A program made the translations under genes and the position numbers. From the NCBI GenBank assembly GCA_016191145.1, contig JACPPD010000004.1, forward strand, positions 124,001 to 188,000: 64,000 nucleotides of DNA. The letters are read 5' to 3'. Shown in pieces: positions 1 through 64,000 of the stretch; position 1 is the first letter of the stretch, and each line of letters starts with the position of its first letter. This stretch comes from Ignavibacteria bacterium (GTDB lineage Bacteria > Bacteroidota > Ignavibacteria > Kapaibacteriales > Kapaibacteriaceae). The notes under the pieces are model-generated. The model was not told the DNA's origin. It made no database searches and saw only the letters and a program-made list of their open reading frames with translations.

Positions 1-1
1 G

Positions 2-172
2 TCCGATCCCACTACGAGGTATGGTCTTGCATCACAGGCAGGCGTTGGCGGTGCAATCGAAGTGTTCAGTAATGTGAAAATTCATCTCACTGCATTTGGA
101 ATGTGGTTCACTAACGATGGAGGATTAACTCCGATTGGCCTCCAGGCTGGTCTCACTTTTGGTGGTAAATAA
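2..172 (+). CDS. C-terminal end of a probable outer-membrane protein (partial)
   Basis: An open frame runs in from the left edge and stops with TAA at 170-172, giving about 56 residues. The visible part is rich in glycine and alternates aromatic/hydrophobic with polar residues (for example KIHLTAFGMW and LQAGLTFGGK), as in the last strands of an outer-membrane beta-barrel. No family can be named from so short a tail. The stop lies 4 bases before the next gene, so the two are probably co-transcribed. Confidence 0.55.
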   Translation, partial: SDPTTRYGLASQAGVGGAIEVFSNVKIHLTAFGMWFTNDGGLTPIGLQAGLTFGGK

Positions 173-176
173 GTTT

Positions 177-1568
177 ATGTCTGCATCGTTTGGCTTTGGC
201 TGCTACCGGGTCTCGGATACAAACCCCAAGCACGAAGAAGCCCTACGCTTTGCCGTTGCGTCGGGTATATCACTGATCGATACGAGCTCCAATTATGGTA
301 ATGGCGCCTCGGAAAGACTCGTCGGAAAACTCGATAAACGTCCACTGACGATTACTAAACTTGGCTACGCACAGGGAGAGATCCTTGATATGATGAATGC
401 ACGGCAGGCAATCAGCGACGCGTATGCAGACGTCGTTAAAGTCGGCGAAGGGATTTCTCACTGCATTCATCCCGATTTCCTCAGCGATGCGTTTGAACGT
501 TCGCTTGCTCGGCTGGGCTCGGACTCCGTTGATGTCTTGCTCTTGCATAATCCCGAATATTATCTGCAAATCGCACATCAGTCGGGACTTGCAGTTAACG
601 AAGCCCGAAATGAATTTTATAACCGTATTTATAATGCTTTTAAATGGCTTGAACAACAATGCAGCATTGGCCGCATTCACGCGTATGGTATTTCGTCGAA
701 TACGTTTGTGAACCAGGCCGACGCTCCGGATTTTGTTTCGCTGGAAAAGTGCATCGCTATTGCTCATTCTGTAGGGGGCTCTGCCAATGCTTTTAAATAC
801 GCTCAAATGCCTTTGAACATTATTGAACACTATGCCGCAACAACATTGAATCAGGCGTTTGACGAAGAACATGGCTATGCAATGACGACTCTCGAGCTTG
901 CTAAAGAAAATGACGTTTTAGTCCTAATCAATCGTCCTCTGAATGCAATCGTCGATTCAGATATCATCAGACTTGCTTCACACGAAATTTATCCGCACGC
1001 ACCTCAGACTGCAACTCTGGAATCCAGAGTACATTCGTTGGAAGTTGTGGAACACGATGTGCTGCAGATGCTGATTGCCGCGGGGAACCAAATGCATAGG
1101 TCTGAATTATCCGAAACCTTCCGCGTGGCAGGTTCCCTGTGTCAGTCCTGGAATAAATTCGACGGCTTGATGCATTGGAGGGATGTGCGAAAATCGTTTC
1201 TCGATCCCAGACTTGCACAGGCTGAGCGGTTTCGCTCGTCGGAAGATGAACGCCTTGGAATGTATCTCGATGATGTGCGGAATCTGCTCGACGATATTGA
1301 AAATATATACGCCGTTGAAGAAAATAATTCACTTGAAGAATTGCGACTGACGGCTGCAGAATTATTCGGCCTACCTTCCTTTACACCCCTTCAGCATATT
1401 GCTCTCCATGCCTTACGTTGCACCGATGGCGTGTCTGCTGTTCTTGTTGGTATGCGTACTCCGGAATATGTCCGAGATGTACTGTCGGTATATCACCTGC
1501 CAGAGGCAACCTTCACTCGAGAAAAATGGAATCAGGTTGAAGATCATCTTGTTAGACTGAGCTCATAA
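177..1568 (+). CDS. Aldo/keto reductase family protein, extended
   Basis: Probable NADPH-dependent oxidoreductase with a TIM-barrel fold. The N-terminus reads FGFGCYRVSD. The family's catalytic tetrad can be placed: Asp and Tyr in LIDTSSNYG (about residues 34-39), Lys in ITKLGY (near 60) and His in VLLLHNPEY (near 124). A late segment, VSAVLVGMRTPEYVRDVL, is the usual cofactor-binding end. At 463 aa it is longer than the usual 310-340 aa, with an insertion in the middle (about 200-380). The ATG at 177 is chosen over an in-frame TTG at 135 because that one would overlap the upstream gene. rpe starts 1 base after its stop, suggesting one transcript. The substrate cannot be told. Confidence 0.8.
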   Translation: MSASFGFGCYRVSDTNPKHEEALRFAVASGISLIDTSSNYGNGASERLVGKLDKRPLTITKLGYAQGEILDMMNARQAISDAYADVVKVGEGISHCIHPDFLSDAFERSLARLGSDSVDVLLLHNPEYYLQIAHQSGLAVNEARNEFYNRIYNAFKWLEQQCSIGRIHAYGISSNTFVNQADAPDFVSLEKCIAIAHSVGGSANAFKYAQMPLNIIEHYAATTLNQAFDEEHGYAMTTLELAKENDVLVLINRPLNAIVDSDIIRLASHEIYPHAPQTATLESRVHSLEVVEHDVLQMLIAAGNQMHRSELSETFRVAGSLCQSWNKFDGLMHWRDVRKSFLDPRLAQAERFRSSEDERLGMYLDDVRNLLDDIENIYAVEENNSLEELRLTAAELFGLPSFTPLQHIALHALRCTDGVSAVLVGMRTPEYVRDVLSVYHLPEATFTREKWNQVEDHLVRLSS

Positions 1569-1569
1569 T

Positions 1570-2226
1570 ATGGAAACACGTATTGCGCCATCGTTGTTGT
1601 CAGCCGACTTTGCTAACCTCGAAAACGCAGTGTTGGCATGCGAAGCCGGCGGTGCGGATTTGCTGCACGTCGATGTAATGGATGGTCATTTTGTGCCGCC
1701 AATCACCATGGGACCGGTGGTAATGCAGGCTCTGAAACGCATCACTAATCTTCCACTGGATGTGCACCTGATGGTTTCTAATCCCGATCATCAGGTTGAA
1801 CAGTTTGCCGAAGCGGGTGCATCGTGGATAAGCGTACACGTAGAAGCGTGCACACACCTCCACAGAACGCTGGCACGAATCCGAAGCCTTGATTGCAAAG
1901 CAGGCTTTGTCTTGAATCCGGCAACTCCTCTCGACTATGCCTTCGAAGCCGCAGATGCCGCCGATTTTATTTTGCTGATGTCTGTTAACCCCGGTTACGG
2001 CGGACAAATATTTATTCCTTCGTTCTTGAAACGATGCGAACGACTGAGAAAATTTCTTGATACGTCGGGATTACCGAATGTCGAAATAGAAGTTGATGGC
2101 GGGATAAAAATCGACAACACACGTCAGGTTGTAGATGCCGGAGCAAACATCCTCGTTAGCGGTAGCGGAATTATGAACGGAGATATCGCCGTTAATATCA
2201 GGGCGATGAGAATTCAGGGACAGTAA
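1570..2226 (+). CDS. rpe: Ribulose-phosphate 3-epimerase
   Basis: Cytoplasmic enzyme of the pentose phosphate pathway that interconverts ribulose 5-phosphate and xylulose 5-phosphate. At 218 aa it has the normal length. Family motifs appear in order: IAPSLLSADF at the start, HVDVMDGHFVPPITMGP with the metal/catalytic His and Asp, DVHLMVSNPD, MSVNPGYGGQ, EVDGGI with the second catalytic Asp, and a phosphate-binding SGSGI near the end. It follows the aldo/keto reductase directly. Its last 29 bases overlap the 3' end of the opposite-strand DUF2520 gene. Confidence 0.96.
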   Translation: METRIAPSLLSADFANLENAVLACEAGGADLLHVDVMDGHFVPPITMGPVVMQALKRITNLPLDVHLMVSNPDHQVEQFAEAGASWISVHVEACTHLHRTLARIRSLDCKAGFVLNPATPLDYAFEAADAADFILLMSVNPGYGGQIFIPSFLKRCERLRKFLDTSGLPNVEIEVDGGIKIDNTRQVVDAGANILVSGSGIMNGDIAVNIRAMRIQGQ

Positions 2227-3103
2227 TAAATCCTTCAAGCATTTTTCTCATCGCTGCCTGTGTCTCTTCGTTGTTGTTGAGTGTGTCGAGCAGACACATC
2301 GACATTAGTGCGTAAGGCCGACGCAACTCCTCGCTAAGCGACATCACCTGTTTTTGAACAGAGTCTACATCGCCCCTTACCAGCGGACCTGTAATCGAGA
2401 ATGCCTCGTCATCTGTAATCGCTTTTGCAGCATTTTCATACGTTCGTTTCATGATGGGCAACAAGAACTGCGAAGCGTCAATGCCGGCATCATCGGCAAT
2501 CCTTCTCGCCAACTCATAGGCCGCATACGTGAGATTGCTCGCGGCAACTGCGGAAGCATGGTATGCCCGCCTGCGTTCGCTCGTTTGATTCGACAAACGA
2601 ACAGCATTCCCGCCAGTGAGCCTAATAAACTCTTCGCACAACGTCCACGCCTCATCATCGCAATCCACACCCCACGCAATTCCATCGAGAGCTGATGGAT
2701 CGTTGTTTGGAAACGTTTGGAACGGATGCGCTGCCGCAGTCAGAAATCCTGCTGAGTGTAAGGGGGCTAGCGATCTGTTTGACCTGGATCCGTTTGTATG
2801 TAAAATTAATATGCCGTCTTGAGGACCGTCTTCATCCGGCGGACGGTCCATTATTTGATGACTTGCTGTTAGTGTTGCATTCGCAATTCTCTGTGCTGTC
2901 TCCTTAATCGCAGACTCAGGCACAGCCAGCACAACAACAGCAGGAGCTGCATTCACGTTTGTGCGAATTACATTGCTTGACGTGAGCCAGGTTTCAAACT
3001 CAACATGTCCAACCACCGACACGTCGTCGCCTTTTTCGTGCAAACGTTTGTATAAGGCACCGCCAACTTTCCCATTACCTATTATGACGATGTGATCAAC
3101 CAC
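2198..3103 (-). CDS. Rossmann-fold and DUF2520 domain protein
   Basis: A 301-aa cytoplasmic protein. Residues 1-150 are a dinucleotide-binding Rossmann domain (IIGNGKVGGALYKRL, then VVLAVPESAI), related to NADP/F420-dependent oxidoreductases. It continues into the DUF2520 helical domain, marked by ILILHTNGS and the AAHPFQTF segment that typically joins the two parts. This architecture is common in Bacteroidota but its substrate is not known. The gene starts 1 base into the cysS stop region, so it ends the minus-strand run that begins at asd. Its 3' end overlaps rpe convergently by 29 bp. Confidence 0.8.
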   Translation of the reverse strand: MVDHIVIIGNGKVGGALYKRLHEKGDDVSVVGHVEFETWLTSSNVIRTNVNAAPAVVVLAVPESAIKETAQRIANATLTASHQIMDRPPDEDGPQDGILILHTNGSRSNRSLAPLHSAGFLTAAAHPFQTFPNNDPSALDGIAWGVDCDDEAWTLCEEFIRLTGGNAVRLSNQTSERRRAYHASAVAASNLTYAAYELARRIADDAGIDASQFLLPIMKRTYENAAKAITDDEAFSITGPLVRGDVDSVQKQVMSLSEELRRPYALMSMCLLDTLNNNEETQAAMRKMLEGFITVPEFSSP

Positions 3104-4587
3104 TATCGCGGCTCCAGTTCATACGAATCCTTGCCGTCCATCACCGTCCAGCCTCGATTTGCAATCTCATCGCGAAGCCTATCGGATTCAGACCAGTTCT
3201 TCATCTTTCGTGCCTCCCATCGCTTTTCGGCTAACAAAACAATTTCTGCAGGAACTTCGATTGCTGTACGCGGCGAAAAGGTCCATGCTCCAAACACGTC
3301 GTTGAAAATTTTCAGCTCGTTAAGAATTGCAGATGCGGAGTGCGCAGACAATTCTCCGACAGAAACACTGCCGACGAATGTATTCAGCTCGGCAAGCGCT
3401 CTAGGAGTATGAACGTCATCGGCCAACGCTTCAGCAGCTTTTATTAAATATTGAAAAGATGCGGCAGGAACTGATTCGCGTTCTGATATCATTCCATCTG
3501 TGCTCGCTCCGTCCGACACTGACATAACGTCCCAGATGAATTCCTGAATTCGCTTTCGAGAAGCTGATGCGGCTTTCAAAGATTCAAACGTAAAGTTGAG
3601 CTTACTCCGGTAATGAGCAAAGAGCAGTGCAAATCGAAAGTCAATCGGATCGATTCCCTGCTTCACAAGATCCCGAAGCGTTAAGAAATTGCCCAATGAT
3701 TTCGACATTTTCTTGCCTTCGACTTCGAGATGCTCATTATGGACCCAGAATGATGCCTGTTCCTTTACACCATAGCCGCCGCAGCACTGTGCAAGCTCGT
3801 CTTCGTGGTGAGGGAAACGCAGGTCGACTCCGCCTGTATGAACGTCGATAGGTAGTCCAAGTAATGCATGAGACATTGCTGAACATTCAATATGCCATCC
3901 GGGTCTGCCCGGAAGCTGCTGCCCCTCTATCTCAAATTCCCAGAATGGTTCACCAGGCTTTTTCCCTTTCCATAGAGCAAAATCGCTCACGCTTTCTCTG
4001 TCGTATTCATCGGCATCAATCCTCACACCTTCACGGAAATTTTCTCTGTCAATCTGAAACAGCCTGCCGTAAGCGTGACTCTTTTCATACGCCGTTACAT
4101 CGAAGTACACTGATCTATCGCTGATATACGCTAATTTATTTTGTGTGATAGCTCGTATCAACTCCTGCATTTCTCCGATGTATTCCGTGGCACGGGGCAT
4201 TTTATAAAAATGATTAATATCTAGTCCAACAGATACGATATCCTTAAGGAATTCATCCTCATAAAAACGCGTAAACGCCCTTAGATTCTGTTTTGCATCG
4301 GATGAAGGGATTCCCATTTCTTCCAGCCAAGCTGCCGATCCCGCAGTGGCATCGCGAATAATCTTGTCATCGATATTAGTGATGTTCATTACCCATCTCA
4401 CATCGTATCCGCCAATTGCTTTTAGAACACGCTGGATAACGTCGGTAGTGATGAAGGCGCGCAGATTCCCAATGTGAACGTAGTTGTAAACCGTAGGACC
4501 GCACGAATACATAGCCACGTATTCCTTACGCAGTGGCGTTAACGGTTCCACTTCTCTTGTAAGCGTGTTGTAAAGCTTTATCGTCAT
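3103..4587 (-). CDS. cysS: Cysteine--tRNA ligase
   Basis: Class I aminoacyl-tRNA synthetase charging tRNA-Cys in the cytoplasm, 494 aa. Seen in order: MYSCGPTVYNYVHIGN, containing the first zinc-binding Cys and the HIGH-type motif (HIGN); the zinc site in GWHIECSAMS with VDLRFPHHEDE; and KMSKSLGNFLTLRD with the KMSKS loop. The DALR-type anticodon-recognition region follows, and the C-terminus WTVMDGKDSYEL is normal for the family. It overlaps hutI by 4 bases and the DUF2520 gene by 1 base. Confidence 0.97.
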   Translation of the reverse strand: MTIKLYNTLTREVEPLTPLRKEYVAMYSCGPTVYNYVHIGNLRAFITTDVIQRVLKAIGGYDVRWVMNITNIDDKIIRDATAGSAAWLEEMGIPSSDAKQNLRAFTRFYEDEFLKDIVSVGLDINHFYKMPRATEYIGEMQELIRAITQNKLAYISDRSVYFDVTAYEKSHAYGRLFQIDRENFREGVRIDADEYDRESVSDFALWKGKKPGEPFWEFEIEGQQLPGRPGWHIECSAMSHALLGLPIDVHTGGVDLRFPHHEDELAQCCGGYGVKEQASFWVHNEHLEVEGKKMSKSLGNFLTLRDLVKQGIDPIDFRFALLFAHYRSKLNFTFESLKAASASRKRIQEFIWDVMSVSDGASTDGMISERESVPAASFQYLIKAAEALADDVHTPRALAELNTFVGSVSVGELSAHSASAILNELKIFNDVFGAWTFSPRTAIEVPAEIVLLAEKRWEARKMKNWSESDRLRDEIANRGWTVMDGKDSYELEPR

Positions 4588-5846
4588 ACCTCTTCACCAC
4601 GAATGAACACTGTATACACGTGGTTAGTACCGAAGTGATAAATAATGTCGGTATATGACTCAACATCATAAATCACCAGATCGGCATGCTTACCTACTTC
4701 GAGCGATCCGGTTTGACTGCCAATGCGCAGAGCGTGCGCTCCGTGTAAAGTTGATGCTGTAATTGCCTCTTCAATGCTCATGCCCATGTTAATACATGCC
4801 AGCGACAGGATTGTCTGCATGTTCTCCGTAAAGCACGATCCCGGATTACAATCTGTGGCAAGCGCCACAATAAGCCCCTTATCAATCATGGTTCTTGCAT
4901 TGGGGTACGGCAGCCGAAGTGTGTATGCCGTGCCCGGCAGAAGTGTTGCCACCACGCCCTTTTCCCGCATGGCAACCATATCTTCGATTGACGAATGCTC
5001 CAGGTGATCGGCACTCAGAGCACCGAGCCTTGCTGCCATCTGCGACGCACCAATGTTGGCAATCTCATCGGCATGAACTCTGACTTCCAAACCCAATTTC
5101 TGTGCCGCATGCAGTACTGTTTCGCTCTGCTCTACCGTAAAGAACCCTATGTCTGTAAAAACATCACACGCAGTAGCAATCCCCTGCTCCCTGACCTTGG
5201 GCAGCATGTCGGAGACGATAAGATCAATGTATTGGTCGGGACTGCTGCGATACTCTGGCGGCACATCATGCGCACCAAGAAATGTTGCATGAACATCGGC
5301 AGGCGTTTCATCTCCGATCAGTTTTATCGCTTCGAGTAATTTCAGTTCAGATTCAGCCGACAGACCATAACCACTTTTAATTTCAAATGTTGTAGTACCG
5401 TGTTCCACTGCAGATGAAACCAGCGTTGCGCCTATTTCTACAATTTCGTCGAGCGAAGATTCCCGAACTGCCTTCATCGTCGTTAGTATTCCGCCGCCCT
5501 CGGCAGCTATGCGCGAATAGGGTACTCCGCTCAACCGCCGCGCAAATTCATGCGAGCGCGATCCCGCAAATGCTATGTGAGTATGAGAGTCTACAAAGCC
5601 TGGCATCACCGTCATGCCCGTGCAGTCTATCTCTTCGGTCACAGCTTCGCCACCATCTACATCCACCCACTCTCTGAATGCCGTTGAGTTCCATTCTTCC
5701 ATTGAACCAATCCAGCGAATGGTATGTTCAAAAAGGATAGCGGCATTCTTGATTTCGCCGATATCGCGCATTGCGGGTCCTGTCTTGCAGAAGCCACCGC
5801 TTGCATCAACAGTTACGAGTGATGCGATGTTCGTTAAGAGTATCAT
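4584..5846 (-). CDS. hutI: Imidazolonepropionase
   Basis: Amidohydrolase-superfamily enzyme that opens 4-imidazolone-5-propanoate to N-formimino-L-glutamate in histidine breakdown. Length (420 aa) is normal. The metal ligands are in DSHTHIAFAGSR (HxH), HADEIAN, SADHLEHSS and ATDCNPGSC (Asp). The segment FAGSRSHEFARRL is characteristic of HutI rather than of other amidohydrolases. No hutH, hutU or hutG lies nearby, so the pathway genes must be elsewhere if the route is complete. It sits between cysS and a small unknown gene in one tight run. Confidence 0.93.
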   Translation of the reverse strand: MILLTNIASLVTVDASGGFCKTGPAMRDIGEIKNAAILFEHTIRWIGSMEEWNSTAFREWVDVDGGEAVTEEIDCTGMTVMPGFVDSHTHIAFAGSRSHEFARRLSGVPYSRIAAEGGGILTTMKAVRESSLDEIVEIGATLVSSAVEHGTTTFEIKSGYGLSAESELKLLEAIKLIGDETPADVHATFLGAHDVPPEYRSSPDQYIDLIVSDMLPKVREQGIATACDVFTDIGFFTVEQSETVLHAAQKLGLEVRVHADEIANIGASQMAARLGALSADHLEHSSIEDMVAMREKGVVATLLPGTAYTLRLPYPNARTMIDKGLIVALATDCNPGSCFTENMQTILSLACINMGMSIEEAITASTLHGAHALRIGSQTGSLEVGKHADLVIYDVESYTDIIYHFGTNHVYTVFIRGEEV

Positions 5847-5849
5847 GAC

Positions 5850-6182
5850 CTATTCCTTTTGCATGCCCCTTCCCCATTGCCGCGTCTGTGCCTTGGCAAT
5901 CTGCCGCTCAATTACCATGTCGGCAAGACGTTCGGGTATGTCGGGCGGGAAAGCTGACGCAAAGAGTTCTCTAATCTTTGATTCGCTTACGTCGATGCGG
6001 TACAGTATCGACATCAATTTTTCCGGGTTGGTATTGAGCAGATCGATGATTCGCTGAAGCAGAACTTGCCGTAACCGCCGAAACAGCTCATCGGCATCTA
6101 TATTCTCCGGCTTGTCTATATCGAACGCAACGCTGATGGCGTTAGCCGCAGAAGTAATGTATGTGCCGTCGGGAGGCGTCAT
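5850..6182 (-). CDS. Small conserved-looking protein of unknown function
   Basis: A 110-aa soluble protein with no signal peptide or membrane segment. It reads as mostly helical, with repeated Arg/Leu patterns (LFRRLRQVLLQRIIDLL) and a C-terminal basic helix ending RQWGRGMQKE. No known domain is recognised. It is held between the sugar-nucleotide gene (4-base overlap) and hutI (3-base gap), so it is transcribed with them. The packing and normal codon use argue that it is real. Confidence 0.7.
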   Translation of the reverse strand: MTPPDGTYITSAANAISVAFDIDKPENIDADELFRRLRQVLLQRIIDLLNTNPEKLMSILYRIDVSESKIRELFASAFPPDIPERLADMVIERQIAKAQTRQWGRGMQKE

Positions 6183-7237
6183 AGGTACTCATCCCAACCC
6201 TTTGATTTCAGCGATGAAACAATTTGCTTCACATCCTGTGCACGCGATTTGTCGCATACGAGAACAGCATCGTCTGTTAAGACTACAACAATGTTAGCGA
6301 CGCCCAATGCGGATACAACCTGACCCTTTGTAGACGCGTTCACCACAATAGCTGATGATGAATCAACCACGTCGACGCGTCCATACTCAACATTTTTACC
6401 ATCTGAAACATTCTGCAATCTATCGAGCGCGTCCCACGATCCAACATCATCCCACGGAAATTCGGCAGGTACAACAAAAACATTCGAAGCCTTTTCCATA
6501 ATGCCGTAATCAATTGAGATATCGGGCAGCGCTTTGTACCGTTCATCAATGTCTCCATCCATGCTGATAATTTCAGCAACCTGAGGCAGGTGGGTACGCA
6601 TTGCTTGTTCAAAAGACGAAATACGCCATACGAACATCCCGCTATTCCACAGGTATCGTCCGCTTTTCATGTATTCAATCGCTACATCTGCATTTGGCTT
6701 TTCTCGAAACGACGAAACCTTCATTGGAGCGGGTCCACGCTCCTGGACTTCGATATACCCGTATCCTGTATCAGGTCGAGTGGGTATTACACCAAGCGTC
6801 ACAAGTACATCACCTTCTGCTGCCTTCTCAATTGAAAGTCTTACGTCGCGGTCAAATGCATCATTGTCGCCAATGAAGTGATCTGCTGTAAACACGCACA
6901 TCACAGCATCGGTTTCTTTTGTTTCTTTGAGACGTGTTTTGATGACAGAAGCACCGAGTGCCAGACAGGGAGCTGTATTTCGCTTTGCCGGCTCAGCAAT
7001 CACGTTGGCTGCTGGAAAGAACGGTACTGCGTTAATAATCTCCGCGCGTAGCACTTTGCTTGTAATAATCAGAATTCGTTCGAGTGGAATGATTGGCCTG
7101 ATACGCTCAATGGCTTCTTCAATCATTGTCTTATGCGGAGAGGTTAATCTCAGCAATTGTTTCGGCTTGGACTTCCTCGAATAAGGCCAGAATCGTTCAC
7201 CCGATCCGCCCGCCATAATTACAGCATACGATGTCAT
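6179..7237 (-). CDS. Mannose-1-phosphate guanylyltransferase
   Basis: Nucleotidyltransferase making GDP-mannose from mannose 1-phosphate and GTP, a precursor of surface polysaccharides. It opens with AVIMAGGSGERFWPYSR followed by KPKQLLRL, the nucleotide-binding signature with the Gly-rich loop and catalytic Arg/Lys. Later family motifs are TADHFIGD, FREKPNADVA, LWNSGMFVWR and FPWDDVGSWDAL. It is 352 aa, the length of the single-domain form without the isomerase half. It overlaps asd by 4 bases and the 110-aa gene by 4 bases. Confidence 0.93.
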   Translation of the reverse strand: MTSYAVIMAGGSGERFWPYSRKSKPKQLLRLTSPHKTMIEEAIERIRPIIPLERILIITSKVLRAEIINAVPFFPAANVIAEPAKRNTAPCLALGASVIKTRLKETKETDAVMCVFTADHFIGDNDAFDRDVRLSIEKAAEGDVLVTLGVIPTRPDTGYGYIEVQERGPAPMKVSSFREKPNADVAIEYMKSGRYLWNSGMFVWRISSFEQAMRTHLPQVAEIISMDGDIDERYKALPDISIDYGIMEKASNVFVVPAEFPWDDVGSWDALDRLQNVSDGKNVEYGRVDVVDSSSAIVVNASTKGQVVSALGVANIVVVLTDDAVLVCDKSRAQDVKQIVSSLKSKGWDEYL

Positions 7238-8208
7238 TGAAGAAGCTCGAGAATTTGAACCGCATTAGTGGCTGCACCTTTGCGAAGATTATCGGCCACA
7301 ACCCATAGCAACAAACCGTGTTCAACGCTTGAATCATTTCGAATTCGACCGACATAAACTAAATCGGTTCCGCTTGCCGATAAGGGAGTTGGGTAGCCGT
7401 CCGAGGCAGGATCGTCCACGACAACAATACCCGCCGATGAGCTAAGGACTTCGCGTGCATTGTCAGGCGCGACTGTATGGAGTGTTTCGATTGCAACTGA
7501 TTCGCCATGGCCTCCAAGTACGGGCACGCGCACACACGTAACAGCAATTGGCAGCTCAGGTAGATGCATGATGCGTCGAGTCTCATTCATCATTTTGATT
7601 TCCTCTTCCGACGACTCATTAATTCCGCCAACCTTGTGAAATACAGTGTTGTATGCAATGGAATGCGATGAAATTCTTAATTCAGGCACATGACCTTCTA
7701 TCTCCGATTCCAATTGTGCAACGCCTTTGTGGCCTGCTCCGCTGGGACTTTGATATGTGCTTACCACAATTCGCTTCAAACCAAAGACATCGTGCAAAGG
7801 CTTTAACGCAACAACCATTTGTATAGTCGAACAGTTTGGATTTGCAATAATGCCCTTGTGCAATTTCACATCGTCGGGATTTACTTCAGGCACAACAAGC
7901 GGTACTCCGACATCCATCCGCCACGTGCTGGAATTGTCGATTGCAATACATCCTGCTGCAGCGGCAATGGGCGCATATTCCCTGCTCACGGCTCCACCGG
8001 CGCTAAATAATGCGACATCAAGCCCCTTAAATGATTCTTCTGTTAGGGGGCTCACCACGTATTCTTCGCCTAGAAATGTTATCTTTTCGCCCACAGACCG
8101 CGGTGAAGCAAATAGCGACAGTGTGTGAATACCAATATTGCGCTCCTCAAGGATGCGCACAATCGTACGCCCTACCAAGCCTGTTGCTCCAACTACACCA
8201 ATGTTCAT
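7234..8208 (-). CDS. asd: Aspartate-semialdehyde dehydrogenase
   Basis: Reductive dephosphorylation of aspartyl phosphate to aspartate semialdehyde, feeding lysine/diaminopimelate, threonine and methionine synthesis. 324 aa. Seen: the NADP-binding GATGLVGRTIVRIL at the N-terminus, the catalytic cysteine in NPNCSTIQMV, the substrate-binding LESEIEGH region, and the catalytic His in VLGGHGESVA. It is the first gene of the minus-strand run ending with the DUF2520 gene. Its start codon lies within the 5' end of the opposite-strand PAP2 gene, so the promoters of the two genes must interleave. Confidence 0.95.
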   Translation of the reverse strand: MNIGVVGATGLVGRTIVRILEERNIGIHTLSLFASPRSVGEKITFLGEEYVVSPLTEESFKGLDVALFSAGGAVSREYAPIAAAAGCIAIDNSSTWRMDVGVPLVVPEVNPDDVKLHKGIIANPNCSTIQMVVALKPLHDVFGLKRIVVSTYQSPSGAGHKGVAQLESEIEGHVPELRISSHSIAYNTVFHKVGGINESSEEEIKMMNETRRIMHLPELPIAVTCVRVPVLGGHGESVAIETLHTVAPDNAREVLSSSAGIVVVDDPASDGYPTPLSASGTDLVYVGRIRNDSSVEHGLLLWVVADNLRKGAATNAVQILELLQ

Positions 8209-9004
8209 ACGCTACGAAGATGAGGAATTATTTTGCGTCGTGTATAATCACCTAACATTCATTGCTCTCCTGACATTTTGCGAACTCGTTTGTTTTCCGA
8301 ATGTAAATGCACAAACAGTTTGTACGGACATGCCATGGGAAGCGAATCTTGTTTATAAGCTCAACACCATTGAAAGTGCCGGATTACACACCACAACGGT
8401 GGTTGCTTCCGATGCTCTCCTCCCCCTAATGATTGGCACACCCGTTCTGCTCTACGCCTATGGTGGCCTTCCGTTAGCAGTCTTCGACGATACAGAGTAC
8501 GGCTACCGTTACGCTGCGGAATCGGGATTACAGCTTGCTGTAACATCGGCAGCAACATACGGCATCACACTCATCCTTAAGGAAATTGTCGGACGTCCGC
8601 GTCCATATCAGGCATATCCGGAATGCATAACAGGATACGAAACGGATTCTGATGGGTCGTGGCCATCCGGACATTCTGCGGGCAGCGCAGCACTCGCTAC
8701 AACACTATCGTTAAGATACCCGAAGTGGTACGTTATTGCCCCTTCGGCGCTCTATGCACTGTACACGGGATTTTCCCGAATGCATCTTGGCATGCACTAC
8801 CTTACAGATGTTCTCAGCGGTTATGCCCTGGGCGTGGGTATCGCACTTATTGTAAATAAATTTAACGACGAATTATTTAACGCCGCCGAAGGCATTCTTC
8901 CCCATAATCCGGCATCCACAGGCGGCTTTGCTCCCTTGAGTACGATGCGCACCTTTGGTACAACGGGCAGCCTGCCGTTGATTTCGTTCAGTTACCGTTT
9001 CTAA
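8201..9004 (+). CDS. PAP2 superfamily phosphatase, membrane/periplasmic
   Basis: Probable acid/lipid phosphatase of the PAP2 superfamily. The three-part signature is visible: KEIVGRPRP (about residues 127-135), PSGHSAGSAA (catalytic His) and SRMHLGMHYLTDVLSG (second catalytic His). Hydrophobic segments alternate with these motifs, and the N-terminus has a signal-like stretch ending near NVNAQ. The ATG at 8201 overlaps the divergent asd start by 8 bases. An in-frame GTG at 8240 would give a cleaner signal peptide and may be the true start. Candidate roles are undecaprenyl-pyrophosphate or lipid phosphate dephosphorylation, and sequence alone does not decide. Confidence 0.85.
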   Translation: MFIRYEDEELFCVVYNHLTFIALLTFCELVCFPNVNAQTVCTDMPWEANLVYKLNTIESAGLHTTTVVASDALLPLMIGTPVLLYAYGGLPLAVFDDTEYGYRYAAESGLQLAVTSAATYGITLILKEIVGRPRPYQAYPECITGYETDSDGSWPSGHSAGSAALATTLSLRYPKWYVIAPSALYALYTGFSRMHLGMHYLTDVLSGYALGVGIALIVNKFNDELFNAAEGILPHNPASTGGFAPLSTMRTFGTTGSLPLISFSYRF

Positions 9005-9007
9005 GAC

Positions 9008-9799
9008 GTGATGCAGATTTCGTGCATTCAATTCGCCCCGGAGTTTGGGAACCTCACATCAAACGTTAATCGAATTGAGAAATGGATATCGGAAAGCGAT
9101 GCCGACGTTGTGGTATTCCCCGAACTTTGCACGTCGGGTTATTTCTTTCATTCAAAACAGGAAGCAATACCCTATGCTCTATCGGTTAACAGTTCCATCG
9201 TAGAACACATTGTAAATGTTTGCATCGCTAACGAAATCGTAGGAGTCATCGGGTTTGCAGAGCAGGCTGCCGACGACTTGTTCAACAGTGCGCTGATTTG
9301 CGGGCATAATATCCCAACAACCGTTTATCGTAAGACTCATTTATTCTATCGTGAAGCCGATGTCTTTACTCCAGGGAACACTGGCTTCGGAATCGTACAC
9401 ATACCGCACATCGATTGCCGCCTTGGAACCATGATTTGCTACGATTGGCGTTTCCCCGAGGCTGCGAGGACACTGGCCCTTAGCGGAGCCGATATCATTG
9501 CATGTCCCTCAAATCTGATCACGCATATTTGGAAGATGGTAATGCCTGTGAGAGCATTGGAGAATAAGGTGTATCTCGCAGTTGCCAATAGAACAGGCAG
9601 CGAAGAAAATGGTGGTGAACAGGTTGCGTTCAATGGACAGTCAACTGTCTACGGTTTTAACGGATCTGTACTCGCATCAGCTGATGCAACAACGGAATCA
9701 ACGATCTTTACCGATATCGATCCTGTGCTAACGCGCAACAAATCCTTTAACGCTTACAACAACATCTTTTCCGACAGGCGACCGGATTACTACACATGA
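9008..9799 (+). CDS. Carbon-nitrogen hydrolase (nitrilase superfamily)
   Basis: A 263-aa cytoplasmic amidase-like enzyme. The Glu-Lys-Cys triad is complete: Glu in VVFPELCTSGY (about residue 40), Lys in YRKTHLF (about 110) and Cys in MICYDWRFPEAAR (about 145). The length and the RTGSEENGG segment fit the omega-amidase/NIT2-like or carbamoylputrescine-type branches, but the substrate cannot be fixed. It starts 3 bases after the PAP2 gene and overlaps murC by 4 bases (ATGA), so it is probably translated with murC. Confidence 0.88.
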   Translation: MMQISCIQFAPEFGNLTSNVNRIEKWISESDADVVVFPELCTSGYFFHSKQEAIPYALSVNSSIVEHIVNVCIANEIVGVIGFAEQAADDLFNSALICGHNIPTTVYRKTHLFYREADVFTPGNTGFGIVHIPHIDCRLGTMICYDWRFPEAARTLALSGADIIACPSNLITHIWKMVMPVRALENKVYLAVANRTGSEENGGEQVAFNGQSTVYGFNGSVLASADATTESTIFTDIDPVLTRNKSFNAYNNIFSDRRPDYYT

Positions 9800-11163
9800 C
9801 GTTTTCGTCCATTAAACATGTCCACCTTGTTGGCATCGGCGGAATCGGCATGAGCGGCATTGCTGAAATCCTACTCAGCCAGGGATTCACCGTCAGCGGT
9901 TCAGACTTACAGCGGACCAACGCAACAGACTACCTCGCACAGAGAGGTGCACGAATCGCCATAGGCCACGACGCAATAAATATTGCCGAGGCCGATGTTG
10001 TTGTGTATTCAAGCGCCGTCCGCCCCCTTCAAAATCCTGAAACACTTGCAGCAGTCAGGAATTCGATTCCCATTATACGTCGCGCAGAAATGCTGGCTGA
10101 ATTGTCGAGGCTTAATTATTGTCTCGCAATTGCAGGCACACATGGTAAGACCACAACAACATCGATGTGCGGACTCGTGTTGATGAAAGCTGAGATGGAT
10201 CCGACCGTTATCGTTGGCGGACGCCTAAAGGGTTTGGGCGGATCGAATGCGCGTTTGGGAGGGGGCGACTGGATTGTGCTGGAAGCCGATGAATACGACC
10301 GGTCGTTTTTACAATTGCTTCCAACGATAGCTGTGATTACGAATATCGAAGCAGACCATCTTGATATCTACAGCGATCTCGACGACATCAAGCAGGCATT
10401 TATTCAGTTTGCAAACAAGGTTCCTTTTTACGGTACTGCCTGTGTGTGTTTGGACGATCCTGGTGTGAGATCAATTATTCCGGAAATAAATAAAGTTATC
10501 ATAAGCTTTGGGTTGTCTGCTGATTCCGATGTTCGCGCCTCCAGTCTTGAATTCAGTGAGCGTACATCAACGTTCACATTGGTGTACCGTGGCGAGGAAC
10601 TTGGACGCATTACACTTAACGTGCCCGGAGAACACAACGTTCGCAATGCTCTAGCCGCATGCGCAGCGGGTCTTGTGTGCAACATTTCATTTGAACTGAT
10701 TCGAGACGCACTCGCTGACTTCAGTGGAGTGTACCGTCGGTTTGAAATAAAAGGTGAAACCAGCGGGATCTTGATTGTCGATGATTATGCCCACCATCCT
10801 ACGGAATTACGATGTGTTCTGGCTGCCGCAAAACAGGGATGGAAAAGGCGCATTGTAGCGGTTTTCCAGCCGCATACCTACACCCGAACTCGAGACTTTT
10901 TCAATGAATTCGCCACATCGTTCTGTGATGCCGATGTTCTTGTATTAACAGATGTTTACGCTGCCCGCGAAGCACCCATAGATGGAATTAACGGCAAGCT
11001 CATTGCCGATGCCGCACGCCTGGCAGGCCATGCCGAAGTTTATTATGAACCCGACAAGAACCGGGTAGCCGACGCACTCAAATCAATCGTTCAAACAGGG
11101 GATATGGTGATAACCCTGGGCGCCGGTGATATATGGAAAGTAGGTCTGGAGCTTCTGACATAA
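9796..11163 (+). CDS. murC: UDP-N-acetylmuramate--L-alanine ligase
   Basis: ATP-dependent Mur ligase adding the first amino acid of the peptidoglycan stem peptide. At 455 aa it is full length. It shows the N-terminal UDP-binding Rossmann motif VGIGGIGMSGIAEIL, the ATP-binding P-loop AGTHGKTTTTSM, the central EADEYDRSFL, the metal-binding/ligase segment VDDYAHHPTEL, and a C-terminal domain ending near LGAGDIWKVG. It stands alone among non-mur genes here. A 61-base gap separates it from the next chaperone gene. Confidence 0.96.
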   Translation: MTFSSIKHVHLVGIGGIGMSGIAEILLSQGFTVSGSDLQRTNATDYLAQRGARIAIGHDAINIAEADVVVYSSAVRPLQNPETLAAVRNSIPIIRRAEMLAELSRLNYCLAIAGTHGKTTTTSMCGLVLMKAEMDPTVIVGGRLKGLGGSNARLGGGDWIVLEADEYDRSFLQLLPTIAVITNIEADHLDIYSDLDDIKQAFIQFANKVPFYGTACVCLDDPGVRSIIPEINKVIISFGLSADSDVRASSLEFSERTSTFTLVYRGEELGRITLNVPGEHNVRNALAACAAGLVCNISFELIRDALADFSGVYRRFEIKGETSGILIVDDYAHHPTELRCVLAAAKQGWKRRIVAVFQPHTYTRTRDFFNEFATSFCDADVLVLTDVYAAREAPIDGINGKLIADAARLAGHAEVYYEPDKNRVADALKSIVQTGDMVITLGAGDIWKVGLELLT

Positions 11164-11224
11164 CTATTTTTGTGGCTCGTGCGTCTCGGACGCTTCAGTT
11201 TTTACCACATTCATACCTTTCGTC

Positions 11225-13387
11225 ATGACGATATACGCCATGATGCAGAGATCGCCGATTAACTTTATCGCTCTCGCATTATTACTTGTTGGTTCAAATG
11301 TTCTCGTTGCACAGAAGACAAAAAAATCATCGAAAAAGCCGACGCCAGATTGGACTAACACAGTCCTGGCAACCGTAGGATCCGAAAGCGTCGTCTACGC
11401 CGATGTTGAGCGAGCCTTCCAAAAAAATCTCAACCGCAGGGATACCAAACTATCGTCGGTAGCCATCGATACTGCCCTCGAATTTCTTCGGCTTTACACC
11501 AACTACCGTCTTAAAGTAGCGAGTGCTCGGGAAAGGGGCATGGATAAGGATTCCAGTGTTATCGCCGACATCCAAAACAACAAGAAGCTTCTTTCGGAAA
11601 CCTACTATTTCGACAAAGCATTTGTCGACGCCAGAGTAGGCGAGCTGGCCCGGCGCAGATCAACCGAACTCCGCATCGGAATTATTCTCTGTGCAGTTAC
11701 CGACCCGGCAACGAAACTGTGGGACTCCGTGGCAAGCATGAAAAAAGCGATGGACGTTATTGCATTACTTAACGGAGGCGCCGATTTTAAGTCGCTTGCG
11801 AACGATACTTCCGACGACAAGGAGACTGCATCAAACGGAGGATTGCTGCCGTGGATTACCGGTGGGTCCATTATTAAATCTGTTGAGGATGAAGCATATC
11901 GGCTTAAGGTGGGCCAGCATTCGCTTAAACCTGTATCAAGCCGATTCGGATATTTCATTGTAAAGGTCGTTGCTCAGGATACACGGCAGGTTGTACGGTT
12001 CAGACACATTCTTCTGCGGAAAAAGGATGGCCGCGATAGCGCTGCATGCGATCTTTTAGCTGACTCATTACTTCAGATTCTGAATGCACCTGCAGCAAGG
12101 CAGGACGAGATGCTGCGTGCTCGCGGCATCGATCCGGATCAGGATGCATTTTCGGAATTAGCAGAAAAGTATTCCGACGATAATGTTTCTGCTTCTAAGG
12201 GAGGTTATCTGGGATCGTGGTACTCGAGATCTGGCGGCATGGAAAGCAATGGTTCCCGATTGATACCTGAGTTTGAAAATGGCGTGTTTATGCTCAAGAA
12301 TGGCGAAACGTCGGGTAAGGTTCATACAATGTTCGGCGTCCACATCATTCGCCGAGACTCCACTCGAATGCCTGACTCGCTTGCTGAACGCGACAATGCC
12401 AAGCGGACGTACAGACGGCTGTACTTTGAAGATGATAAGCGTCTACTGTATGACTCACTAAAAAAAGTTTACGGCTATCATTGGGTTCCAGACACGTACA
12501 ACAGCCTGATGGCAACCATCGATACAACTAAGAATTCCAACGACACTTCGTGGTGGAGGCCAATTAACGATTACCTGATGCAGCAGGATGTATACATTAC
12601 ACCAAAAGAACGCTTCACTGTAAAGAATTTTACTGATTCGCTCCGTCGGAGACTGGACATGCGCGGCTATTCACTAAACCGCGCCGGCATGGACCGCGCC
12701 ATGAATAAACTTGTCGATCCGATGGTTCTCGAGCAAGCCAGTGCAAATCTCAGCAAACAGTATGCGGACTTTGCAGCTTTGATGCAAGAATTTAACGATG
12801 GGATTCTGCTCTTCAAGGTCGAAGAAAAGGAGGTCTGGAGCAAACTGAAATTTGATACCGCCGATGCGCGAAAATTCTTCGATACAACACGGTCTCGTTG
12901 GACGACGGAAATCAAATACTTGATTTCCGAAATCTATGTGCTCACCGATTCTGCCGCTAAAGCAGTGCGGCACAGACTCGACGCAGGTGAATCATTTGAT
13001 GTTGTTGCCGCACAGGAGACGCAGCGTGAAGGAGCACGGGAAAAGAAGGGCGGCGTGGGAACTTTGTCGCCTAAGACGTCGAAACTTGCGCAGCGCGCGG
13101 CCGAAGAAAAACTTGTTAGTGGACAGATTACAGGCCCCTTCCCTCACGACAAAGGTTACTCAATCATCAGAGTGGACGCAATTGAAACGTCACGGCCGAA
13201 AACATTCGAAGAGGCATTGCCCGAACTTGCGCCAGCCTATCAGGATGCCTTGCAAAAGAAGCTGACGGAAGTCTGGCTGAGCGATGTTCGTAAACGGTTT
13301 CCCGTGAACGTTAACACGGAAGCCATTAATAAAATCTGGACCAAAACTTCTGCGTCTTCAACAAATCGAAATCAGAAGAAGCAGTGA
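11225..13387 (+). CDS. Periplasmic parvulin-type peptidylprolyl isomerase with three PPIase-like domains
   Basis: A 720-aa exported protein with an N-terminal signal (FIALALLLVGSNVLVAQ), predicted to fold or chaperone envelope proteins. After a SurA/PpiD-like N-terminal helical region there are three parvulin-like segments: about 140-250 (NGGLLPWITGG), about 253-395 (VRFRHILLRKKDG, then KGGYLGSW) and about 570-670 (KKGGVGTLSPK). The second carries the RHILL and GG.LG motifs best. The first and third are weaker and may only bind client protein. The stop overlaps the next gene region, which also encodes a parvulin, making a chaperone pair. Confidence 0.85.
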   Translation: MTIYAMMQRSPINFIALALLLVGSNVLVAQKTKKSSKKPTPDWTNTVLATVGSESVVYADVERAFQKNLNRRDTKLSSVAIDTALEFLRLYTNYRLKVASARERGMDKDSSVIADIQNNKKLLSETYYFDKAFVDARVGELARRRSTELRIGIILCAVTDPATKLWDSVASMKKAMDVIALLNGGADFKSLANDTSDDKETASNGGLLPWITGGSIIKSVEDEAYRLKVGQHSLKPVSSRFGYFIVKVVAQDTRQVVRFRHILLRKKDGRDSAACDLLADSLLQILNAPAARQDEMLRARGIDPDQDAFSELAEKYSDDNVSASKGGYLGSWYSRSGGMESNGSRLIPEFENGVFMLKNGETSGKVHTMFGVHIIRRDSTRMPDSLAERDNAKRTYRRLYFEDDKRLLYDSLKKVYGYHWVPDTYNSLMATIDTTKNSNDTSWWRPINDYLMQQDVYITPKERFTVKNFTDSLRRRLDMRGYSLNRAGMDRAMNKLVDPMVLEQASANLSKQYADFAALMQEFNDGILLFKVEEKEVWSKLKFDTADARKFFDTTRSRWTTEIKYLISEIYVLTDSAAKAVRHRLDAGESFDVVAAQETQREGAREKKGGVGTLSPKTSKLAQRAAEEKLVSGQITGPFPHDKGYSIIRVDAIETSRPKTFEEALPELAPAYQDALQKKLTEVWLSDVRKRFPVNVNTEAINKIWTKTSASSTNRNQKKQ

Positions 13388-13398
13388 CGGTAGCAGCA

Positions 13399-14676
13399 AT
13401 GATAAAGGGGCTTTTGATAGGCATCGCCTTTGTGGCGATGGAGTTTCTTGTATTCGCTCAGGATAGCATGGAGCGGATTGTTGCCGTTGTAGGAAATGAA
13501 ATAATTTTAAAAAGCGATGTTGATGGACAGGTGGAGCTTTATGGACAACGGTTTCCTGGCGCCAACAAAACCGACCCCAAGCTTCGCGATGCAGTGCTGG
13601 ATCAGTTGATCAACGAACGTCTTATTATGGCTGCCGCCGGTGAAGACACTACAATCGTTGTTTCCGACGAAGAAGTCTCTCAGCGCATGGATTATCAGAT
13701 AGCCATGCTTATCCAGCAAGTGGGATCGGAAAAACGCGTCGAGGATATTTATGGAATGTCGATCAGCAAGATTAAGAAAGACTTTCGCGATCAGATTCGC
13801 CTTCAGCTTCTTGCTGAACGCATCAGGGCAAAGCGGTTTGGTTCCGTGAAAGTTTCGCGCGCCGATGTCGAAGCATTCTATGCCAAGTATAAAGATTCTA
13901 TTCCACCGATACCAGCACGAGTAGATCTGTATCACATCGTGAGATACGTTACTCCTTCGGCTGAACAAAGCAAGGAAGCACAGCAGTTGGCTCTTCGCAT
14001 CTGCGACTCAATTGCAAAGGGGGGATCATTTGCAGACTACGCCAGACGTTATAGCGGCGACCCTGGATCGGCCGCCAATGGCGGCGACCTTGGCTTTGTA
14101 GAACGCGGAAAATTTGTTCCAGCTTTCGAAGCATCAGCCTTCGCCCTCGAGGCTGGACAGACGTCGGCACCCGTCGAAACACCATTCGGCTGGCACATCA
14201 TCCAATTGATAGACAAGTCAACAACGGCAATTAACTGTCGGCACATTCTTATCCGTGTTTCGCTCAACGAAGAAGACCGAGAGCAAGTACGCAAGGAATT
14301 GCTGGATGTCCGCCAGCGTGTGCTTAAAGGCGAAGATTTCGAAACTCTTGCACGCGAACTCACCGACGAAAAGGAAACCAAGGGTTTCGGCGGCGCCATG
14401 GGGCAGATTGAGTTCGAAAGATTACCCGAAGATATTCGCACTGTTGCAAAGGACCTTAAAGACGGCGAAGTAAGCGAGCCTTTGCCGTACGTTGCCGACC
14501 CCACCAAACCTGGCTACCACATCATTTACCGCAAAGCGCTTACTGCGGAACACAAGGCAACCCTGGAGTCCGATTATAAAATGATTGAACAAATGGCTTT
14601 GCTCGAAAAGAAGACGCGCATGGAACAAGAGTGGGTTGCTGAGCTGCGCGGCAGATTGTATTGGGAAAAACGTTAG
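13399..14676 (+). CDS. surA: SurA-like periplasmic chaperone / peptidylprolyl isomerase
   Basis: Outer-membrane protein chaperone with the SurA layout: a signal peptide (GIAFVAMEFLVFAQ), an N-terminal domain starting MERIVAVVGNEIILKSDVD, then two parvulin domains at about 165-270 (NGGDLGFVERGKFVPAF) and 280-385 (NCRHILIRVSLNEED). Length is about 425 aa, like Escherichia coli SurA. The ATG at 13399 is chosen because it starts right at the signal peptide; a GTG at 13384 overlaps the upstream stop. It follows the three-domain parvulin gene directly and is probably co-transcribed with it. It converges on the beta-barrel gene with an 8-base gap. Confidence 0.9.
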   Translation: MIKGLLIGIAFVAMEFLVFAQDSMERIVAVVGNEIILKSDVDGQVELYGQRFPGANKTDPKLRDAVLDQLINERLIMAAAGEDTTIVVSDEEVSQRMDYQIAMLIQQVGSEKRVEDIYGMSISKIKKDFRDQIRLQLLAERIRAKRFGSVKVSRADVEAFYAKYKDSIPPIPARVDLYHIVRYVTPSAEQSKEAQQLALRICDSIAKGGSFADYARRYSGDPGSAANGGDLGFVERGKFVPAFEASAFALEAGQTSAPVETPFGWHIIQLIDKSTTAINCRHILIRVSLNEEDREQVRKELLDVRQRVLKGEDFETLARELTDEKETKGFGGAMGQIEFERLPEDIRTVAKDLKDGEVSEPLPYVADPTKPGYHIIYRKALTAEHKATLESDYKMIEQMALLEKKTRMEQEWVAELRGRLYWEKR

Positions 14677-14684
14677 TGCCCCTA

Positions 14685-16619
14685 CTACCACATCTTGGAT
14701 ATAGTAAGCCGAAAGAGATTTTCCCTGTAACCCTCTCCTAATAGGGCTGGAGTGTACCGTGCTGTAAAATAGTTTCGCTCAGCACGAAGATCTATATCAG
14801 CTATGTTTTCTATACGCGCCAAATAGCTGATGAAAAATCCTGTACGCGTTCCATAGGTTTGGTCGAAGGCAAGGTTGAGTCCCGCATTGAGCGTCATAGC
14901 CTCCGTAAACGAATAACCCGCCGAACCGTCGGTGGTGAAAATCGATGTGCCGGGAGTTTGCGCACTTGTCTGCTGTATGTATCCTAAACCAACTGAGAAG
15001 TTGAAAGGAATTTGGAAAGTAAAACTTTGCGTTCCCGTCACCGAAAGAACGGAGTAATCGTACAAATTGTTCTTGGTTTCAGCGTCCTGTTTAGATACCG
15101 TAATGTTTGAATTCGACATGATCTTACCAATTCGATAACCATATCCGCTTGATACAGACCACAGCACCGTGCGATTTATATACTGCAGCAGCGTATCGGT
15201 TGCATTGCTTTCCTGAACGTAGGGGGCATACGATACTCGCAGATATGGCCACCCGCGAATTGAAAGCCCAAAATTCGCACCGGCGCTGAATAACGTCGAG
15301 GTTGCCCGCTTTACCGGGATCAGATTATCCCTGTCCTGGCGTACGAAAGCCCCAACGGAAAACTGTCGCTTAAAAAAGAATTGATCGATGCGCCCATCGT
15401 ACCTAAGGTAATCGGTTCTGAGATTAGGAACGCCAAGTGCACGGTAGCCTGCACCAATGCGACGCAGCTTACCCGTCAGCTTTGTATTTGTGCTGCGAAT
15501 GTTAACGGTTGTGGCTGCCGTGAGCGCCCAGTCCGCATAGGTAGATGCCGATGAATCAACCAGGTTGAGCAGAAACTTGGGAACATCCTCGCTGCCGAAT
15601 GTAGGCGCGTTTTGATCGGCTACGGTTATCGAACCTGCCAACTCGGCTTCCAACGTCCACACATTTTTAATCGGTTCGAGCTTGAAGTCGAAACTCGACA
15701 GATAATTTTTTTGTGGCGTGAGCGCAACTCCGCTATCGGGTAAAACCAGAGTGTTTTTATCATCGACGATATATATCCCCGTGATGAGAATGTGAGAGCC
15801 ACCCGGACTTCCCGAACCAATGCGAGCCCCATACATGCTTCGTCCAAAATTTGAGTTGTTATACGTTGTGTACATCGATGTGTCTACTCGAAATGTATCG
15901 ATGCGGGTAAGCGGACGCTGTGTGGTGCCGTATACCGCTGATAAATAAAATGATTGTCCCGGATTCCACTCAACCCAAGCCCCTTCCAATCGCGCCCCGC
16001 TGAGAGTGATCGGTGAGAAGACGGGGAACACTGCGCCGACGGCGATTTTGGGAAGTTGCGACATCACTTTTTCCACGTCCGTCATCAGCCCCATCGAGTT
16101 CAGCACATCTGTATAGTCCCTGATGTTTCCATTTGCTACATCGCGCATCTCCTGGAGCTTACACATCTCCTGCAGTTCGTTGAACTTGGCCGAATCCACT
16201 TTTGCGAGCGAATCGAGAGCTGTCTGACAATCGTTCAGCATCCAGCCAATTTCAGATTTTGCGTATTCCGACAACGCACTGTACGCGCGCTGAACAACCA
16301 CTCTTTTGATGGCGTCGGGGTCGAGCATTAATGAGAAGGCATTTATGTTTTGTCGAATACCTTGCTGCTCAGACGACATCAGCAGGTTCGCTGTTATTGG
16401 GATACCGTAAATAATAAGTGTGGGATTAACCTCGACACGCCAGAGGTCTGCGGGTTTCTCCTGAAACGTCCCCTGTCTGTCGGACGTTTGTCCAATCATC
16501 CGATAATTGCCTGTAACAACAACTGGCGACGCCTGCTGCGATCCGAACGTCAGCCATTGGGCATTGCTAACGAACGATATTATGAAAATAGTTACAAGTA
16601 AGCTTGCAGCTCGTTTCAC
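14685..16619 (-). CDS. Probable outer-membrane beta-barrel protein, unknown function
   Basis: A 644-aa exported protein with a signal peptide (LLVTIFIISFVSNAQ). A helical, Asp/Lys-rich insert at about 115-165 contains several cysteines (NDCQ, EMCKLQ). From about 185 on, most of the chain consists of alternating polar/hydrophobic segments rich in Tyr, Gly, Ser and Thr, ending with FRLTISKMW; a terminal aromatic residue is typical of outer-membrane barrels. No named family is recognised. Its start overlaps the stop of the RCC1-repeat gene by 4 bases, so the two are translated together and may work together at the cell surface. Confidence 0.7.
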   Translation of the reverse strand: MKRAASLLVTIFIISFVSNAQWLTFGSQQASPVVVTGNYRMIGQTSDRQGTFQEKPADLWRVEVNPTLIIYGIPITANLLMSSEQQGIRQNINAFSLMLDPDAIKRVVVQRAYSALSEYAKSEIGWMLNDCQTALDSLAKVDSAKFNELQEMCKLQEMRDVANGNIRDYTDVLNSMGLMTDVEKVMSQLPKIAVGAVFPVFSPITLSGARLEGAWVEWNPGQSFYLSAVYGTTQRPLTRIDTFRVDTSMYTTYNNSNFGRSMYGARIGSGSPGGSHILITGIYIVDDKNTLVLPDSGVALTPQKNYLSSFDFKLEPIKNVWTLEAELAGSITVADQNAPTFGSEDVPKFLLNLVDSSASTYADWALTAATTVNIRSTNTKLTGKLRRIGAGYRALGVPNLRTDYLRYDGRIDQFFFKRQFSVGAFVRQDRDNLIPVKRATSTLFSAGANFGLSIRGWPYLRVSYAPYVQESNATDTLLQYINRTVLWSVSSGYGYRIGKIMSNSNITVSKQDAETKNNLYDYSVLSVTGTQSFTFQIPFNFSVGLGYIQQTSAQTPGTSIFTTDGSAGYSFTEAMTLNAGLNLAFDQTYGTRTGFFISYLARIENIADIDLRAERNYFTARYTPALLGEGYRENLFRLTISKMW

Positions 16620-19420
16620 GGCGATGCCAGGCGCTCCACGCGTAATGGTCCAAGAGGCGGATCTAAGGGCACAGGGATTAGGTTAGTAACGGGGCCTTCG
16701 CCGAGCTGACCATAATCGTTTGTGCCCCACGTCCACAGTCCACCGTCGGCACGCACTGCCATTGCATGCGCACCGCCGGCCACTATCCCCTGAACCGCAT
16801 CGAGTCTGATAATCTGAACAGGTTCGTATTTGCCGACTCTTGTGCCATCACCCAACTGGCCGAGTACATTATTACCCCATCCCCATACAACTCCATTAGA
16901 ATCCAAAGCCAGGGAGAAACTCGAGCCTGCAGCTATGGCTCTAATTCCACCGATGGTCTTTACCTGCGCAGGAGTGGCTCTATCCTTAACTGTTCCATCT
17001 CCTAATTGTCCGCTGGCATTTCCGCCCCATGCCCACACCTTTCCATCGCGCGAGAGTGCGAGCGAATGATCGAACCCGGCAGCAACTGCAATCACATTTC
17101 TTGCAGCGCTGCCAAGTGTAAACGACTTAGGCGATGTGGTAAATGGCTCATCGAGCGACTGTCCGGTTTGACCATGACCGTTAACACCAAACGAAACAAT
17201 GTTTCCGCCGACAGTTAGCACCAGGCTGTGGGCTTCTCCTGCGGCAACGGCACGGCCACTCTTAACAATCATGTGCGGCGTTGGAGCCTTAAAGAAAACA
17301 GTTGAATCGATTTGTCCTGTAGAAGCGTTGGTATAAACCGGCGTCGATCCGCCGCAACCATAAAACCGATTCCAACCCCATACAAAGAGCGTTCCCGTTT
17401 TAGTAACACCCAACGAATGAAATGCGCCCGTTGCCACCTGTGTGACCCCCGATATTCCATTCACCGTGGTTGGCGTTCCCTTATCTGACCTATCGTTAGT
17501 TCCAAGCTCTGCCCATTCATTCAGGCCCCATGCCTTTAAGGCACCATCCTTGCCCACTGCAAACGAATGCCACGGCCCTGCAGCAAGCGCCTGCACCTCG
17601 GTTACATTTTTCACCTTCGCAGGTTCCTTCACAATACCGGGAAGGGACGGACCAACGCTGTAATCTGCATTATCACCCCACCCCCAAACGATGTTCTTCT
17701 GAGCAAGCGACGCCAACAATAGCATTGATTGAATATTCGATACTTCGGATGTTGTCTGCGCAAGCGAAATATCAGGTAGCGGCTGCTCGTTCTCCGGCGC
17801 AACATTTCCTTGTATTCTCGTCGACCCCTGCAGCAAAGAGGCATACATGCCCTTCAATTTTGGCGACGTCTCGTTAACAACGTTTACATCTGCAAGCTTC
17901 AAACTGCCCGCCTTCAGGTCTGAGGCATTTGACTTGAACTTATCCTGTAGGAATTTTGTCGGCTTCTCATCGGGCGTAGCTACCAGTGAATGATTTTCCC
18001 CGGCTGCCATTACCAAGACGGGAAATTTTACACTATCGAGTTTTTCTTTATCATAAAAACGAAAATAATCAATGTTAACATGTGCTTTCTCAGAACTGTC
18101 GCGCACCAGTATACGTGCCGCTCTGTTCAGATACTTCAATACGTCCCAATCCACTGGAGCAAGGCGTTCACTTGCGCCAGCCCCGTTGCGGACGCTGGTT
18201 GAATTAGCAACCCACCAGGATTTGGCCGTTCCAGGTAGCTCTCGCGTGAGAAGTTTGAAGGTGTCTTTGGGATTTTTCTCAATGAGAAGTTCAACACCCG
18301 TGCCTTCGTCGTTATATCCGCCGAACAAAAAACCTACAACTGAGTTCTGAATGTGAAATTCCTGCGAAAGCATAGCCCCCCTGGCAATATCTGCGTCGAG
18401 AGGTCCAAACGACGACACCCAATACTTTCCGTTTTGTCCAACGTTACCTATCACGGGATGGGCACTATTTATCGGGTCGTCATCAAACGCAGGACCAGTA
18501 ACTTCCCAGCATGCAAGAGAGCCGATTTCAAAATCCCAGTTTTCTCCCGGGCAGTCAGCCGACGGTGTTACTATGGCTGTTGACCCCGTTGTTCGGACTG
18601 TTTCCGGTTCCTCTGCCTTCAAAGGCAAATACTTGAACACCCATACTTCGCTTTCGCCAAGAGGAACTAATGTTGTGCCGCGCTCCTCATAAGCTTCAAT
18701 CATCCATGCATAACGCTGTCCTTCGACAAATGTGCGTGTTGAAACAGGGTACTGAAAGATTGTTCGTGTAAGGCTTCTCACGTCGAGCCACGCAGGATTA
18801 CGCTGCATTGCATCCTGCGGAGTTTGCGTTCCAAAAATTTCTGCCATCCGCAGATGATATTTGATAATAAGACCCGGCGCCGGAGGAACGGAATTCATCC
18901 ATGTTAACACCGGATAGCGCTCCACAATTTCGCTTTCATCAGGAGGTGCTATTAGTATTGGAACCGACATGCGGTTAACGACAACAAACTTGCAGTCGCG
19001 TCCAACAACTGCCTGTGTTTCAACTTCAACAGCTTCGCAGCAGATCTGATACTCTCCAGTGGGAACATTTCCAGTTCTTAACAAAGCATCTCGGTATCTG
19101 TCGTTCGATTCATCTACGGTAACAGGCTGAACCGTAGACCCCGTTACAACCATCACTCCAGGCGGAAGATCGAATTCTTTAGAACGTGCGTCGGCGATAA
19201 TACCGTCTGGAACCGACATTTCTTCCGCAGTTCCATGCAGATAAATTCTAATCGTTCTTCCCGACCTGTTGTTGAGTTCAATCTTCCACAAGTCTGCGAT
19301 ACGCAGTTGATTTGGAGGGGGCTGGCTTAGACGCACATCAACCACTACGGGCTGTGCGAACAGTAACGACGGGGATGTAACCCCGCAAATGACGATAGCA
19401 AATAAAAAAAATCTATTCAC
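16616..19420 (-). CDS. Secreted RCC1-repeat (beta-propeller) protein
   Basis: A 934-aa exported protein starting at a GTG, with signal peptide FFLFAIVICGVTSPSLLFAQ. The N-terminal 300 residues look beta-rich, with a fibronectin-like part around PILIAPPDESEIVERYPVLTW. A central part (about 300-450) resembles a carbohydrate-binding jelly roll (WDFEIGSLACWEVTG). The C-terminal third has about six to seven RCC1-type repeats, each with a core such as VWGWGDNAD, LKAWGLNEWAELG, VWAWGGNASGQLGDG, VWGWGNNVLGQLGDG and LWTWGTNDYGQLGEG. This predicts a propeller used for protein-protein contact. It is co-translated with the barrel gene and divergent from the giant genes. Confidence 0.88.
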   Translation of the reverse strand: MNRFFLFAIVICGVTSPSLLFAQPVVVDVRLSQPPPNQLRIADLWKIELNNRSGRTIRIYLHGTAEEMSVPDGIIADARSKEFDLPPGVMVVTGSTVQPVTVDESNDRYRDALLRTGNVPTGEYQICCEAVEVETQAVVGRDCKFVVVNRMSVPILIAPPDESEIVERYPVLTWMNSVPPAPGLIIKYHLRMAEIFGTQTPQDAMQRNPAWLDVRSLTRTIFQYPVSTRTFVEGQRYAWMIEAYEERGTTLVPLGESEVWVFKYLPLKAEEPETVRTTGSTAIVTPSADCPGENWDFEIGSLACWEVTGPAFDDDPINSAHPVIGNVGQNGKYWVSSFGPLDADIARGAMLSQEFHIQNSVVGFLFGGYNDEGTGVELLIEKNPKDTFKLLTRELPGTAKSWWVANSTSVRNGAGASERLAPVDWDVLKYLNRAARILVRDSSEKAHVNIDYFRFYDKEKLDSVKFPVLVMAAGENHSLVATPDEKPTKFLQDKFKSNASDLKAGSLKLADVNVVNETSPKLKGMYASLLQGSTRIQGNVAPENEQPLPDISLAQTTSEVSNIQSMLLLASLAQKNIVWGWGDNADYSVGPSLPGIVKEPAKVKNVTEVQALAAGPWHSFAVGKDGALKAWGLNEWAELGTNDRSDKGTPTTVNGISGVTQVATGAFHSLGVTKTGTLFVWGWNRFYGCGGSTPVYTNASTGQIDSTVFFKAPTPHMIVKSGRAVAAGEAHSLVLTVGGNIVSFGVNGHGQTGQSLDEPFTTSPKSFTLGSAARNVIAVAAGFDHSLALSRDGKVWAWGGNASGQLGDGTVKDRATPAQVKTIGGIRAIAAGSSFSLALDSNGVVWGWGNNVLGQLGDGTRVGKYEPVQIIRLDAVQGIVAGGAHAMAVRADGGLWTWGTNDYGQLGEGPVTNLIPVPLDPPLGPLRVERLASP

Positions 19421-19529
19421 CGAGGCCTCGCGTGATCGTTACGAGAAACCGAAGGCAACGAACATAACAATGAAATCATTATGTTCGCCATCACTTGGTA
19501 AAAATCTATCACACCTCGGGGGCGTGATT

Positions 19530-22500
19530 ATGCGACGGGCTTTATCCGTGTCCGCACTAAAGCGTGCACGCATTCCTCGTGTTTCTTCAACAGCCGCTTC
19601 ACCGGCTGATATAGCATCGCAGCCCGAGGGATACATTCTGTCTCGGCGTCAGGCTCTTACGCTGGCCGGCGCACTTACGCTTACTTCGGCACCAATTGCG
19701 TCGGCAATTGAGTCAGCGCTAAACTCAACGTTTTCCGTATCAAAGCGGGGCGGCCGCATTGTATTCCTTGTTGCAGGCATTCCCCGCTGGGTAATCGATC
19801 CTTCGATGTTTGATGGTTCGCCCACGTTGGAGTTTGTTCAAGACGATGATGGAATACGGTTATCGCTGCGAGGCGCTTTCTACCCAGGTACGAATATTCC
19901 AGCCGATATCGTCGCAGTTATCGGACGTGGGATACGCCCCGTGCTGCGGCTAACCATCACGAAGCTTAACGCAACCTTCAGCACACCATTTATTCAGTGG
20001 CTGCTGGAGCGTGAGAATGCGTTTGCTGATTGCAGAACTAGTGCGAATTGGTCTGCCGGCGATGCTAATATTATTTGTCAAATAATTGAATGCTCATTAT
20101 TACCATCGTGGACACTATCTCTTAACTGCGTTTCGGAAGCGCATTTGCCCGACGTATTGGCCGCCCTTCCATCAGGCAATGTTCACGTCAAGCTGCTTAC
20201 GGAGAATGATTCAACGTTGTTGGTGCCTGCTGCCAGGAAGCGCACACTTGTAAAAATCGAGCGTGGTTCAAACGCCTGGAACGTGCCACTGCGTGCTGCC
20301 AACTCTGCGGCATGGCGCGTTACGGCAACAGACAAGGCATTCAACACATGCTCTGTTGAAACCTCTGGCGACGCAAGGACATGCCTCCTATTCGAAGCGA
20401 CCGAAGGAGTAAGCATTAAACTTGAGAAATACGATGCCGTAATTGGTCTGCGCGAAGTGCGATACGCTCTTGCACGCAATAAACAGGGTCTGCACGAAGC
20501 TCTGGTAGCACGTTATTCCCCTCAGCCCACATGGATGATTGTAGACGGTGTGAGCCTTGAACTTGGCGACAGGGCTGGTGTAGCGCCCTTCGAAATGGAA
20601 CGCCGTAATGGCACTGTGGTTCGCTGCATTGCTGCTCCGGCGCTGCTTCGGTATGCCATACCAGTGGATGGCGCCATCACAGAACCTTCGCGGACACATC
20701 CACGGACGCAAATCGCGCTGATTCCGCCAGACGTGAGCATAAATGCCCTGCCGAAGCATCATATTTATCTGGCATCCTTACAGCTTGATTTTAGTAAGTC
20801 GATGCAGATTTCGTCGCAAGGAGTTGTTGCGGGACAGTCAGAGACAAAATCAAATTTTAAGCTAAAGCAGAGTCCGTTTATTCTAACGAAGTTTAAGTTT
20901 TTGTCGCCGGGTAATCCAAAGGTTAATGTAATCCGTCCCGACGATCTCATGGTTCTCACGTTTGAATTCGACGGAATTACCATCAACAAAAGCGGCGGGA
21001 CGTTTAGTGCGGGAGGCAATGGCAGACTCATCGTCCATTTCCAGCCTCAGCACATTGCCGAGCGCGCGTTCTTCTATGTGAACGATCCCGATAAGCCACC
21101 GAGCACCACCGATGCACCCGCAAGTTCAGGGAAATCCAACAGCTCGACTGAACCGCGGCTTGAGCCGCCGATCGATGCTGTGCTGTCGCATCCGTCGAGG
21201 CTGGTGTTCAGCGTTCCATCGGGATATACAGGACAATACAGCTCGGAAGGATTGCTTGATTGGTCGAAATTCACGTTGAAGGTATCGCCAAGCGCCAAGC
21301 CGCCCGATCCGAAATTTGCGTTCGGTGCGCTTGGGTCTTCGTTTATAACGAAATTTAGCGGTAGCTCTTTGGGACTTAAGAACTCAAAACCTACCTTCAA
21401 GTCAAAATCCGCATTCAAGACGTCTGTTGGTGCAGTCTTTGCTTTAAATCCGGGCATCGTCTCCAGAATTTCTCAAGGCGAAAAGGCGCAGGTCAATCAG
21501 TACGAAGGCAACGCCGACTTTGCAGCAGCTTTGCCACAATCGGTAGTGAGCACTTACCTGGCTGCTCTCGAGGCTAATCCTCCCATTCGTGTACCTCTCG
21601 ACGATGAAACTGCGATAGAATATCCCTATCGCCTAATTCTCTCACCGAATAAATACGCTGCATGGGCTCATAGCATATCGGCGAAGCGCGATGAAAACGG
21701 AAGGTCTGAATTGTGGCATTCACGTTTGGGAGTGAAACACTCAGATGGGAGTGTAGACGAAAACGCAGCATACTTCAGAACGATGCGTGCAATATGGAGT
21801 CCGGACGTCGGCACTAACTACAACATGTCGGCAAAGTTTAAGGAACGTCCCTTCCGCACATCGATTAATCGCCGCGACCGCCACGAAATCGTTCAGCTTA
21901 CAAGCAACTACGGAATGGCTAAGACCGACGATGCTCCAATTGAAGTAAAGCGGTTTATGCTCACATCGTTGGGTGCGTGGGCCGACATGGTAGGAGTCTG
22001 GGATCCCGACGGTGTTGATCAGCTCGATGTTGAACAATGGATTCAGCGCGGCACACAGGGTCGAGATCACTTTGTACGCGTCTGCTACAAGGGCTATCTG
22101 TTTCCTTTTGGCAACCGGGCAACACTTGTTAAAGAAACTGAACGAAAGTTTCGGCGAACTCCCCGTGGCGACATGGCTGCCTATCTGATGCAGCGCATGT
22201 ACATCATCCTGCGGGAGCCTGTTCGGGAATTTCCGGCAGCCGGGCTTGCAGGGATGCAATACCAGGGGCGTGAGTTTCCTTTCCGCAGAATAACGATTAC
22301 AACTAAGGCAACGCCCAACCTGCGCCTGCCTTCGATGACGCAGCTATCGGGTCTCTCGAGCAATTCCTTCTGGCCGCAGTTTGAACTTGACGGAAATGGT
22401 CACGACGTTATGTGGTCGTGCATTGGACGCGACTGGGACAACAAAGATCACAACTACTCTACTCCCCTTGCCTTTATTGCCAACAGCGATGCCACCGACC

Positions 22501-24641
22501 CGGCAAATCCAAACCTTGGTCCATGGATTGCAAATCAGTACGAACCTGAAAACAAAGAAGTAGTGCGGAAAAAGATTCCGATGAACGGGCAGAAGATTGC
22601 CTTCGCGCCATCTATAAAGATGGGCGACACATCGCTTCCTACAGGAACATTCGTCGTTAGCGGTTATCACGCTCCTAATGCAGTGGGAAGCACTCCGAGG
22701 TTCTTCCCAAAGATGTTCAAGTCGTCCGTTGCTATCGAGAAGGTGAACGAACTGCTTGGCACTAACTCTGAGCAGGACATCTCCTACTTTATTAAATATC
22801 TTGAGTGGGCATTTGAGAAAGGGCCCGATACTGCTAAAGGTGCAGAGATAAATCCGGCAAACATCAAGAACCCGTCGCAGATTTTTGCACGGCTGCTCAA
22901 TACTGTTGGGATGAACTTCAACGCTCAGTCGGACAAAGCGGGCGGCCTCGCAGCCCCGTCGATTAACATCGGCGGCCTTTCACGTCTGCTCGGACCAATC
23001 CCCGGAGACTTCAAACCAGAGAAGCTTGCCGAAATGGCATTGGCCGCAGGCAACTTCGACCCAATGCAGTACTTCGAGGATATTCTCAACAGTAAGATTC
23101 TAGGCGATATCACGCTCAAGGATGTGCTCGACTTTGTGATGGGCATCATGAACAACATGGACAAGATGCCCGGTCTTGATAAAAAAGATGACTTTGGTGT
23201 GTCTGATAGCATTAAGGGAGCTGTGTCGAAATCTGATATTGCCCAGGCAATGCAGGATATCATCGACAAAAACGATATCATCAAAGCTGCTGCTCAAAAA
23301 GTAGACAGCATAGCGAGTGCAGACTCAGACATCAAGGACGCTAAAGATAAACTCGAGGCAATGGTAAACGACGTTAAGTCGGAGATGCAACAAGCCAAGA
23401 ACGACATCACGTCCGAAGTTGCCAATGCCAAGAAAATGCTCGACAACCAGCTCAAGGAATGGAAGAAAAAGGTTGATGACAAGGTCAACGAATTAAAGAG
23501 CGAAGTTGATAAGGTAATAGGCCCGCTCAAAGAAGCTGGCAACGAAGCCTACAAGAAATACGAAGAAGTTACAGGCGCCCTCGAAGCTCTGAAGAAGGGT
23601 GTTCAACTTGTTTACGAATGGCAAACGGAAATCAAGAGTTCTCCCGGCAACATCCTTGTTCCTAAATATCCCGGAACCGGGGACAAGAGCAAAAAGGCAA
23701 TACTTTACCTGAAGGCTGAATTCAAGAAGAAGCTCAATCTCGATCCACCCGAAGTCCTTCTGTATGGTTCTATCAGCAACTTTATCGTCAATCTCATCGG
23801 CGACGGAGCCGCTCAGTTTCTCATCATCAAATTCAACCGCATTGCCATATCGGCAAAGGTAGGAGAAAAGCCGAGTATCGATCCGGATCTCGAAAGTGTC
23901 GAATTTGCAGGCCCCCTTACATTTGTAAATAAACTTAAGGATCTCATCCCTAGTGGAGGAGGCGCGGGAGGCGTAGGTTTCTCTTTCGACTTCAACGTAC
24001 TGCCCACTGGCATTACTGCATCACTAACCATTACGCTACCCAACGTTACCGTCGGCGTATTCTCCCTGATGAATATGTCGTTCCTGATGAGAGTAACAGT
24101 TCCTTTCGATGGAAGGCCATTCTCCGCCTACTTCGCCTTTTGTACACGGGAGAATCCGTTCCGAATTACCGTGATGATATTCGGCGGTGGCGGGTTCTTT
24201 GGCATCGAGATCACTCCCAAGGGAGTGCGCATGCTGGAGGCAGCATTCGAATTCGGCGGGAACTTTGCGTTCGACGTAGGCGTGGCTTCTGGCGGCGCCA
24301 GCGTGATGGCTGGCATTTACTACAAGCTGGAAACTAAAGAAGTTGATGGTAAGCAAGTTGAACAATCGCAACTGACGGGATATTTCCGTTTGACCGGCAA
24401 CCTGTCGATTCTCGGATTGATTCGCGTGAGCCTTTTGTTCGAACTCAAACTCACGTGGCAATCGAATGGAAAGGTCTATGGTGTAGCCACCATACAGGTT
24501 GAAATCGAGATACTGTTCATCAGCTTCACTGTAGGCGTTACTGTAGAACGACAGCTCAAGGGCAGCGACAGTGACCCAACCTTTCTCGACCAACTCCCGC
24601 AGGCTTCCATGTGGAAGGATTACTGCAATGCTTTCGCCTGA
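19530..24641 (+). CDS. Giant protein of unknown function (about 1703 aa) with Tat-like signal and coiled coil
   Basis: No function is recognised. Of the possible starts, 19530 is preferred because ATG 19389 lies inside the divergent RCC1 gene; ATG 19470 is also possible. A twin-arginine-like stretch (SRRQALTLAG, residues 38-47, then a hydrophobic run to SAPIASA) suggests Tat export. Numbering from 19530, there is a beta-rich N-terminal third, a Pro/Ser linker near 525, then a conserved-looking core with SELWHSRLGVKH (about 725), TMRAIWSPD (about 749), LTSLGAWADMVGVWDPDG (about 811) and YKGYLFPFGNRATLVKETE (about 850). A Lys/Glu/Asp coiled coil spans about 1256-1370, and a glycine-rich, all-beta C-terminal domain ends VEIEILFISFTVGVTVERQ. 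The next giant gene follows after 18 bases. Confidence 0.8.
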   Translation: MRRALSVSALKRARIPRVSSTAASPADIASQPEGYILSRRQALTLAGALTLTSAPIASAIESALNSTFSVSKRGGRIVFLVAGIPRWVIDPSMFDGSPTLEFVQDDDGIRLSLRGAFYPGTNIPADIVAVIGRGIRPVLRLTITKLNATFSTPFIQWLLERENAFADCRTSANWSAGDANIICQIIECSLLPSWTLSLNCVSEAHLPDVLAALPSGNVHVKLLTENDSTLLVPAARKRTLVKIERGSNAWNVPLRAANSAAWRVTATDKAFNTCSVETSGDARTCLLFEATEGVSIKLEKYDAVIGLREVRYALARNKQGLHEALVARYSPQPTWMIVDGVSLELGDRAGVAPFEMERRNGTVVRCIAAPALLRYAIPVDGAITEPSRTHPRTQIALIPPDVSINALPKHHIYLASLQLDFSKSMQISSQGVVAGQSETKSNFKLKQSPFILTKFKFLSPGNPKVNVIRPDDLMVLTFEFDGITINKSGGTFSAGGNGRLIVHFQPQHIAERAFFYVNDPDKPPSTTDAPASSGKSNSSTEPRLEPPIDAVLSHPSRLVFSVPSGYTGQYSSEGLLDWSKFTLKVSPSAKPPDPKFAFGALGSSFITKFSGSSLGLKNSKPTFKSKSAFKTSVGAVFALNPGIVSRISQGEKAQVNQYEGNADFAAALPQSVVSTYLAALEANPPIRVPLDDETAIEYPYRLILSPNKYAAWAHSISAKRDENGRSELWHSRLGVKHSDGSVDENAAYFRTMRAIWSPDVGTNYNMSAKFKERPFRTSINRRDRHEIVQLTSNYGMAKTDDAPIEVKRFMLTSLGAWADMVGVWDPDGVDQLDVEQWIQRGTQGRDHFVRVCYKGYLFPFGNRATLVKETERKFRRTPRGDMAAYLMQRMYIILREPVREFPAAGLAGMQYQGREFPFRRITITTKATPNLRLPSMTQLSGLSSNSFWPQFELDGNGHDVMWSCIGRDWDNKDHNYSTPLAFIANSDATDPANPNLGPWIANQYEPENKEVVRKKIPMNGQKIAFAPSIKMGDTSLPTGTFVVSGYHAPNAVGSTPRFFPKMFKSSVAIEKVNELLGTNSEQDISYFIKYLEWAFEKGPDTAKGAEINPANIKNPSQIFARLLNTVGMNFNAQSDKAGGLAAPSINIGGLSRLLGPIPGDFKPEKLAEMALAAGNFDPMQYFEDILNSKILGDITLKDVLDFVMGIMNNMDKMPGLDKKDDFGVSDSIKGAVSKSDIAQAMQDIIDKNDIIKAAAQKVDSIASADSDIKDAKDKLEAMVNDVKSEMQQAKNDITSEVANAKKMLDNQLKEWKKKVDDKVNELKSEVDKVIGPLKEAGNEAYKKYEEVTGALEALKKGVQLVYEWQTEIKSSPGNILVPKYPGTGDKSKKAILYLKAEFKKKLNLDPPEVLLYGSISNFIVNLIGDGAAQFLIIKFNRIAISAKVGEKPSIDPDLESVEFAGPLTFVNKLKDLIPSGGGAGGVGFSFDFNVLPTGITASLTITLPNVTVGVFSLMNMSFLMRVTVPFDGRPFSAYFAFCTRENPFRITVMIFGGGGFFGIEITPKGVRMLEAAFEFGGNFAFDVGVASGGASVMAGIYYKLETKEVDGKQVEQSQLTGYFRLTGNLSILGLIRVSLLFELKLTWQSNGKVYGVATIQVEIEILFISFTVGVTVERQLKGSDSDPTFLDQLPQASMWKDYCNAFA

Positions 24642-24659
24642 TTCATTGGAGATTTAATC

Positions 24660-27600
24660 ATGCCGTCACAAGAAATTCAATGGCTGGCTGTCCCCTTCGA
24701 CGTCGAGGAACAGGGCGGTAAAACTATTCTCTCTGTGGCTATCTGCGTACAGCCGCGTCTGCGGGATACGTCCAGCGCCGACAGAGTCTTAAGCGATTAT
24801 CCGGATTGGCTCGATTGGCCATCGACGCTGGGTGGAATATCGGTGTCGCTCAACCTTAACGGTACATCGATTAGTTCTGTACCGACGCCAGGAACCGAAA
24901 TTCCCGACACTGGTAACTGGAAGGCAATTTTTCCTCCAACGACACTTGTTCGGCCTTATGAATACACTCCTTTTACGGATTATCAAATTATTTCATATCC
25001 TGTAAAGAAAGTAAAGTCAACTGTTCATTCGGTTTTCGAAGCTCTTGTAAAAGATTTCGATGGCGCACCTCCTGTTCTTTCTCCTGTTCTTTCTTTCGGC
25101 ATTGATTCGTCGAAACTCAACGCACAGATTCCCCAACTCTTCTCTTCGCTGAAGGATGTAGTTCCGAATGATGACAACGAAAAACAATTACAGTCGATAA
25201 AGAACAGATGGGAGAGCGAAGGGGAAGCGGCGATGATGCTTCGGATTCGTAATGGCGGAGAGATTAAGAAGAATCCTCATCCCATTGAGAAAGGTGAGGT
25301 TCCCGTGCCATCGAATCCGCAGCAGATGATGTATGCCAACCCTTCCATGGAGAGCATGCTGGGAGGACTCGGACTCGTTGATCTGTATCATGCGTCTCGG
25401 ACAGGTCCGGTAAAGAAAATGGTAGGGGGCAAACTTGTGCGCACGGACAGAGCACCGCTGCTGAGACCCAAATTCGATTTCCATCAGGTGGTAAGTGTCC
25501 TGCGCGAATACCCCGCAATGATGCGAAGACTCGGCCTTGTGAGGCATGTTCAATTTGAATTGCCCGGCGGGATGCCTGCCGAAGGAAAAATTCGCTGCAA
25601 CGTTTCATGGCCGACTCCGCAGACAAGTCCCTCTGAAAACATTACACCATGGACTGCCTACAAACTGTACAACACGGGCTCTCCCGATACCTGGCAGTTT
25701 CTGCCTCGTCCGGAAGCCGGATCGGAAATCGTTGGTGCACTCCTGTGTTTGAACGATGCCAGCCATTTTGATGTTATACAAATTGATGTTGACTCATCGG
25801 CAATTAAAACACTCAACTATACCCGAACGCTTGTTCACCGGTATAAGCGAACCGCGAATACGAGTGACGCAGCAATGAAGGCAGATCCTCCAGGCACTCG
25901 CGGAACTGGCCTTCAGCTTGTTCGCCACAATCGCGCACTGAAACTCGCTAAGTCGCTCATCCGCAATGCGCAGAACCATAACAAGCTTGTGAGCAACTCG
26001 GAAGTCACACTGTATGCCGATGATTTGCTGCGCGGGTATCGTATCGACGTATTCGACGCAACTGCCAAAAGTTGGCAGTCGCTGATGCGAAGAAATGCTA
26101 CATATCGTTTCCCCAATGCATCCGAACCGCTGAAGTCAACAGGGTTCACCGTCAGCGACGAAGAAGGTGTTCTGACGATGGGTGCAACACGTCCCGTTGA
26201 TTCGGACGACGTGCCTTCGCAGCGGCAGTTATATGCTCACGAAACTGTTGCGCAGTGGGAAGGCTGGTCGCTCGTTGCTCCTCACATTGGAAACCACATC
26301 GGTACAGACGATGAGTTGGCACCGGAGAAAAAGCAGCAATCGCCTCCGGCAGATTTTGAATATCAGGTATCAACAGAAGTCGGCATCGTCGAAGGATCGC
26401 TACCTCGCCTTCGCTTTGGCAGGAATTACAGACTTAGAGCGCGCTTTGTAGACATTGCCGGGAACGGGCCCAAGCTCGGTGAGTTGAATCCATTAGATTT
26501 TTCGTGTGCAACAGACCTGATAAGGTTCTTGCTGTGGGATCCAATTGTGAGTCCTGCAATTGTATTGCGTAATCATCCCGTCGAGGGTGAATCGCTCGAG
26601 CGGATGGTGATACGCAACTACAACTCCGATGCCGACGAATCGGTTTCCATAGATACGTCGGAGACATCGGAGCGCCACCTCTTTCCACCTCTTGCTTCTG
26701 TGCAACTCTGTGAACGTCATGGCATGTTCGACCAGAACCCCCTGGGTAAGATGAAGGGTGATAGTGGTACGTACAACATGATTGCAGGTAAGCTGAAGGA
26801 CATTCCGTCGAGATGGTATACGCGCAACGATGCGGGCGATCTTGTTCCCGAAGCAACCGACGATACTCCGCCAGCCGATGCGAGCAAAGCAAAAGATGCA
26901 ATACGCTTTGCACTTGTGCAAAGCGGCACAACGGAAGTTCCGTATCTGCCCGACCCCATTGCCCGAGGTATCACGCTCCAGAATGTGCCTGGCCTTACTG
27001 CCGGACAACTCTTTGAGGTCACGCTGTCGGGCGAGAACATGGCAACGATTACATCTGCAGGCGGCGTTGCAACAGTTGCGTTCGACGACGTTAGTCAGTG
27101 GCCGAAGTTAAATAGTATTATGATCAGGCTTGCTGCCGGAAGCGGCGCTCCAACATGGAATAGCGGGACGAAAACGCTCACCATTCTGTTGCCAAAAGGC
27201 GAGCAGGCATGGGTGCAGTTTAGTTCCAGTCTGGGAGCTGATCAGGGTGAAGCCAACGCGAACTTCGACTTGCATGGACACAAGGAAACGCTGCAGAAAT
27301 CTGGTTTTACAGATACAAAACTTGCTGCTGCTGCCAGAGGTCTGTCGTGGCTTATTACTCCAGCCAGAACCATTCATCTTGTTCATGCAACACAAAAACC
27401 GCTGAAGAGACCGAAGGTGATATCGGCCTCTGTGTCGACGCGAAATTTCGGGGCAACAAATGCAGGCATTACTATCGATAATACATACGTCGACGCCAGG
27501 AGCACTCAGAAGGTAGACATGCATGCCGAGTGGTCTATTTGGGAAGACAACTTGAACAAGCCAGCACCCGAGTTATTGGAGCAGCGCGCATTTTTTTACG

Positions 27601-28895
27601 AACAGCATGCCGAAGACCGAACGAACGATAAGCTCGCGAACACAAAAACGCACGAGTTTGGCGATACGAAATATCGCACAGTGACCTACGTTCCGACATC
27701 GACAACGCGTTTTCGCGAATACCTGCCCCTTGCCATCCGAAAGATCGTTGATAATATCACGAGAAAGGGGACGGGTAAGGAGGTAAAAGTTCTAAGCACG
27801 AAGCGGCCAGACAGTGTTAAACTTTTATACATTGTGCCATCGTTCCGCTGGCTTGAAGCGGAGCGGAAGCTTGACGGCGGCATTGTAAAGAGCACAAGAA
27901 AAGGCGGCGGACTTCGCGTATACATGGAACGACCATGGTACTCATCGGGGAACGATGAATTGCTCGGCATCGTTCTTTATTCAGCGGATAAATTCAAACC
28001 AAAACTCATTACTCCCAAGCCCGACAATAAAGGCTTCCAAGGGTACTACAAGGGGCTAACTCCTACAAAAGATTTAACGCAGGGGTTGTCGATGTTTCTT
28101 GGATCATCCAAGCTTGAAATACCAGAGCAGATAAAGCCATACGTGACGGAATGGGGCATGGACCCGATTTGGCTGTCTAAACCCACACCAGCAGACGCGG
28201 CTCCGCAGCCTTCAAATTTCCGCGATCCGGAGGTGATACTCAAAAACGTTTCGCTCGAAGAAACTCCACTCTCGCAGCGCTACGATGTAATTGGTTACAA
28301 GCCGCTGTACGATGCAGGCCGAAAACTGTGGTATTGCGATCTTGAAATAAATCCTGGCGAGTCTTACTACCCGTTTGTCCGTCTTGCCCTGTGCAGACTC
28401 CAACCCAACTCCCTGGCAGACGACCAAACTGGTAAAGATGTTTATTGTTCGCTCATTTCACAGTCGGAGTTTTGTCAACTTGCACCCGACCGCGAAGCAA
28501 CAGTGCGTATTGAGGAAGACCGACAGAGCATAACCATTCAGGTAGTTGGACACACGTACCGCATTAATACTACAGGCCAGTTGGGTAGCGAGATAGAAGC
28601 TACCATTGAAAAGAATGACGGTGGACAAACCGATGTTTCTTGGACGCCAGTGCAATCGCAAAGAATCGACAGGATTCACGCCGCCGGATTATGGGGAGGG
28701 TTGGTAAAGCTACCTTCCAGCGTAGATTCGACAAAGTATAGAGTAGTCATCAAAGAATACGAGCAGTTTTTCTCGGACCCATCCGATCCTAAGGAGCGGG
28801 AGACATCGCTTGGCAATAAATCTGACGGCGGCGGTGAAATCGTGATGGAATTTGACAGACGCATCGTTTACGCCGATGTACTGCCTCTGTATTAA
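24660..28895 (+). CDS. Giant protein of unknown function (1411 aa), partner of the upstream gene
   Basis: No function is recognised. It starts at ATG 24660 with GGAG 9 bases upstream and has no signal peptide or membrane helix. The composition is soluble and beta-rich. Visible landmarks are RLRFGRNYRLRARFVDIAGNG (about 581-601, fibronectin-like), an Ig-like stretch LFEVTLSGENMATITSAGGV (about 782), GGLRVYMERPWYSSGNDELL (about 1082), YVTEWGMDPIWLS (about 1160) and LWYCDLEINPGESYYPFVRL (about 1222). The chain ends in an acidic/aromatic tail. The 18-base gap to the upstream giant gene, the shared size and the shared style suggest that they form a complex. No catalytic motif is seen, so a structural or binding role is more likely than an enzyme. 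Confidence 0.8.
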   Translation: MPSQEIQWLAVPFDVEEQGGKTILSVAICVQPRLRDTSSADRVLSDYPDWLDWPSTLGGISVSLNLNGTSISSVPTPGTEIPDTGNWKAIFPPTTLVRPYEYTPFTDYQIISYPVKKVKSTVHSVFEALVKDFDGAPPVLSPVLSFGIDSSKLNAQIPQLFSSLKDVVPNDDNEKQLQSIKNRWESEGEAAMMLRIRNGGEIKKNPHPIEKGEVPVPSNPQQMMYANPSMESMLGGLGLVDLYHASRTGPVKKMVGGKLVRTDRAPLLRPKFDFHQVVSVLREYPAMMRRLGLVRHVQFELPGGMPAEGKIRCNVSWPTPQTSPSENITPWTAYKLYNTGSPDTWQFLPRPEAGSEIVGALLCLNDASHFDVIQIDVDSSAIKTLNYTRTLVHRYKRTANTSDAAMKADPPGTRGTGLQLVRHNRALKLAKSLIRNAQNHNKLVSNSEVTLYADDLLRGYRIDVFDATAKSWQSLMRRNATYRFPNASEPLKSTGFTVSDEEGVLTMGATRPVDSDDVPSQRQLYAHETVAQWEGWSLVAPHIGNHIGTDDELAPEKKQQSPPADFEYQVSTEVGIVEGSLPRLRFGRNYRLRARFVDIAGNGPKLGELNPLDFSCATDLIRFLLWDPIVSPAIVLRNHPVEGESLERMVIRNYNSDADESVSIDTSETSERHLFPPLASVQLCERHGMFDQNPLGKMKGDSGTYNMIAGKLKDIPSRWYTRNDAGDLVPEATDDTPPADASKAKDAIRFALVQSGTTEVPYLPDPIARGITLQNVPGLTAGQLFEVTLSGENMATITSAGGVATVAFDDVSQWPKLNSIMIRLAAGSGAPTWNSGTKTLTILLPKGEQAWVQFSSSLGADQGEANANFDLHGHKETLQKSGFTDTKLAAAARGLSWLITPARTIHLVHATQKPLKRPKVISASVSTRNFGATNAGITIDNTYVDARSTQKVDMHAEWSIWEDNLNKPAPELLEQRAFFYEQHAEDRTNDKLANTKTHEFGDTKYRTVTYVPTSTTRFREYLPLAIRKIVDNITRKGTGKEVKVLSTKRPDSVKLLYIVPSFRWLEAERKLDGGIVKSTRKGGGLRVYMERPWYSSGNDELLGIVLYSADKFKPKLITPKPDNKGFQGYYKGLTPTKDLTQGLSMFLGSSKLEIPEQIKPYVTEWGMDPIWLSKPTPADAAPQPSNFRDPEVILKNVSLEETPLSQRYDVIGYKPLYDAGRKLWYCDLEINPGESYYPFVRLALCRLQPNSLADDQTGKDVYCSLISQSEFCQLAPDREATVRIEEDRQSITIQVVGHTYRINTTGQLGSEIEATIEKNDGGQTDVSWTPVQSQRIDRIHAAGLWGGLVKLPSSVDSTKYRVVIKEYEQFFSDPSDPKERETSLGNKSDGGGEIVMEFDRRIVYADVLPLY

Positions 28896-28912
28896 CACTA
28901 ATTAGGTTTACC

Positions 28913-29920
28913 ATGAAGGCATTAAAGTGGGTTATTATCATCCTCGCTATTATCGTTGCATTGGCTGCAGTCATCGGATTCATGCTGCCGAGATACGTGC
29001 ACGTAGAACGGTCGAAGTCAATAAAAGGAGACCAGGTAACGATATTCAATTTAATTAGCAGTCCTCAGGAGTTCCAAAAATGGTCGCCATGGAGACAGTT
29101 AGACACCTCCGCCGCTGTCAGCTTTTTTGGTCCGCCCGCTGGGAAAGGGGCGGGTTTTACGTGGACGAGTGCCGATCCCGACGTGAGCTATGGAACATGG
29201 ACAATCGTTGAAGCTCACGCTCCGGCTCACGTAGCTGTCGACCTCAGATGGGAGAATATGGATGCTTCGAAGGTCGGTTTCCTGCTTTCGCCCGAAGCCG
29301 ATGGAACGCTGGTTAAGTGGACAATGGATGCCGACATGGGCTGGGGTCCGTTTGGCCGTTTTATTGGTCTGATGATGGAAGGATTTCTTGCGCCCGACTA
29401 TGAGAAGGGGCTCAGAAATCTTGACAGCGTTGTTACAACAATGCCGAAAGGACACGTTGCTAAAATTGAAATACTTGATTTCCCCGGTGGTTATTTTCTT
29501 GGCATTACCGACACAGCAAACATTGCGGAAATAGGCAACGTTCTTGGTCCGTTATACGGCGAGGTAATGGCTCACATGCAGAAAAACAACATTCGAATGT
29601 CTGGCGCTCCTATTTCTGTGTATCAGAGCTACGATGTACACTCAGGTATCACCATACTTCAGGCTGGTATGCCAGTAATGAAAAGAGAAAATGGCAGCGG
29701 GCGTGTCGGTTGCTTTGAACTTCACCGAGGGACAGTGATCGCAGCAGACTTTTACGGGCCATACAAAGACCTTCCAAGTGCCTACCGTGCCATTCAAGAT
29801 TTTGCACAAGCCAATGGTAAGAAGCTTATTGGATCGCCATGGGAGTCGTATATGACCGACCCGGGAATGCAGACCGATCCGGAAAAAGTTTTAACACAAG
29901 TGTATTGGCCGACCGAATAA
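28913..29920 (+). CDS. Membrane-anchored SRPBCC / GyrI-like ligand-binding protein
   Basis: A 335-aa protein with one N-terminal membrane helix (WVIIILAIIVALAAVIGFML), then a START/SRPBCC-type domain at about 30-170 (FNLISSPQEFQKWSPW, typical of polyketide-cyclase-like proteins), and a C-terminal GyrI-like small-molecule-binding domain at about 180-335 (GCFELHRGTVIAADFYGPY). This pairing is widespread in Bacteroidota with no settled role; it probably binds a hydrophobic or cationic small molecule. It starts 17 bases after the second giant gene and is followed by a four-helix membrane protein after 7 bases, so it may belong to the giant-protein operon. Confidence 0.82.
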   Translation: MKALKWVIIILAIIVALAAVIGFMLPRYVHVERSKSIKGDQVTIFNLISSPQEFQKWSPWRQLDTSAAVSFFGPPAGKGAGFTWTSADPDVSYGTWTIVEAHAPAHVAVDLRWENMDASKVGFLLSPEADGTLVKWTMDADMGWGPFGRFIGLMMEGFLAPDYEKGLRNLDSVVTTMPKGHVAKIEILDFPGGYFLGITDTANIAEIGNVLGPLYGEVMAHMQKNNIRMSGAPISVYQSYDVHSGITILQAGMPVMKRENGSGRVGCFELHRGTVIAADFYGPYKDLPSAYRAIQDFAQANGKKLIGSPWESYMTDPGMQTDPEKVLTQVYWPTE

Positions 29921-29927
29921 GGTGTGA

Positions 29928-30440
29928 ATGAAAAAAGTATTTCTTACCCTCTTCATCCTTGGTGGAATTATTTGGTTGGGAGGGGGCATTGTACGCAACG
30001 TTGTTGCATTTGATCTGTTCAACCCGGGCACTCTCGATCTCAAATCGGCACACACAGAAGGTATGCGACTGCAGTCGGTGCGTGTCTATGCCCTTATCGG
30101 CGGTTGGACATCGGCAGGTTTTTTTGCAGCCATAGTTGGTGGCCTTATAGCATTCCTTCTCGAACGAAAGGAATGGAAACGTAGAGCCTGGATTGTTATG
30201 TCAGCCATACTTTTTTTTATGATCGTCCCAATTCAGCTTTGGATGATTTGGAAGGATTATCGCCTATGGCAGTTATTCGACGCGTGGTCGGGTATGCCAT
30301 TAGCGCAGCCTGCAGAAATCATCAGTGTATTTTTGAATCGAATACAAGACACCGCTGTGAGTGTTGCAAACGGTTTGTCTTTTTTAATTGCCATTACCAT
30401 TACCTTGGTTCTAATTTGGAAGCCCCTTGAAAGCAGATAA
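29928..30440 (+). CDS. Small integral membrane protein, unknown function
   Basis: A 170-aa protein with four hydrophobic segments, at about 3-25 (VFLTLFILGGIIWLGGGIV), 54-76 (ALIGGWTSAGFFAAIVGGL), 86-108 (AWIVMSAILFFMIVPIQLW) and 142-164 (ANGLSFLIAITITLVLIW), joined by a basic cytoplasmic loop (LERKEWKRR). No family is recognised. It lies 7 bases after the SRPBCC/GyrI gene and overlaps the next small gene by 14 bases, so it is part of the same run. Confidence 0.7.
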   Translation: MKKVFLTLFILGGIIWLGGGIVRNVVAFDLFNPGTLDLKSAHTEGMRLQSVRVYALIGGWTSAGFFAAIVGGLIAFLLERKEWKRRAWIVMSAILFFMIVPIQLWMIWKDYRLWQLFDAWSGMPLAQPAEIISVFLNRIQDTAVSVANGLSFLIAITITLVLIWKPLESR

Positions 30441-30729
30441 ATTGTTAGACGAACTTGTTGCGCTCGCCAGGGACAGAGATTACGAAGTAAAAAGAGAAAT
30501 CGGATCGTTTCGGGGCGGGGCATGTGTTGTACGCGAGCGTCAGCTGATACTCGTAAACAAGTCCATGCCATTGGAAGCAGTCTGTGTAGTTCTTGCACGC
30601 GCACTCGTAAAGATTGGCGTCGAAGATACTTTCCTCAAACCTGCAGTGCGCGACATCATCGACAGGGAGCGTATGTGGTTGGATCAGCATCCCGAGGTTA
30701 CATTCGAACCTGAACCTAAAACTGCATGA
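30427..30729 (+). CDS. Small protein of unknown function upstream of era
   Basis: A 100-aa soluble protein. It shows an amphipathic start (ADKLLDELVALARDRDYEV), a glycine/beta part (IGSFRGGACVVRERQLILV), and a helical C-terminal half ending RMWLDQHPEV. It overlaps the upstream membrane-protein gene by 14 bases and era by 4 bases, so the translation of all three is linked. I recognise no domain. Its place before era and its compact fold suggest a conserved housekeeping small protein. Confidence 0.68.
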   Translation: MKADKLLDELVALARDRDYEVKREIGSFRGGACVVRERQLILVNKSMPLEAVCVVLARALVKIGVEDTFLKPAVRDIIDRERMWLDQHPEVTFEPEPKTA

Positions 30730-31625
30730 CGCACTGCGGACACGTAGCAATTATTGGCCGACCCAACGGCGGCAAGTCAACCTTGCTGAACACCATTCTT
30801 CAGCAGCACATCAGCATCGTTACCAACAAGCCGCAAACAACACGCAAACGCGTTCTTGGCATTTTTACCGACGATCAGGCGCAAATCATTTTTATTGATA
30901 CGCCAGGTTTGCTGAAGCCGCGATACATGCTTCAGCGCGCCATGATGGGATACGTTTCGGAAACATTGTCTGAAGTTGATGTTGTATGCGTTGTCGTCGA
31001 CGCCAGCCGTGCCGTCGAGCACGGCACAATTCTCGATCCAACATTCGTAAATGTTATTAAGAATGAAGTTGCCGGAGACAAACCCGTAGTGCTGGTTCTG
31101 AATAAAATGGACGCAGTTCCGGTAAAGAAGGAAATACTGCCATTAATCGAAGAAGCAAGACACAGCGGACTCTTTGTGAAATCTGTTGCCATTAGCGCTT
31201 TGGAGAACAAGGAAGTCGACGATCTTGTAGACGTTATCAGGCAGTATATCCCAGAAGGTGACTTTATTTACGATCAGGAACAGCTTAGCACACTGCCGGA
31301 ACGCTTCTTTGTTGCAGAGCTCATCCGCGAGGTGATTTATCGGCGATACGAACAAGAAATTCCGTACGCTACAGACGTGAACATCATAGAATTCAAGGAA
31401 CGTGAAAATGGAAAGTGGCAGATTTCGGCAGATATAACCGTGGAGCGAGAAACCCAAAAGCCAATACTGATAGGCAAGGGAGGAGAAGCTCTGAAGCAGG
31501 TTGGCAAGGAAGCCCGTCGGGCTATCGAAACCCACCTTAATCAAAAAATTAGTTTAGAGTTGTTCGTAAAAGTCAGAAAGGATTGGAGGGAAAGTCGGGC
31601 TCAGCTAAAGAATTTAGGGTATTAA
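30726..31625 (+). CDS. era: GTPase Era
   Basis: Ribosome-assembly GTPase binding the 3' end of 16S rRNA at the inner face of the membrane. 299 aa, normal length. The G domain shows the P-loop GRPNGGKST (G1), FIDTPGLLKP (G3, switch II) and LVLNKMD (G4), with VAISALENKEV as G5. The C-terminal KH RNA-binding domain contains PILIGKGGEALKQVGKEAR and ends LFVKVRKDWRES. The P-loop has Gly where Val is usual (PNVGKST), a small oddity that keeps the GxxxxGKS pattern. It is translated in overlap with the 100-aa gene. Confidence 0.97.
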   Translation: MTHCGHVAIIGRPNGGKSTLLNTILQQHISIVTNKPQTTRKRVLGIFTDDQAQIIFIDTPGLLKPRYMLQRAMMGYVSETLSEVDVVCVVVDASRAVEHGTILDPTFVNVIKNEVAGDKPVVLVLNKMDAVPVKKEILPLIEEARHSGLFVKSVAISALENKEVDDLVDVIRQYIPEGDFIYDQEQLSTLPERFFVAELIREVIYRRYEQEIPYATDVNIIEFKERENGKWQISADITVERETQKPILIGKGGEALKQVGKEARRAIETHLNQKISLELFVKVRKDWRESRAQLKNLGY

Positions 31626-31676
31626 CATCCGGCCTTGATTTCAACAAACTCCGGCTTCGGATTGTAGAGAGTAAAT

Positions 31677-32423
31677 TTGCAGGCTATGCACCTTCCCATT
31701 CTCGTAGTTATCATGTTCATCGTATACGGCTGCTCTACGTCCGATGAGGTCAAAAAGTCCAGGACAGTCGACGACACCTATGCTGCCGCCATCGAAGCGT
31801 TCGAGGATGAGGATTGGCTTGAAGCGCAGACACAGTTTGATATTATCAAGCTGCAGTTCCCTGCAAGTCAGTATGCCGACGATGCCCAGTATTATCTGGC
31901 GGAAATAAATTTCAAACGCGGAGAGTTTATTCTGGCTGCGTTTAATTACAGCGTCATTCGCCGATCATTCCCCACCAGTGAGTATGCACGGCAATCGACG
32001 TTCAAGGTGGGCGCCTGTTACGAGGAACTCGCACTGCCAGCAGACCGCGATCAGGAATACACCAGGAAGGCCGTTGCCGCATATACGGACTTTAAGGCAA
32101 TCTATCCTATGGACTCGCTGGCGCCGGTAGCAGGAGACAAGATCCATGAGTTGCGCGGACGTTTGGCTGAGCGTTACATCATAATAGCTGAGCACTATGA
32201 ACGGACTAACAGTCGTAAGTCGGCATTAGTTTACTACGACGCTGTAATTTCAGAATATCCCGATACAAAATATTATGAACAAGCGCTCGTGCAGAAGCTT
32301 CGCATCTTGTATGGGACGGCGATGATCGACGATGCAAGAGGCGTGATTGCACTCTACCGAAGAACAGTTAAGGACCCGCAGTTGAAGGCGGAAGTCGATA
32401 ATATGGAAAGGAATTTGCCGTGA
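31677..32423 (+). CDS. bamD: Outer-membrane assembly lipoprotein BamD-like
   Basis: A 248-aa predicted lipoprotein. Its signal ends in the lipobox VYGC (Cys near residue 20), followed by Ser/Thr. The rest is made of helical TPR-like repeats (AFEDEDWLEAQTQFDIIKLQ, YYLAEINFKRGEFILAAFNY, SALVYYDAVISEYPDT), the architecture of BamD, which helps BamA insert barrel proteins. The last part (EQALVQKLRILYG) matches the end of the TPR array. It overlaps the following thioesterase gene by 4 bases. Other TPR lipoproteins are possible, but the size and repeat spacing favour BamD. Confidence 0.85.
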   Translation: MQAMHLPILVVIMFIVYGCSTSDEVKKSRTVDDTYAAAIEAFEDEDWLEAQTQFDIIKLQFPASQYADDAQYYLAEINFKRGEFILAAFNYSVIRRSFPTSEYARQSTFKVGACYEELALPADRDQEYTRKAVAAYTDFKAIYPMDSLAPVAGDKIHELRGRLAERYIIIAEHYERTNSRKSALVYYDAVISEYPDTKYYEQALVQKLRILYGTAMIDDARGVIALYRRTVKDPQLKAEVDNMERNLP

Positions 32424-32911
32424 CAATAAAACATCCGCAGGACTCGCAAGTTGTGATGACGGAGCTCGTTCTGCCAAACGATACCAATCAGCTTGGCAAC
32501 CTGTTGGGCGGACGTCTAATGCACTGGGTTGATATTGCCGCAGCCCTCGTGGCGCAGAAGCACAGCGGCAAGGTTTGTGTAACGGCATCAGTGGATGAAA
32601 TATCGTTCAACGAACCGATTCGGCTTGGCCACGTTGTTTACATCAAAGCCATCATCACGAGAGCATTTACAACTTCGATGGAGATCTTCGTTGAAGTGGA
32701 ACGCGAAGATCCGCTGCACGGCGCCCGCGCTCACACATCGAAGGCATACTTGACATTTGTTGCTATTGATCAGTACGGCAAGCCCCTTCCCGCACCTCCG
32801 GTGGAGCCCGTTACTCTCGAAGAAAAAAACCGCTATGAGGAAGCAGCGCTCCGGCGGGAAGCACGGTTGAAACATCGGCAGATGATGACTGCACGCACAA
32901 CGCCAAAGTAA
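32420..32911 (+). CDS. Acyl-CoA thioesterase, hotdog fold
   Basis: A 163-aa cytoplasmic hotdog-fold enzyme hydrolysing acyl-CoA, of the YciA/BFIT type. Diagnostic segments are LVLPNDTNQLGNLLGGRLM, with the Asn/Gly-rich catalytic loop, followed by HWVDIAAALVAQKHSG (helix with the conserved Asp), VCVTASVDEISF and the central strand AIITRAFTTSMEIFVEVE. The C-terminus is a charged helix (EEAALRREARLKHRQ). It overlaps the bamD-like gene by 4 bases. The chain-length preference is unknown. Confidence 0.9.
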   Translation: MTIKHPQDSQVVMTELVLPNDTNQLGNLLGGRLMHWVDIAAALVAQKHSGKVCVTASVDEISFNEPIRLGHVVYIKAIITRAFTTSMEIFVEVEREDPLHGARAHTSKAYLTFVAIDQYGKPLPAPPVEPVTLEEKNRYEEAALRREARLKHRQMMTARTTPK

Positions 32912-32926
32912 TCCAATCAGGCAAGA

Positions 32927-34207
32927 ATGAAGTTAGTAACCTTAGTTATTGTAGCAGCCTTGCTAGCACCTTGGACGGAACTGGCAGCATCAGATGCAAG
33001 TTTGCGGTTTATCAGAAGCTATGGCGCTGATAATGAACAGTTGCCACCTGTCGTCTTAATTTCTGAAGGGGCTTTGCCAGAAATTTCCGCCAGTGCCTAT
33101 GCAACTGTAGAATTTGATATTCAGTCGCCAGTGATTCCGAATTTGTATGCGAGACTGATCCATTGTTCTGCTGACTGGAACGATGATGGCAATTCGTTCC
33201 TTACCGACATTACAACACGCACAACCATTATTTCCTGGTCTCTTGCACCGCAGGCGTCAACTTATTACTCCTATCGCGGAAAAATCCGCATTCCCAATCC
33301 GCAGATTGCAATTCGATTCAGTGGCAATTGGAAGGTAAAAGTGTTCGACATGGACACAGATGAACTTCTGGGAGAAACCAGGATATTCGCAGTTGATTAT
33401 AAGGCTCGAACTGATTTTAATTTCATGACGGATTTCTATGAGCCTACGGCACGCGTTAGCAGCATTGCTCTTACGCTCGAAGCCGTGGTGTCATCGGAAA
33501 GCTCCAGACTGATGGACCCATTTTTACACACGGTTACGTTTTACCGCAATCACCGCTGGGGAGAACCATTCATTGTGTCTACAAAGTACCTCGATCAGGT
33601 AACACCCTATGGCACATCCGGATCGATTGCAGGTATTTATCCCGCAGGCAAGGTTTTCCGCATCTCGCGTATTCCTGCACAAAATGAATACCGAGTTCTC
33701 GACATGACCAATCTCGGGTTGTTTCCATACACAGGGAAACCCGTTAGGCTGCCCCTTTCCGACCTTCGCAGAAATGGTTCGTTCTTTGAACAAGCCAACG
33801 ATGGCGCAATGATTACAGCGATGGTGCAGCCTTTAGACGATATTTACGTGCCCGTTGAATTCTTGCTCGATCCTCAGCCAGGATCGCCTTCTGTGAACGA
33901 TGTGTTCATTGCAGGATCGTTTAACAACTGGACGCTTGACCGTTCGTGGATGATGTCTTACGACGAAAAATTGCGCCTGTACCGCCTTCGGCAATGGGTT
34001 CGAAGGGGCAGACACAACTATCTCTATGCCACTGGCTCGTTAAATATCGACGACGGCACAATACACGATATTTCGTTTGAGGAATTTGAGGGCAACACTG
34101 CTTCCAACACCAATAGCTACATTGCATTCGTTTACTATCGGGTGCTGGATTATGGCGGGTACGACGCAATTATTTCTGTCGCTGCGTCGAATATTTACAA
34201 GAGATGA
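32927..34207 (+). CDS. Type IX secretion plug-domain protein (DUF5103)
   Basis: A 426-aa exported protein with signal peptide VTLVIVAALLAPWTELAAS. The body matches the DUF5103 family, renamed for the plug that closes the SprA translocon in Flavobacterium. Landmarks are FDIQSPVIPNLYARLIHCSADWN (about 64-86), a YSYRGKIRIPNPQIAIRFSGNW segment, TDFYEPTARVSSI and FRISRIPAQNEYRV. The last 120 residues include an E-set/glycogen-binding-like segment, DVFIAGSFNNWTLDRS. It supports a type IX secretion system in this organism, in line with the sorting-domain proteins at 37879-39976. It lies 12 bases before ruvB. Confidence 0.83.
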   Translation: MKLVTLVIVAALLAPWTELAASDASLRFIRSYGADNEQLPPVVLISEGALPEISASAYATVEFDIQSPVIPNLYARLIHCSADWNDDGNSFLTDITTRTTIISWSLAPQASTYYSYRGKIRIPNPQIAIRFSGNWKVKVFDMDTDELLGETRIFAVDYKARTDFNFMTDFYEPTARVSSIALTLEAVVSSESSRLMDPFLHTVTFYRNHRWGEPFIVSTKYLDQVTPYGTSGSIAGIYPAGKVFRISRIPAQNEYRVLDMTNLGLFPYTGKPVRLPLSDLRRNGSFFEQANDGAMITAMVQPLDDIYVPVEFLLDPQPGSPSVNDVFIAGSFNNWTLDRSWMMSYDEKLRLYRLRQWVRRGRHNYLYATGSLNIDDGTIHDISFEEFEGNTASNTNSYIAFVYYRVLDYGGYDAIISVAASNIYKR

Positions 34208-34219
34208 ATTTATCAATAC

Positions 34220-35245
34220 GTGAACGACCGACGCACCATATCGGGTGAACGAGCAGACGACGATATCGACTCGCCTCTGAGACCACCGACATTCGACGAG
34301 TTTACTGGTCAGGCAAAGATTGTCGACAATCTAAAAATATTTATTTCTGCCGCAAGAACCCGCGGTGAATCGCTCGACCATGTATTGCTTACCGGTCCAC
34401 CAGGCTTGGGCAAGACAACTCTCTCACACATTATAGCACGCGAGATGGGCGCCAAGCTTACGCTCTCAAGCGGACCAGTATTGGAAAAGGCCGGAGACCT
34501 TGCTGGCTTGCTGACAAGTTTGGAGGAAGGCGACATTCTCTTTATTGATGAAATTCACCGACTGTCGCCAATCGTCGAAGAATACCTGTACTCTGCAATG
34601 GAAGACTTCAGGCTCGACATCATGATCGACTCCGGTCCGGCTGCCCGCAGCATACAACTGAGCATCCCACCATTTACTCTCATTGGTGCAACAACACGTC
34701 AGGGATTGTTAACGGCTCCTCTGCGTTCGCGTTTTGGAATTTCCAATCGCCTGGACTACTACAATGCCGACGAGCTAACTCGCGTTGTTAAGCGCAGCGC
34801 ACGAATCATTGATGCCGCAATAGCTGATGAGGGAGCAGTTGAAATTGCGCGCCGTTCTCGAGGAACACCGCGTATTGCAAACAGATTGCTTAGGCGCACC
34901 CGAGATTTCGCTGAAGTGAAAGGTACTGGAGTTATAACTCTTGAAATTGCAAAAACTGCGTTACAGGCGCTCGAAGTTGACGGATACGGTCTCGACGAGA
35001 TGGACACTCGTATCATCCTCAGCATCATTGAAAAATTTGGCGGCGGACCAGTAGGGCTATCAACGATTGCCGTTGGCGTGGGTGAAGACCCGGGGACGCT
35101 CGAAGAAGTTTACGAACCATTTCTTATTCAGCAAGGGTTTATTCAGCGCACTCCGAGAGGACGCATTGCAACACCTCTTGCGTACAGGCATTTTGGAATC
35201 ACACCGCCTTCGCCACCAACTCCACTATTCGATCGGGAACCATGA
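34220..35245 (+). CDS. ruvB: Holliday junction DNA helicase subunit RuvB
   Basis: AAA+ motor of the RuvAB branch-migration complex. 341 aa from a GTG start. Motifs are Walker [13 protein letters not shown], Walker [12 protein letters not shown], sensor [21 protein letters not shown] with the arginine finger region, and the C-terminal winged helix [17 protein letters not shown] to [12 protein letters not shown]. The N-terminal [11 protein letters not shown] is also typical. No ruvA or ruvC is next to it. It overlaps the VOC gene by 4 bases. Confidence 0.97.
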
Positions 35246-36051
35246 AGATGCAAAACTTTTTTATCCTCTCTGTTTCTCTTATCGTTTCCATTACCGCTCA
35301 TGCGCAGCATCAACAACATGCTGCAAAGGAGTCTCTGTTAGGAAAACCTACAAGACTTGTAATGAGCTGTAAGGACATTATTAAGTCAATGTCGTGGTGG
35401 ACAAAACTCGGATTCAATCCAGCACCTGGGATACCTATACATCCCGATTCAGCACTGTCGCTGACTGACGGACAGATAATAATAACCTTAGTTAAGGAAT
35501 CCTTACCTTCACCAATTTTGATGTTCAGCAGTTCTCGCATTAAGGATTTGAGGGACACCTTGGCAGCGAATAACATTAACACAACTTTCGATTTAAAAGG
35601 TCCATCGTTGGGCGAGGTTCGGCTTCTTTCACCCAATGGTGTATACATTGCCGTACGTCCGGTTACTGATGAGCCTTTCAGACCTGTATCGGGCGACAGC
35701 AACATTATTTGCGGTAAGGTCACTGAGTTTTCGATAGGCACCAGCTATCTGAAAAAAGAAAGAGAGTACTGGGAGCACCTTGGGTTTACCGTTAAGCGCA
35801 CTGCCACAATTCCCTATCCGTATGCGTTGATGATGGATGGGAACATTGTTATTGGACTGCATGAAAACCGCGACATACCAACGCTGACCATCACTTACTT
35901 TGCCGAAGACATGGTTGATCGCATCGACCGTCTGCACAAGTCCGGAGTCGAAATCACCGAAGAACTTTCTGATCCGTCCGGCAAGATGGCTAACGGCAGG
36001 GCAATTAGCCCCGACGGGCAGATTGTATTTTTATTTAATGGAAGCCAATAG
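35242..36051 (+). CDS. Exported VOC (glyoxalase-like) protein
   Basis: A 269-aa protein with signal peptide [17 protein letters not shown] followed by a His/Gln-rich stretch (QHQQHAA). Two vicinal-oxygen-chelate half-modules follow: about 38-135 ([20 protein letters not shown]) and about 155-269 ([20 protein letters not shown], then [17 protein letters not shown]). VOC proteins include glyoxalase I, dioxygenases and fosfomycin-resistance enzymes. The metal ligands are not obvious here, so the activity is unknown. It overlaps ruvB by 4 bases and precedes proS by 18 bases. Confidence 0.75.
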
Positions 36052-36069
36052 CCCACATATACATTACAC

Positions 36070-37536
36070 ATGGCAAAAGACATCACCTCTCGTTCCCAGG
36101 ATTACTCTCAGTGGTACATTGATATCGTGCTGAAAACCGGACTCGCTGATTATTCAGCAGTAAAGGGATGCATGATCATAAAACCATATGGGTTTGCCAT
36201 TTGGGAACTAATGCACGATGCATTGGACAAAATGTTCAAGGACACAGGGCATGTAAACGCCTACTTCCCATTGTTCATACCAAAGAGTTTCCTGAGCAAA
36301 GAAGCTGCACACATCGAGGGGTTTGCAAAGGAATGCGCAGTGGTAACGCACTATCGGCTTAAGAATGCCGACGATGGTTCGGGCGTTATCGTAGATCCCG
36401 AAGCGAAGCTCGAAGAGGAGCTCATTGTGCGTCCAACGAGTGAAACCATCATCTGGGACGCCTACCGGGGGTGGATTCAATCGTATCGTGATTTGCCCCT
36501 TCTCATCAACCAGTGGGCTAACGTTGTTCGGTGGGAAATGAGAACACGCCTATTCCTTAGGACGGCGGAATTTTTATGGCAGGAAGGGCATACGGCTCAC
36601 GCAACACGCCAAGAAGCGGAAGCCGAGACACTAACGATGTTGAATATCTATGAACGCTTTGCTGTCGAGTGGATGTCCCTCCCTGTTTTGAAAGGCGTAA
36701 AAACAGAAAATGAGCGATTCGCCGGAGCAGTAGATACATACTGTATTGAAGCGTTGATGCAGGATGGTAAGGCTCTGCAAGCCGGTACAAGCCATTTCCT
36801 GGGACAGAACTTTGCAAAAGCATTCGAAGTACAGTTTAGCACTAAGGACAATACGCTGGAATATGTGTGGGCAACTTCGTGGGGCGTGAGTACCCGTCTG
36901 ATGGGTGCTCTCGTTATGGCTCATTCAGACGACGACGGTCTTGTCCTGCCTCCAAAACTTGCTCCAACGCAAGTGGTAATAGTGCCAATTCCAAAGCTCC
37001 TCCCAGAACTCGACGAGGCAATTGGAAAATTGGAGAAGGAGTTAAAGGGGCTGGGTATCCGCGTTAAGGTAGACAAGGACGACCAGAACCGTCCCGGCTT
37101 CAAGTTTGCTGAATATGAAAAACTCGGCATCCCCGTTCGAATAGCCATTGGCGCTCGTGATCTTGCGGCGGGAACAATCGAAGTTGCACGTAGGGACACA
37201 AAGGAAAAAACAAATATTCCTCTCGACGGAATTGCTAACTATATTGATAATCTGTTGGGCGAAATCCAACGAAATCTATATAACCGCGCCCTTATCTTCC
37301 GGGAAGAGAACACAACCAGCGTGGATACGTGGCAGGAGTTTGTAGACGTTATTGAACATAAGGGTGGATTTGTAAGCGCACACTGGGATGGATCTACTGA
37401 AACGGAATTGTTAATCAAGGAAGAAACGAAGGCTACGATACGGTGCATCCCAATGTCGAACAGCTCTGAGCCTGGCAATTGTATCCGAACAGGCAAGCCG
37501 AGCAAACAGCGCGTGTTGTTTGCCGTTGCCTATTGA
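36070..37536 (+). CDS. proS: Proline--tRNA ligase, eukaryote/archaeon-type
   Basis: Class II synthetase charging tRNA-Pro. 488 aa. The first residues ([20 protein letters not shown]) and the lack of the bacterial editing insert put it in the short eukaryote/archaeon-like group that some bacteria carry. Motif 2 is seen as [16 protein letters not shown] and motif 3 near [19 protein letters not shown]. An HGTP anticodon-binding domain starts at PTQVVIVPI. The C-terminal zinc-domain-like tail ([16 protein letters not shown]) ends in the typical final Tyr. Last gene of the run starting at the giant proteins; 342 bases of degraded sequence follow. Confidence 0.95.
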
Positions 37537-37878
37537 CGCATTTTCCATTACAGCGCAATACGGTTTGCGACACTTGAATACATGATTATCCCCTTCATGG
37601 TACGACGGATGAGGAGGCATAACCAAGGCAACAAATTCACAAATAAAAAATAAAGGAAAACCACCAAGCCCGTAGGGATTTGCTGCAGGGGAATCTGCCG
37701 GAAAAAATGTTCAGAGTGGTTTAGGAATGGCTGGAAATTAAGTCGACACGCGATGTGCTGCTGAAAATCAACAACGCAGCACCAAAATACACTTGAAATT
37801 AATTATCTCACCGCACCGACAATACTCTTCTCGACTACTTTGCAAGATGTAGTTGCCGGGGAAGAAACCTTGCGCTCG
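37537..37878. other. Intergenic stretch with a possible DUF4160-like remnant
   Basis: No intact gene. On the plus strand 37662-37786 reads in one frame as QARRDLLQGNLPEKMFRVV, a TAG at 37722-37724, then EWLEIKSTRDVLLKINN. Ignoring the stop, this resembles the end of DUF4160-type small proteins (GxLPxKxxxxVxEW), often encoded beside DUF2442 genes. The similarity is short and judged by eye. A 7-bp inverted repeat GTGCTGC/GCAGCAC lies inside it, without a T run. Nothing else is seen. Confidence 0.3.
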
Positions 37879-39019
37879 CTATTTCTTCATCAGTGGAATT
37901 GCAATATGACAATTGGCAGAAATCAGTTGAACAACATGAAAGCCTGACGCCAATTCAGTTACACGTAATTGAACAACTGCTGATGATTCCTGATTCTGAA
38001 CATCGCTTTCAATTCTTGAAAGATCGCCGTCGATAGAATAGACATAGGCGCACATTTCACCTTCAACACGACCGTCAAGTTCGACACTATACAAATCAAC
38101 GCATGGACTTGGCCATGCATTAACAAATGTCAGGGCAGCCGCATTTCTCTTAATGTTTCCATCACGATTCTGAATAAGCCGTTTCTCCAGTGGCGAATTC
38201 CAACCATAGGCTACCAAAATTTTGGTTCCATCAAGCTGATTGCAGGATACGTTACCCTGCGTATCAACAGAGTAAATGTTAATGTTACGTGACGCTGACC
38301 CTTCCTGTGGTGCAACAGTTATGGAAATATTTGCTGACGTTGCTGTTGCTGGGGCAGTAATTGGGACATCCCCACCAGTAATTAAATAATGATCCAAATC
38401 TGGATCTGTAACGTTAGCACTCCATGAAACTGTAAAGTTCGAGGTACACGCATTTTCATTTACAACCAGAGGGTTCGGGGGATTGCTATTGGGTACGCTG
38501 GTTGTTGCAATTCGCGCAGGAGGAATTATGTCAGCATTCTGATTTGCGATTCGCAGCGAGTAGCTACTACCCGACGTTGAAACAATATTAAAGGAAGCCT
38601 CAGACTCAATAACCTGTAGTGTCTGCACCGATCTGTTAGCGACAACATGACTTCCCGGATTTGTTGTCGGGCCCCAGTATCCAGAAGAGCAGTTTTCATG
38701 TTGATCACCAAATGTACTACCACCGTAGTGATTCAGATTTACATAACCAAGTGGGTTTGCATCCTCCAGAAGCACGATTGCCATTCTGCGGCTCAAACTG
38801 GTCATCGGGAAACTGAGCCATAACAATCAGGATTTTCAGTACGCCATGCGACGTGACGAACGAACCAGTGCCGATAAACTGAATGGGGTTGATAACAGCC
38901 GACTGTTGTATAGACACGACGCATCCATCCGGAATAGAAAATGACGACGGAAGCTGTGCATGGAGTATAGAGAGTGCTGCTAAGTGGATGAACAGAGAAA
39001 TGATCACGGCAGTTTTCAT
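37879..39019 (-). pseudogene. Frameshifted, shortened secreted protein with T9SS-type C-terminal domain
   Basis: Two minus-strand frames join near 38717-38826. The first (from 39019) has signal peptide VIISLFIHLAALSILHAQ, then LKILIVMAQFPDDQFEPQNG, which resembles the start of secreted M6-like metalloproteases of this phylum. The second continues as EDANPLGYVNLNHYGGSTFG, a beta-sandwich region (TNFTVSWS-like strands around ACTSNFTVSWSANVTDPDLD) and a C-terminal segment (VNAWPSPCVDL, then ASGFHVVQL, ending PLMKK) like a type-A T9SS sorting domain. About 380 codons remain and no protease zinc motif is visible, so a catalytic part was probably lost as well as the frame. The protease origin is a guess; the frameshift and sorting-domain shape are seen. 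Confidence 0.55.
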
Positions 39020-39073
39020 GATGGTTCTGAAATTATATACAGTTAGAAGTTCTCGTTGTTCAAAATACTTAAA

Positions 39074-39976
39074 TTACCTACTCATAGTAATTCCCTTGGC
39101 GATTACTGAATCTCCAGATCGCAGCACCCAAAGTATCGGCATGAATTTAGTTGATAAATTTACCTTTAAATCAGTGAAGAAAGGAATTACACCAAACTCA
39201 TCCGAGCTGTAAATAAGCTGTCCCCGAATATTGAACAACTGAATAACTGATGGCGAAATGTCATGCTGTTCTGTATCAATGCGGACATATAAATGGTCAT
39301 CGACGACTTCAACGACTGCCTTGGTCCCATGAGCTTCCGTCTCCTGCACTCCCACAGGGAGTATACCGACAAACGAACTCCCAAACCAAATTCCCTGAAT
39401 AAATTCGTTCGCCCAAGGGTGATCAGGCTCTTGTCGGGAAACCAAGCCCAAAGAATCGACAAGGTAGTATTGATAAGTTGGAAATAAAGAGTCGGGGTAC
39501 GCTTCAAATACTACATATTCCTGATAAATGCGACTCAGCCTAAACTTTCCAAGCACTTCAATGCCAGACAATCCCACGAATTTCATATAGTCAATATTTG
39601 GACCATTCTTATATGTAATCCACTGTGATCCAACTGAGTCACAAAGTCTATATAGGGGATATTCGGTATCACTGCCGGAATACACCTCACCGGTCTTTAA
39701 AATCCTATAGGCCAATGTCGTATCGTATGGAGGTCGGCTATCGATACGGTAAATATATTTAGTACTATTAGAGTCCACGAACTCCTTCAAGTATGCATAA
39801 TTGTCGACACGTGTTATGTAATTGGGGTTGTATCCATTAAGCATCTGTCTCAACGAGTCTCTGTAAAAGACAAAATCACATTGTGAACTTGCAATTTGAA
39901 AACCAGAAGCAAAAACGACTAATCCAAGTACTATTGCTCTGGTAAGTGGAGTAATTTGTGTTATTTGCACAATCAT
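39074..39976 (-). CDS. Secreted protein with T9SS-type sorting domain, unknown function
   Basis: About 300 aa from ATG 39976, chosen because a signal peptide (AIVLGLVVFASGFQIASSQ) starts just after it; the frame is open further upstream without a signal. The middle is Tyr/Asp-rich and of unknown fold. The last 75 residues (VVDDHLYVRIDTEQ, IQLFNIRGQLIYSS, ILWVLRSGDSVIAKG) match the pattern of a type-A C-terminal sorting domain: short strands, a GQ turn and a final basic residue. Export through the type IX system to the surface is inferred. It lies beside the frameshifted sorting-domain gene on the same strand. Confidence 0.65.
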   Translation of the reverse strand: MIVQITQITPLTRAIVLGLVVFASGFQIASSQCDFVFYRDSLRQMLNGYNPNYITRVDNYAYLKEFVDSNSTKYIYRIDSRPPYDTTLAYRILKTGEVYSGSDTEYPLYRLCDSVGSQWITYKNGPNIDYMKFVGLSGIEVLGKFRLSRIYQEYVVFEAYPDSLFPTYQYYLVDSLGLVSRQEPDHPWANEFIQGIWFGSSFVGILPVGVQETEAHGTKAVVEVVDDHLYVRIDTEQHDISPSVIQLFNIRGQLIYSSDEFGVIPFFTDLKVNLSTKFMPILWVLRSGDSVIAKGITMSR

Positions 39977-40059
39977 CGTTATAGAAAAAAAAGTGCCATT
40001 CTCTACCAAACTTGTTCGGATGATTTTACTAAAACCGCCCTGCTTTTTGGTGTAACAAG

Positions 40060-40299
40060 TTAAGAGACATTTGACAGTCTTCGACATTGAAACCACCGGG
40101 CTTCATATTCCACAGGCGACAGTCCTCCGATTGATGTGTGTTTCCTGTGTTGATTGTAGAACAGGTGTACCCATCTGTTAATCACTCCTGTTGCATGCTG
40201 CACATCGCGGAAGGGAAATTGATGCATGAGTTCTGTTTTCATCGTTGCCCGGAACGACTCCATAGGAGCATTGTCGGAGCAGTCTGGTATCCCTCACGG
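40060..40299 (-). pseudogene. C-terminal remnant of an IS3-family-like transposase
   Basis: On the minus strand the frame reads SDNAPMESFRATMKTELMH, then INRWVHLFYNQHRKHTSIGG and LSPVEYEARW before its stop. These are the last part of an rve-type integrase core, with the DNAxxESF segment that holds the catalytic Glu and the YNxxRxHxxLGxLSPxEYE end typical of IS3-family OrfB. A stop in the same frame lies just upstream of the fragment and nothing of the N-terminal half is present. The remaining bases to 40418 show no gene. It marks past IS activity at the edge of the accessory region. Confidence 0.75.
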
Positions 40300-40418
40300 T
40301 ATCTTCCCTGGCGACGCATGATAGTTGTCATTGAGAAACGCGACCATATCAGCCAATACCTTTGAAGCCCGCACCCACTTGCCTATTGAATTCAGACAAT
40401 GCCGAACTATTAGCTACG

Positions 40419-41639
40419 CTACTTCACCAGCTCGATTATCTCCTTCTCGGTGAGAACACGATTGTAAAAAATGAGATCATCGATTGCACCATCAAAACCA
40501 ATATGATACGGTGCACGTTGTGGGTAAACCGAAGCAACAGTTCCCAGATATATTGGAGCCGTCGACGTTGTTGGCTCGATATTAGATTGAAATGGCGATG
40601 CAGGGATGCGAGCGCGATCGACGTACAGCACGAGTCTGTATGAGTCGACAGTTACCACATAATGTCTCCATTTCCCGTCGCGAATCTCTCCATCAATATT
40701 CACGCGAGACCACGTTGTGAATCCGTTTCTGAAATATCCGGCGCAGAGTCGCTTATTTTCAATGAATATACTCCACCCTTCTCCGCTTGGATGAAGGTAC
40801 TTGGAAAGAATAAACGTGGTGTCGGGAGTCGTCGACTCAACCTTCATCCAAAACGAAATACTAATTGGCAGTTTGTGTTGCCATTCAGCATCTGGTATCT
40901 CAGCTCGGTTCCATTTACCAAAACCCAACGCTGTGTTCTTTGCACCATTTCTGTCTTGAACAGCAACTGCTCCAAAAACGGAACCATTGGTTTCACTACC
41001 ACTCACATCAACCACCGAACCATTGTCCAGCGGATAGTAGGCCACCATGTTTGAATCTAATGTCCACTCACTTTCCGTGAACTGCAGGGACACCGACTCC
41101 GTGGCCTCAGTCAGATTGAACCAGCGTCGTTGTTTTGTTTCGTCAATTCTTTTCACAGAAAAGGAGTACGTTCCGCGCGGGTGATTGAGAAAATAAAAAT
41201 TACCATCTTCATCGGTGGTTGATATACTACCTGATGAAGATTCTATCTGAATGTTGCCAACGGGCTCCTTACTTACAGGTTCAAGCAGTCTGCCGACAAT
41301 CGTTGTTGCCGAAGTGTCGCGCACCCACAACTGTACATAGCTAATTTGGGATAATCCCGGCTTCATTGATACAGACGCAACGCCCTGCAGCTTCCCCTGG
41401 TAGGCAATCACTGAATAGGTTACCGGCTCGAGGGAGTCGATAGTTACACTATTCGAAGTGGTAGTGATGTTGCGGTTGAAGGGCTTAGACAACCAAACGT
41501 TAAACGAGCCGACGTCAGGCAGCGTTCTGATTACAAGGGTAGCGTACTTATGCTCCTGTAACCTGCTGTTTGGCTGAGCGTTCAGCACGACTGAAAATGC
41601 AGCAACTATGGCTGCAATCAACAATGTGGATCGGTTCAT
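40419..41639 (-). CDS. Exported LamG / concanavalin-like surface protein
   Basis: A 406-aa protein starting at ATG 41639, preceded by a strong AAAGGAG ribosome-binding site 7 bases upstream, which decides the start. Signal peptide: LLIAAIVAAFSVVLNAQ. Residues about 110-170 form a carboxypeptidase-regulatory-like beta domain (GRLLEPVSKEPVGNIQIESS, ending NHPRGTYSFSV). Residues about 190-400 form a LamG/concanavalin-like jelly roll (NMVAYYPLDNGSVVDVSGSE, SISFWMKVEST, DGKWRHYVVTVD, IGFDGAIDDLIFYNRVLTE). Probably a ligand- or glycan-binding surface protein. It is divergent from the duplicated lepA start. Confidence 0.85.
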   Translation of the reverse strand: MNRSTLLIAAIVAAFSVVLNAQPNSRLQEHKYATLVIRTLPDVGSFNVWLSKPFNRNITTTSNSVTIDSLEPVTYSVIAYQGKLQGVASVSMKPGLSQISYVQLWVRDTSATTIVGRLLEPVSKEPVGNIQIESSSGSISTTDEDGNFYFLNHPRGTYSFSVKRIDETKQRRWFNLTEATESVSLQFTESEWTLDSNMVAYYPLDNGSVVDVSGSETNGSVFGAVAVQDRNGAKNTALGFGKWNRAEIPDAEWQHKLPISISFWMKVESTTPDTTFILSKYLHPSGEGWSIFIENKRLCAGYFRNGFTTWSRVNIDGEIRDGKWRHYVVTVDSYRLVLYVDRARIPASPFQSNIEPTTSTAPIYLGTVASVYPQRAPYHIGFDGAIDDLIFYNRVLTEKEIIELVK

Positions 41640-41698
41640 AATTGTTCTCCTTTGTTCGTTTTGCAACTTCGGAGAAAAATGAACTCTGCGCACCCATA

Positions 41699-41832
41699 CA
41701 AATACTCAACAACAAAACAGACCCCATAACAAGCTATTTTTGTAATTCTATAATGACTAACTACCGCAACTTCTGCATCATAGCACACATCGACCACGGT
41801 AAAAGCACGCTCGCCGACAGGTTGTTGGAAAG
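41699..41832 (+). repeat. Direct repeat copy 1: duplicated 5' end of lepA
   Basis: These 134 bases match 44433-44566 with two mismatches. They contain 54 bases upstream of the lepA ATG and the first 26-27 codons ([20 protein letters not shown]). After the repeat the frame runs two more codons and stops, so copy 1 is a dead fragment of lepA. The intervening 2.6 kb looks inserted. Confidence 0.95.
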
Positions 41833-41851
41833 AAAAAATTAACCGTTCCCC

Positions 41852-42140
41852 AAAACCATGCCGGGTATCTCTTGATACCCGGTATCATGATTGTGGTGGC
41901 TTTCAATACCGCATTTTCGAGTGTTGGCGTGTCAAATTTAATAAGACAAACTGCACCGCAAATTCTTTCACCCTAATCCGCTTTGCTTCCACGCCTCCAC
42001 CACACAATACATTTTTGCCTGCATTGCCATCGCACCACTTTCGTATGCTGTTGCACGAAGTAAATTCATCATTTCGTTGAATAAATGATGCACATGCTGG
42101 GGTGGATACGAATAACAGATGTATTTGCTGGGGCGGATAC
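41852..42140 (+). repeat. Dispersed repeat, copy A, with end hairpin
   Basis: A noncoding element of about 290 bases whose near-reverse copy lies at 55470-55725 and whose partial copy lies at 54650-54742. It begins with a 12-bp stem (41858-41869 with 41874-41885; core GCCGGGTATC, loop TCTT, one G-T pair). A shared block follows (CCGCTTTGCTTCCACGCCTC, CCACTTTCGTATG) and a tail TTCATCATTTCGTTGAATAA. It ends in two imperfect 31-base tandem units (42079-42109 and 42110-42140). No ORF is conserved between the copies, so a MITE-like or RNA-forming repeat is more likely than a gene. Confidence 0.8.
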
Positions 42141-42141
42141 C

Positions 42142-42466
42142 CCTTCACCATGGAGTGACCTGCGGTACTCAATAATGGCATCGCGTTCTTCAGGGAGGAT
42201 CGCACTTGCCTGTATGCGTGGCGCAGGCTTGTGCGCCGTGCACCGCTGGTCATGACGCCACCGGTCGAACCGACTCTTGTGAATCTTGGCCCATGTTAAT
42301 AGGTGTTGCATCGGGATCTTCGTGCGCACACGCAAAGACTCCAGCGTTGCTACAACGTCACGGCGCACTTCTTCGGGGAAACCGGAATCTTTAGTTCTAA
42401 GCGCTCTCGAAGAATTTTCACCTTCTCCTCTGGTGTGAAATTCTTCCGACGTTTTTCTGCTGACAT
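42142..42466 (-). pseudogene. N-terminal remnant of a transposase, frameshifted
   Basis: From ATG 42466 on the minus strand a 38-codon frame reads MSAEKRRKNFTPEEKVKILR and stops at 42350; this is a helix-turn-helix start of an IS3-type transposase. A neighbouring frame continues with KIPMQHLLTWAKIHKSRFDR and ILPEERDAIIEYRRSLHGEG, the linker before the integrase core. The match ends exactly where repeat copy A begins, so the repeat or a linked deletion cut it. It may be the front half of the same kind of element whose tail lies at 40060-40299. Confidence 0.6.
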
Positions 42467-42847
42467 CACTATTCCATTGGTTGCAATTCCGCATCAATCT
42501 ATTGCTTACTATTTACTCTTCGAAGTCCTACTTGATCAGAAGCAGGGCACAACATCTGCCCGATTGTCGCATTAACCTGAGAACAAAGGGGTCAGCATGG
42601 TCCGGAACGGGAGGCAATATGCACCATAATCTTGTGGCAATACGCTATTGAATCTACAAGCGATTTTGCATTCTCAACGCTTGGTTTACTTTCTCTTCAC
42701 CTGATGGAATTTCATTGCCCATATACACGTGAAAATTATTTTTTTACTGGAGTTTTTTATATTGACTTGCATTTATTTCCGTAAAAACCCGTGGGGTTTG
42801 GAGGTGTAGATGCTAAACCATTTTCAATATTATTAGGAGTTTGACTT
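42467..42847. promoter_or_regulatory. Leader region of the lipoprotein gene, with strong ribosome-binding site
   Basis: No gene is seen here. The last 150 bases are AT-rich. AGGAG at 42835-42839 lies 8 bases before the ATG at 42848, a strong Shine-Dalgarno that fixes the start of the lipoprotein. A promoter probably lies in the AT-rich part near 42730-42790 but no clear consensus can be pointed to. Confidence 0.4.
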
Positions 42848-43739
42848 ATGCAAAACGTTCTTTTTAGCCTCGGAAGTGTACTCTGCATTTCGCTTATGTT
42901 GAGTGGGTGTACGGACACACAAACGTCGTCACCAGTATTGTCAGGAGAGTCTGGTAAGCGGGGGGGGGTATAAAGGGGAGATCATGTCGGCATATCCTTC
43001 GCTGAGCGAGACTGGGGCATGGCATAATACGGGATGCGACACTATTTTAGCTTCTGTTGATACTAACAATATTCCACAAACACCGACAGACAGGTGGACC
43101 ACGTATCAAAAACATGGGAATCGCGGTATTAGTCTAGTTTATGGAGCCGACACATCCTATCATATTACAGGGGAGTCTGACACTTTTGCCGCGTACATAT
43201 CAATCACAGAGCGGACAAACAATATTGGTTATGTCTTCTCCGATTCACGCGCCAAGGCCTCAACTTACTCTGTTTGGAGCTCGGCAGTTTCCTCTCAGGA
43301 TGCAGCAATTCTGGATTCGATTGGCGCATTTTTCAATGCATACTCAGCTTCAGGAAAAACATACGCGCAAATTGCGCAAGACTTCTCAGCTAAAGCGTCT
43401 TCACTCATCACATACTACAATTCTCTGACCTGGCCTGACAACACTGGCGAAGTGTCTGGAGGTGCACTCTACGTGATGCAGTCGAGTACGAACCTTTGGA
43501 AAGAATGGCTTGACAGCAACCCAAGCAAACAGAATTTGGGACCGCAGGCTATATATCAAGTGGTACAGGCCGATGCTGCTGGTTACCTTATTGGATGGAC
43601 TGTTGCGGTGATTGATGAGTGGAGTTCTAGTGGAACACTTAATATTAACAATCAAGGCAAGAGGATGGGAAAGGGCGTAGATGGGGCAATTTATGCTAGT
43701 ACAGGCGGCTGGTTTGGGAAAATTTGGGGAAAGAAGTGA
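42848..43739 (+). pseudogene. Lipoprotein gene out of frame at a G9 tract (possible phase-variable gene)
   Basis: From ATG 42848 a lipoprotein signal is read (VLFSLGSVLCISLMLSGC, lipobox LSGC), followed by a Ser/Thr-rich linker, and it stops at TAA 42971-42973 just after nine G residues (42960-42968). The body continues in the next frame without a stop to 43739 (GEIMSAYPSLSETGAWHN to GGWFGKIWGKK). Removing one G, or adding two, would fuse both parts into one 296-aa lipoprotein. The body has Ser/Thr/Tyr-rich surface-like sequence and a glycine-rich end (ADAAGYLIGWTVAVIDEW) of unknown family. This is either a phase-variable gene in the OFF state, a dead gene, or a base-count error in the run of G. 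Confidence 0.75.
42960..42968 (+). repeat. Homopolymeric tract of nine G residues
   Basis: Nine consecutive G inside the lipoprotein coding sequence, 38 codons after the start. Its length sets the frame: eight or eleven G would keep the 296-aa reading frame, nine closes it. It is the longest single-base G run I noticed in the window. Confidence 0.95.
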
Positions 43740-43930
43740 AAGCGTTCCGTACAATATTAGCTTGGGCTTTTTATCTTTTTCTAACCAACGAATTGATAAA
43801 CTTAATCTCAGGAGGTTTGTTTAGGTTTAATACGTCATTTGAAACGTGGTCTGCCAAGGCCAGTGTTTATTTGGCTGGTGGCGTTGCCATGTATTTCATT
43901 TTTAGAAAAAAGGCGGTTGATTCCAGGTAG
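43736..43930 (+). CDS. Small membrane protein of unknown function
   Basis: A 64-aa protein from GTG 43736, which overlaps the stop of the lipoprotein body (GTGA). It has two hydrophobic segments (ILAWAFYLFLTNELINLISG and YLAGGVAMYFIF) and a basic C-terminus (RKKAVDSR). No family is recognised. The translational overlap suggests that it works with, or protects against, the upstream product. It ends with TAG and a second in-frame stop, followed by a terminator-like hairpin. Its function is unknown. Confidence 0.55.
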   Translation: MKAFRTILAWAFYLFLTNELINLISGGLFRFNTSFETWSAKASVYLAGGVAMYFIFRKKAVDSR

Positions 43931-43966
43931 TAAATCAGAAGTTCACACGTAGAACACTTGCCCTGT

Positions 43967-44004
43967 CAGGCTCCAGGTCGGTTACACTTGGAGCCTGTCT
44001 TATT
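43967..44004 (+). terminator. Rho-independent terminator-like hairpin
   Basis: CAGGCTCCA (43967-43975) pairs perfectly with TGGAGCCTG (43989-43997) over 9 bp, and is followed by TCTTATTT. It lies 37 bases after the small membrane-protein stop, the expected place for ending the lipoprotein transcript. The T run is short, so efficiency is uncertain. Confidence 0.6.
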
Positions 44005-44113
44005 TATACTTGGGCTGGTCCAGCAAATTCGACACTCAACATCGCAAAACGTTATTTGCGAATGTACACACCTTCTAATTCAACCGATATAGAGTTTCCG
44101 ATCGTCGAAATAA

Positions 44114-44206
44114 ATCGACGTTGATTGTAATATTCTATATAATGCTGGGTGTCGAAACGAAGATGTCCTTGATGCCTTCCAGGATGCCATGATCATAGGA
44201 GGTTGA
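44114..44206 (+). pseudogene. Possible remnant of an ECF sigma factor
   Basis: A plus-strand frame of 30 codons without a start reads ILYNAGCRNEDVLDAFQDAM then II and stops. The NEDVLDAFQDAM pattern fits the region-2 helix of ECF sigma factors, where Asp/Glu and Phe/Gln are conserved (xxDAEDVFQEAxI). No region 4 follows in frame. The stretch is short and judged by eye. The rest of 44005-44486 shows no gene apart from the second direct repeat. Confidence 0.3.
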
Positions 44207-44432
44207 TCATTCACTTCGTCGACGCGCCAAAGAATGATTCGGCGCAAAAATTGATTCATGACAATGGCAGGTAGACACCTCCCGACTGTACCCATGTAGG
44301 TGATGTGGCAAGACCACATCCTGTTGGGAGCTGGTGGAGAAAAGGTCGGGACAATTTCAGCTAGCTGTGGCTAAGCTTTAATCGATGCCTCGTACACAAA
44401 TGTCTCCCTATAATGACCGGCAGGTTACGAAG

Positions 44433-44566
44433 CAAATACTCAACAACAAAACAGACCACCTAACAAGCTATTTTTGTAATTCTATAATGACTAACTACCG
44501 CAACTTCTGCATCATAGCACACATCGACCACGGTAAAAGCACGCTCGCCGACAGGTTGTTGGAAAG
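44433..44566 (+). repeat. Direct repeat copy 2: intact 5' end of lepA
   Basis: Same 134 bases as 41699-41832 (132 identical). Here they include the leader and first codons of the complete lepA gene. The pair brackets a segment of 2.6 kb, which resembles an insertion that rebuilt the 5' end of its target gene. Confidence 0.95.
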
Positions 44567-46289
44567 GACAGGACGGGTTTCTGCACGGGAGATGATTTAC
44601 AATCAGATCCTCGACGATAATCCGCTTGAACAGGAACGGGGAATTACCATTAAGCTGCACGCCATTCAAATGGATTACACTGGCGTCGATGGAAAGTCCT
44701 ATAAGCTTAACCTCATTGATACTCCGGGACACGTCGACTTTTCTTACGAAGTTTCCAGATCGCTTCATGCATGTGAGGGGGCTTTGTTAGTGGTGGATGC
44801 AACGCAGGGAGTAGAAGCGCAGACAATATCTAATTTGTTTATGGCGCTGGACCAAGGCCTTGAAGTTATTCCCGTTATTAACAAAATTGACTTGCCAAGC
44901 GCGGCAACAACAATCGACAATGTAAAGCAGCAGGTTGTGGATCTGATAGGCTGCAAGGAAGACGAGATTATTCTTGCTTCTGCAAAAGCAGGGATAGGAA
45001 TTGATGAAATCCTCGAAGCAGTTGTAAAGCGCATACCGCCCCCTTCAGGAAATCCCGATGCACCATTGCGAGCGCTTATCTACGATTCGGTTTTCGATCC
45101 GTACCGCGGCGTGATTGTGAACGTGCGCGTGTTCGACGGAACGATGCGCGAAAAAGACAAAATCCGGTTTATGAATCTGGGGCAGACATACGAATTGGAT
45201 GAAGTTGGAGTTCTCTTCATGCAACGTCAGCGCACTGGCGTATTGGAAGCTGGCAACGTGGGTTACTTTACAGCAGCTATCCGGCGCTTGCAGGACACGA
45301 AGGTGGGCGATACCGTCACGCTGGCAAACAAACCGTGCGAAAAGCCCATTGAAGGTTTTCGAGAAGTGAAGCCAATGGTGTTCTCGGGAATCTATCCTGC
45401 CGAGTCAGACGACTTCGAGAATCTGCGCGAAGCATTAGGGAAGCTTACACTCAACGATGCGGCAATCTCCTATGAGCCGGAAACATCGTCGGCGCTGGGC
45501 TTCGGTTTCCGTTGCGGATTCCTTGGATTGCTGCACATGGAAATCGTTCAGGAAAGGCTCGAGCGAGAGTTCAATCAAACAATCGTTACCACAGTACCAA
45601 ATGTCCGCTATCGCGTAGTTTCTAACAAAAATGAAGAAGTGTGGGTCGACAATCCATCGCAGCTTCCCAATCCAACATTAATCAATGAAATTCAGGAACC
45701 GTTTATCCGCGCGCAGATAATTACGCCAACTGAATTTATCGGAACGATTATAAAGCTTTGCATGGACAGGCGCGGCACCATGCTCGGACAGTCGTATCTA
45801 AGCGCCGACCGTGTTGACTTGACGTTTGAACTCCCCCTCGCAGAAGTTGTATTCGATTTCTACGATAAACTCAAGAGTAATACAAGGGGCTATGCATCGC
45901 TCGATTACGAGTATGCAGATTACAAAGCCGGTGATTTGGTTCGTATGGACATTCTCCTAAATGGTGAGCCCGTAGATGCATTGTCGAGTATTGTGCACAG
46001 ACAAAAAGCGCACGACTGGGGTAAAAAGTTGTGTTCAAAACTGAAAGAATTGATTCCGCGTCAAATGTTCGAAGTTGCAATACAGGCTGCAATCGGCGCA
46101 AAGATTATTGCACGAGAATCTATAGCTGCCATGCGAAAGAATGTTATTGCGAAGTGTTATGGTGGAGATATTTCCCGCAAACGAAAATTGCTTGAGAAGC
46201 AGAAAGAAGGCAAGAAACGCATGAAACAAGTCGGCAAGGTCGAAATTCCTCAGGAAGCATTTCTTGCAGTTTTATCACTTGATAAATAA
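44487..46289 (+). CDS. lepA: Elongation factor 4 (LepA)
   Basis: Translational GTPase acting on the ribosome. 600 aa from ATG 44487, the expected length; the longer open frame upstream is noncoding leader. G motifs are [14 protein letters not shown] (G1), ERGITIKL (G2), DTPGHVDF (G3) and INKIDLPSA (G4). The LepA-specific C-terminal parts are present, with [20 protein letters not shown] and the end region [20 protein letters not shown]. Its first 26 codons are duplicated 2.7 kb upstream, but this copy is intact. It precedes two signal peptidase genes, as lepA does lepB in Escherichia coli. Confidence 0.97.
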
Positions 46290-46293
46290 ACAA

Positions 46294-47289
46294 ATGAGTT
46301 TTTTACAACAACTGATGCCGAGAGCTTTGGCAACACGGATGGCAGCCCGACGTGAACGAAAAGCTAACCAAAGAAAACCCGAGACGTTCATCGAACACGT
46401 TTGGTCGTGGATTAAAACAATCGTGTGGGCGCTTACAGTCGTTACAATAATCAACGGCCTGGCTCTGGCTTCGTTCGTTGTTCCAACTGGCTCTATGGAG
46501 TCTACGGTGCTAGCAGGTGAGTTCTTGTTCGTTAATAAAGCTATTTATGGTCCATCCACGCCGCAGATCATTCCCTTTATCAACCTTGCTCTCCCCTTTT
46601 ACAAATTGCCCCCTATCATCAAACCCGAACAAGGCGATGTAATTGTATTCATCTTTCCTGGTAATCGAGACCAGGCAGAGCCCGACAATTTTGAATACTA
46701 CCTAAAACGATGTGTTGCTGTAGCCGGTGATGTATTGGAGATAAAGGGTGGACGCGTGTTTGTTAACAACAAGGAATTTCCATTGCCTAAAACTGGTCAG
46801 TTTTACCAGCTTACCCCCGAGGAACGTGCAGCGCAGTATGAATCGGAACGATACCGCACGTTCCCACCCGGCAAGGGCTGGACGCGGGACAACTACGGTC
46901 CGCTTCGTATTCCAGGCGAAGGTGATAACATTTTACTGTCGCGCGACAATATTCACGAGTGGGCAACATTCATCCGCCGTGAAGGGCATTCGGTAAACGA
47001 AGATAGATTGCTCATCGACGGCAAACCTGTTTCATCATACACCGTTGCCAGAGATTATGTGTTTGGCATGGGCGACAATCGTGATAACTCACTCGATTCG
47101 CGGTTCTGGGGGTTTATTCCGGAAGAAGATGTTGTTGGTACTCCCATCATGGTGTATTGGTCGATGCCTGTTACCTCAAACCGGGAATATGTTCGTTTAT
47201 CGGATGGCTCTTATGAACCAAAACCGCTCACTTTGTTTGAGCGCATTAAGGCAGTTCGTTGGTCGAGAATCGGAACGTTCATTCATTAA
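46294..47289 (+). CDS. lepB: Signal peptidase I, copy 1
   Basis: Inner-membrane serine protease removing signal peptides on the periplasmic side. 331 aa from ATG 46294; an upstream in-frame TTG would overlap lepA. A membrane anchor (TIVWALTVVTIINGLALASF) comes right before the catalytic Ser in VPTGSMESTVLAGE. The general-base Lys is in YYLKRCVAVAGD, and box E is GMGDNRDNSLDSRFWGF. A long insert (about 65-110 and 145-230) separates the boxes, as is common in Bacteroidota. The next SPase gene overlaps its 3' end by 31 bases. Confidence 0.95.
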   Translation: MSFLQQLMPRALATRMAARRERKANQRKPETFIEHVWSWIKTIVWALTVVTIINGLALASFVVPTGSMESTVLAGEFLFVNKAIYGPSTPQIIPFINLALPFYKLPPIIKPEQGDVIVFIFPGNRDQAEPDNFEYYLKRCVAVAGDVLEIKGGRVFVNNKEFPLPKTGQFYQLTPEERAAQYESERYRTFPPGKGWTRDNYGPLRIPGEGDNILLSRDNIHEWATFIRREGHSVNEDRLLIDGKPVSSYTVARDYVFGMGDNRDNSLDSRFWGFIPEEDVVGTPIMVYWSMPVTSNREYVRLSDGSYEPKPLTLFERIKAVRWSRIGTFIH

Positions 47290-47846
47290 GAGACTTGTTG
47301 CTTACGGCAACATTTGCCGTAATCATTGCAATCTTGCTGAGGCTGTTTGTCATCGGCGCATTTGTTATTCCCTCTCATTCAATGGAATGGACACTACTTG
47401 CCGGCGACCACATTGTGGTGAGTAAACTTGCGCTTTCTCTCAATGATCTTGAAAGGGGCGACGTCATCGTGTTTCGCCTGCCCGATTCACTGCGTTCTGG
47501 TGCCTCCGATGAACTGTTAATTAAACGTGTGATTGGTTTGCCCGGCGATACCGTTGTTCTCAACACACACTCCGTTAGAATCAATGGCAAGAGATTCCCT
47601 GATCCGCCATTGGGAGCCACTACTACGGTACTCCCTAAGGGGCGCCGCACAATAATCGTCCGTAAGGAAACAGTTTTTGTTCTGGGCGACAACCGAGATA
47701 ATTCCTGGGACTCGCGGTTTTGGGGCTGCCTACCGCTCGATCAAATTGTAGGCATTCCAATGTTCGTCTATTGGTCTTATGGCAGCACAGACAGCGATAC
47801 CCAACCTCACATCAGGTGGAATCGTTTTTTAAAAATGGTTAACTAA
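47259..47846 (+). CDS. Signal peptidase I, copy 2 (short form)
   Basis: Second SPase I of 195 aa, from a TTG that overlaps copy 1 by 31 bases. The anchor is LLTATFAVIIAILLRLFVIG. The catalytic Ser lies in IPSHSMEWTLLAGD, the Lys in LIKRVIGLPGD, and box E is LGDNRDNSWDSRFWGC. All boxes are intact, so it should be active. It lacks the long inserts of copy 1, and the two may differ in substrates (T9SS clients versus others is only a guess). It precedes hemW by 16 bases. Confidence 0.93.
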   Translation: MVENRNVHSLRDLLLTATFAVIIAILLRLFVIGAFVIPSHSMEWTLLAGDHIVVSKLALSLNDLERGDVIVFRLPDSLRSGASDELLIKRVIGLPGDTVVLNTHSVRINGKRFPDPPLGATTTVLPKGRRTIIVRKETVFVLGDNRDNSWDSRFWGCLPLDQIVGIPMFVYWSYGSTDSDTQPHIRWNRFLKMVN

Positions 47847-47862
47847 TGCAAATGGAAACATC

Positions 47863-48987
47863 TTGACGGGTTATTACGTTCATATTCCATTTTGTGAGAA
47901 AAAGTGCAGTTACTGCGACTTCTATTCCATTGAATCCCTGGATTTAGTCGAAGCATTTGTAAATACGTTGATTGATGAAATTCGCTTGCGAACGAGTAGC
48001 ACAAAGCCAGATACAATCTTTTTTGGAGGGGGCACACCATCGTTACTCTCTCCCAGGCAGCTCGAAAGAATTATAGGTGAGATCCCCAACTTCGACAATG
48101 CATACGAAGTAACGCTGGAATGCAATCCGGGAACGGTTTCCCTCGATAAACTCATTGCCTACCGTTCCCTTGGCGTTAACCGACTTTCGTTTGGCGTTCA
48201 GTCATTTGTCGAAAGCGAGCTTAGGTTCCTTACGCGTATTCATACCGCCGACGAAGCATCCCAAGCAATGAACCTTGCACGCAGCGCAGGTTTTACGAAC
48301 GTGAATGTTGATTTGATGTTCGCATTACCAAATCAGACGGTTGATACACTTCAGTACTCCATTGACCGTGCGCTGGCGCTCGAGCCTGACCACATTAGTG
48401 CCTACTCGCTGATCTATGAGCCTGGAACACCGCTCTATAAGCAGCTTATGAAGGGTGAAGTAAGTAAACAAAATGAGGAAGTCGATGCAGGGATGTATGC
48501 CTATATAATCGACCGTCTGCAGCGTGCAGGGTACTGCCAGTACGAGGTTAGCAACTTCGCAAAAGCAGATAAGCAGTGTAAGCACAACCTTGTCTATTGG
48601 CACGGAAACGATTACCTGGCAGTAGGACCCAGCGCTCATGGACTTGTTAATCGGACACGCTATTGGAATCATCGGAGTTTGGCAACATGGACGCAGAAAA
48701 TCCGCGACGGGCAATTACCTCAGGCGAACGAAGAGGCACTGGGTCGGGATGAGAGGCTGACTGAGCTGTTGTTTTTGACGTTACGAGCCGACGGTATTCC
48801 CGCCAACAAAATCTCTCGTGATTTTAACCTTGATATCCGCGAAATCCTCCAGCCTGATCTTTCCTATTGGATTTCGGAAGGAATGATTGTCGATTCAAAT
48901 GGAGTACTTCGGCTAACCAGCAATGGATATGCTGTTTGCGACGAGATTACTGTTAAGATGCTCTCGAAACTCCCTACTCCACTCTAA
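47863..48987 (+). CDS. hemW: Radical SAM protein HemW-like
   Basis: A 374-aa cytoplasmic radical SAM enzyme resembling HemW, a heme chaperone once annotated as coproporphyrinogen III oxidase. The cluster motif is FCEKKCSYCDFYS (CxxxCxxC) near residue 10. Following motifs are FFGGGTPSLLSPRQL, VTLECNPGTV, NRLSFGVQSFVESEL, SAYSLIYEPGTPL and YEVSNFAK. Start TTG 47863. HemW usually lacks the cysteine of true HemN, as here. It overlaps the 3' end of the convergent permease gene by 14 bases. Confidence 0.92.
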   Translation: MTGYYVHIPFCEKKCSYCDFYSIESLDLVEAFVNTLIDEIRLRTSSTKPDTIFFGGGTPSLLSPRQLERIIGEIPNFDNAYEVTLECNPGTVSLDKLIAYRSLGVNRLSFGVQSFVESELRFLTRIHTADEASQAMNLARSAGFTNVNVDLMFALPNQTVDTLQYSIDRALALEPDHISAYSLIYEPGTPLYKQLMKGEVSKQNEEVDAGMYAYIIDRLQRAGYCQYEVSNFAKADKQCKHNLVYWHGNDYLAVGPSAHGLVNRTRYWNHRSLATWTQKIRDGQLPQANEEALGRDERLTELLFLTLRADGIPANKISRDFNLDIREILQPDLSYWISEGMIVDSNGVLRLTSNGYAVCDEITVKMLSKLPTPL

Positions 48988-50248
48988 TTGCATCCGATAT
49001 GTTTATGCCCGATGCACGGCTTGCAGGATATAACGCAGCCGTGCCGGCAAGGATTAGACCGACAACTGCAGTAATTACGATGTCGGTAACATGCATTTCG
49101 ACCGGCAGCGCCGGGACAATATAACCTTTGTTAACATCGAATGCTATCCAGTGGAATGTTTGCTGGCCCCAACAAATTATAACACCAAAAATCACTCCCA
49201 GAATTACACTCACAGAGCCGATCGTTAGCCCTTGAATTATGTAAATCCTTCTGATATCTGCAGAAAGTAAACCCATGGTGAGTAATACTGCAATGTCTCT
49301 TCTCTTTTCAACTACTCCCAGAGTTAGCGATACCAAAACATTAAACGAAGCTACGAGCACAATTAGAGCAAGGACAATGAATGTACCAAGCCTTTCCAAT
49401 TTCATGGTGTCTACAAGCCCCCTATTCAAATCCTGCCATGAGTGTACAGCATATTGGACCTTGCCAGAATCCGGCAGACCTGCATTCAGTGCCAAAGAAA
49501 GCTGCGCCTGCAAGTCTGTAGCATGCCTCGGATCGTTAACATAGATATCAACCGTTGATGCGGCGGAGTCGTGCGTAGCCGATGCCATCGTGCGATAATC
49601 TGTATAGACAAATGTATTGTCGACAGACCTTGCCGTGTTGCTTTGAAAAATCCCTCTCACCACGGCGCGCCTTCCATTGGGGACCGACATGGTGAGAATA
49701 GAATGTTCAATTAATTGTGGTGTAATCAGCGTTACTGTGTCTCCAATAAACAACTGCAGGCGTTCTGCTATTCCGGCTGCAACAACAACCGATGAAATGC
49801 CATCAACCGGGTACGGATTAAACGATCCAATAATCGTTGCCCTGCGCGGTCCGGCATACAACGGGGAACCAGAACGCTGAATGCCAACAACTTCGGCAAT
49901 TCCCGTCTTGCCCTCCGATTGAATAATCATCCGCGATCGAATGGTTGAAGTTCGGCCAATGATGTGCACGGGCTCTGCCTGAGACTGTGCAATAACATCA
50001 ATTAGTTTAGTAACTGAAATTGGATCGGGAAGCCGACTGCCCTCCGCTGCAAGAATCTGTAAATGCGGACCAAAGCCAATCATCAAGTCTGTTGCAACGG
50101 TGCGAAGGCCATTAAATAAACTCATGACGATGATTAATGCGGCAGTACCAATTACAATTCCTACTACACTGGCAATTCCGACAACCGTTATCATCGAAAT
50201 TTTACGGGGACGCAGGTAACGTCGGGCTATCAACGCAGAAACCTTCAA
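48974..50248 (-). CDS. LolC/LolE-like ABC transporter permease
   Basis: A 424-aa inner-membrane protein of the FtsX/MacB permease type. It has an N-terminal helix after a basic stretch (ISMITVVGIASVVGIVIGTA), a large periplasmic domain (about 50-270), and three C-terminal helices (FIVLALIVLVASFNVLVSLT, GSVSVILGVIFGVIICWG and IVITAVVGLILAGTAALY). This is the LolC/E arrangement, which releases lipoproteins from the inner membrane. No ATPase gene (lolD) is adjacent. It overlaps ppk by 4 bases and converges with hemW by 14. Confidence 0.83.
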   Translation of the reverse strand: MKVSALIARRYLRPRKISMITVVGIASVVGIVIGTAALIIVMSLFNGLRTVATDLMIGFGPHLQILAAEGSRLPDPISVTKLIDVIAQSQAEPVHIIGRTSTIRSRMIIQSEGKTGIAEVVGIQRSGSPLYAGPRRATIIGSFNPYPVDGISSVVVAAGIAERLQLFIGDTVTLITPQLIEHSILTMSVPNGRRAVVRGIFQSNTARSVDNTFVYTDYRTMASATHDSAASTVDIYVNDPRHATDLQAQLSLALNAGLPDSGKVQYAVHSWQDLNRGLVDTMKLERLGTFIVLALIVLVASFNVLVSLTLGVVEKRRDIAVLLTMGLLSADIRRIYIIQGLTIGSVSVILGVIFGVIICWGQQTFHWIAFDVNKGYIVPALPVEMHVTDIVITAVVGLILAGTAALYPASRASGINISDAIRVE

Positions 50249-52413
50249 CGTTTTGTTCCCTGTAGTAAAGCCATCTGCACGCGGAAAGCTTCTTCGCTCT
50301 CATGGCCTTGGGGACGAATGTAGGAACCATCGGACTGCAGAATCCGAACACGAGACCCACTTTGCATATACACATCCAGAATTTCTTTCAGACGCTTTAT
50401 CAAACGCTGTTCTCGAACAGGAAAGAGCAGTTCAACGCGCCTGTCGAGATTTCTCGACATCCAATCTGCACTCGAGATAAATACTTCGGGCGAACCACCA
50501 TTCAGAAACCAGTAAATGCGCGAATGCTCCAGGAATCTGTCAAGGATGCTCCTTACACTGATAGTTTCGCTGATACCTGGCACTCCGGGCCGCAGACAAC
50601 ATATCCCGCGGATGTTGAGATCAATTTTTACCCCGGCCATAGATGCTGTGTATAATTCGCGGATGATAGTTGGGTCGACCACAGCATTAAGTTTTGCCAC
50701 TATCTCTCCTCTGCCTCCGCTTCTTGCTGCTTCAGTCTCGCGCTGAATGAGTGCAATAAACTTTTCGCGCAAATTCACAGGAGCTACGCCAATGTGTTCC
50801 CACAGAACATGTTTCGAATAACCTGTAAGAAGGTTGAACAGATGCACAAAATCGCGTTCAAACTCCTGCCGTCCGGTAAAGATTCCGATGTCGGTGTAAA
50901 CTCGGCTTGTAGAGAGATTATAGTTCCCTGTACCGATGTGTGCATAGGTAAGAACATTTTGTCCTTCTCTGCGAACAACCAGACAAATCTTGCAATGCAC
51001 TTTAAGGCCATAAACTCCGTACACAACGTGCACGCCCGTGTTTTCCAGCGCTCGTGCCCATGCAATATTGTTTTCTTCGTCGAACCGCGCCCTTAGTTCA
51101 AGAAATGCAGTAACAGTTTTTCCATTACTCGCGGCGCGTTTTAATGCTTCGATGACGGGACTTTTTCCGCCAGCCCTGTACAACGTGATTTTAATTGCGA
51201 GAACCTGCGGATCGTCGGCTGCGGCAGTAATGAACTTCACTACAGAATTCGTAAACGAATCGAACGGATGATGTACCATCAGGTCCGCCCCCTTCAGAGT
51301 GTCGAAGATGTTCCCTGCATCGTTGGCGAATTCGGGTAATACTCTGCTGGTAAATGGTACATCCTTAAGACGCCGCTTTTCGAGTTTCATCAGTTCGAGA
51401 AAGTCCTGAAGATTTAACGGCACATCAACGTGATATAGTTCGTTCTGCGAGAGATCCAAAGATCGAAGCAAAACATTCTGAAGCATGCGCGGCATATCGG
51501 CGCCGATTTCAAGACGAACTGCATCGGTACCCCACCGACGCTGACGTATTCCTTCGGCTACTGCAGTTATGAGATCGTTTGCTTCATCTTCTGCGATCTC
51601 CACATCTGCATCGCGCGTAACGCGAAACACGTGACTCTCTCGCAGCCTGAGCCCCGGGAATAAAATCCCGGCATGAGCTCTTATCACTTGCTCGAGCGGT
51701 ATGTAATTAATCCCTTCAGAGCGTGGTACTCGCACCAGCCGCGGCAGCGCTGTTGGCAACTGCAGTACGGCTATTCTCATTTCTTCTTCACCGTCAATGT
51801 CGTCGAACAAAACAAAGGCAATGGTAAGAGAGCGGTTGAGCAGACGTGGAAATGGGTGCCCCATGTCCAAAGCAAGCGGCGTTAGAACCGGCATGATGTT
51901 ATCTACGAAATCGATTCGCAGCTCTTCCTGTTCTTCCGGAAGAAGTGTGTCGAAGTCGTGAATGTGTATGCCCTCCCTGCTCAGTTCAGGCAATACTTCG
52001 TTGTGGTAAACCTTTGCCTGCCTTTTGTAGAGCGGGATCAGTCGCGTGCGGATTTCCCGCAGTTGCTCCTGTGGAGTCATTCCATCGGGTGAAAGCTCCG
52101 TGACGCCGGAATCGCGCTGCTCCATTAATCCTGCAACGCGAATCATAAAAAACTCGTCGAGATTTGTCCCAAAGATGCTCAGGAATTTCAGCCGCTCAAG
52201 CAGTGGATGACTGTGATCTTCGGCTTCTTCGAGAACTCGATTGTTAAATTCAAGCCACGATAACTCCCGATTGATGTACAACGATTCGTCGTTGAGATCA
52301 ACGGTTGTTGGCGACACATCTGCGAGCCTGTCCTTCTTATTTGTTCTTCTGACTCGCTTTGGTTTTAATTCTGACGTCGACATAGAAATGTAATTTAGCG
52401 TTTCCCTCCTCAC
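50245..52413 (-). CDS. ppk1: Polyphosphate kinase 1
   Basis: Cytoplasmic/membrane-associated enzyme forming polyphosphate from ATP. 722 aa, full length. The N-terminus shows INRELSWLEFNNRVLEEA and FPRLLNRSLTIAF. The two catalytic domains contain DLMVHHPFDSF, GLKVHCKICLV with the phosphorylated His, YAHIGTGNYN, and FLEHSRIYWFLNGG with the second His. The GTG at 52413 overlaps the stop of the lamin-tail gene; an ATG at 52383 is also possible. It is part of a minus-strand run with the permease and the lamin-tail protein. Confidence 0.96.
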   Translation of the reverse strand: MRRETLNYISMSTSELKPKRVRRTNKKDRLADVSPTTVDLNDESLYINRELSWLEFNNRVLEEAEDHSHPLLERLKFLSIFGTNLDEFFMIRVAGLMEQRDSGVTELSPDGMTPQEQLREIRTRLIPLYKRQAKVYHNEVLPELSREGIHIHDFDTLLPEEQEELRIDFVDNIMPVLTPLALDMGHPFPRLLNRSLTIAFVLFDDIDGEEEMRIAVLQLPTALPRLVRVPRSEGINYIPLEQVIRAHAGILFPGLRLRESHVFRVTRDADVEIAEDEANDLITAVAEGIRQRRWGTDAVRLEIGADMPRMLQNVLLRSLDLSQNELYHVDVPLNLQDFLELMKLEKRRLKDVPFTSRVLPEFANDAGNIFDTLKGADLMVHHPFDSFTNSVVKFITAAADDPQVLAIKITLYRAGGKSPVIEALKRAASNGKTVTAFLELRARFDEENNIAWARALENTGVHVVYGVYGLKVHCKICLVVRREGQNVLTYAHIGTGNYNLSTSRVYTDIGIFTGRQEFERDFVHLFNLLTGYSKHVLWEHIGVAPVNLREKFIALIQRETEAARSGGRGEIVAKLNAVVDPTIIRELYTASMAGVKIDLNIRGICCLRPGVPGISETISVRSILDRFLEHSRIYWFLNGGSPEVFISSADWMSRNLDRRVELLFPVREQRLIKRLKEILDVYMQSGSRVRILQSDGSYIRPQGHESEEAFRVQMALLQGTKR

Positions 52414-54137
52414 TCACCCACAACTACGACGCACGTTTCGTTGTTTACATGCGAGCTTGCTGCGTCGACAGCAGTAAAGACAACAACGTACTGGCCAGGC
52501 ATTACACGTGCCCCGGAGTCGTCCGCTCCATCCCATGCTACCGCCCCCTCGCTGCCGCTAAACACTGAATTCAAAAGATTCCGAACATGTGTTCCGGAGG
52601 GCGTGTAAACATTCATTGATGCAATTGCATGTTGGAACGACTGCTTGAATTCAATAATGGTTGGATTTGTTCTATGAGTTCTATCTGATGAAAAGGGGCT
52701 TGGGTTCGCAGTAAGACTGACGTGCCGATTCAACAGCGCTACGTCAACACTATTCGCCCGCCCCGGAGTGCCCCCACGCAGATCACTGCTCGACGTCCAC
52801 GAACCTGCACTCTGACCAATCATTTTAGGGCTGTACTTTTCGAGACTCACGCCCTTAGAATTTTCGAGCATGGGCTGATGCCAGTTGCTGCTGTATTCGC
52901 ATCGGTCTACAAGGAATCCCTGTGGAGTGCGGAGCGTAACAATATCTCCTGTAACATTCCAATTAACATCGGGCTTTATGATTGAAGGCGTTGTGCCAAT
53001 CATCAATCTGCGTACTCCATCGCTGGCAGATAGCGCGGCATAAGTTTGGGGCTTCAGCATTGTAAATGTTGATACTATTCCAACGTCGCCCGAAGCGTCT
53101 TCAACCGTCCAACCCGTGAGGTCAATGCTGTCGGGCGTTCCGTTAAACACTTCAATGTAATCCTTCATGTCGGGCCACGGATCGTACATGATTTCCGTAA
53201 TCGATATCGTACCAGGCGATGGCGGGAATACAACCGTCATAACGAGCTTGTCGTTTGCATTGCGTCCATCGTTAACGCGTATGTATGCTTCGAGTTCTGC
53301 AGTCTCCACATTGGTATAACCTCCGATTTCTGCCAGTGCAACCTCCCATGAATACGTCTGTCCGGGATCCAGACGTGTTGTCTGTGTTGCAACTGACGTC
53401 AGTTTCTGCCGAACAGATTTTCTTTCTACCGAATCGTAGGAACTGATGAACGATGTTAGATCGACGTTCACTCCATTCATTGAATTCAATCCGTGGTTTA
53501 CAATTTCTACGGTAACGCTTGCATCGTTGGTTCCGATACCGCCGATTCTCAAATCGTAAGGAATTTTAATAACTGAATTAAACGTACCGCATGTAGCACT
53601 GTCGGTTGCTACCGACACGGCAAAGCTATTGCTCCACACAATGCACTCGTCTGCAGCGTCGTCAACATCGCCCATCTGTCCACTCGGTTCCACGCTGCCG
53701 CACACTCCCTGCCGCTCTATGGAGCGCCCCTTAACAAAATTTTTCATGTTGTACGACATTGAATCAACCACAGCGGAATCGTCGTTTCGTATCTCTACCC
53801 GATCCGTTGTATTGTTAAGCGAGGGAATCGAAAATTCAAGAATCTGAACATTCGATGGAATTTTCCGGATCTCCGATAATCCATCCGCATCCCGCGTTAT
53901 GATCATCGTTGATCTTGCCTGCATGATTGATTCGGGAAACTGCACACACGACCTTGAATCGCAGATACTCCAACCATCCAAACGGACCTTTTTATTCGAG
54001 GTGTTTATCAGCTCTATCCATTCAGGCTCTCCATTTGGTATCGGCAATACTTCGCTGATAAGCAGTTGTGAGCTGAGGCTGGCCGGCAGAAATATTGCAA
54101 TGACTAATGAAAGGAGGCAGACATGCTTCATGCACAA
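52410..54137 (-). CDS. Secreted lamin-tail domain protein
   Basis: A 575-aa exported protein with signal peptide LSLVIAIFLPASLSSQ. Two lamin-tail (LTD) Ig-like domains are visible: residues about 25-120 (LLISEVLPIPNGEPEWIEL, then SICDSRSC) and about 320-430 (SITEIMYDPWPDMKDYIEVF, LTGWTVEDASGD). A CARDB-like part lies between them. The end resembles a FlgD-type Ig domain (GAVAWDGADDSGARVMPGQY, VVVFTAVD). LTD modules often sit in surface or secreted nucleases and adhesins; no catalytic part is seen, so it is probably an adhesin or envelope protein. No T9SS sorting domain is visible. Confidence 0.85.
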   Translation of the reverse strand: MCMKHVCLLSLVIAIFLPASLSSQLLISEVLPIPNGEPEWIELINTSNKKVRLDGWSICDSRSCVQFPESIMQARSTMIITRDADGLSEIRKIPSNVQILEFSIPSLNNTTDRVEIRNDDSAVVDSMSYNMKNFVKGRSIERQGVCGSVEPSGQMGDVDDAADECIVWSNSFAVSVATDSATCGTFNSVIKIPYDLRIGGIGTNDASVTVEIVNHGLNSMNGVNVDLTSFISSYDSVERKSVRQKLTSVATQTTRLDPGQTYSWEVALAEIGGYTNVETAELEAYIRVNDGRNANDKLVMTVVFPPSPGTISITEIMYDPWPDMKDYIEVFNGTPDSIDLTGWTVEDASGDVGIVSTFTMLKPQTYAALSASDGVRRLMIGTTPSIIKPDVNWNVTGDIVTLRTPQGFLVDRCEYSSNWHQPMLENSKGVSLEKYSPKMIGQSAGSWTSSSDLRGGTPGRANSVDVALLNRHVSLTANPSPFSSDRTHRTNPTIIEFKQSFQHAIASMNVYTPSGTHVRNLLNSVFSGSEGAVAWDGADDSGARVMPGQYVVVFTAVDAASSHVNNETCVVVVGE

Positions 54138-54156
54138 ATTGTGTCCGACGCATTTG

Positions 54157-54648
54157 TTATCGTGACTTCCAATCGCTGCCTGAAACGAGCAGACTCACTA
54201 CACGCTCCAGCATAACGGCATCATCGTTATTGAATCTGTTAATGATTGGACTGTCTGCATCGAGTACTCCAAGCAGCCTATGATGTCGGGTATCCGATTC
54301 ATCGTGAGCCTCAGATGATGAAAGTAGAATAGGAACAACAATTTCTGATTGCGATGCAGCATCGCACACGATATGATCTTCGAAAGCATGTACGTCGGGC
54401 ACAATTATCGTTGTCCGCTCGTTTGCAGCCTTGCCGCATACTCCGCGTCCAAGTGCTATTCTAACACAGGCAACATTCCCCTGAAACGGACCAATCACAA
54501 GTTCCTTTCCATCGAACAGGTAAAATCCAATCCAATTCACTTCATGCATTTCGTGAAACAGAAATGCCGCAGTGTTAGCCATGTTTGCTATGGCGTTACG
54601 CTCACCAGTAATAACCGACTCTAATGCTCTAAGGTCCATAAGAGGCAC
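54157..54648 (-). CDS. msrC: GAF-domain free methionine-(R)-sulfoxide reductase
   Basis: A 163-aa single GAF domain. NWIGFYLFDGKELVIGPFQG is the typical middle of free-Met-R-sulfoxide reductases. The three expected catalytic/resolving cysteines appear in ACVRIALG, GRGVCGKAA and HIVCDAAS. Antioxidant role in reducing free methionine sulfoxide. A charged insert (SSEAHDESDTRHHRLL) interrupts the usual strand near residue 115-130. Its stop lies 19 bases after the lamin-tail start on the same strand. Confidence 0.9.
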   Translation of the reverse strand: MPLMDLRALESVITGERNAIANMANTAAFLFHEMHEVNWIGFYLFDGKELVIGPFQGNVACVRIALGRGVCGKAANERTTIIVPDVHAFEDHIVCDAASQSEIVVPILLSSSEAHDESDTRHHRLLGVLDADSPIINRFNNDDAVMLERVVSLLVSGSDWKSR

Positions 54649-54649
54649 T

Positions 54650-54742
54650 AAACTACCACACTAAAGATGTATTTCTGATTTGTCATCTTGCCACCATTGT
54701 GTGTTGTGATGCGAAACTTATTCATCATTTTGTTGAATAATG
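54650..54742 (+). repeat. Dispersed repeat, partial copy C
   Basis: About 93 bases matching the last part of repeat A and, in reverse complement, repeat B: CCACAC, TTTCTGATTTGTCATCT, CCACCATTGTGTGTTGTG, and the conserved tail TTCATCATTTTGTTGAATAA. It lacks the end hairpin, so it is truncated. Confidence 0.65.
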
Positions 54743-55031
54743 GAGGGAATTGGAAGGAAGGATATATAATATATGAGTTTGAACAGTGAATTGTCTTCCC
54801 CTGTGACTGGTGAATAAACAAGTATTCAAGTCAAATCTGATTCAAATGTGAAAGTGTTTCTCTTGTTTCAAGTGAAATTTGCAGCTATGAGAGAAATCAA
54901 TAAATTCTTCTACATCGTACACTCATCTGATACGCGATTAAACGAATATGTTGACATAAAAGGCCCCTATCTTTACCTCATCTATAAGATTGCAGAAATG
55001 ACATTATAGGCTGGGCTAGTAGAATCGGTAA
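54743..55031. other. AT-rich intergenic stretch
   Basis: No recognisable gene. A plus-strand ORF at 54887-55009 encodes 40 residues (MREINKFFYIVHSSDTRLNE to the end KIAEMTL) without a clear ribosome-binding site; I cannot say whether it is translated. No terminator hairpin or promoter stands out. Confidence 0.3.
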
Positions 55032-55469
55032 TTAGAAAGATTTAGTGAGTTGTAGCTCAAATCGATCAATTAATTCATCGACTGCACGTTTCGAATTAAC
55101 TCGCCTCAAATCCCGTGAATACTTGTCCTGAAAATCCCACATTCGTCGTGGCCGCCAACCGAGTCGTAGAAAGATCTGGTATTTGGCGTAAGTAACCAAC
55201 TTCGGAGATCTGTTTGTTGAGAATACGCTATTGAGGTTAACTATTGTTTTGTCAAAAGCTACAACAATCACCAGAATGTAGAGGTAGGGTGTATACAATA
55301 AACTCAATGTGGGCTCTAAGAGAAATGAATATATCATATTTAACGATCCCAACGTTTTGTAATCTTCAATCGCCAGCCAAAGTGAGTGAAGCACAACTAT
55401 CGCACCCAGCAAGAATATAGAAACAGCAAGAAATTGATGGAAGAATTTATGCTCCGGCCGATTTCTAAC
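55032..55469 (-). pseudogene. Truncated membrane-protein gene, cut by repeat B
   Basis: In the unique part of a longer minus-strand open frame, about 145 codons encode three hydrophobic segments (FLAVSIFLLGAIVVLHSLWL, MIYSFLLEPTLSLLYTPYLY, ILVIVVAFDKTIVNL) and a basic soluble tail (YQIFLRLGWRPRRMWDFQDK to FELQLTKSF). The frame stays open upstream but there it is repeat B sequence, not coding-like, and no good start lies in the unique part. I infer that the true N-terminus was lost. No family is recognised. Confidence 0.45.
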
Positions 55470-55725
55470 GTCTCCGCCTTGGCAAGTACATCTGTTATTC
55501 AATAAAATGATGGAATACCTTCGCGCCACAACATACGAAAGTGGTACGATGACAAAGCAGAAAAAATGTTTGGCGTAGCGGAGGCGTGGAAGCAGAGCGG
55601 ATTCGGATCTTTGTACGCAGTGCAGGCTGGCATGCCTAATGTGACGAAGTAATACTTGAAAATGTGGCATGGAATTGCACACCAATCATGATGCCGGGTA
55701 TCTCTTGATACCCGGCATGGTGGTC
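55470..55725 (-). repeat. Dispersed repeat, copy B, inverted relative to copy A
   Basis: Read on the minus strand it aligns along its length with copy A: the hairpin (55691-55702 with 55707-55718, a perfect 12-bp stem with loop TCTT), CCGCTCTGCTTCCACGCCTC, CCACTTTCGTATG, and the tail ending TTGAATAACAGATGTACTTG. It contains one, not two, of the 31-base tail units. It is 5' of the truncated membrane-protein gene and 140 bases before ligA. Confidence 0.8.
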
Positions 55726-55840
55726 TCGAACGCTGGCCGGACAGAGTTTTATCGATGCGATAAGTCTGTAGGCTGATATAGTTATAAATTGAATCATCCA
55801 TTGTTTCGTGCCGATTCCGATCTTCGCATAATGAAAATGA

Positions 55841-58800
<2,960 letters not shown>

Positions 58801-58826
58801 AAAAATTCCTCCTGGTTTTCCTTTCA

Positions 58827-59987
58827 ATGATACATCAGAACCTTCCACCGTTAGCAGTTCACCAACTTCTTCCACTCCCAACGCGCCTGAATGCAGATAT
58901 AGTTCACACAGGCCTGGGGACTTGTATAGCAATGGTTGACAGCGACTTCGTTCCCCATCCCGATTTAACGGAACCTATCAACCGGATTGCCGGATACTAC
59001 GATGCCGTTAATGACAAGCTTTACAACACGGTACCTTCAACGGAAGTTAATCCCCGGTCGTGGCACGGCACCATGACTGCATGCACGGCCGCCGGCAACG
59101 GATATCTTTCGCACGGAACCTATACTTCCCTGGCGCCCGATGCAAAAGTATTCCTTGTGCGAACAATGAATGATAAGGGGCGGGTAACAACTGAAACATT
59201 ATCGCGAGCCCTGACGGCTATTCTTCGGCATTCCGAAGAATTCGGAATCGATGTTGTCAATATCAGTGTTTATGCAGACGAAATAGATCACACTGAATCT
59301 CACCCGGTAAACCGCTGCGTCGAAGATCTAGTTGCAATGGGAATTGTTGTTGTTGCCGCAGTAGGTAACAATCCAATGATACCTATACGTCCGCCGGCCG
59401 CTGCTCCAAACTGTATTGCAGTAGGCGGACTCGACGATAAGAATTCTATAGCAGACGATGATAACGAAATGTATCATTCTACGTTCGGCATTACCACTCT
59501 CGGCGTTCAGAAGCCGGAATTAATTGCGCCTGCTATCTGGCTACCCGCACCGATCTTGTTGGGAACAGCTCAGTTTGAGGAAGCATCTGCTCTGTGCGCA
59601 CTCGATGCCATGACGGATGCCATGCTCGTTCATGCCGCCCCCTCCCTGATGCCTTATACAAAAATTGCGTTTCCAGTCTGGACGTCGCGTGAGGTTTCTA
59701 AGCTGCGCCACGCTATTGCCCGACGTATTGAATCGGAATTAATACTTAACAAATATTATAAAATGGTTGACGGTACATCGTTTGCAGCACCAATTGTAAC
59801 AAGCATTGTTGCACAAATGAAACAGCTCGACCGAAGAGCAACTCCCCGCGAAATAAAAGATGTACTTACGCAGACTGCAAAACCGCTACCCGACGTATCG
59901 CGCCTGATACAGGGCTTTGGAGTTGTTCAACAGCGCGATGCGCTGTCCCGCCTTCGGCTTATCCGATCCTCAAGCATGTCAAACTGA
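58827..59987 (+). CDS. Subtilisin-like serine protease (S8), no signal peptide
   Basis: A 386-aa protease of the S8 family. The catalytic triad is complete: Asp in CIAMVDSDF (about residue 38), His in RSWHGTMTACT (about 80) and Ser in VDGTSFAAPIVTS (about 318); the oxyanion-hole Asn lies in AAVGNNPMI. No N-terminal signal or propeptide is seen, unlike the usual secreted subtilases. An insert (about 230-300) precedes the Ser. Either it acts inside the cell, or the true start lies in the 26 bases or opposite gene upstream, where no ORF extension supports it. The 1022-aa amidohydrolase follows after 27 bases. Confidence 0.9.
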   Translation: MIHQNLPPLAVHQLLPLPTRLNADIVHTGLGTCIAMVDSDFVPHPDLTEPINRIAGYYDAVNDKLYNTVPSTEVNPRSWHGTMTACTAAGNGYLSHGTYTSLAPDAKVFLVRTMNDKGRVTTETLSRALTAILRHSEEFGIDVVNISVYADEIDHTESHPVNRCVEDLVAMGIVVVAAVGNNPMIPIRPPAAAPNCIAVGGLDDKNSIADDDNEMYHSTFGITTLGVQKPELIAPAIWLPAPILLGTAQFEEASALCALDAMTDAMLVHAAPSLMPYTKIAFPVWTSREVSKLRHAIARRIESELILNKYYKMVDGTSFAAPIVTSIVAQMKQLDRRATPREIKDVLTQTAKPLPDVSRLIQGFGVVQQRDALSRLRLIRSSSMSN

Positions 59988-60014
59988 GTTGAATTAGTCC
60001 GTAATTTCGGGACT

Positions 60015-63000
60015 ATGCGCATCCTTATTCTACTGTTGTGCTCCGTTACAATAGTTAAAGCTCAGGTTTCGACGACTGTTATCGACGGACTTCGTAAAAA
60101 GACTGTGCGACTTGTCGCCTACGTTAACTGCACTGCCATCCCGGAACCAGGGAAGAAAATAGATTCTGCTGTAATCCTCGTTCGTGGCGAGCACATTGTT
60201 TCGGTAGCCGCCGGAACGCCGATTCCCGCAGGAGCTGATGTAAGAGATTTGAAGGGGGCATGGGTCTATGCAGGTTTCGTTGATCCGTTCGTAGACGTTA
60301 ATGCATTTTCATCTAAGGCTGCGAAGTCTGGCGGCCATTCCGGGTCTGACGAAGATGAAGATGGAAGCCCGGTGAGACCGCAACAACAGGGCGCACATTA
60401 CTGGAACGAAGCTGTTCGGCCCGAACGAAAAGCCACAGACAATCTGTTTGTTAGTTCAGAACAAGCAAAAGAATGGACTGCAATTGGAATCCTTGCTGCA
60501 TCTGTTGCTTCGCACGATGGAATTTTTTCCGGCAGTAACGCTGCAATCGTAATGCGCGAAGGGTCGGCAGCAAATATTGTGTTAGCAAATGCTATTACAC
60601 AGTGCTTGAGTTTCCGCAAAGGAAGTTCAAGTACGCCCTATCCATCATCACAGATGGGTTCGATTGCATTGATTCGTCAGTCATTCATTGATGCCGACTG
60701 GTATGGTAAGGCTCATGCTACGTCAGGTGCGCCTAATGCAAAACTTCCCGAGACAAACATTTCGCTCGATGCGCTTAATCGCGCTGTAAAGGCAAACACA
60801 CCATTTATCGCAAGCGCACAGGATGAACATGATATAGGCCGATGGTCGCGCATTGCCAAAGAAGCTGGAGTGCGGTTAATCTTCAAGGGTAGTGGGCTTG
60901 AGTATCGGAGGTCTGCTTCGATTGCAACAATCAAGGCCGAATGGGGAGGGCTCGATATCATCACGCCGCTTTCGTTTCCGGAAGTCCCGGACGTATCCGA
61001 TCCCGTCGAAGCTCGCGCTGTTTCTCTTACCGACCTCATTCATTGGTATTGGGCTGCCGACAATGCGCGAATACTGGATTCAATCGGCTGCCGAATTGCA
61101 TTCACTACAGATGGACTAAAGGATAAAGGCTCCTATCTAAAAAATATTAGATTATGTGTTGCCCGCGGTTTGGATAGTATCAAGGCTCTTGCTGCTATCA
61201 CTACCGTCCCATCTGAGTTGTCAGGGATTTCTTCGGTTGTTGGAAGTATTGCTCCAAAGAAAATCGCAAACCTGGTGGTTATGTCGGGTCCGCTGTTCAA
61301 CGAAGAATCAATTATTCGCAGTGTTGTTGTTGCAGGCGACGAACGCGTGTTAGAGCCCCTTACCACTATCGACATACGGGGTACCTGGAATCTATCATCG
61401 ACTGCCGTCGCCAGGCAGTTAACCGTCGAAATTTCGGGTAAACCTGAAAGACCGTCGGCTATAGTAAAAATTGATACTATTATTGTTCCTTCCACAGTTT
61501 CTTTGAAAGCCGGTCGCGTTGCTTTCACTATCAACTTCGATACACTGGGCATTGCAGGGTTATCGCGCGTTGTGGTGCAGGCCGACAGCATCCTTATGCA
61601 GGGAGAGATGCTGCTACCCGATGGCAAGACGGCATCGTTTGTAATGAACCGGACGAAACCGTTTGCACCAAAAAAGGAAGATGACAAGAATGCACAGGAC
61701 AAGCGCGAAGCTGCAGAGGCAAGAAGAGCCTTGCCAGGATGGCTGCCGTTGGGACCGTTTGGTTTCGACAAACAGCCCGAACAGGAAACAGTTGTGCTCA
61801 AAAATGCAACTGTTTGGACCAGTTCCGATAAGGGAGTTCTCCAAGGCGCCGACGTCCTCCTGGCGAACGGGAAAATTGCAGGAGTCGGCAAGGGACTAAC
61901 GGCAAACAAAACAATCGATTGTTCGGGAATGCACATTACACCCGGGATTATTGATGAACACTCTCACATAGCCATATCTCGCGGCGTAAACGAAGGAACC
62001 CACGCTGTTACCACAGAGGTCCGAATTGGCGACGTTATCGATCCAGATGATATCAATATTTATCGTCAGATCACCGGCGGTGTAACTGCCTCACATCTTC
62101 TTCATGGCTCTGCAAACCCCATGGGTGGACAACTCCAGTTTGTTCGGCTGCGATGGGGAGCCGATGCCGAGGGTTTGAAATGGCAGGGGGCTAAGCCAAC
62201 CGTCAAGTTTGCCCTCGGAGAAAACGTTAAACAGTCAAATTGGGGCGACCTTTTTTCGGTTCGATACCCGCAAACAAGGATGGGCGTCGAAGAAATTATG
62301 CGCGATGCCTTCAGGGCAGCGCGCGAATATGAACAAGAACTTTCGGCAGCAGGTTTGGGTGGCGTACCCGTCCGACGAGACCTCCAGCTTGATGCACTTG
62401 TAGAAATTCTCAATAACAAGCGCAACATTCATTGTCATTCCTATGTGCAGAGCGAAATTCTGATGCTCATGCGCCTTGCCGAAGAATTTGGATTTCGAGT
62501 CCATACATTTACACATATTCTTGAAGGTTACAAAGTTGCATCGGAGATGGCTAAACATGGAGCCATGGCGTCGACTTTCTCAGACTGGTGGGCCTATAAG
62601 TTCGAAGTCTACGATGCTATTCCGGAGAACCCTGCAATTATGCACGAAAATGGAGTTGTGGTGTCGGTTAATAGCGACGATCCCGAAATGGCACGACGTC
62701 TGAATCAGGAAGCAGGCAAGAGCGTTGCCTATGGCGGCGTATCTGAAGAAGAAGCATTGAAATTCTGTACGCTGAACTCAGCAAAGCAGATGGGTGTCGA
62801 CGATGTTGTGGGATCGGTTGAAACAGGAAAGGATGCCGATGTTGTTGTATGGAGTGGCAACCCGCTCAGCAATCACTCTCGTGTCGAACACACGTTCATC
62901 GAAGGAAGGCACATGTTTTCACGTGAGGCCGATGAACAGCTAAGGATAAGGGATTCCGAGCTGCGACGCTACTTAGAGCAGGAAGCTCTTAAAGCTAGTG

Positions 63001-63083
63001 AGAAAGGATCGGCCACAACAAAAACACGGAAGGCCGGGAAGCGCGAGTATCATTGCGATACGACTGACGATGAGATGAAATGA
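60015..63083 (+). CDS. Exported double amidohydrolase protein
   Basis: A 1022-aa protein with signal peptide MRILILLLCSVTIVKAQ. Residues about 30-450 resemble an amidohydrolase whose metal-binding HxH is missing (GAWVYAGFVDPFVDVNAF instead of DxHxH). A beta linker follows (about 450-570, KIDTIIVPSTVSLKAGRVAF). Residues about 590-1000 form a second, complete amidohydrolase: GIIDEHSHIAISR with HxH, NIHCHSYVQSEI, VHTFTHILEG, and VVVSVNSDDPEMARRL with the metal Asp. Likely periplasmic. The substrate is unknown; imidazolonepropionase- or peptidase-like activities occur in this superfamily. Its stop overlaps the bshC start (ATGA). Confidence 0.88.
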   Translation: MRILILLLCSVTIVKAQVSTTVIDGLRKKTVRLVAYVNCTAIPEPGKKIDSAVILVRGEHIVSVAAGTPIPAGADVRDLKGAWVYAGFVDPFVDVNAFSSKAAKSGGHSGSDEDEDGSPVRPQQQGAHYWNEAVRPERKATDNLFVSSEQAKEWTAIGILAASVASHDGIFSGSNAAIVMREGSAANIVLANAITQCLSFRKGSSSTPYPSSQMGSIALIRQSFIDADWYGKAHATSGAPNAKLPETNISLDALNRAVKANTPFIASAQDEHDIGRWSRIAKEAGVRLIFKGSGLEYRRSASIATIKAEWGGLDIITPLSFPEVPDVSDPVEARAVSLTDLIHWYWAADNARILDSIGCRIAFTTDGLKDKGSYLKNIRLCVARGLDSIKALAAITTVPSELSGISSVVGSIAPKKIANLVVMSGPLFNEESIIRSVVVAGDERVLEPLTTIDIRGTWNLSSTAVARQLTVEISGKPERPSAIVKIDTIIVPSTVSLKAGRVAFTINFDTLGIAGLSRVVVQADSILMQGEMLLPDGKTASFVMNRTKPFAPKKEDDKNAQDKREAAEARRALPGWLPLGPFGFDKQPEQETVVLKNATVWTSSDKGVLQGADVLLANGKIAGVGKGLTANKTIDCSGMHITPGIIDEHSHIAISRGVNEGTHAVTTEVRIGDVIDPDDINIYRQITGGVTASHLLHGSANPMGGQLQFVRLRWGADAEGLKWQGAKPTVKFALGENVKQSNWGDLFSVRYPQTRMGVEEIMRDAFRAAREYEQELSAAGLGGVPVRRDLQLDALVEILNNKRNIHCHSYVQSEILMLMRLAEEFGFRVHTFTHILEGYKVASEMAKHGAMASTFSDWWAYKFEVYDAIPENPAIMHENGVVVSVNSDDPEMARRLNQEAGKSVAYGGVSEEEALKFCTLNSAKQMGVDDVVGSVETGKDADVVVWSGNPLSNHSRVEHTFIEGRHMFSREADEQLRIRDSELRRYLEQEALKASEKGSATTKTRKAGKREYHCDTTDDEMK

Positions 63084-64000
63084 ACAGCATTCCACTGACG
63101 TCGGTCTATCGATCGGCTATACTCAATAAGTTTATCAATAATCGCGATCAACTCTTCCCGACTTCACACGGCCTTTCACCCAAGAGCCGTACCACAGATA
63201 AGCCTTCATGTGTAGTAACCGGACAGCAAGTGGGATTGTTCGGTGGTCCGCTGTATACCTTACTCAAAATTTGTTCGGCACGCGCGGCGGCCGACGAAAT
63301 ATCGCGCTCATCCGGAACAAGCACCGATGCAGTTTTCTGGCTGGAAGACAACGATCACGATGCCCACGAGGCTTCGTCGGTGTGGCTACCATCGCAGGGA
63401 ACAGTGAAGGAGTTCTCAATCTGGGACGGTTCGAACGATCGGCTGTCTGTTTGCGATCGGAATTTATCTGATAGCGAGATGCAGCGTATCGACGAGCTGC
63501 TGACGATGCTCGACGGTCAATTTGCTAAAGATGTTCAGCAAATGCTGAATAACGCATACCAGACAGGCACATCGTGGTCCGATGCTTTTTTGCGTGTTAT
63601 TACACGCTTTCTTGATGCATGGCAGATTAAGGTAGTTCGTGGGTCCGACGTGATTGCCTCCGGCTCCCATCGCTGGCTTGTGGAAAAGGATATTAGAGAA
63701 CCCGGCAGCATCGAAGCCTTGATAGCAACAACAACCGAAGTCCTCGAACAACAGGGATTAAAAGCTCAAGCCGCAGTACCCGATGTTTTGTTTTTTCTAA
63801 AGGAAGATAACAAAAGACAAAAACTTTCGCTTAGACAGAATCGGTTTGCAACAAGCAAGACAACCTATACCGCCGACGATTTATTAAAAATACTCGACAC
63901 AGATCCCGGAAGGTTTTCGCCTTCGGTGTTGGCACGTCCGCTGGTACAAGATGTTCATCTCAACTCAGTAGCCGTAGTGTTAGGTCCGGCGGAAATCGGC
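63080..64000 (+). CDS. bshC: BshC, putative cysteine-adding enzyme of bacillithiol synthesis (partial)
   Basis: Runs off the right edge; about 307 residues are present. Seen: VVTGQQVGLFGGPLYTLLK (about residue 42), AVFWLEDNDHDAHEA (about 83) and the later SPSVLARPLVQDVHL, then LGPAEIG. These match BshC, which completes bacillithiol by adding cysteine to GlcN-malate. It overlaps the amidohydrolase stop by 4 bases. It implies bacillithiol as the low-molecular-weight thiol of this organism. Confidence 0.93.
   Translation, partial: MNSIPLTSVYRSAILNKFINNRDQLFPTSHGLSPKSRTTDKPSCVVTGQQVGLFGGPLYTLLKICSARAAADEISRSSGTSTDAVFWLEDNDHDAHEASSVWLPSQGTVKEFSIWDGSNDRLSVCDRNLSDSEMQRIDELLTMLDGQFAKDVQQMLNNAYQTGTSWSDAFLRVITRFLDAWQIKVVRGSDVIASGSHRWLVEKDIREPGSIEALIATTTEVLEQQGLKAQAAVPDVLFFLKEDNKRQKLSLRQNRFATSKTTYTADDLLKILDTDPGRFSPSVLARPLVQDVHLNSVAVVLGPAEIG

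Follow-up and report, generated by a model that had tools for sequence, protein, structure and literature searches.

Two adjacent giant proteins, the first with a conserved twin-arginine signal, in Kapaibacteriales and distant bacteria

PaoABC is a known ternary Tat hitchhiker complex (PMC4273604), and FdnGH, at 142 kDa, was named among the largest known Tat substrates in a 2026 review (PMC13186574). A different type of system is formed by the TANFOR proteins of Bacteroidetes, which have been reported as polymorphic toxins in genomes carrying a T9SS and whose toxin can be the product of an adjacent gene (PMC7073777). The locus described here lies in a stretch of 64,000 nucleotides (the window) and includes two very large genes, A and B. 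It resembles the Tat hitchhiker complexes in that A bears a twin-arginine signal and the adjoining B carries none, an arrangement that is conserved, and in that we propose co-export of a pre-assembled complex. Unlike PaoABC and FdnGH, the pair includes no recognised cofactor or redox family and no sequence relation to either was detected. It is also far larger than FdnGH (343 kDa compared with 142 kDa). The reading we favour, with a probability of roughly 0.5, is that A and B, as its two subunits, form a single large complex which would work outside the cytoplasm, exported by Tat with B hitchhiking on A.

The two proteins and the families searched

The coordinates of the genes and of their principal features are collected in Table 1. 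A first-pass annotation of this DNA, made from the sequence alone, had described two adjacent giant ORFs of about 1703 and 1411 codons, 18 bases apart. Our coordinates agree with this (both genes are on the same strand with an intergenic gap of 18 bp), as do the low dN/dS values obtained with the nearest relative (G001, 92-94% protein identity): 0.058 for A and 0.081 for B. These values argue that both are real, constrained proteins under purifying selection. An alternative reading of A from position 19389 would give 1750 aa. Since this version overlaps the divergent gene C, and since the relatives begin at the equivalent of 19530, the start was placed at the ATG at that position. The calculated masses are 186.6 kDa for A and 156.8 kDa for B (343 kDa together), and homologues of A reach 3311 aa in Alphaproteobacteria. 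The genome that contains the window is 2.47 Mb in size, and its relatives are Bacteroidota records named Kapaibacterium and Ignavibacteria. Scans for promoters and terminators did no better than on shuffled sequence, and the only DNA repeats seen around the locus were short, poorly matching pairs.

Table 1. Genes and features of the A-B locus (window coordinates)
Feature	Position	Strand	Description and basis
Gene D	14685..16619	-	644 aa, Sec-type signal, probable outer-membrane beta-barrel ending ...TISKMW
Gene C	16616..19420	-	934 aa, Sec-type signal, predicted secreted; neighbour of A-B in Bacteroidota loci
RCC1 propeller, C-terminal in C	~16646-17653	-	RCC1-like Pfam match, E 6e-78
TANFOR-like N-terminal ~270 aa of C	18611-19420	-	homology to parts of larger proteins
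Gene A	19530..24641	+	1703 aa, 187 kDa; ORF, homologues in several phyla, dN/dS 0.058
Predicted twin-arginine signal region of A, residues 1-59	19530..19706	+	motif conserved in homologues; arginines invariant
LWHSRLGV block of A	21711..21734	+	columns invariant or nearly so
YKGYLFPFG block of A	22086..22112	+	columns invariant or nearly so
Coiled coil of A	23229..23660	+	generic coiled-coil profile matches; long helices in low-confidence AF2 model
Gly-rich beta-strand C-terminal domain of A	23724..24638	+	strong conservation; long strands in low-confidence model
Gene B	24660..28895	+	1411 aa, 157 kDa; ORF, homologues, hydropathy
C-terminal third of B, probable tandem FnIII/Ig-like beta-sandwiches	27393..28892	+	AF2 pLDDT ~50-80 in most of this part; fold resemblance at the edge of significance
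YMERPWYSSG block of B	27921-27950	+	within C-terminal third
TEWGMDPIW block of B	28146-28172	+	within C-terminal third

Gene A begins with a lineage-specific N-terminal domain of about 460 residues, followed by a universal core (from the motif IRPDDLM onward), a coiled coil and a Gly-rich beta C-terminal domain. Much of this had been anticipated at first pass. The long coiled coil of A is borne out by many generic coiled-coil matches at residues ~1237-1377, and a model, itself of low confidence, has a secondary structure in line with the proposed all-beta C-terminal domain. Several internal blocks had been taken for conserved cores, and their alignment columns are indeed conserved or invariant (in A, LWHxRL and YKGYLFPFG; in B, RPWxSSG and WGxDPIW). 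The absence of a membrane helix from B also holds: neither a consistent membrane helix nor an N-terminal signal was found by hydropathy and in the B homologues.

Searches of Pfam, NCBIfam, PHROGs, PADLOC and PDB sequences, both with the single protein and with profiles, returned only the generic coiled-coil matches for A and nothing meaningful for B. As judged from these comparisons, A and B are an unnamed family pair outside every known family searched. The plasmid records examined annotate them merely as 'hypothetical protein'. A role as a defence system was considered and rejected, the PADLOC matches being coiled-coil noise only. No enzyme domain was recognised in A-B, and no T9SS C-terminal sorting domain (PF18962 or relatives) was matched in A, B or C.

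Structure prediction was informative for part of B. For the last 1200 residues of A, modelled by AF2 from few input sequences, the pLDDT was 35 and the model was left out of the fold search. The model of B (residues 240-1411) has a mean pLDDT of 46.7 and is usable in its last third alone (pLDDT ~50-80). In this part (residues 912-1411) the predicted fold is like that of tandem FnIII/Ig-like proteins, with a VIA-align Z of ~8 against tandem FnIII, which is at the edge of significance and comes from a model of modest confidence. Unlike such proteins, B shows no sequence similarity to them (no FnIII sequence match was found), and a viral fold search with the B model gave no convincing match. An FnIII-like C-terminal fold in B would suit a binding or scaffold role, and the evidence for this is weak.

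Pairing and distribution of A and B

Gene B is present in 17 of 40 related genomes and A in exactly these 17, adjacent and with A first in every case (17/17). This corresponds to a Fisher p of 1e-11, a value to be read with the kinship of the relatives in mind, as they are not independent. The two genes are also adjacent in 10 further genomes, 12 plasmids and one contig of a viral collection. The 10 genomes include other Bacteroidota families and records named Acidobacteriota, Proteobacteria, Armatimonadetes and Chlorobiota; these phylum names are those of metagenome-bin records and are not always reliable. The plasmid hosts are Rhizobium, Sinorhizobium, Agrobacterium vitis, Ruegeria, Cupriavidus metallidurans CH34, Diaphorobacter and Streptomyces. 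Of the 24 pairs measured, 21 have A and B separated by -40 to 42 bp. The two proteins have also diverged together, with a correlation between A and B distances of r = 0.96, and none of 2000 permutations gave a value as high.

The first-pass annotation had taken A and B for partners and had suggested looking for their co-occurrence as neighbours across phyla. The shared set of genomes, the co-divergence and the recurrence of the same A-then-B order in distant genomes and plasmids all bear out the partnership. Regular solitary homologues of either gene and a confident match of either to a known family were looked for, and the partnership was not refuted. There are exceptions: an A paralogue without a nearby B in two genomes (G317 and G322), a B fragment with no detectable A in two metagenome assemblies, and remnants on plasmids of Paraburkholderia and Rhizobium Pop5. 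A and B are almost certainly functionally paired, and A-B is a near-obligate two-protein system.

Its distribution is wide but thin. In a phylum-wide sample 12 of 296 genomes were positive, and among 189 genomes sampled around the Chersky record no other positive was found. This pattern gives A-B the appearance of a mobile accessory system.

The signal of A and the genes surrounding the pair

The signal sequence of A is LSRRQALTLAGALTLTSAPIASA, with SRRQAL at residues 38-43 and an AxA near residue 59 (the cleavage site was judged by eye). Both signal arginines are invariant in alignment A2, in keeping with the Tat-like signal proposed at first pass. The motif [STN]RRx[FLVIAM] with a weakly hydrophobic stretch (no more than one charge in its first 16 residues; AxA is often present) occurs in 25 A homologues. 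Variants include ITRRDFLG, ISRRTFLG and LTRRTFV in the Alphaproteobacterial plasmid copies and VSRRLFLR in one Streptomyces copy. The conservation of the signal across most lineages had been passed over in the first-pass annotation.

About 10 of some 36 A homologues have no Tat motif. These are one Bacteroidota family, a group comprising Cupriavidus, Diaphorobacter and Rhizobium, two Streptomyces, one Acidobacterium and one contig of the viral collection. Most of them also have no N-terminal domain and start directly at the universal core. On a tree of the core, which was rooted by midpoint and has several long branches, about three changes of the signal are needed. The signal is found on both sides of the deepest split; it is therefore probably ancestral and would later have been lost several times.

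The genome of the window carries tandem TatA-type genes and TatC. All 26 genomes tested have TatC whether or not they carry A-B, so it has no discriminating value. On plasmid pC of Sinorhizobium meliloti LMB1, B is followed, 49 bp on, by a tatA-family gene of the same orientation. This was the sole TatA on the 13 plasmids scanned and a dedicated tatA as a general feature of A-B was rejected, as it was seen on just one of the 13.

Taken together, the conserved motif, the Tat genes of the host and the tatA of LMB1 suggest that Tat exports the A-B particle and that B is carried as a hitchhiker. For A alone, export by Tat is probable; that B hitchhikes on A is a step of which we are less sure, and we lean only slightly towards it. 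At 343 kDa the pair greatly exceeds the largest known Tat substrates in size, and this gives reason to doubt its export by Tat. A bolder formulation seems to us unlikely: A-B would represent a giant machine of two subunits, of a class so far unrecognised, that passes Tat in fully assembled form. This would require a cargo of ~340 kDa here and, from a length-based estimate, of more than 500 kDa in Alphaproteobacteria, with its own TatA in one case.

The same observations bear on the explanation that A-B is a cytoplasmic assembly, in which the twin-arginine motif would be part of an added N-terminal region and the core would act inside the cell in all lineages. The universal core of A does begin at the RPDDL motif, where several signal-less homologues start, and some Alphaproteobacterial copies are located near restriction or DNA-modification genes. 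However, a Tat-type signal has been kept across Bacteroidota, Alphaproteobacteria and one Streptomyces, at divergences down to ~20% identity, one locus has its own tatA, and the pair is associated with a secreted protein and a probable outer-membrane barrel. We consider a purely cytoplasmic assembly improbable.

The secreted protein and the barrel are encoded by genes C and D. These lie divergently upstream of A, in a neighbourhood shared within this lineage, and had been passed over in the first-pass annotation. Strong homologues of D are present in 17/17 genomes with A-B compared with 2/23 of the others; one D homologue has a weak match to Porin_4 (E 0.014). Gene order in Bacteroidota varies (A-B-C-D, A-B-D-C, A-B running towards C-D, or divergent), which argues that the four genes work as a set in this lineage. 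Neither in family f28 nor beyond the Bacteroidota relatives did A-B have C and D as neighbours in the loci examined.

Resemblance to TANFOR proteins concerns gene C only and consists of the homology over its N-terminal ~270 aa, its Sec-type signal and the presence of a T9SS-related gene in the window. The larger proteins to part of which this N-terminal region is homologous include at least one that matches TIGR02542 (E 8e-7). Among 11 C homologues, three match this model, the best with E 8e-7 and 29 bits compared with a curated cut-off of 67 bits. Unlike TANFOR proteins, the copy of C in the window has no match to TIGR02542 and ends in an RCC1 propeller instead of a known toxin domain, and its scanned neighbours include no recognised toxin or immunity family. 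For these reasons C was not classed as a TANFOR toxin. The T9SS-related gene is one with a T9SS plug domain.

On another reading, A-B would supply the payload or the delivery component of a system of secreted antagonism, TANFOR-linked and similar to polymorphic toxins, whose module for export and for the surface would in Bacteroidota be C and D. In its favour, C is distantly related to proteins whose toxin is sometimes in the neighbouring gene (PMC7073777), the window includes the plug-domain gene, and A-B is sporadic across phyla and often on plasmids, like many conflict systems. Several findings speak against this: A, B, C and the scanned neighbours show no recognised toxin domain or immunity gene; within the lineage, A and B are conserved along their whole length and under purifying selection, whereas toxin tips vary; and C and D are missing from the non-Bacteroidota loci examined. 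We therefore give such a system little credence.

Possible working of the A-B pair

On the favoured reading, that of a Tat-exported two-subunit complex, A and B would fold and assemble inside the cytoplasm. The signal of A would then take this assembly through the Tat translocon, B being carried along. Its site of action would be the periplasm or the cell surface, and its role perhaps that of a binding or structural assembly of beta domains. We infer a role of this kind from the FnIII-like C-terminus of B and from the fact that no enzyme domain was recognised. In Kapaibacteriales the particle may be deployed with D (the barrel) and C (TANFOR-like/RCC1), which might carry A-B through the outer membrane or anchor it there, as their position in the gene neighbourhood suggests.

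The first-pass annotation had proposed a surface or envelope assembly, and this part of its interpretation survives in reduced form. The Tat signal, the probable outer-membrane barrel and the TANFOR-like secreted protein argue for a role outside the cytoplasm in Bacteroidota. Against such a role, several A lineages have no export signal, and C and D were seen beside A-B only in the Bacteroidota relatives. We therefore propose a surface role for A-B tentatively, at somewhat less than even odds. An extracellular contractile, phage-tail-like or Tc-type particle is very improbable. In its favour, the proteins are large and beta-rich, A-B is beside a terminase gene on one viral-collection contig and the FnIII-like part of B is weakly similar in fold to tail proteins. 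Against it, nothing among the window genes that were scanned or in the relatives' neighbourhoods was recognised as a sheath, baseplate, tube or RHS gene (nor had a sheath or baseplate gene been noted nearby at first pass), PHROG matches are limited to the coiled coil of A, B is encoded by no record of the phage collection, and FnIII domains are common to countless unrelated proteins.

An unnamed pair of giant proteins thus crosses several phyla and moves on plasmids. If it is indeed exported folded by Tat, it may rank among the largest folded Tat cargoes and would provide a natural test both of the maximum size of a Tat particle and of whether dedicated TatA copies widen the size range; export in a fully assembled state would overturn current notions of the Tat size limit. 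For Bacteroidota, A-B adds a candidate partner for the poorly understood TANFOR-like/outer-membrane modules.

Plasmid, Agrobacterium and viral-collection loci

Across the 13 plasmids scanned, the only gene of the family of TatA, a component of the Tat system proposed to export the giant protein A and its partner B, is that of S. meliloti LMB1 pC (55 aa), which lies immediately 3' of B. On a Paraburkholderia sabiae plasmid, A is present only as fragments; a gene whose annotation reads cytolethal distending toxin subunit B family lies approximately 10 kb away. The B gene of Agrobacterium vitis CG957 is broken into two reading frames that overlap each other, with dpdE/dpdF genes downstream. In an IMG/VR contig the A-B pair adjoins a terminase large subunit gene. 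This pair may be prophage cargo or, alternatively, the contig may represent a host-virus border.

Variants of A and relatives of C and D

Two related genomes carry a divergent second copy of A with no adjoining B. In one Bacteroidota family (f28), the A homologues lack the twin arginines and retain a short N-terminal LNLSVLK-type motif, resembling that found upstream of the Tat signal in other A homologues. One gene product of the window has a type IX secretion plug first domain. Elsewhere, away from the A-B-C locus of the same genome, an outer-membrane-barrel-like gene is followed by one for a 1511-aa TANFOR-matching protein. Such relatives of D (the probable barrel) and C (TANFOR-like) seem to be common within the order.

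Coordinates of the features described
Feature	Record	Position
TatA-family gene	L072	19424-19591
Split B	L074	20646-26184
A fragments and toxin subunit B family gene	L076	14052-17014; 27199-28074
Terminase large subunit	L096	236-1819 (-)
A-B pair	L096	4541-12338
Second A	L060	9589-14652
Second A	L062	2503-7587
f28 A homologue	L050	12346-16749
f28 A homologue	L052	8275-12762
f28 A homologue	L053	12262-16614
Plug domain protein (PF17116, E 2e-9)	Window	32927-34207
Barrel-like and TANFOR-matching genes	L019	18219-24347
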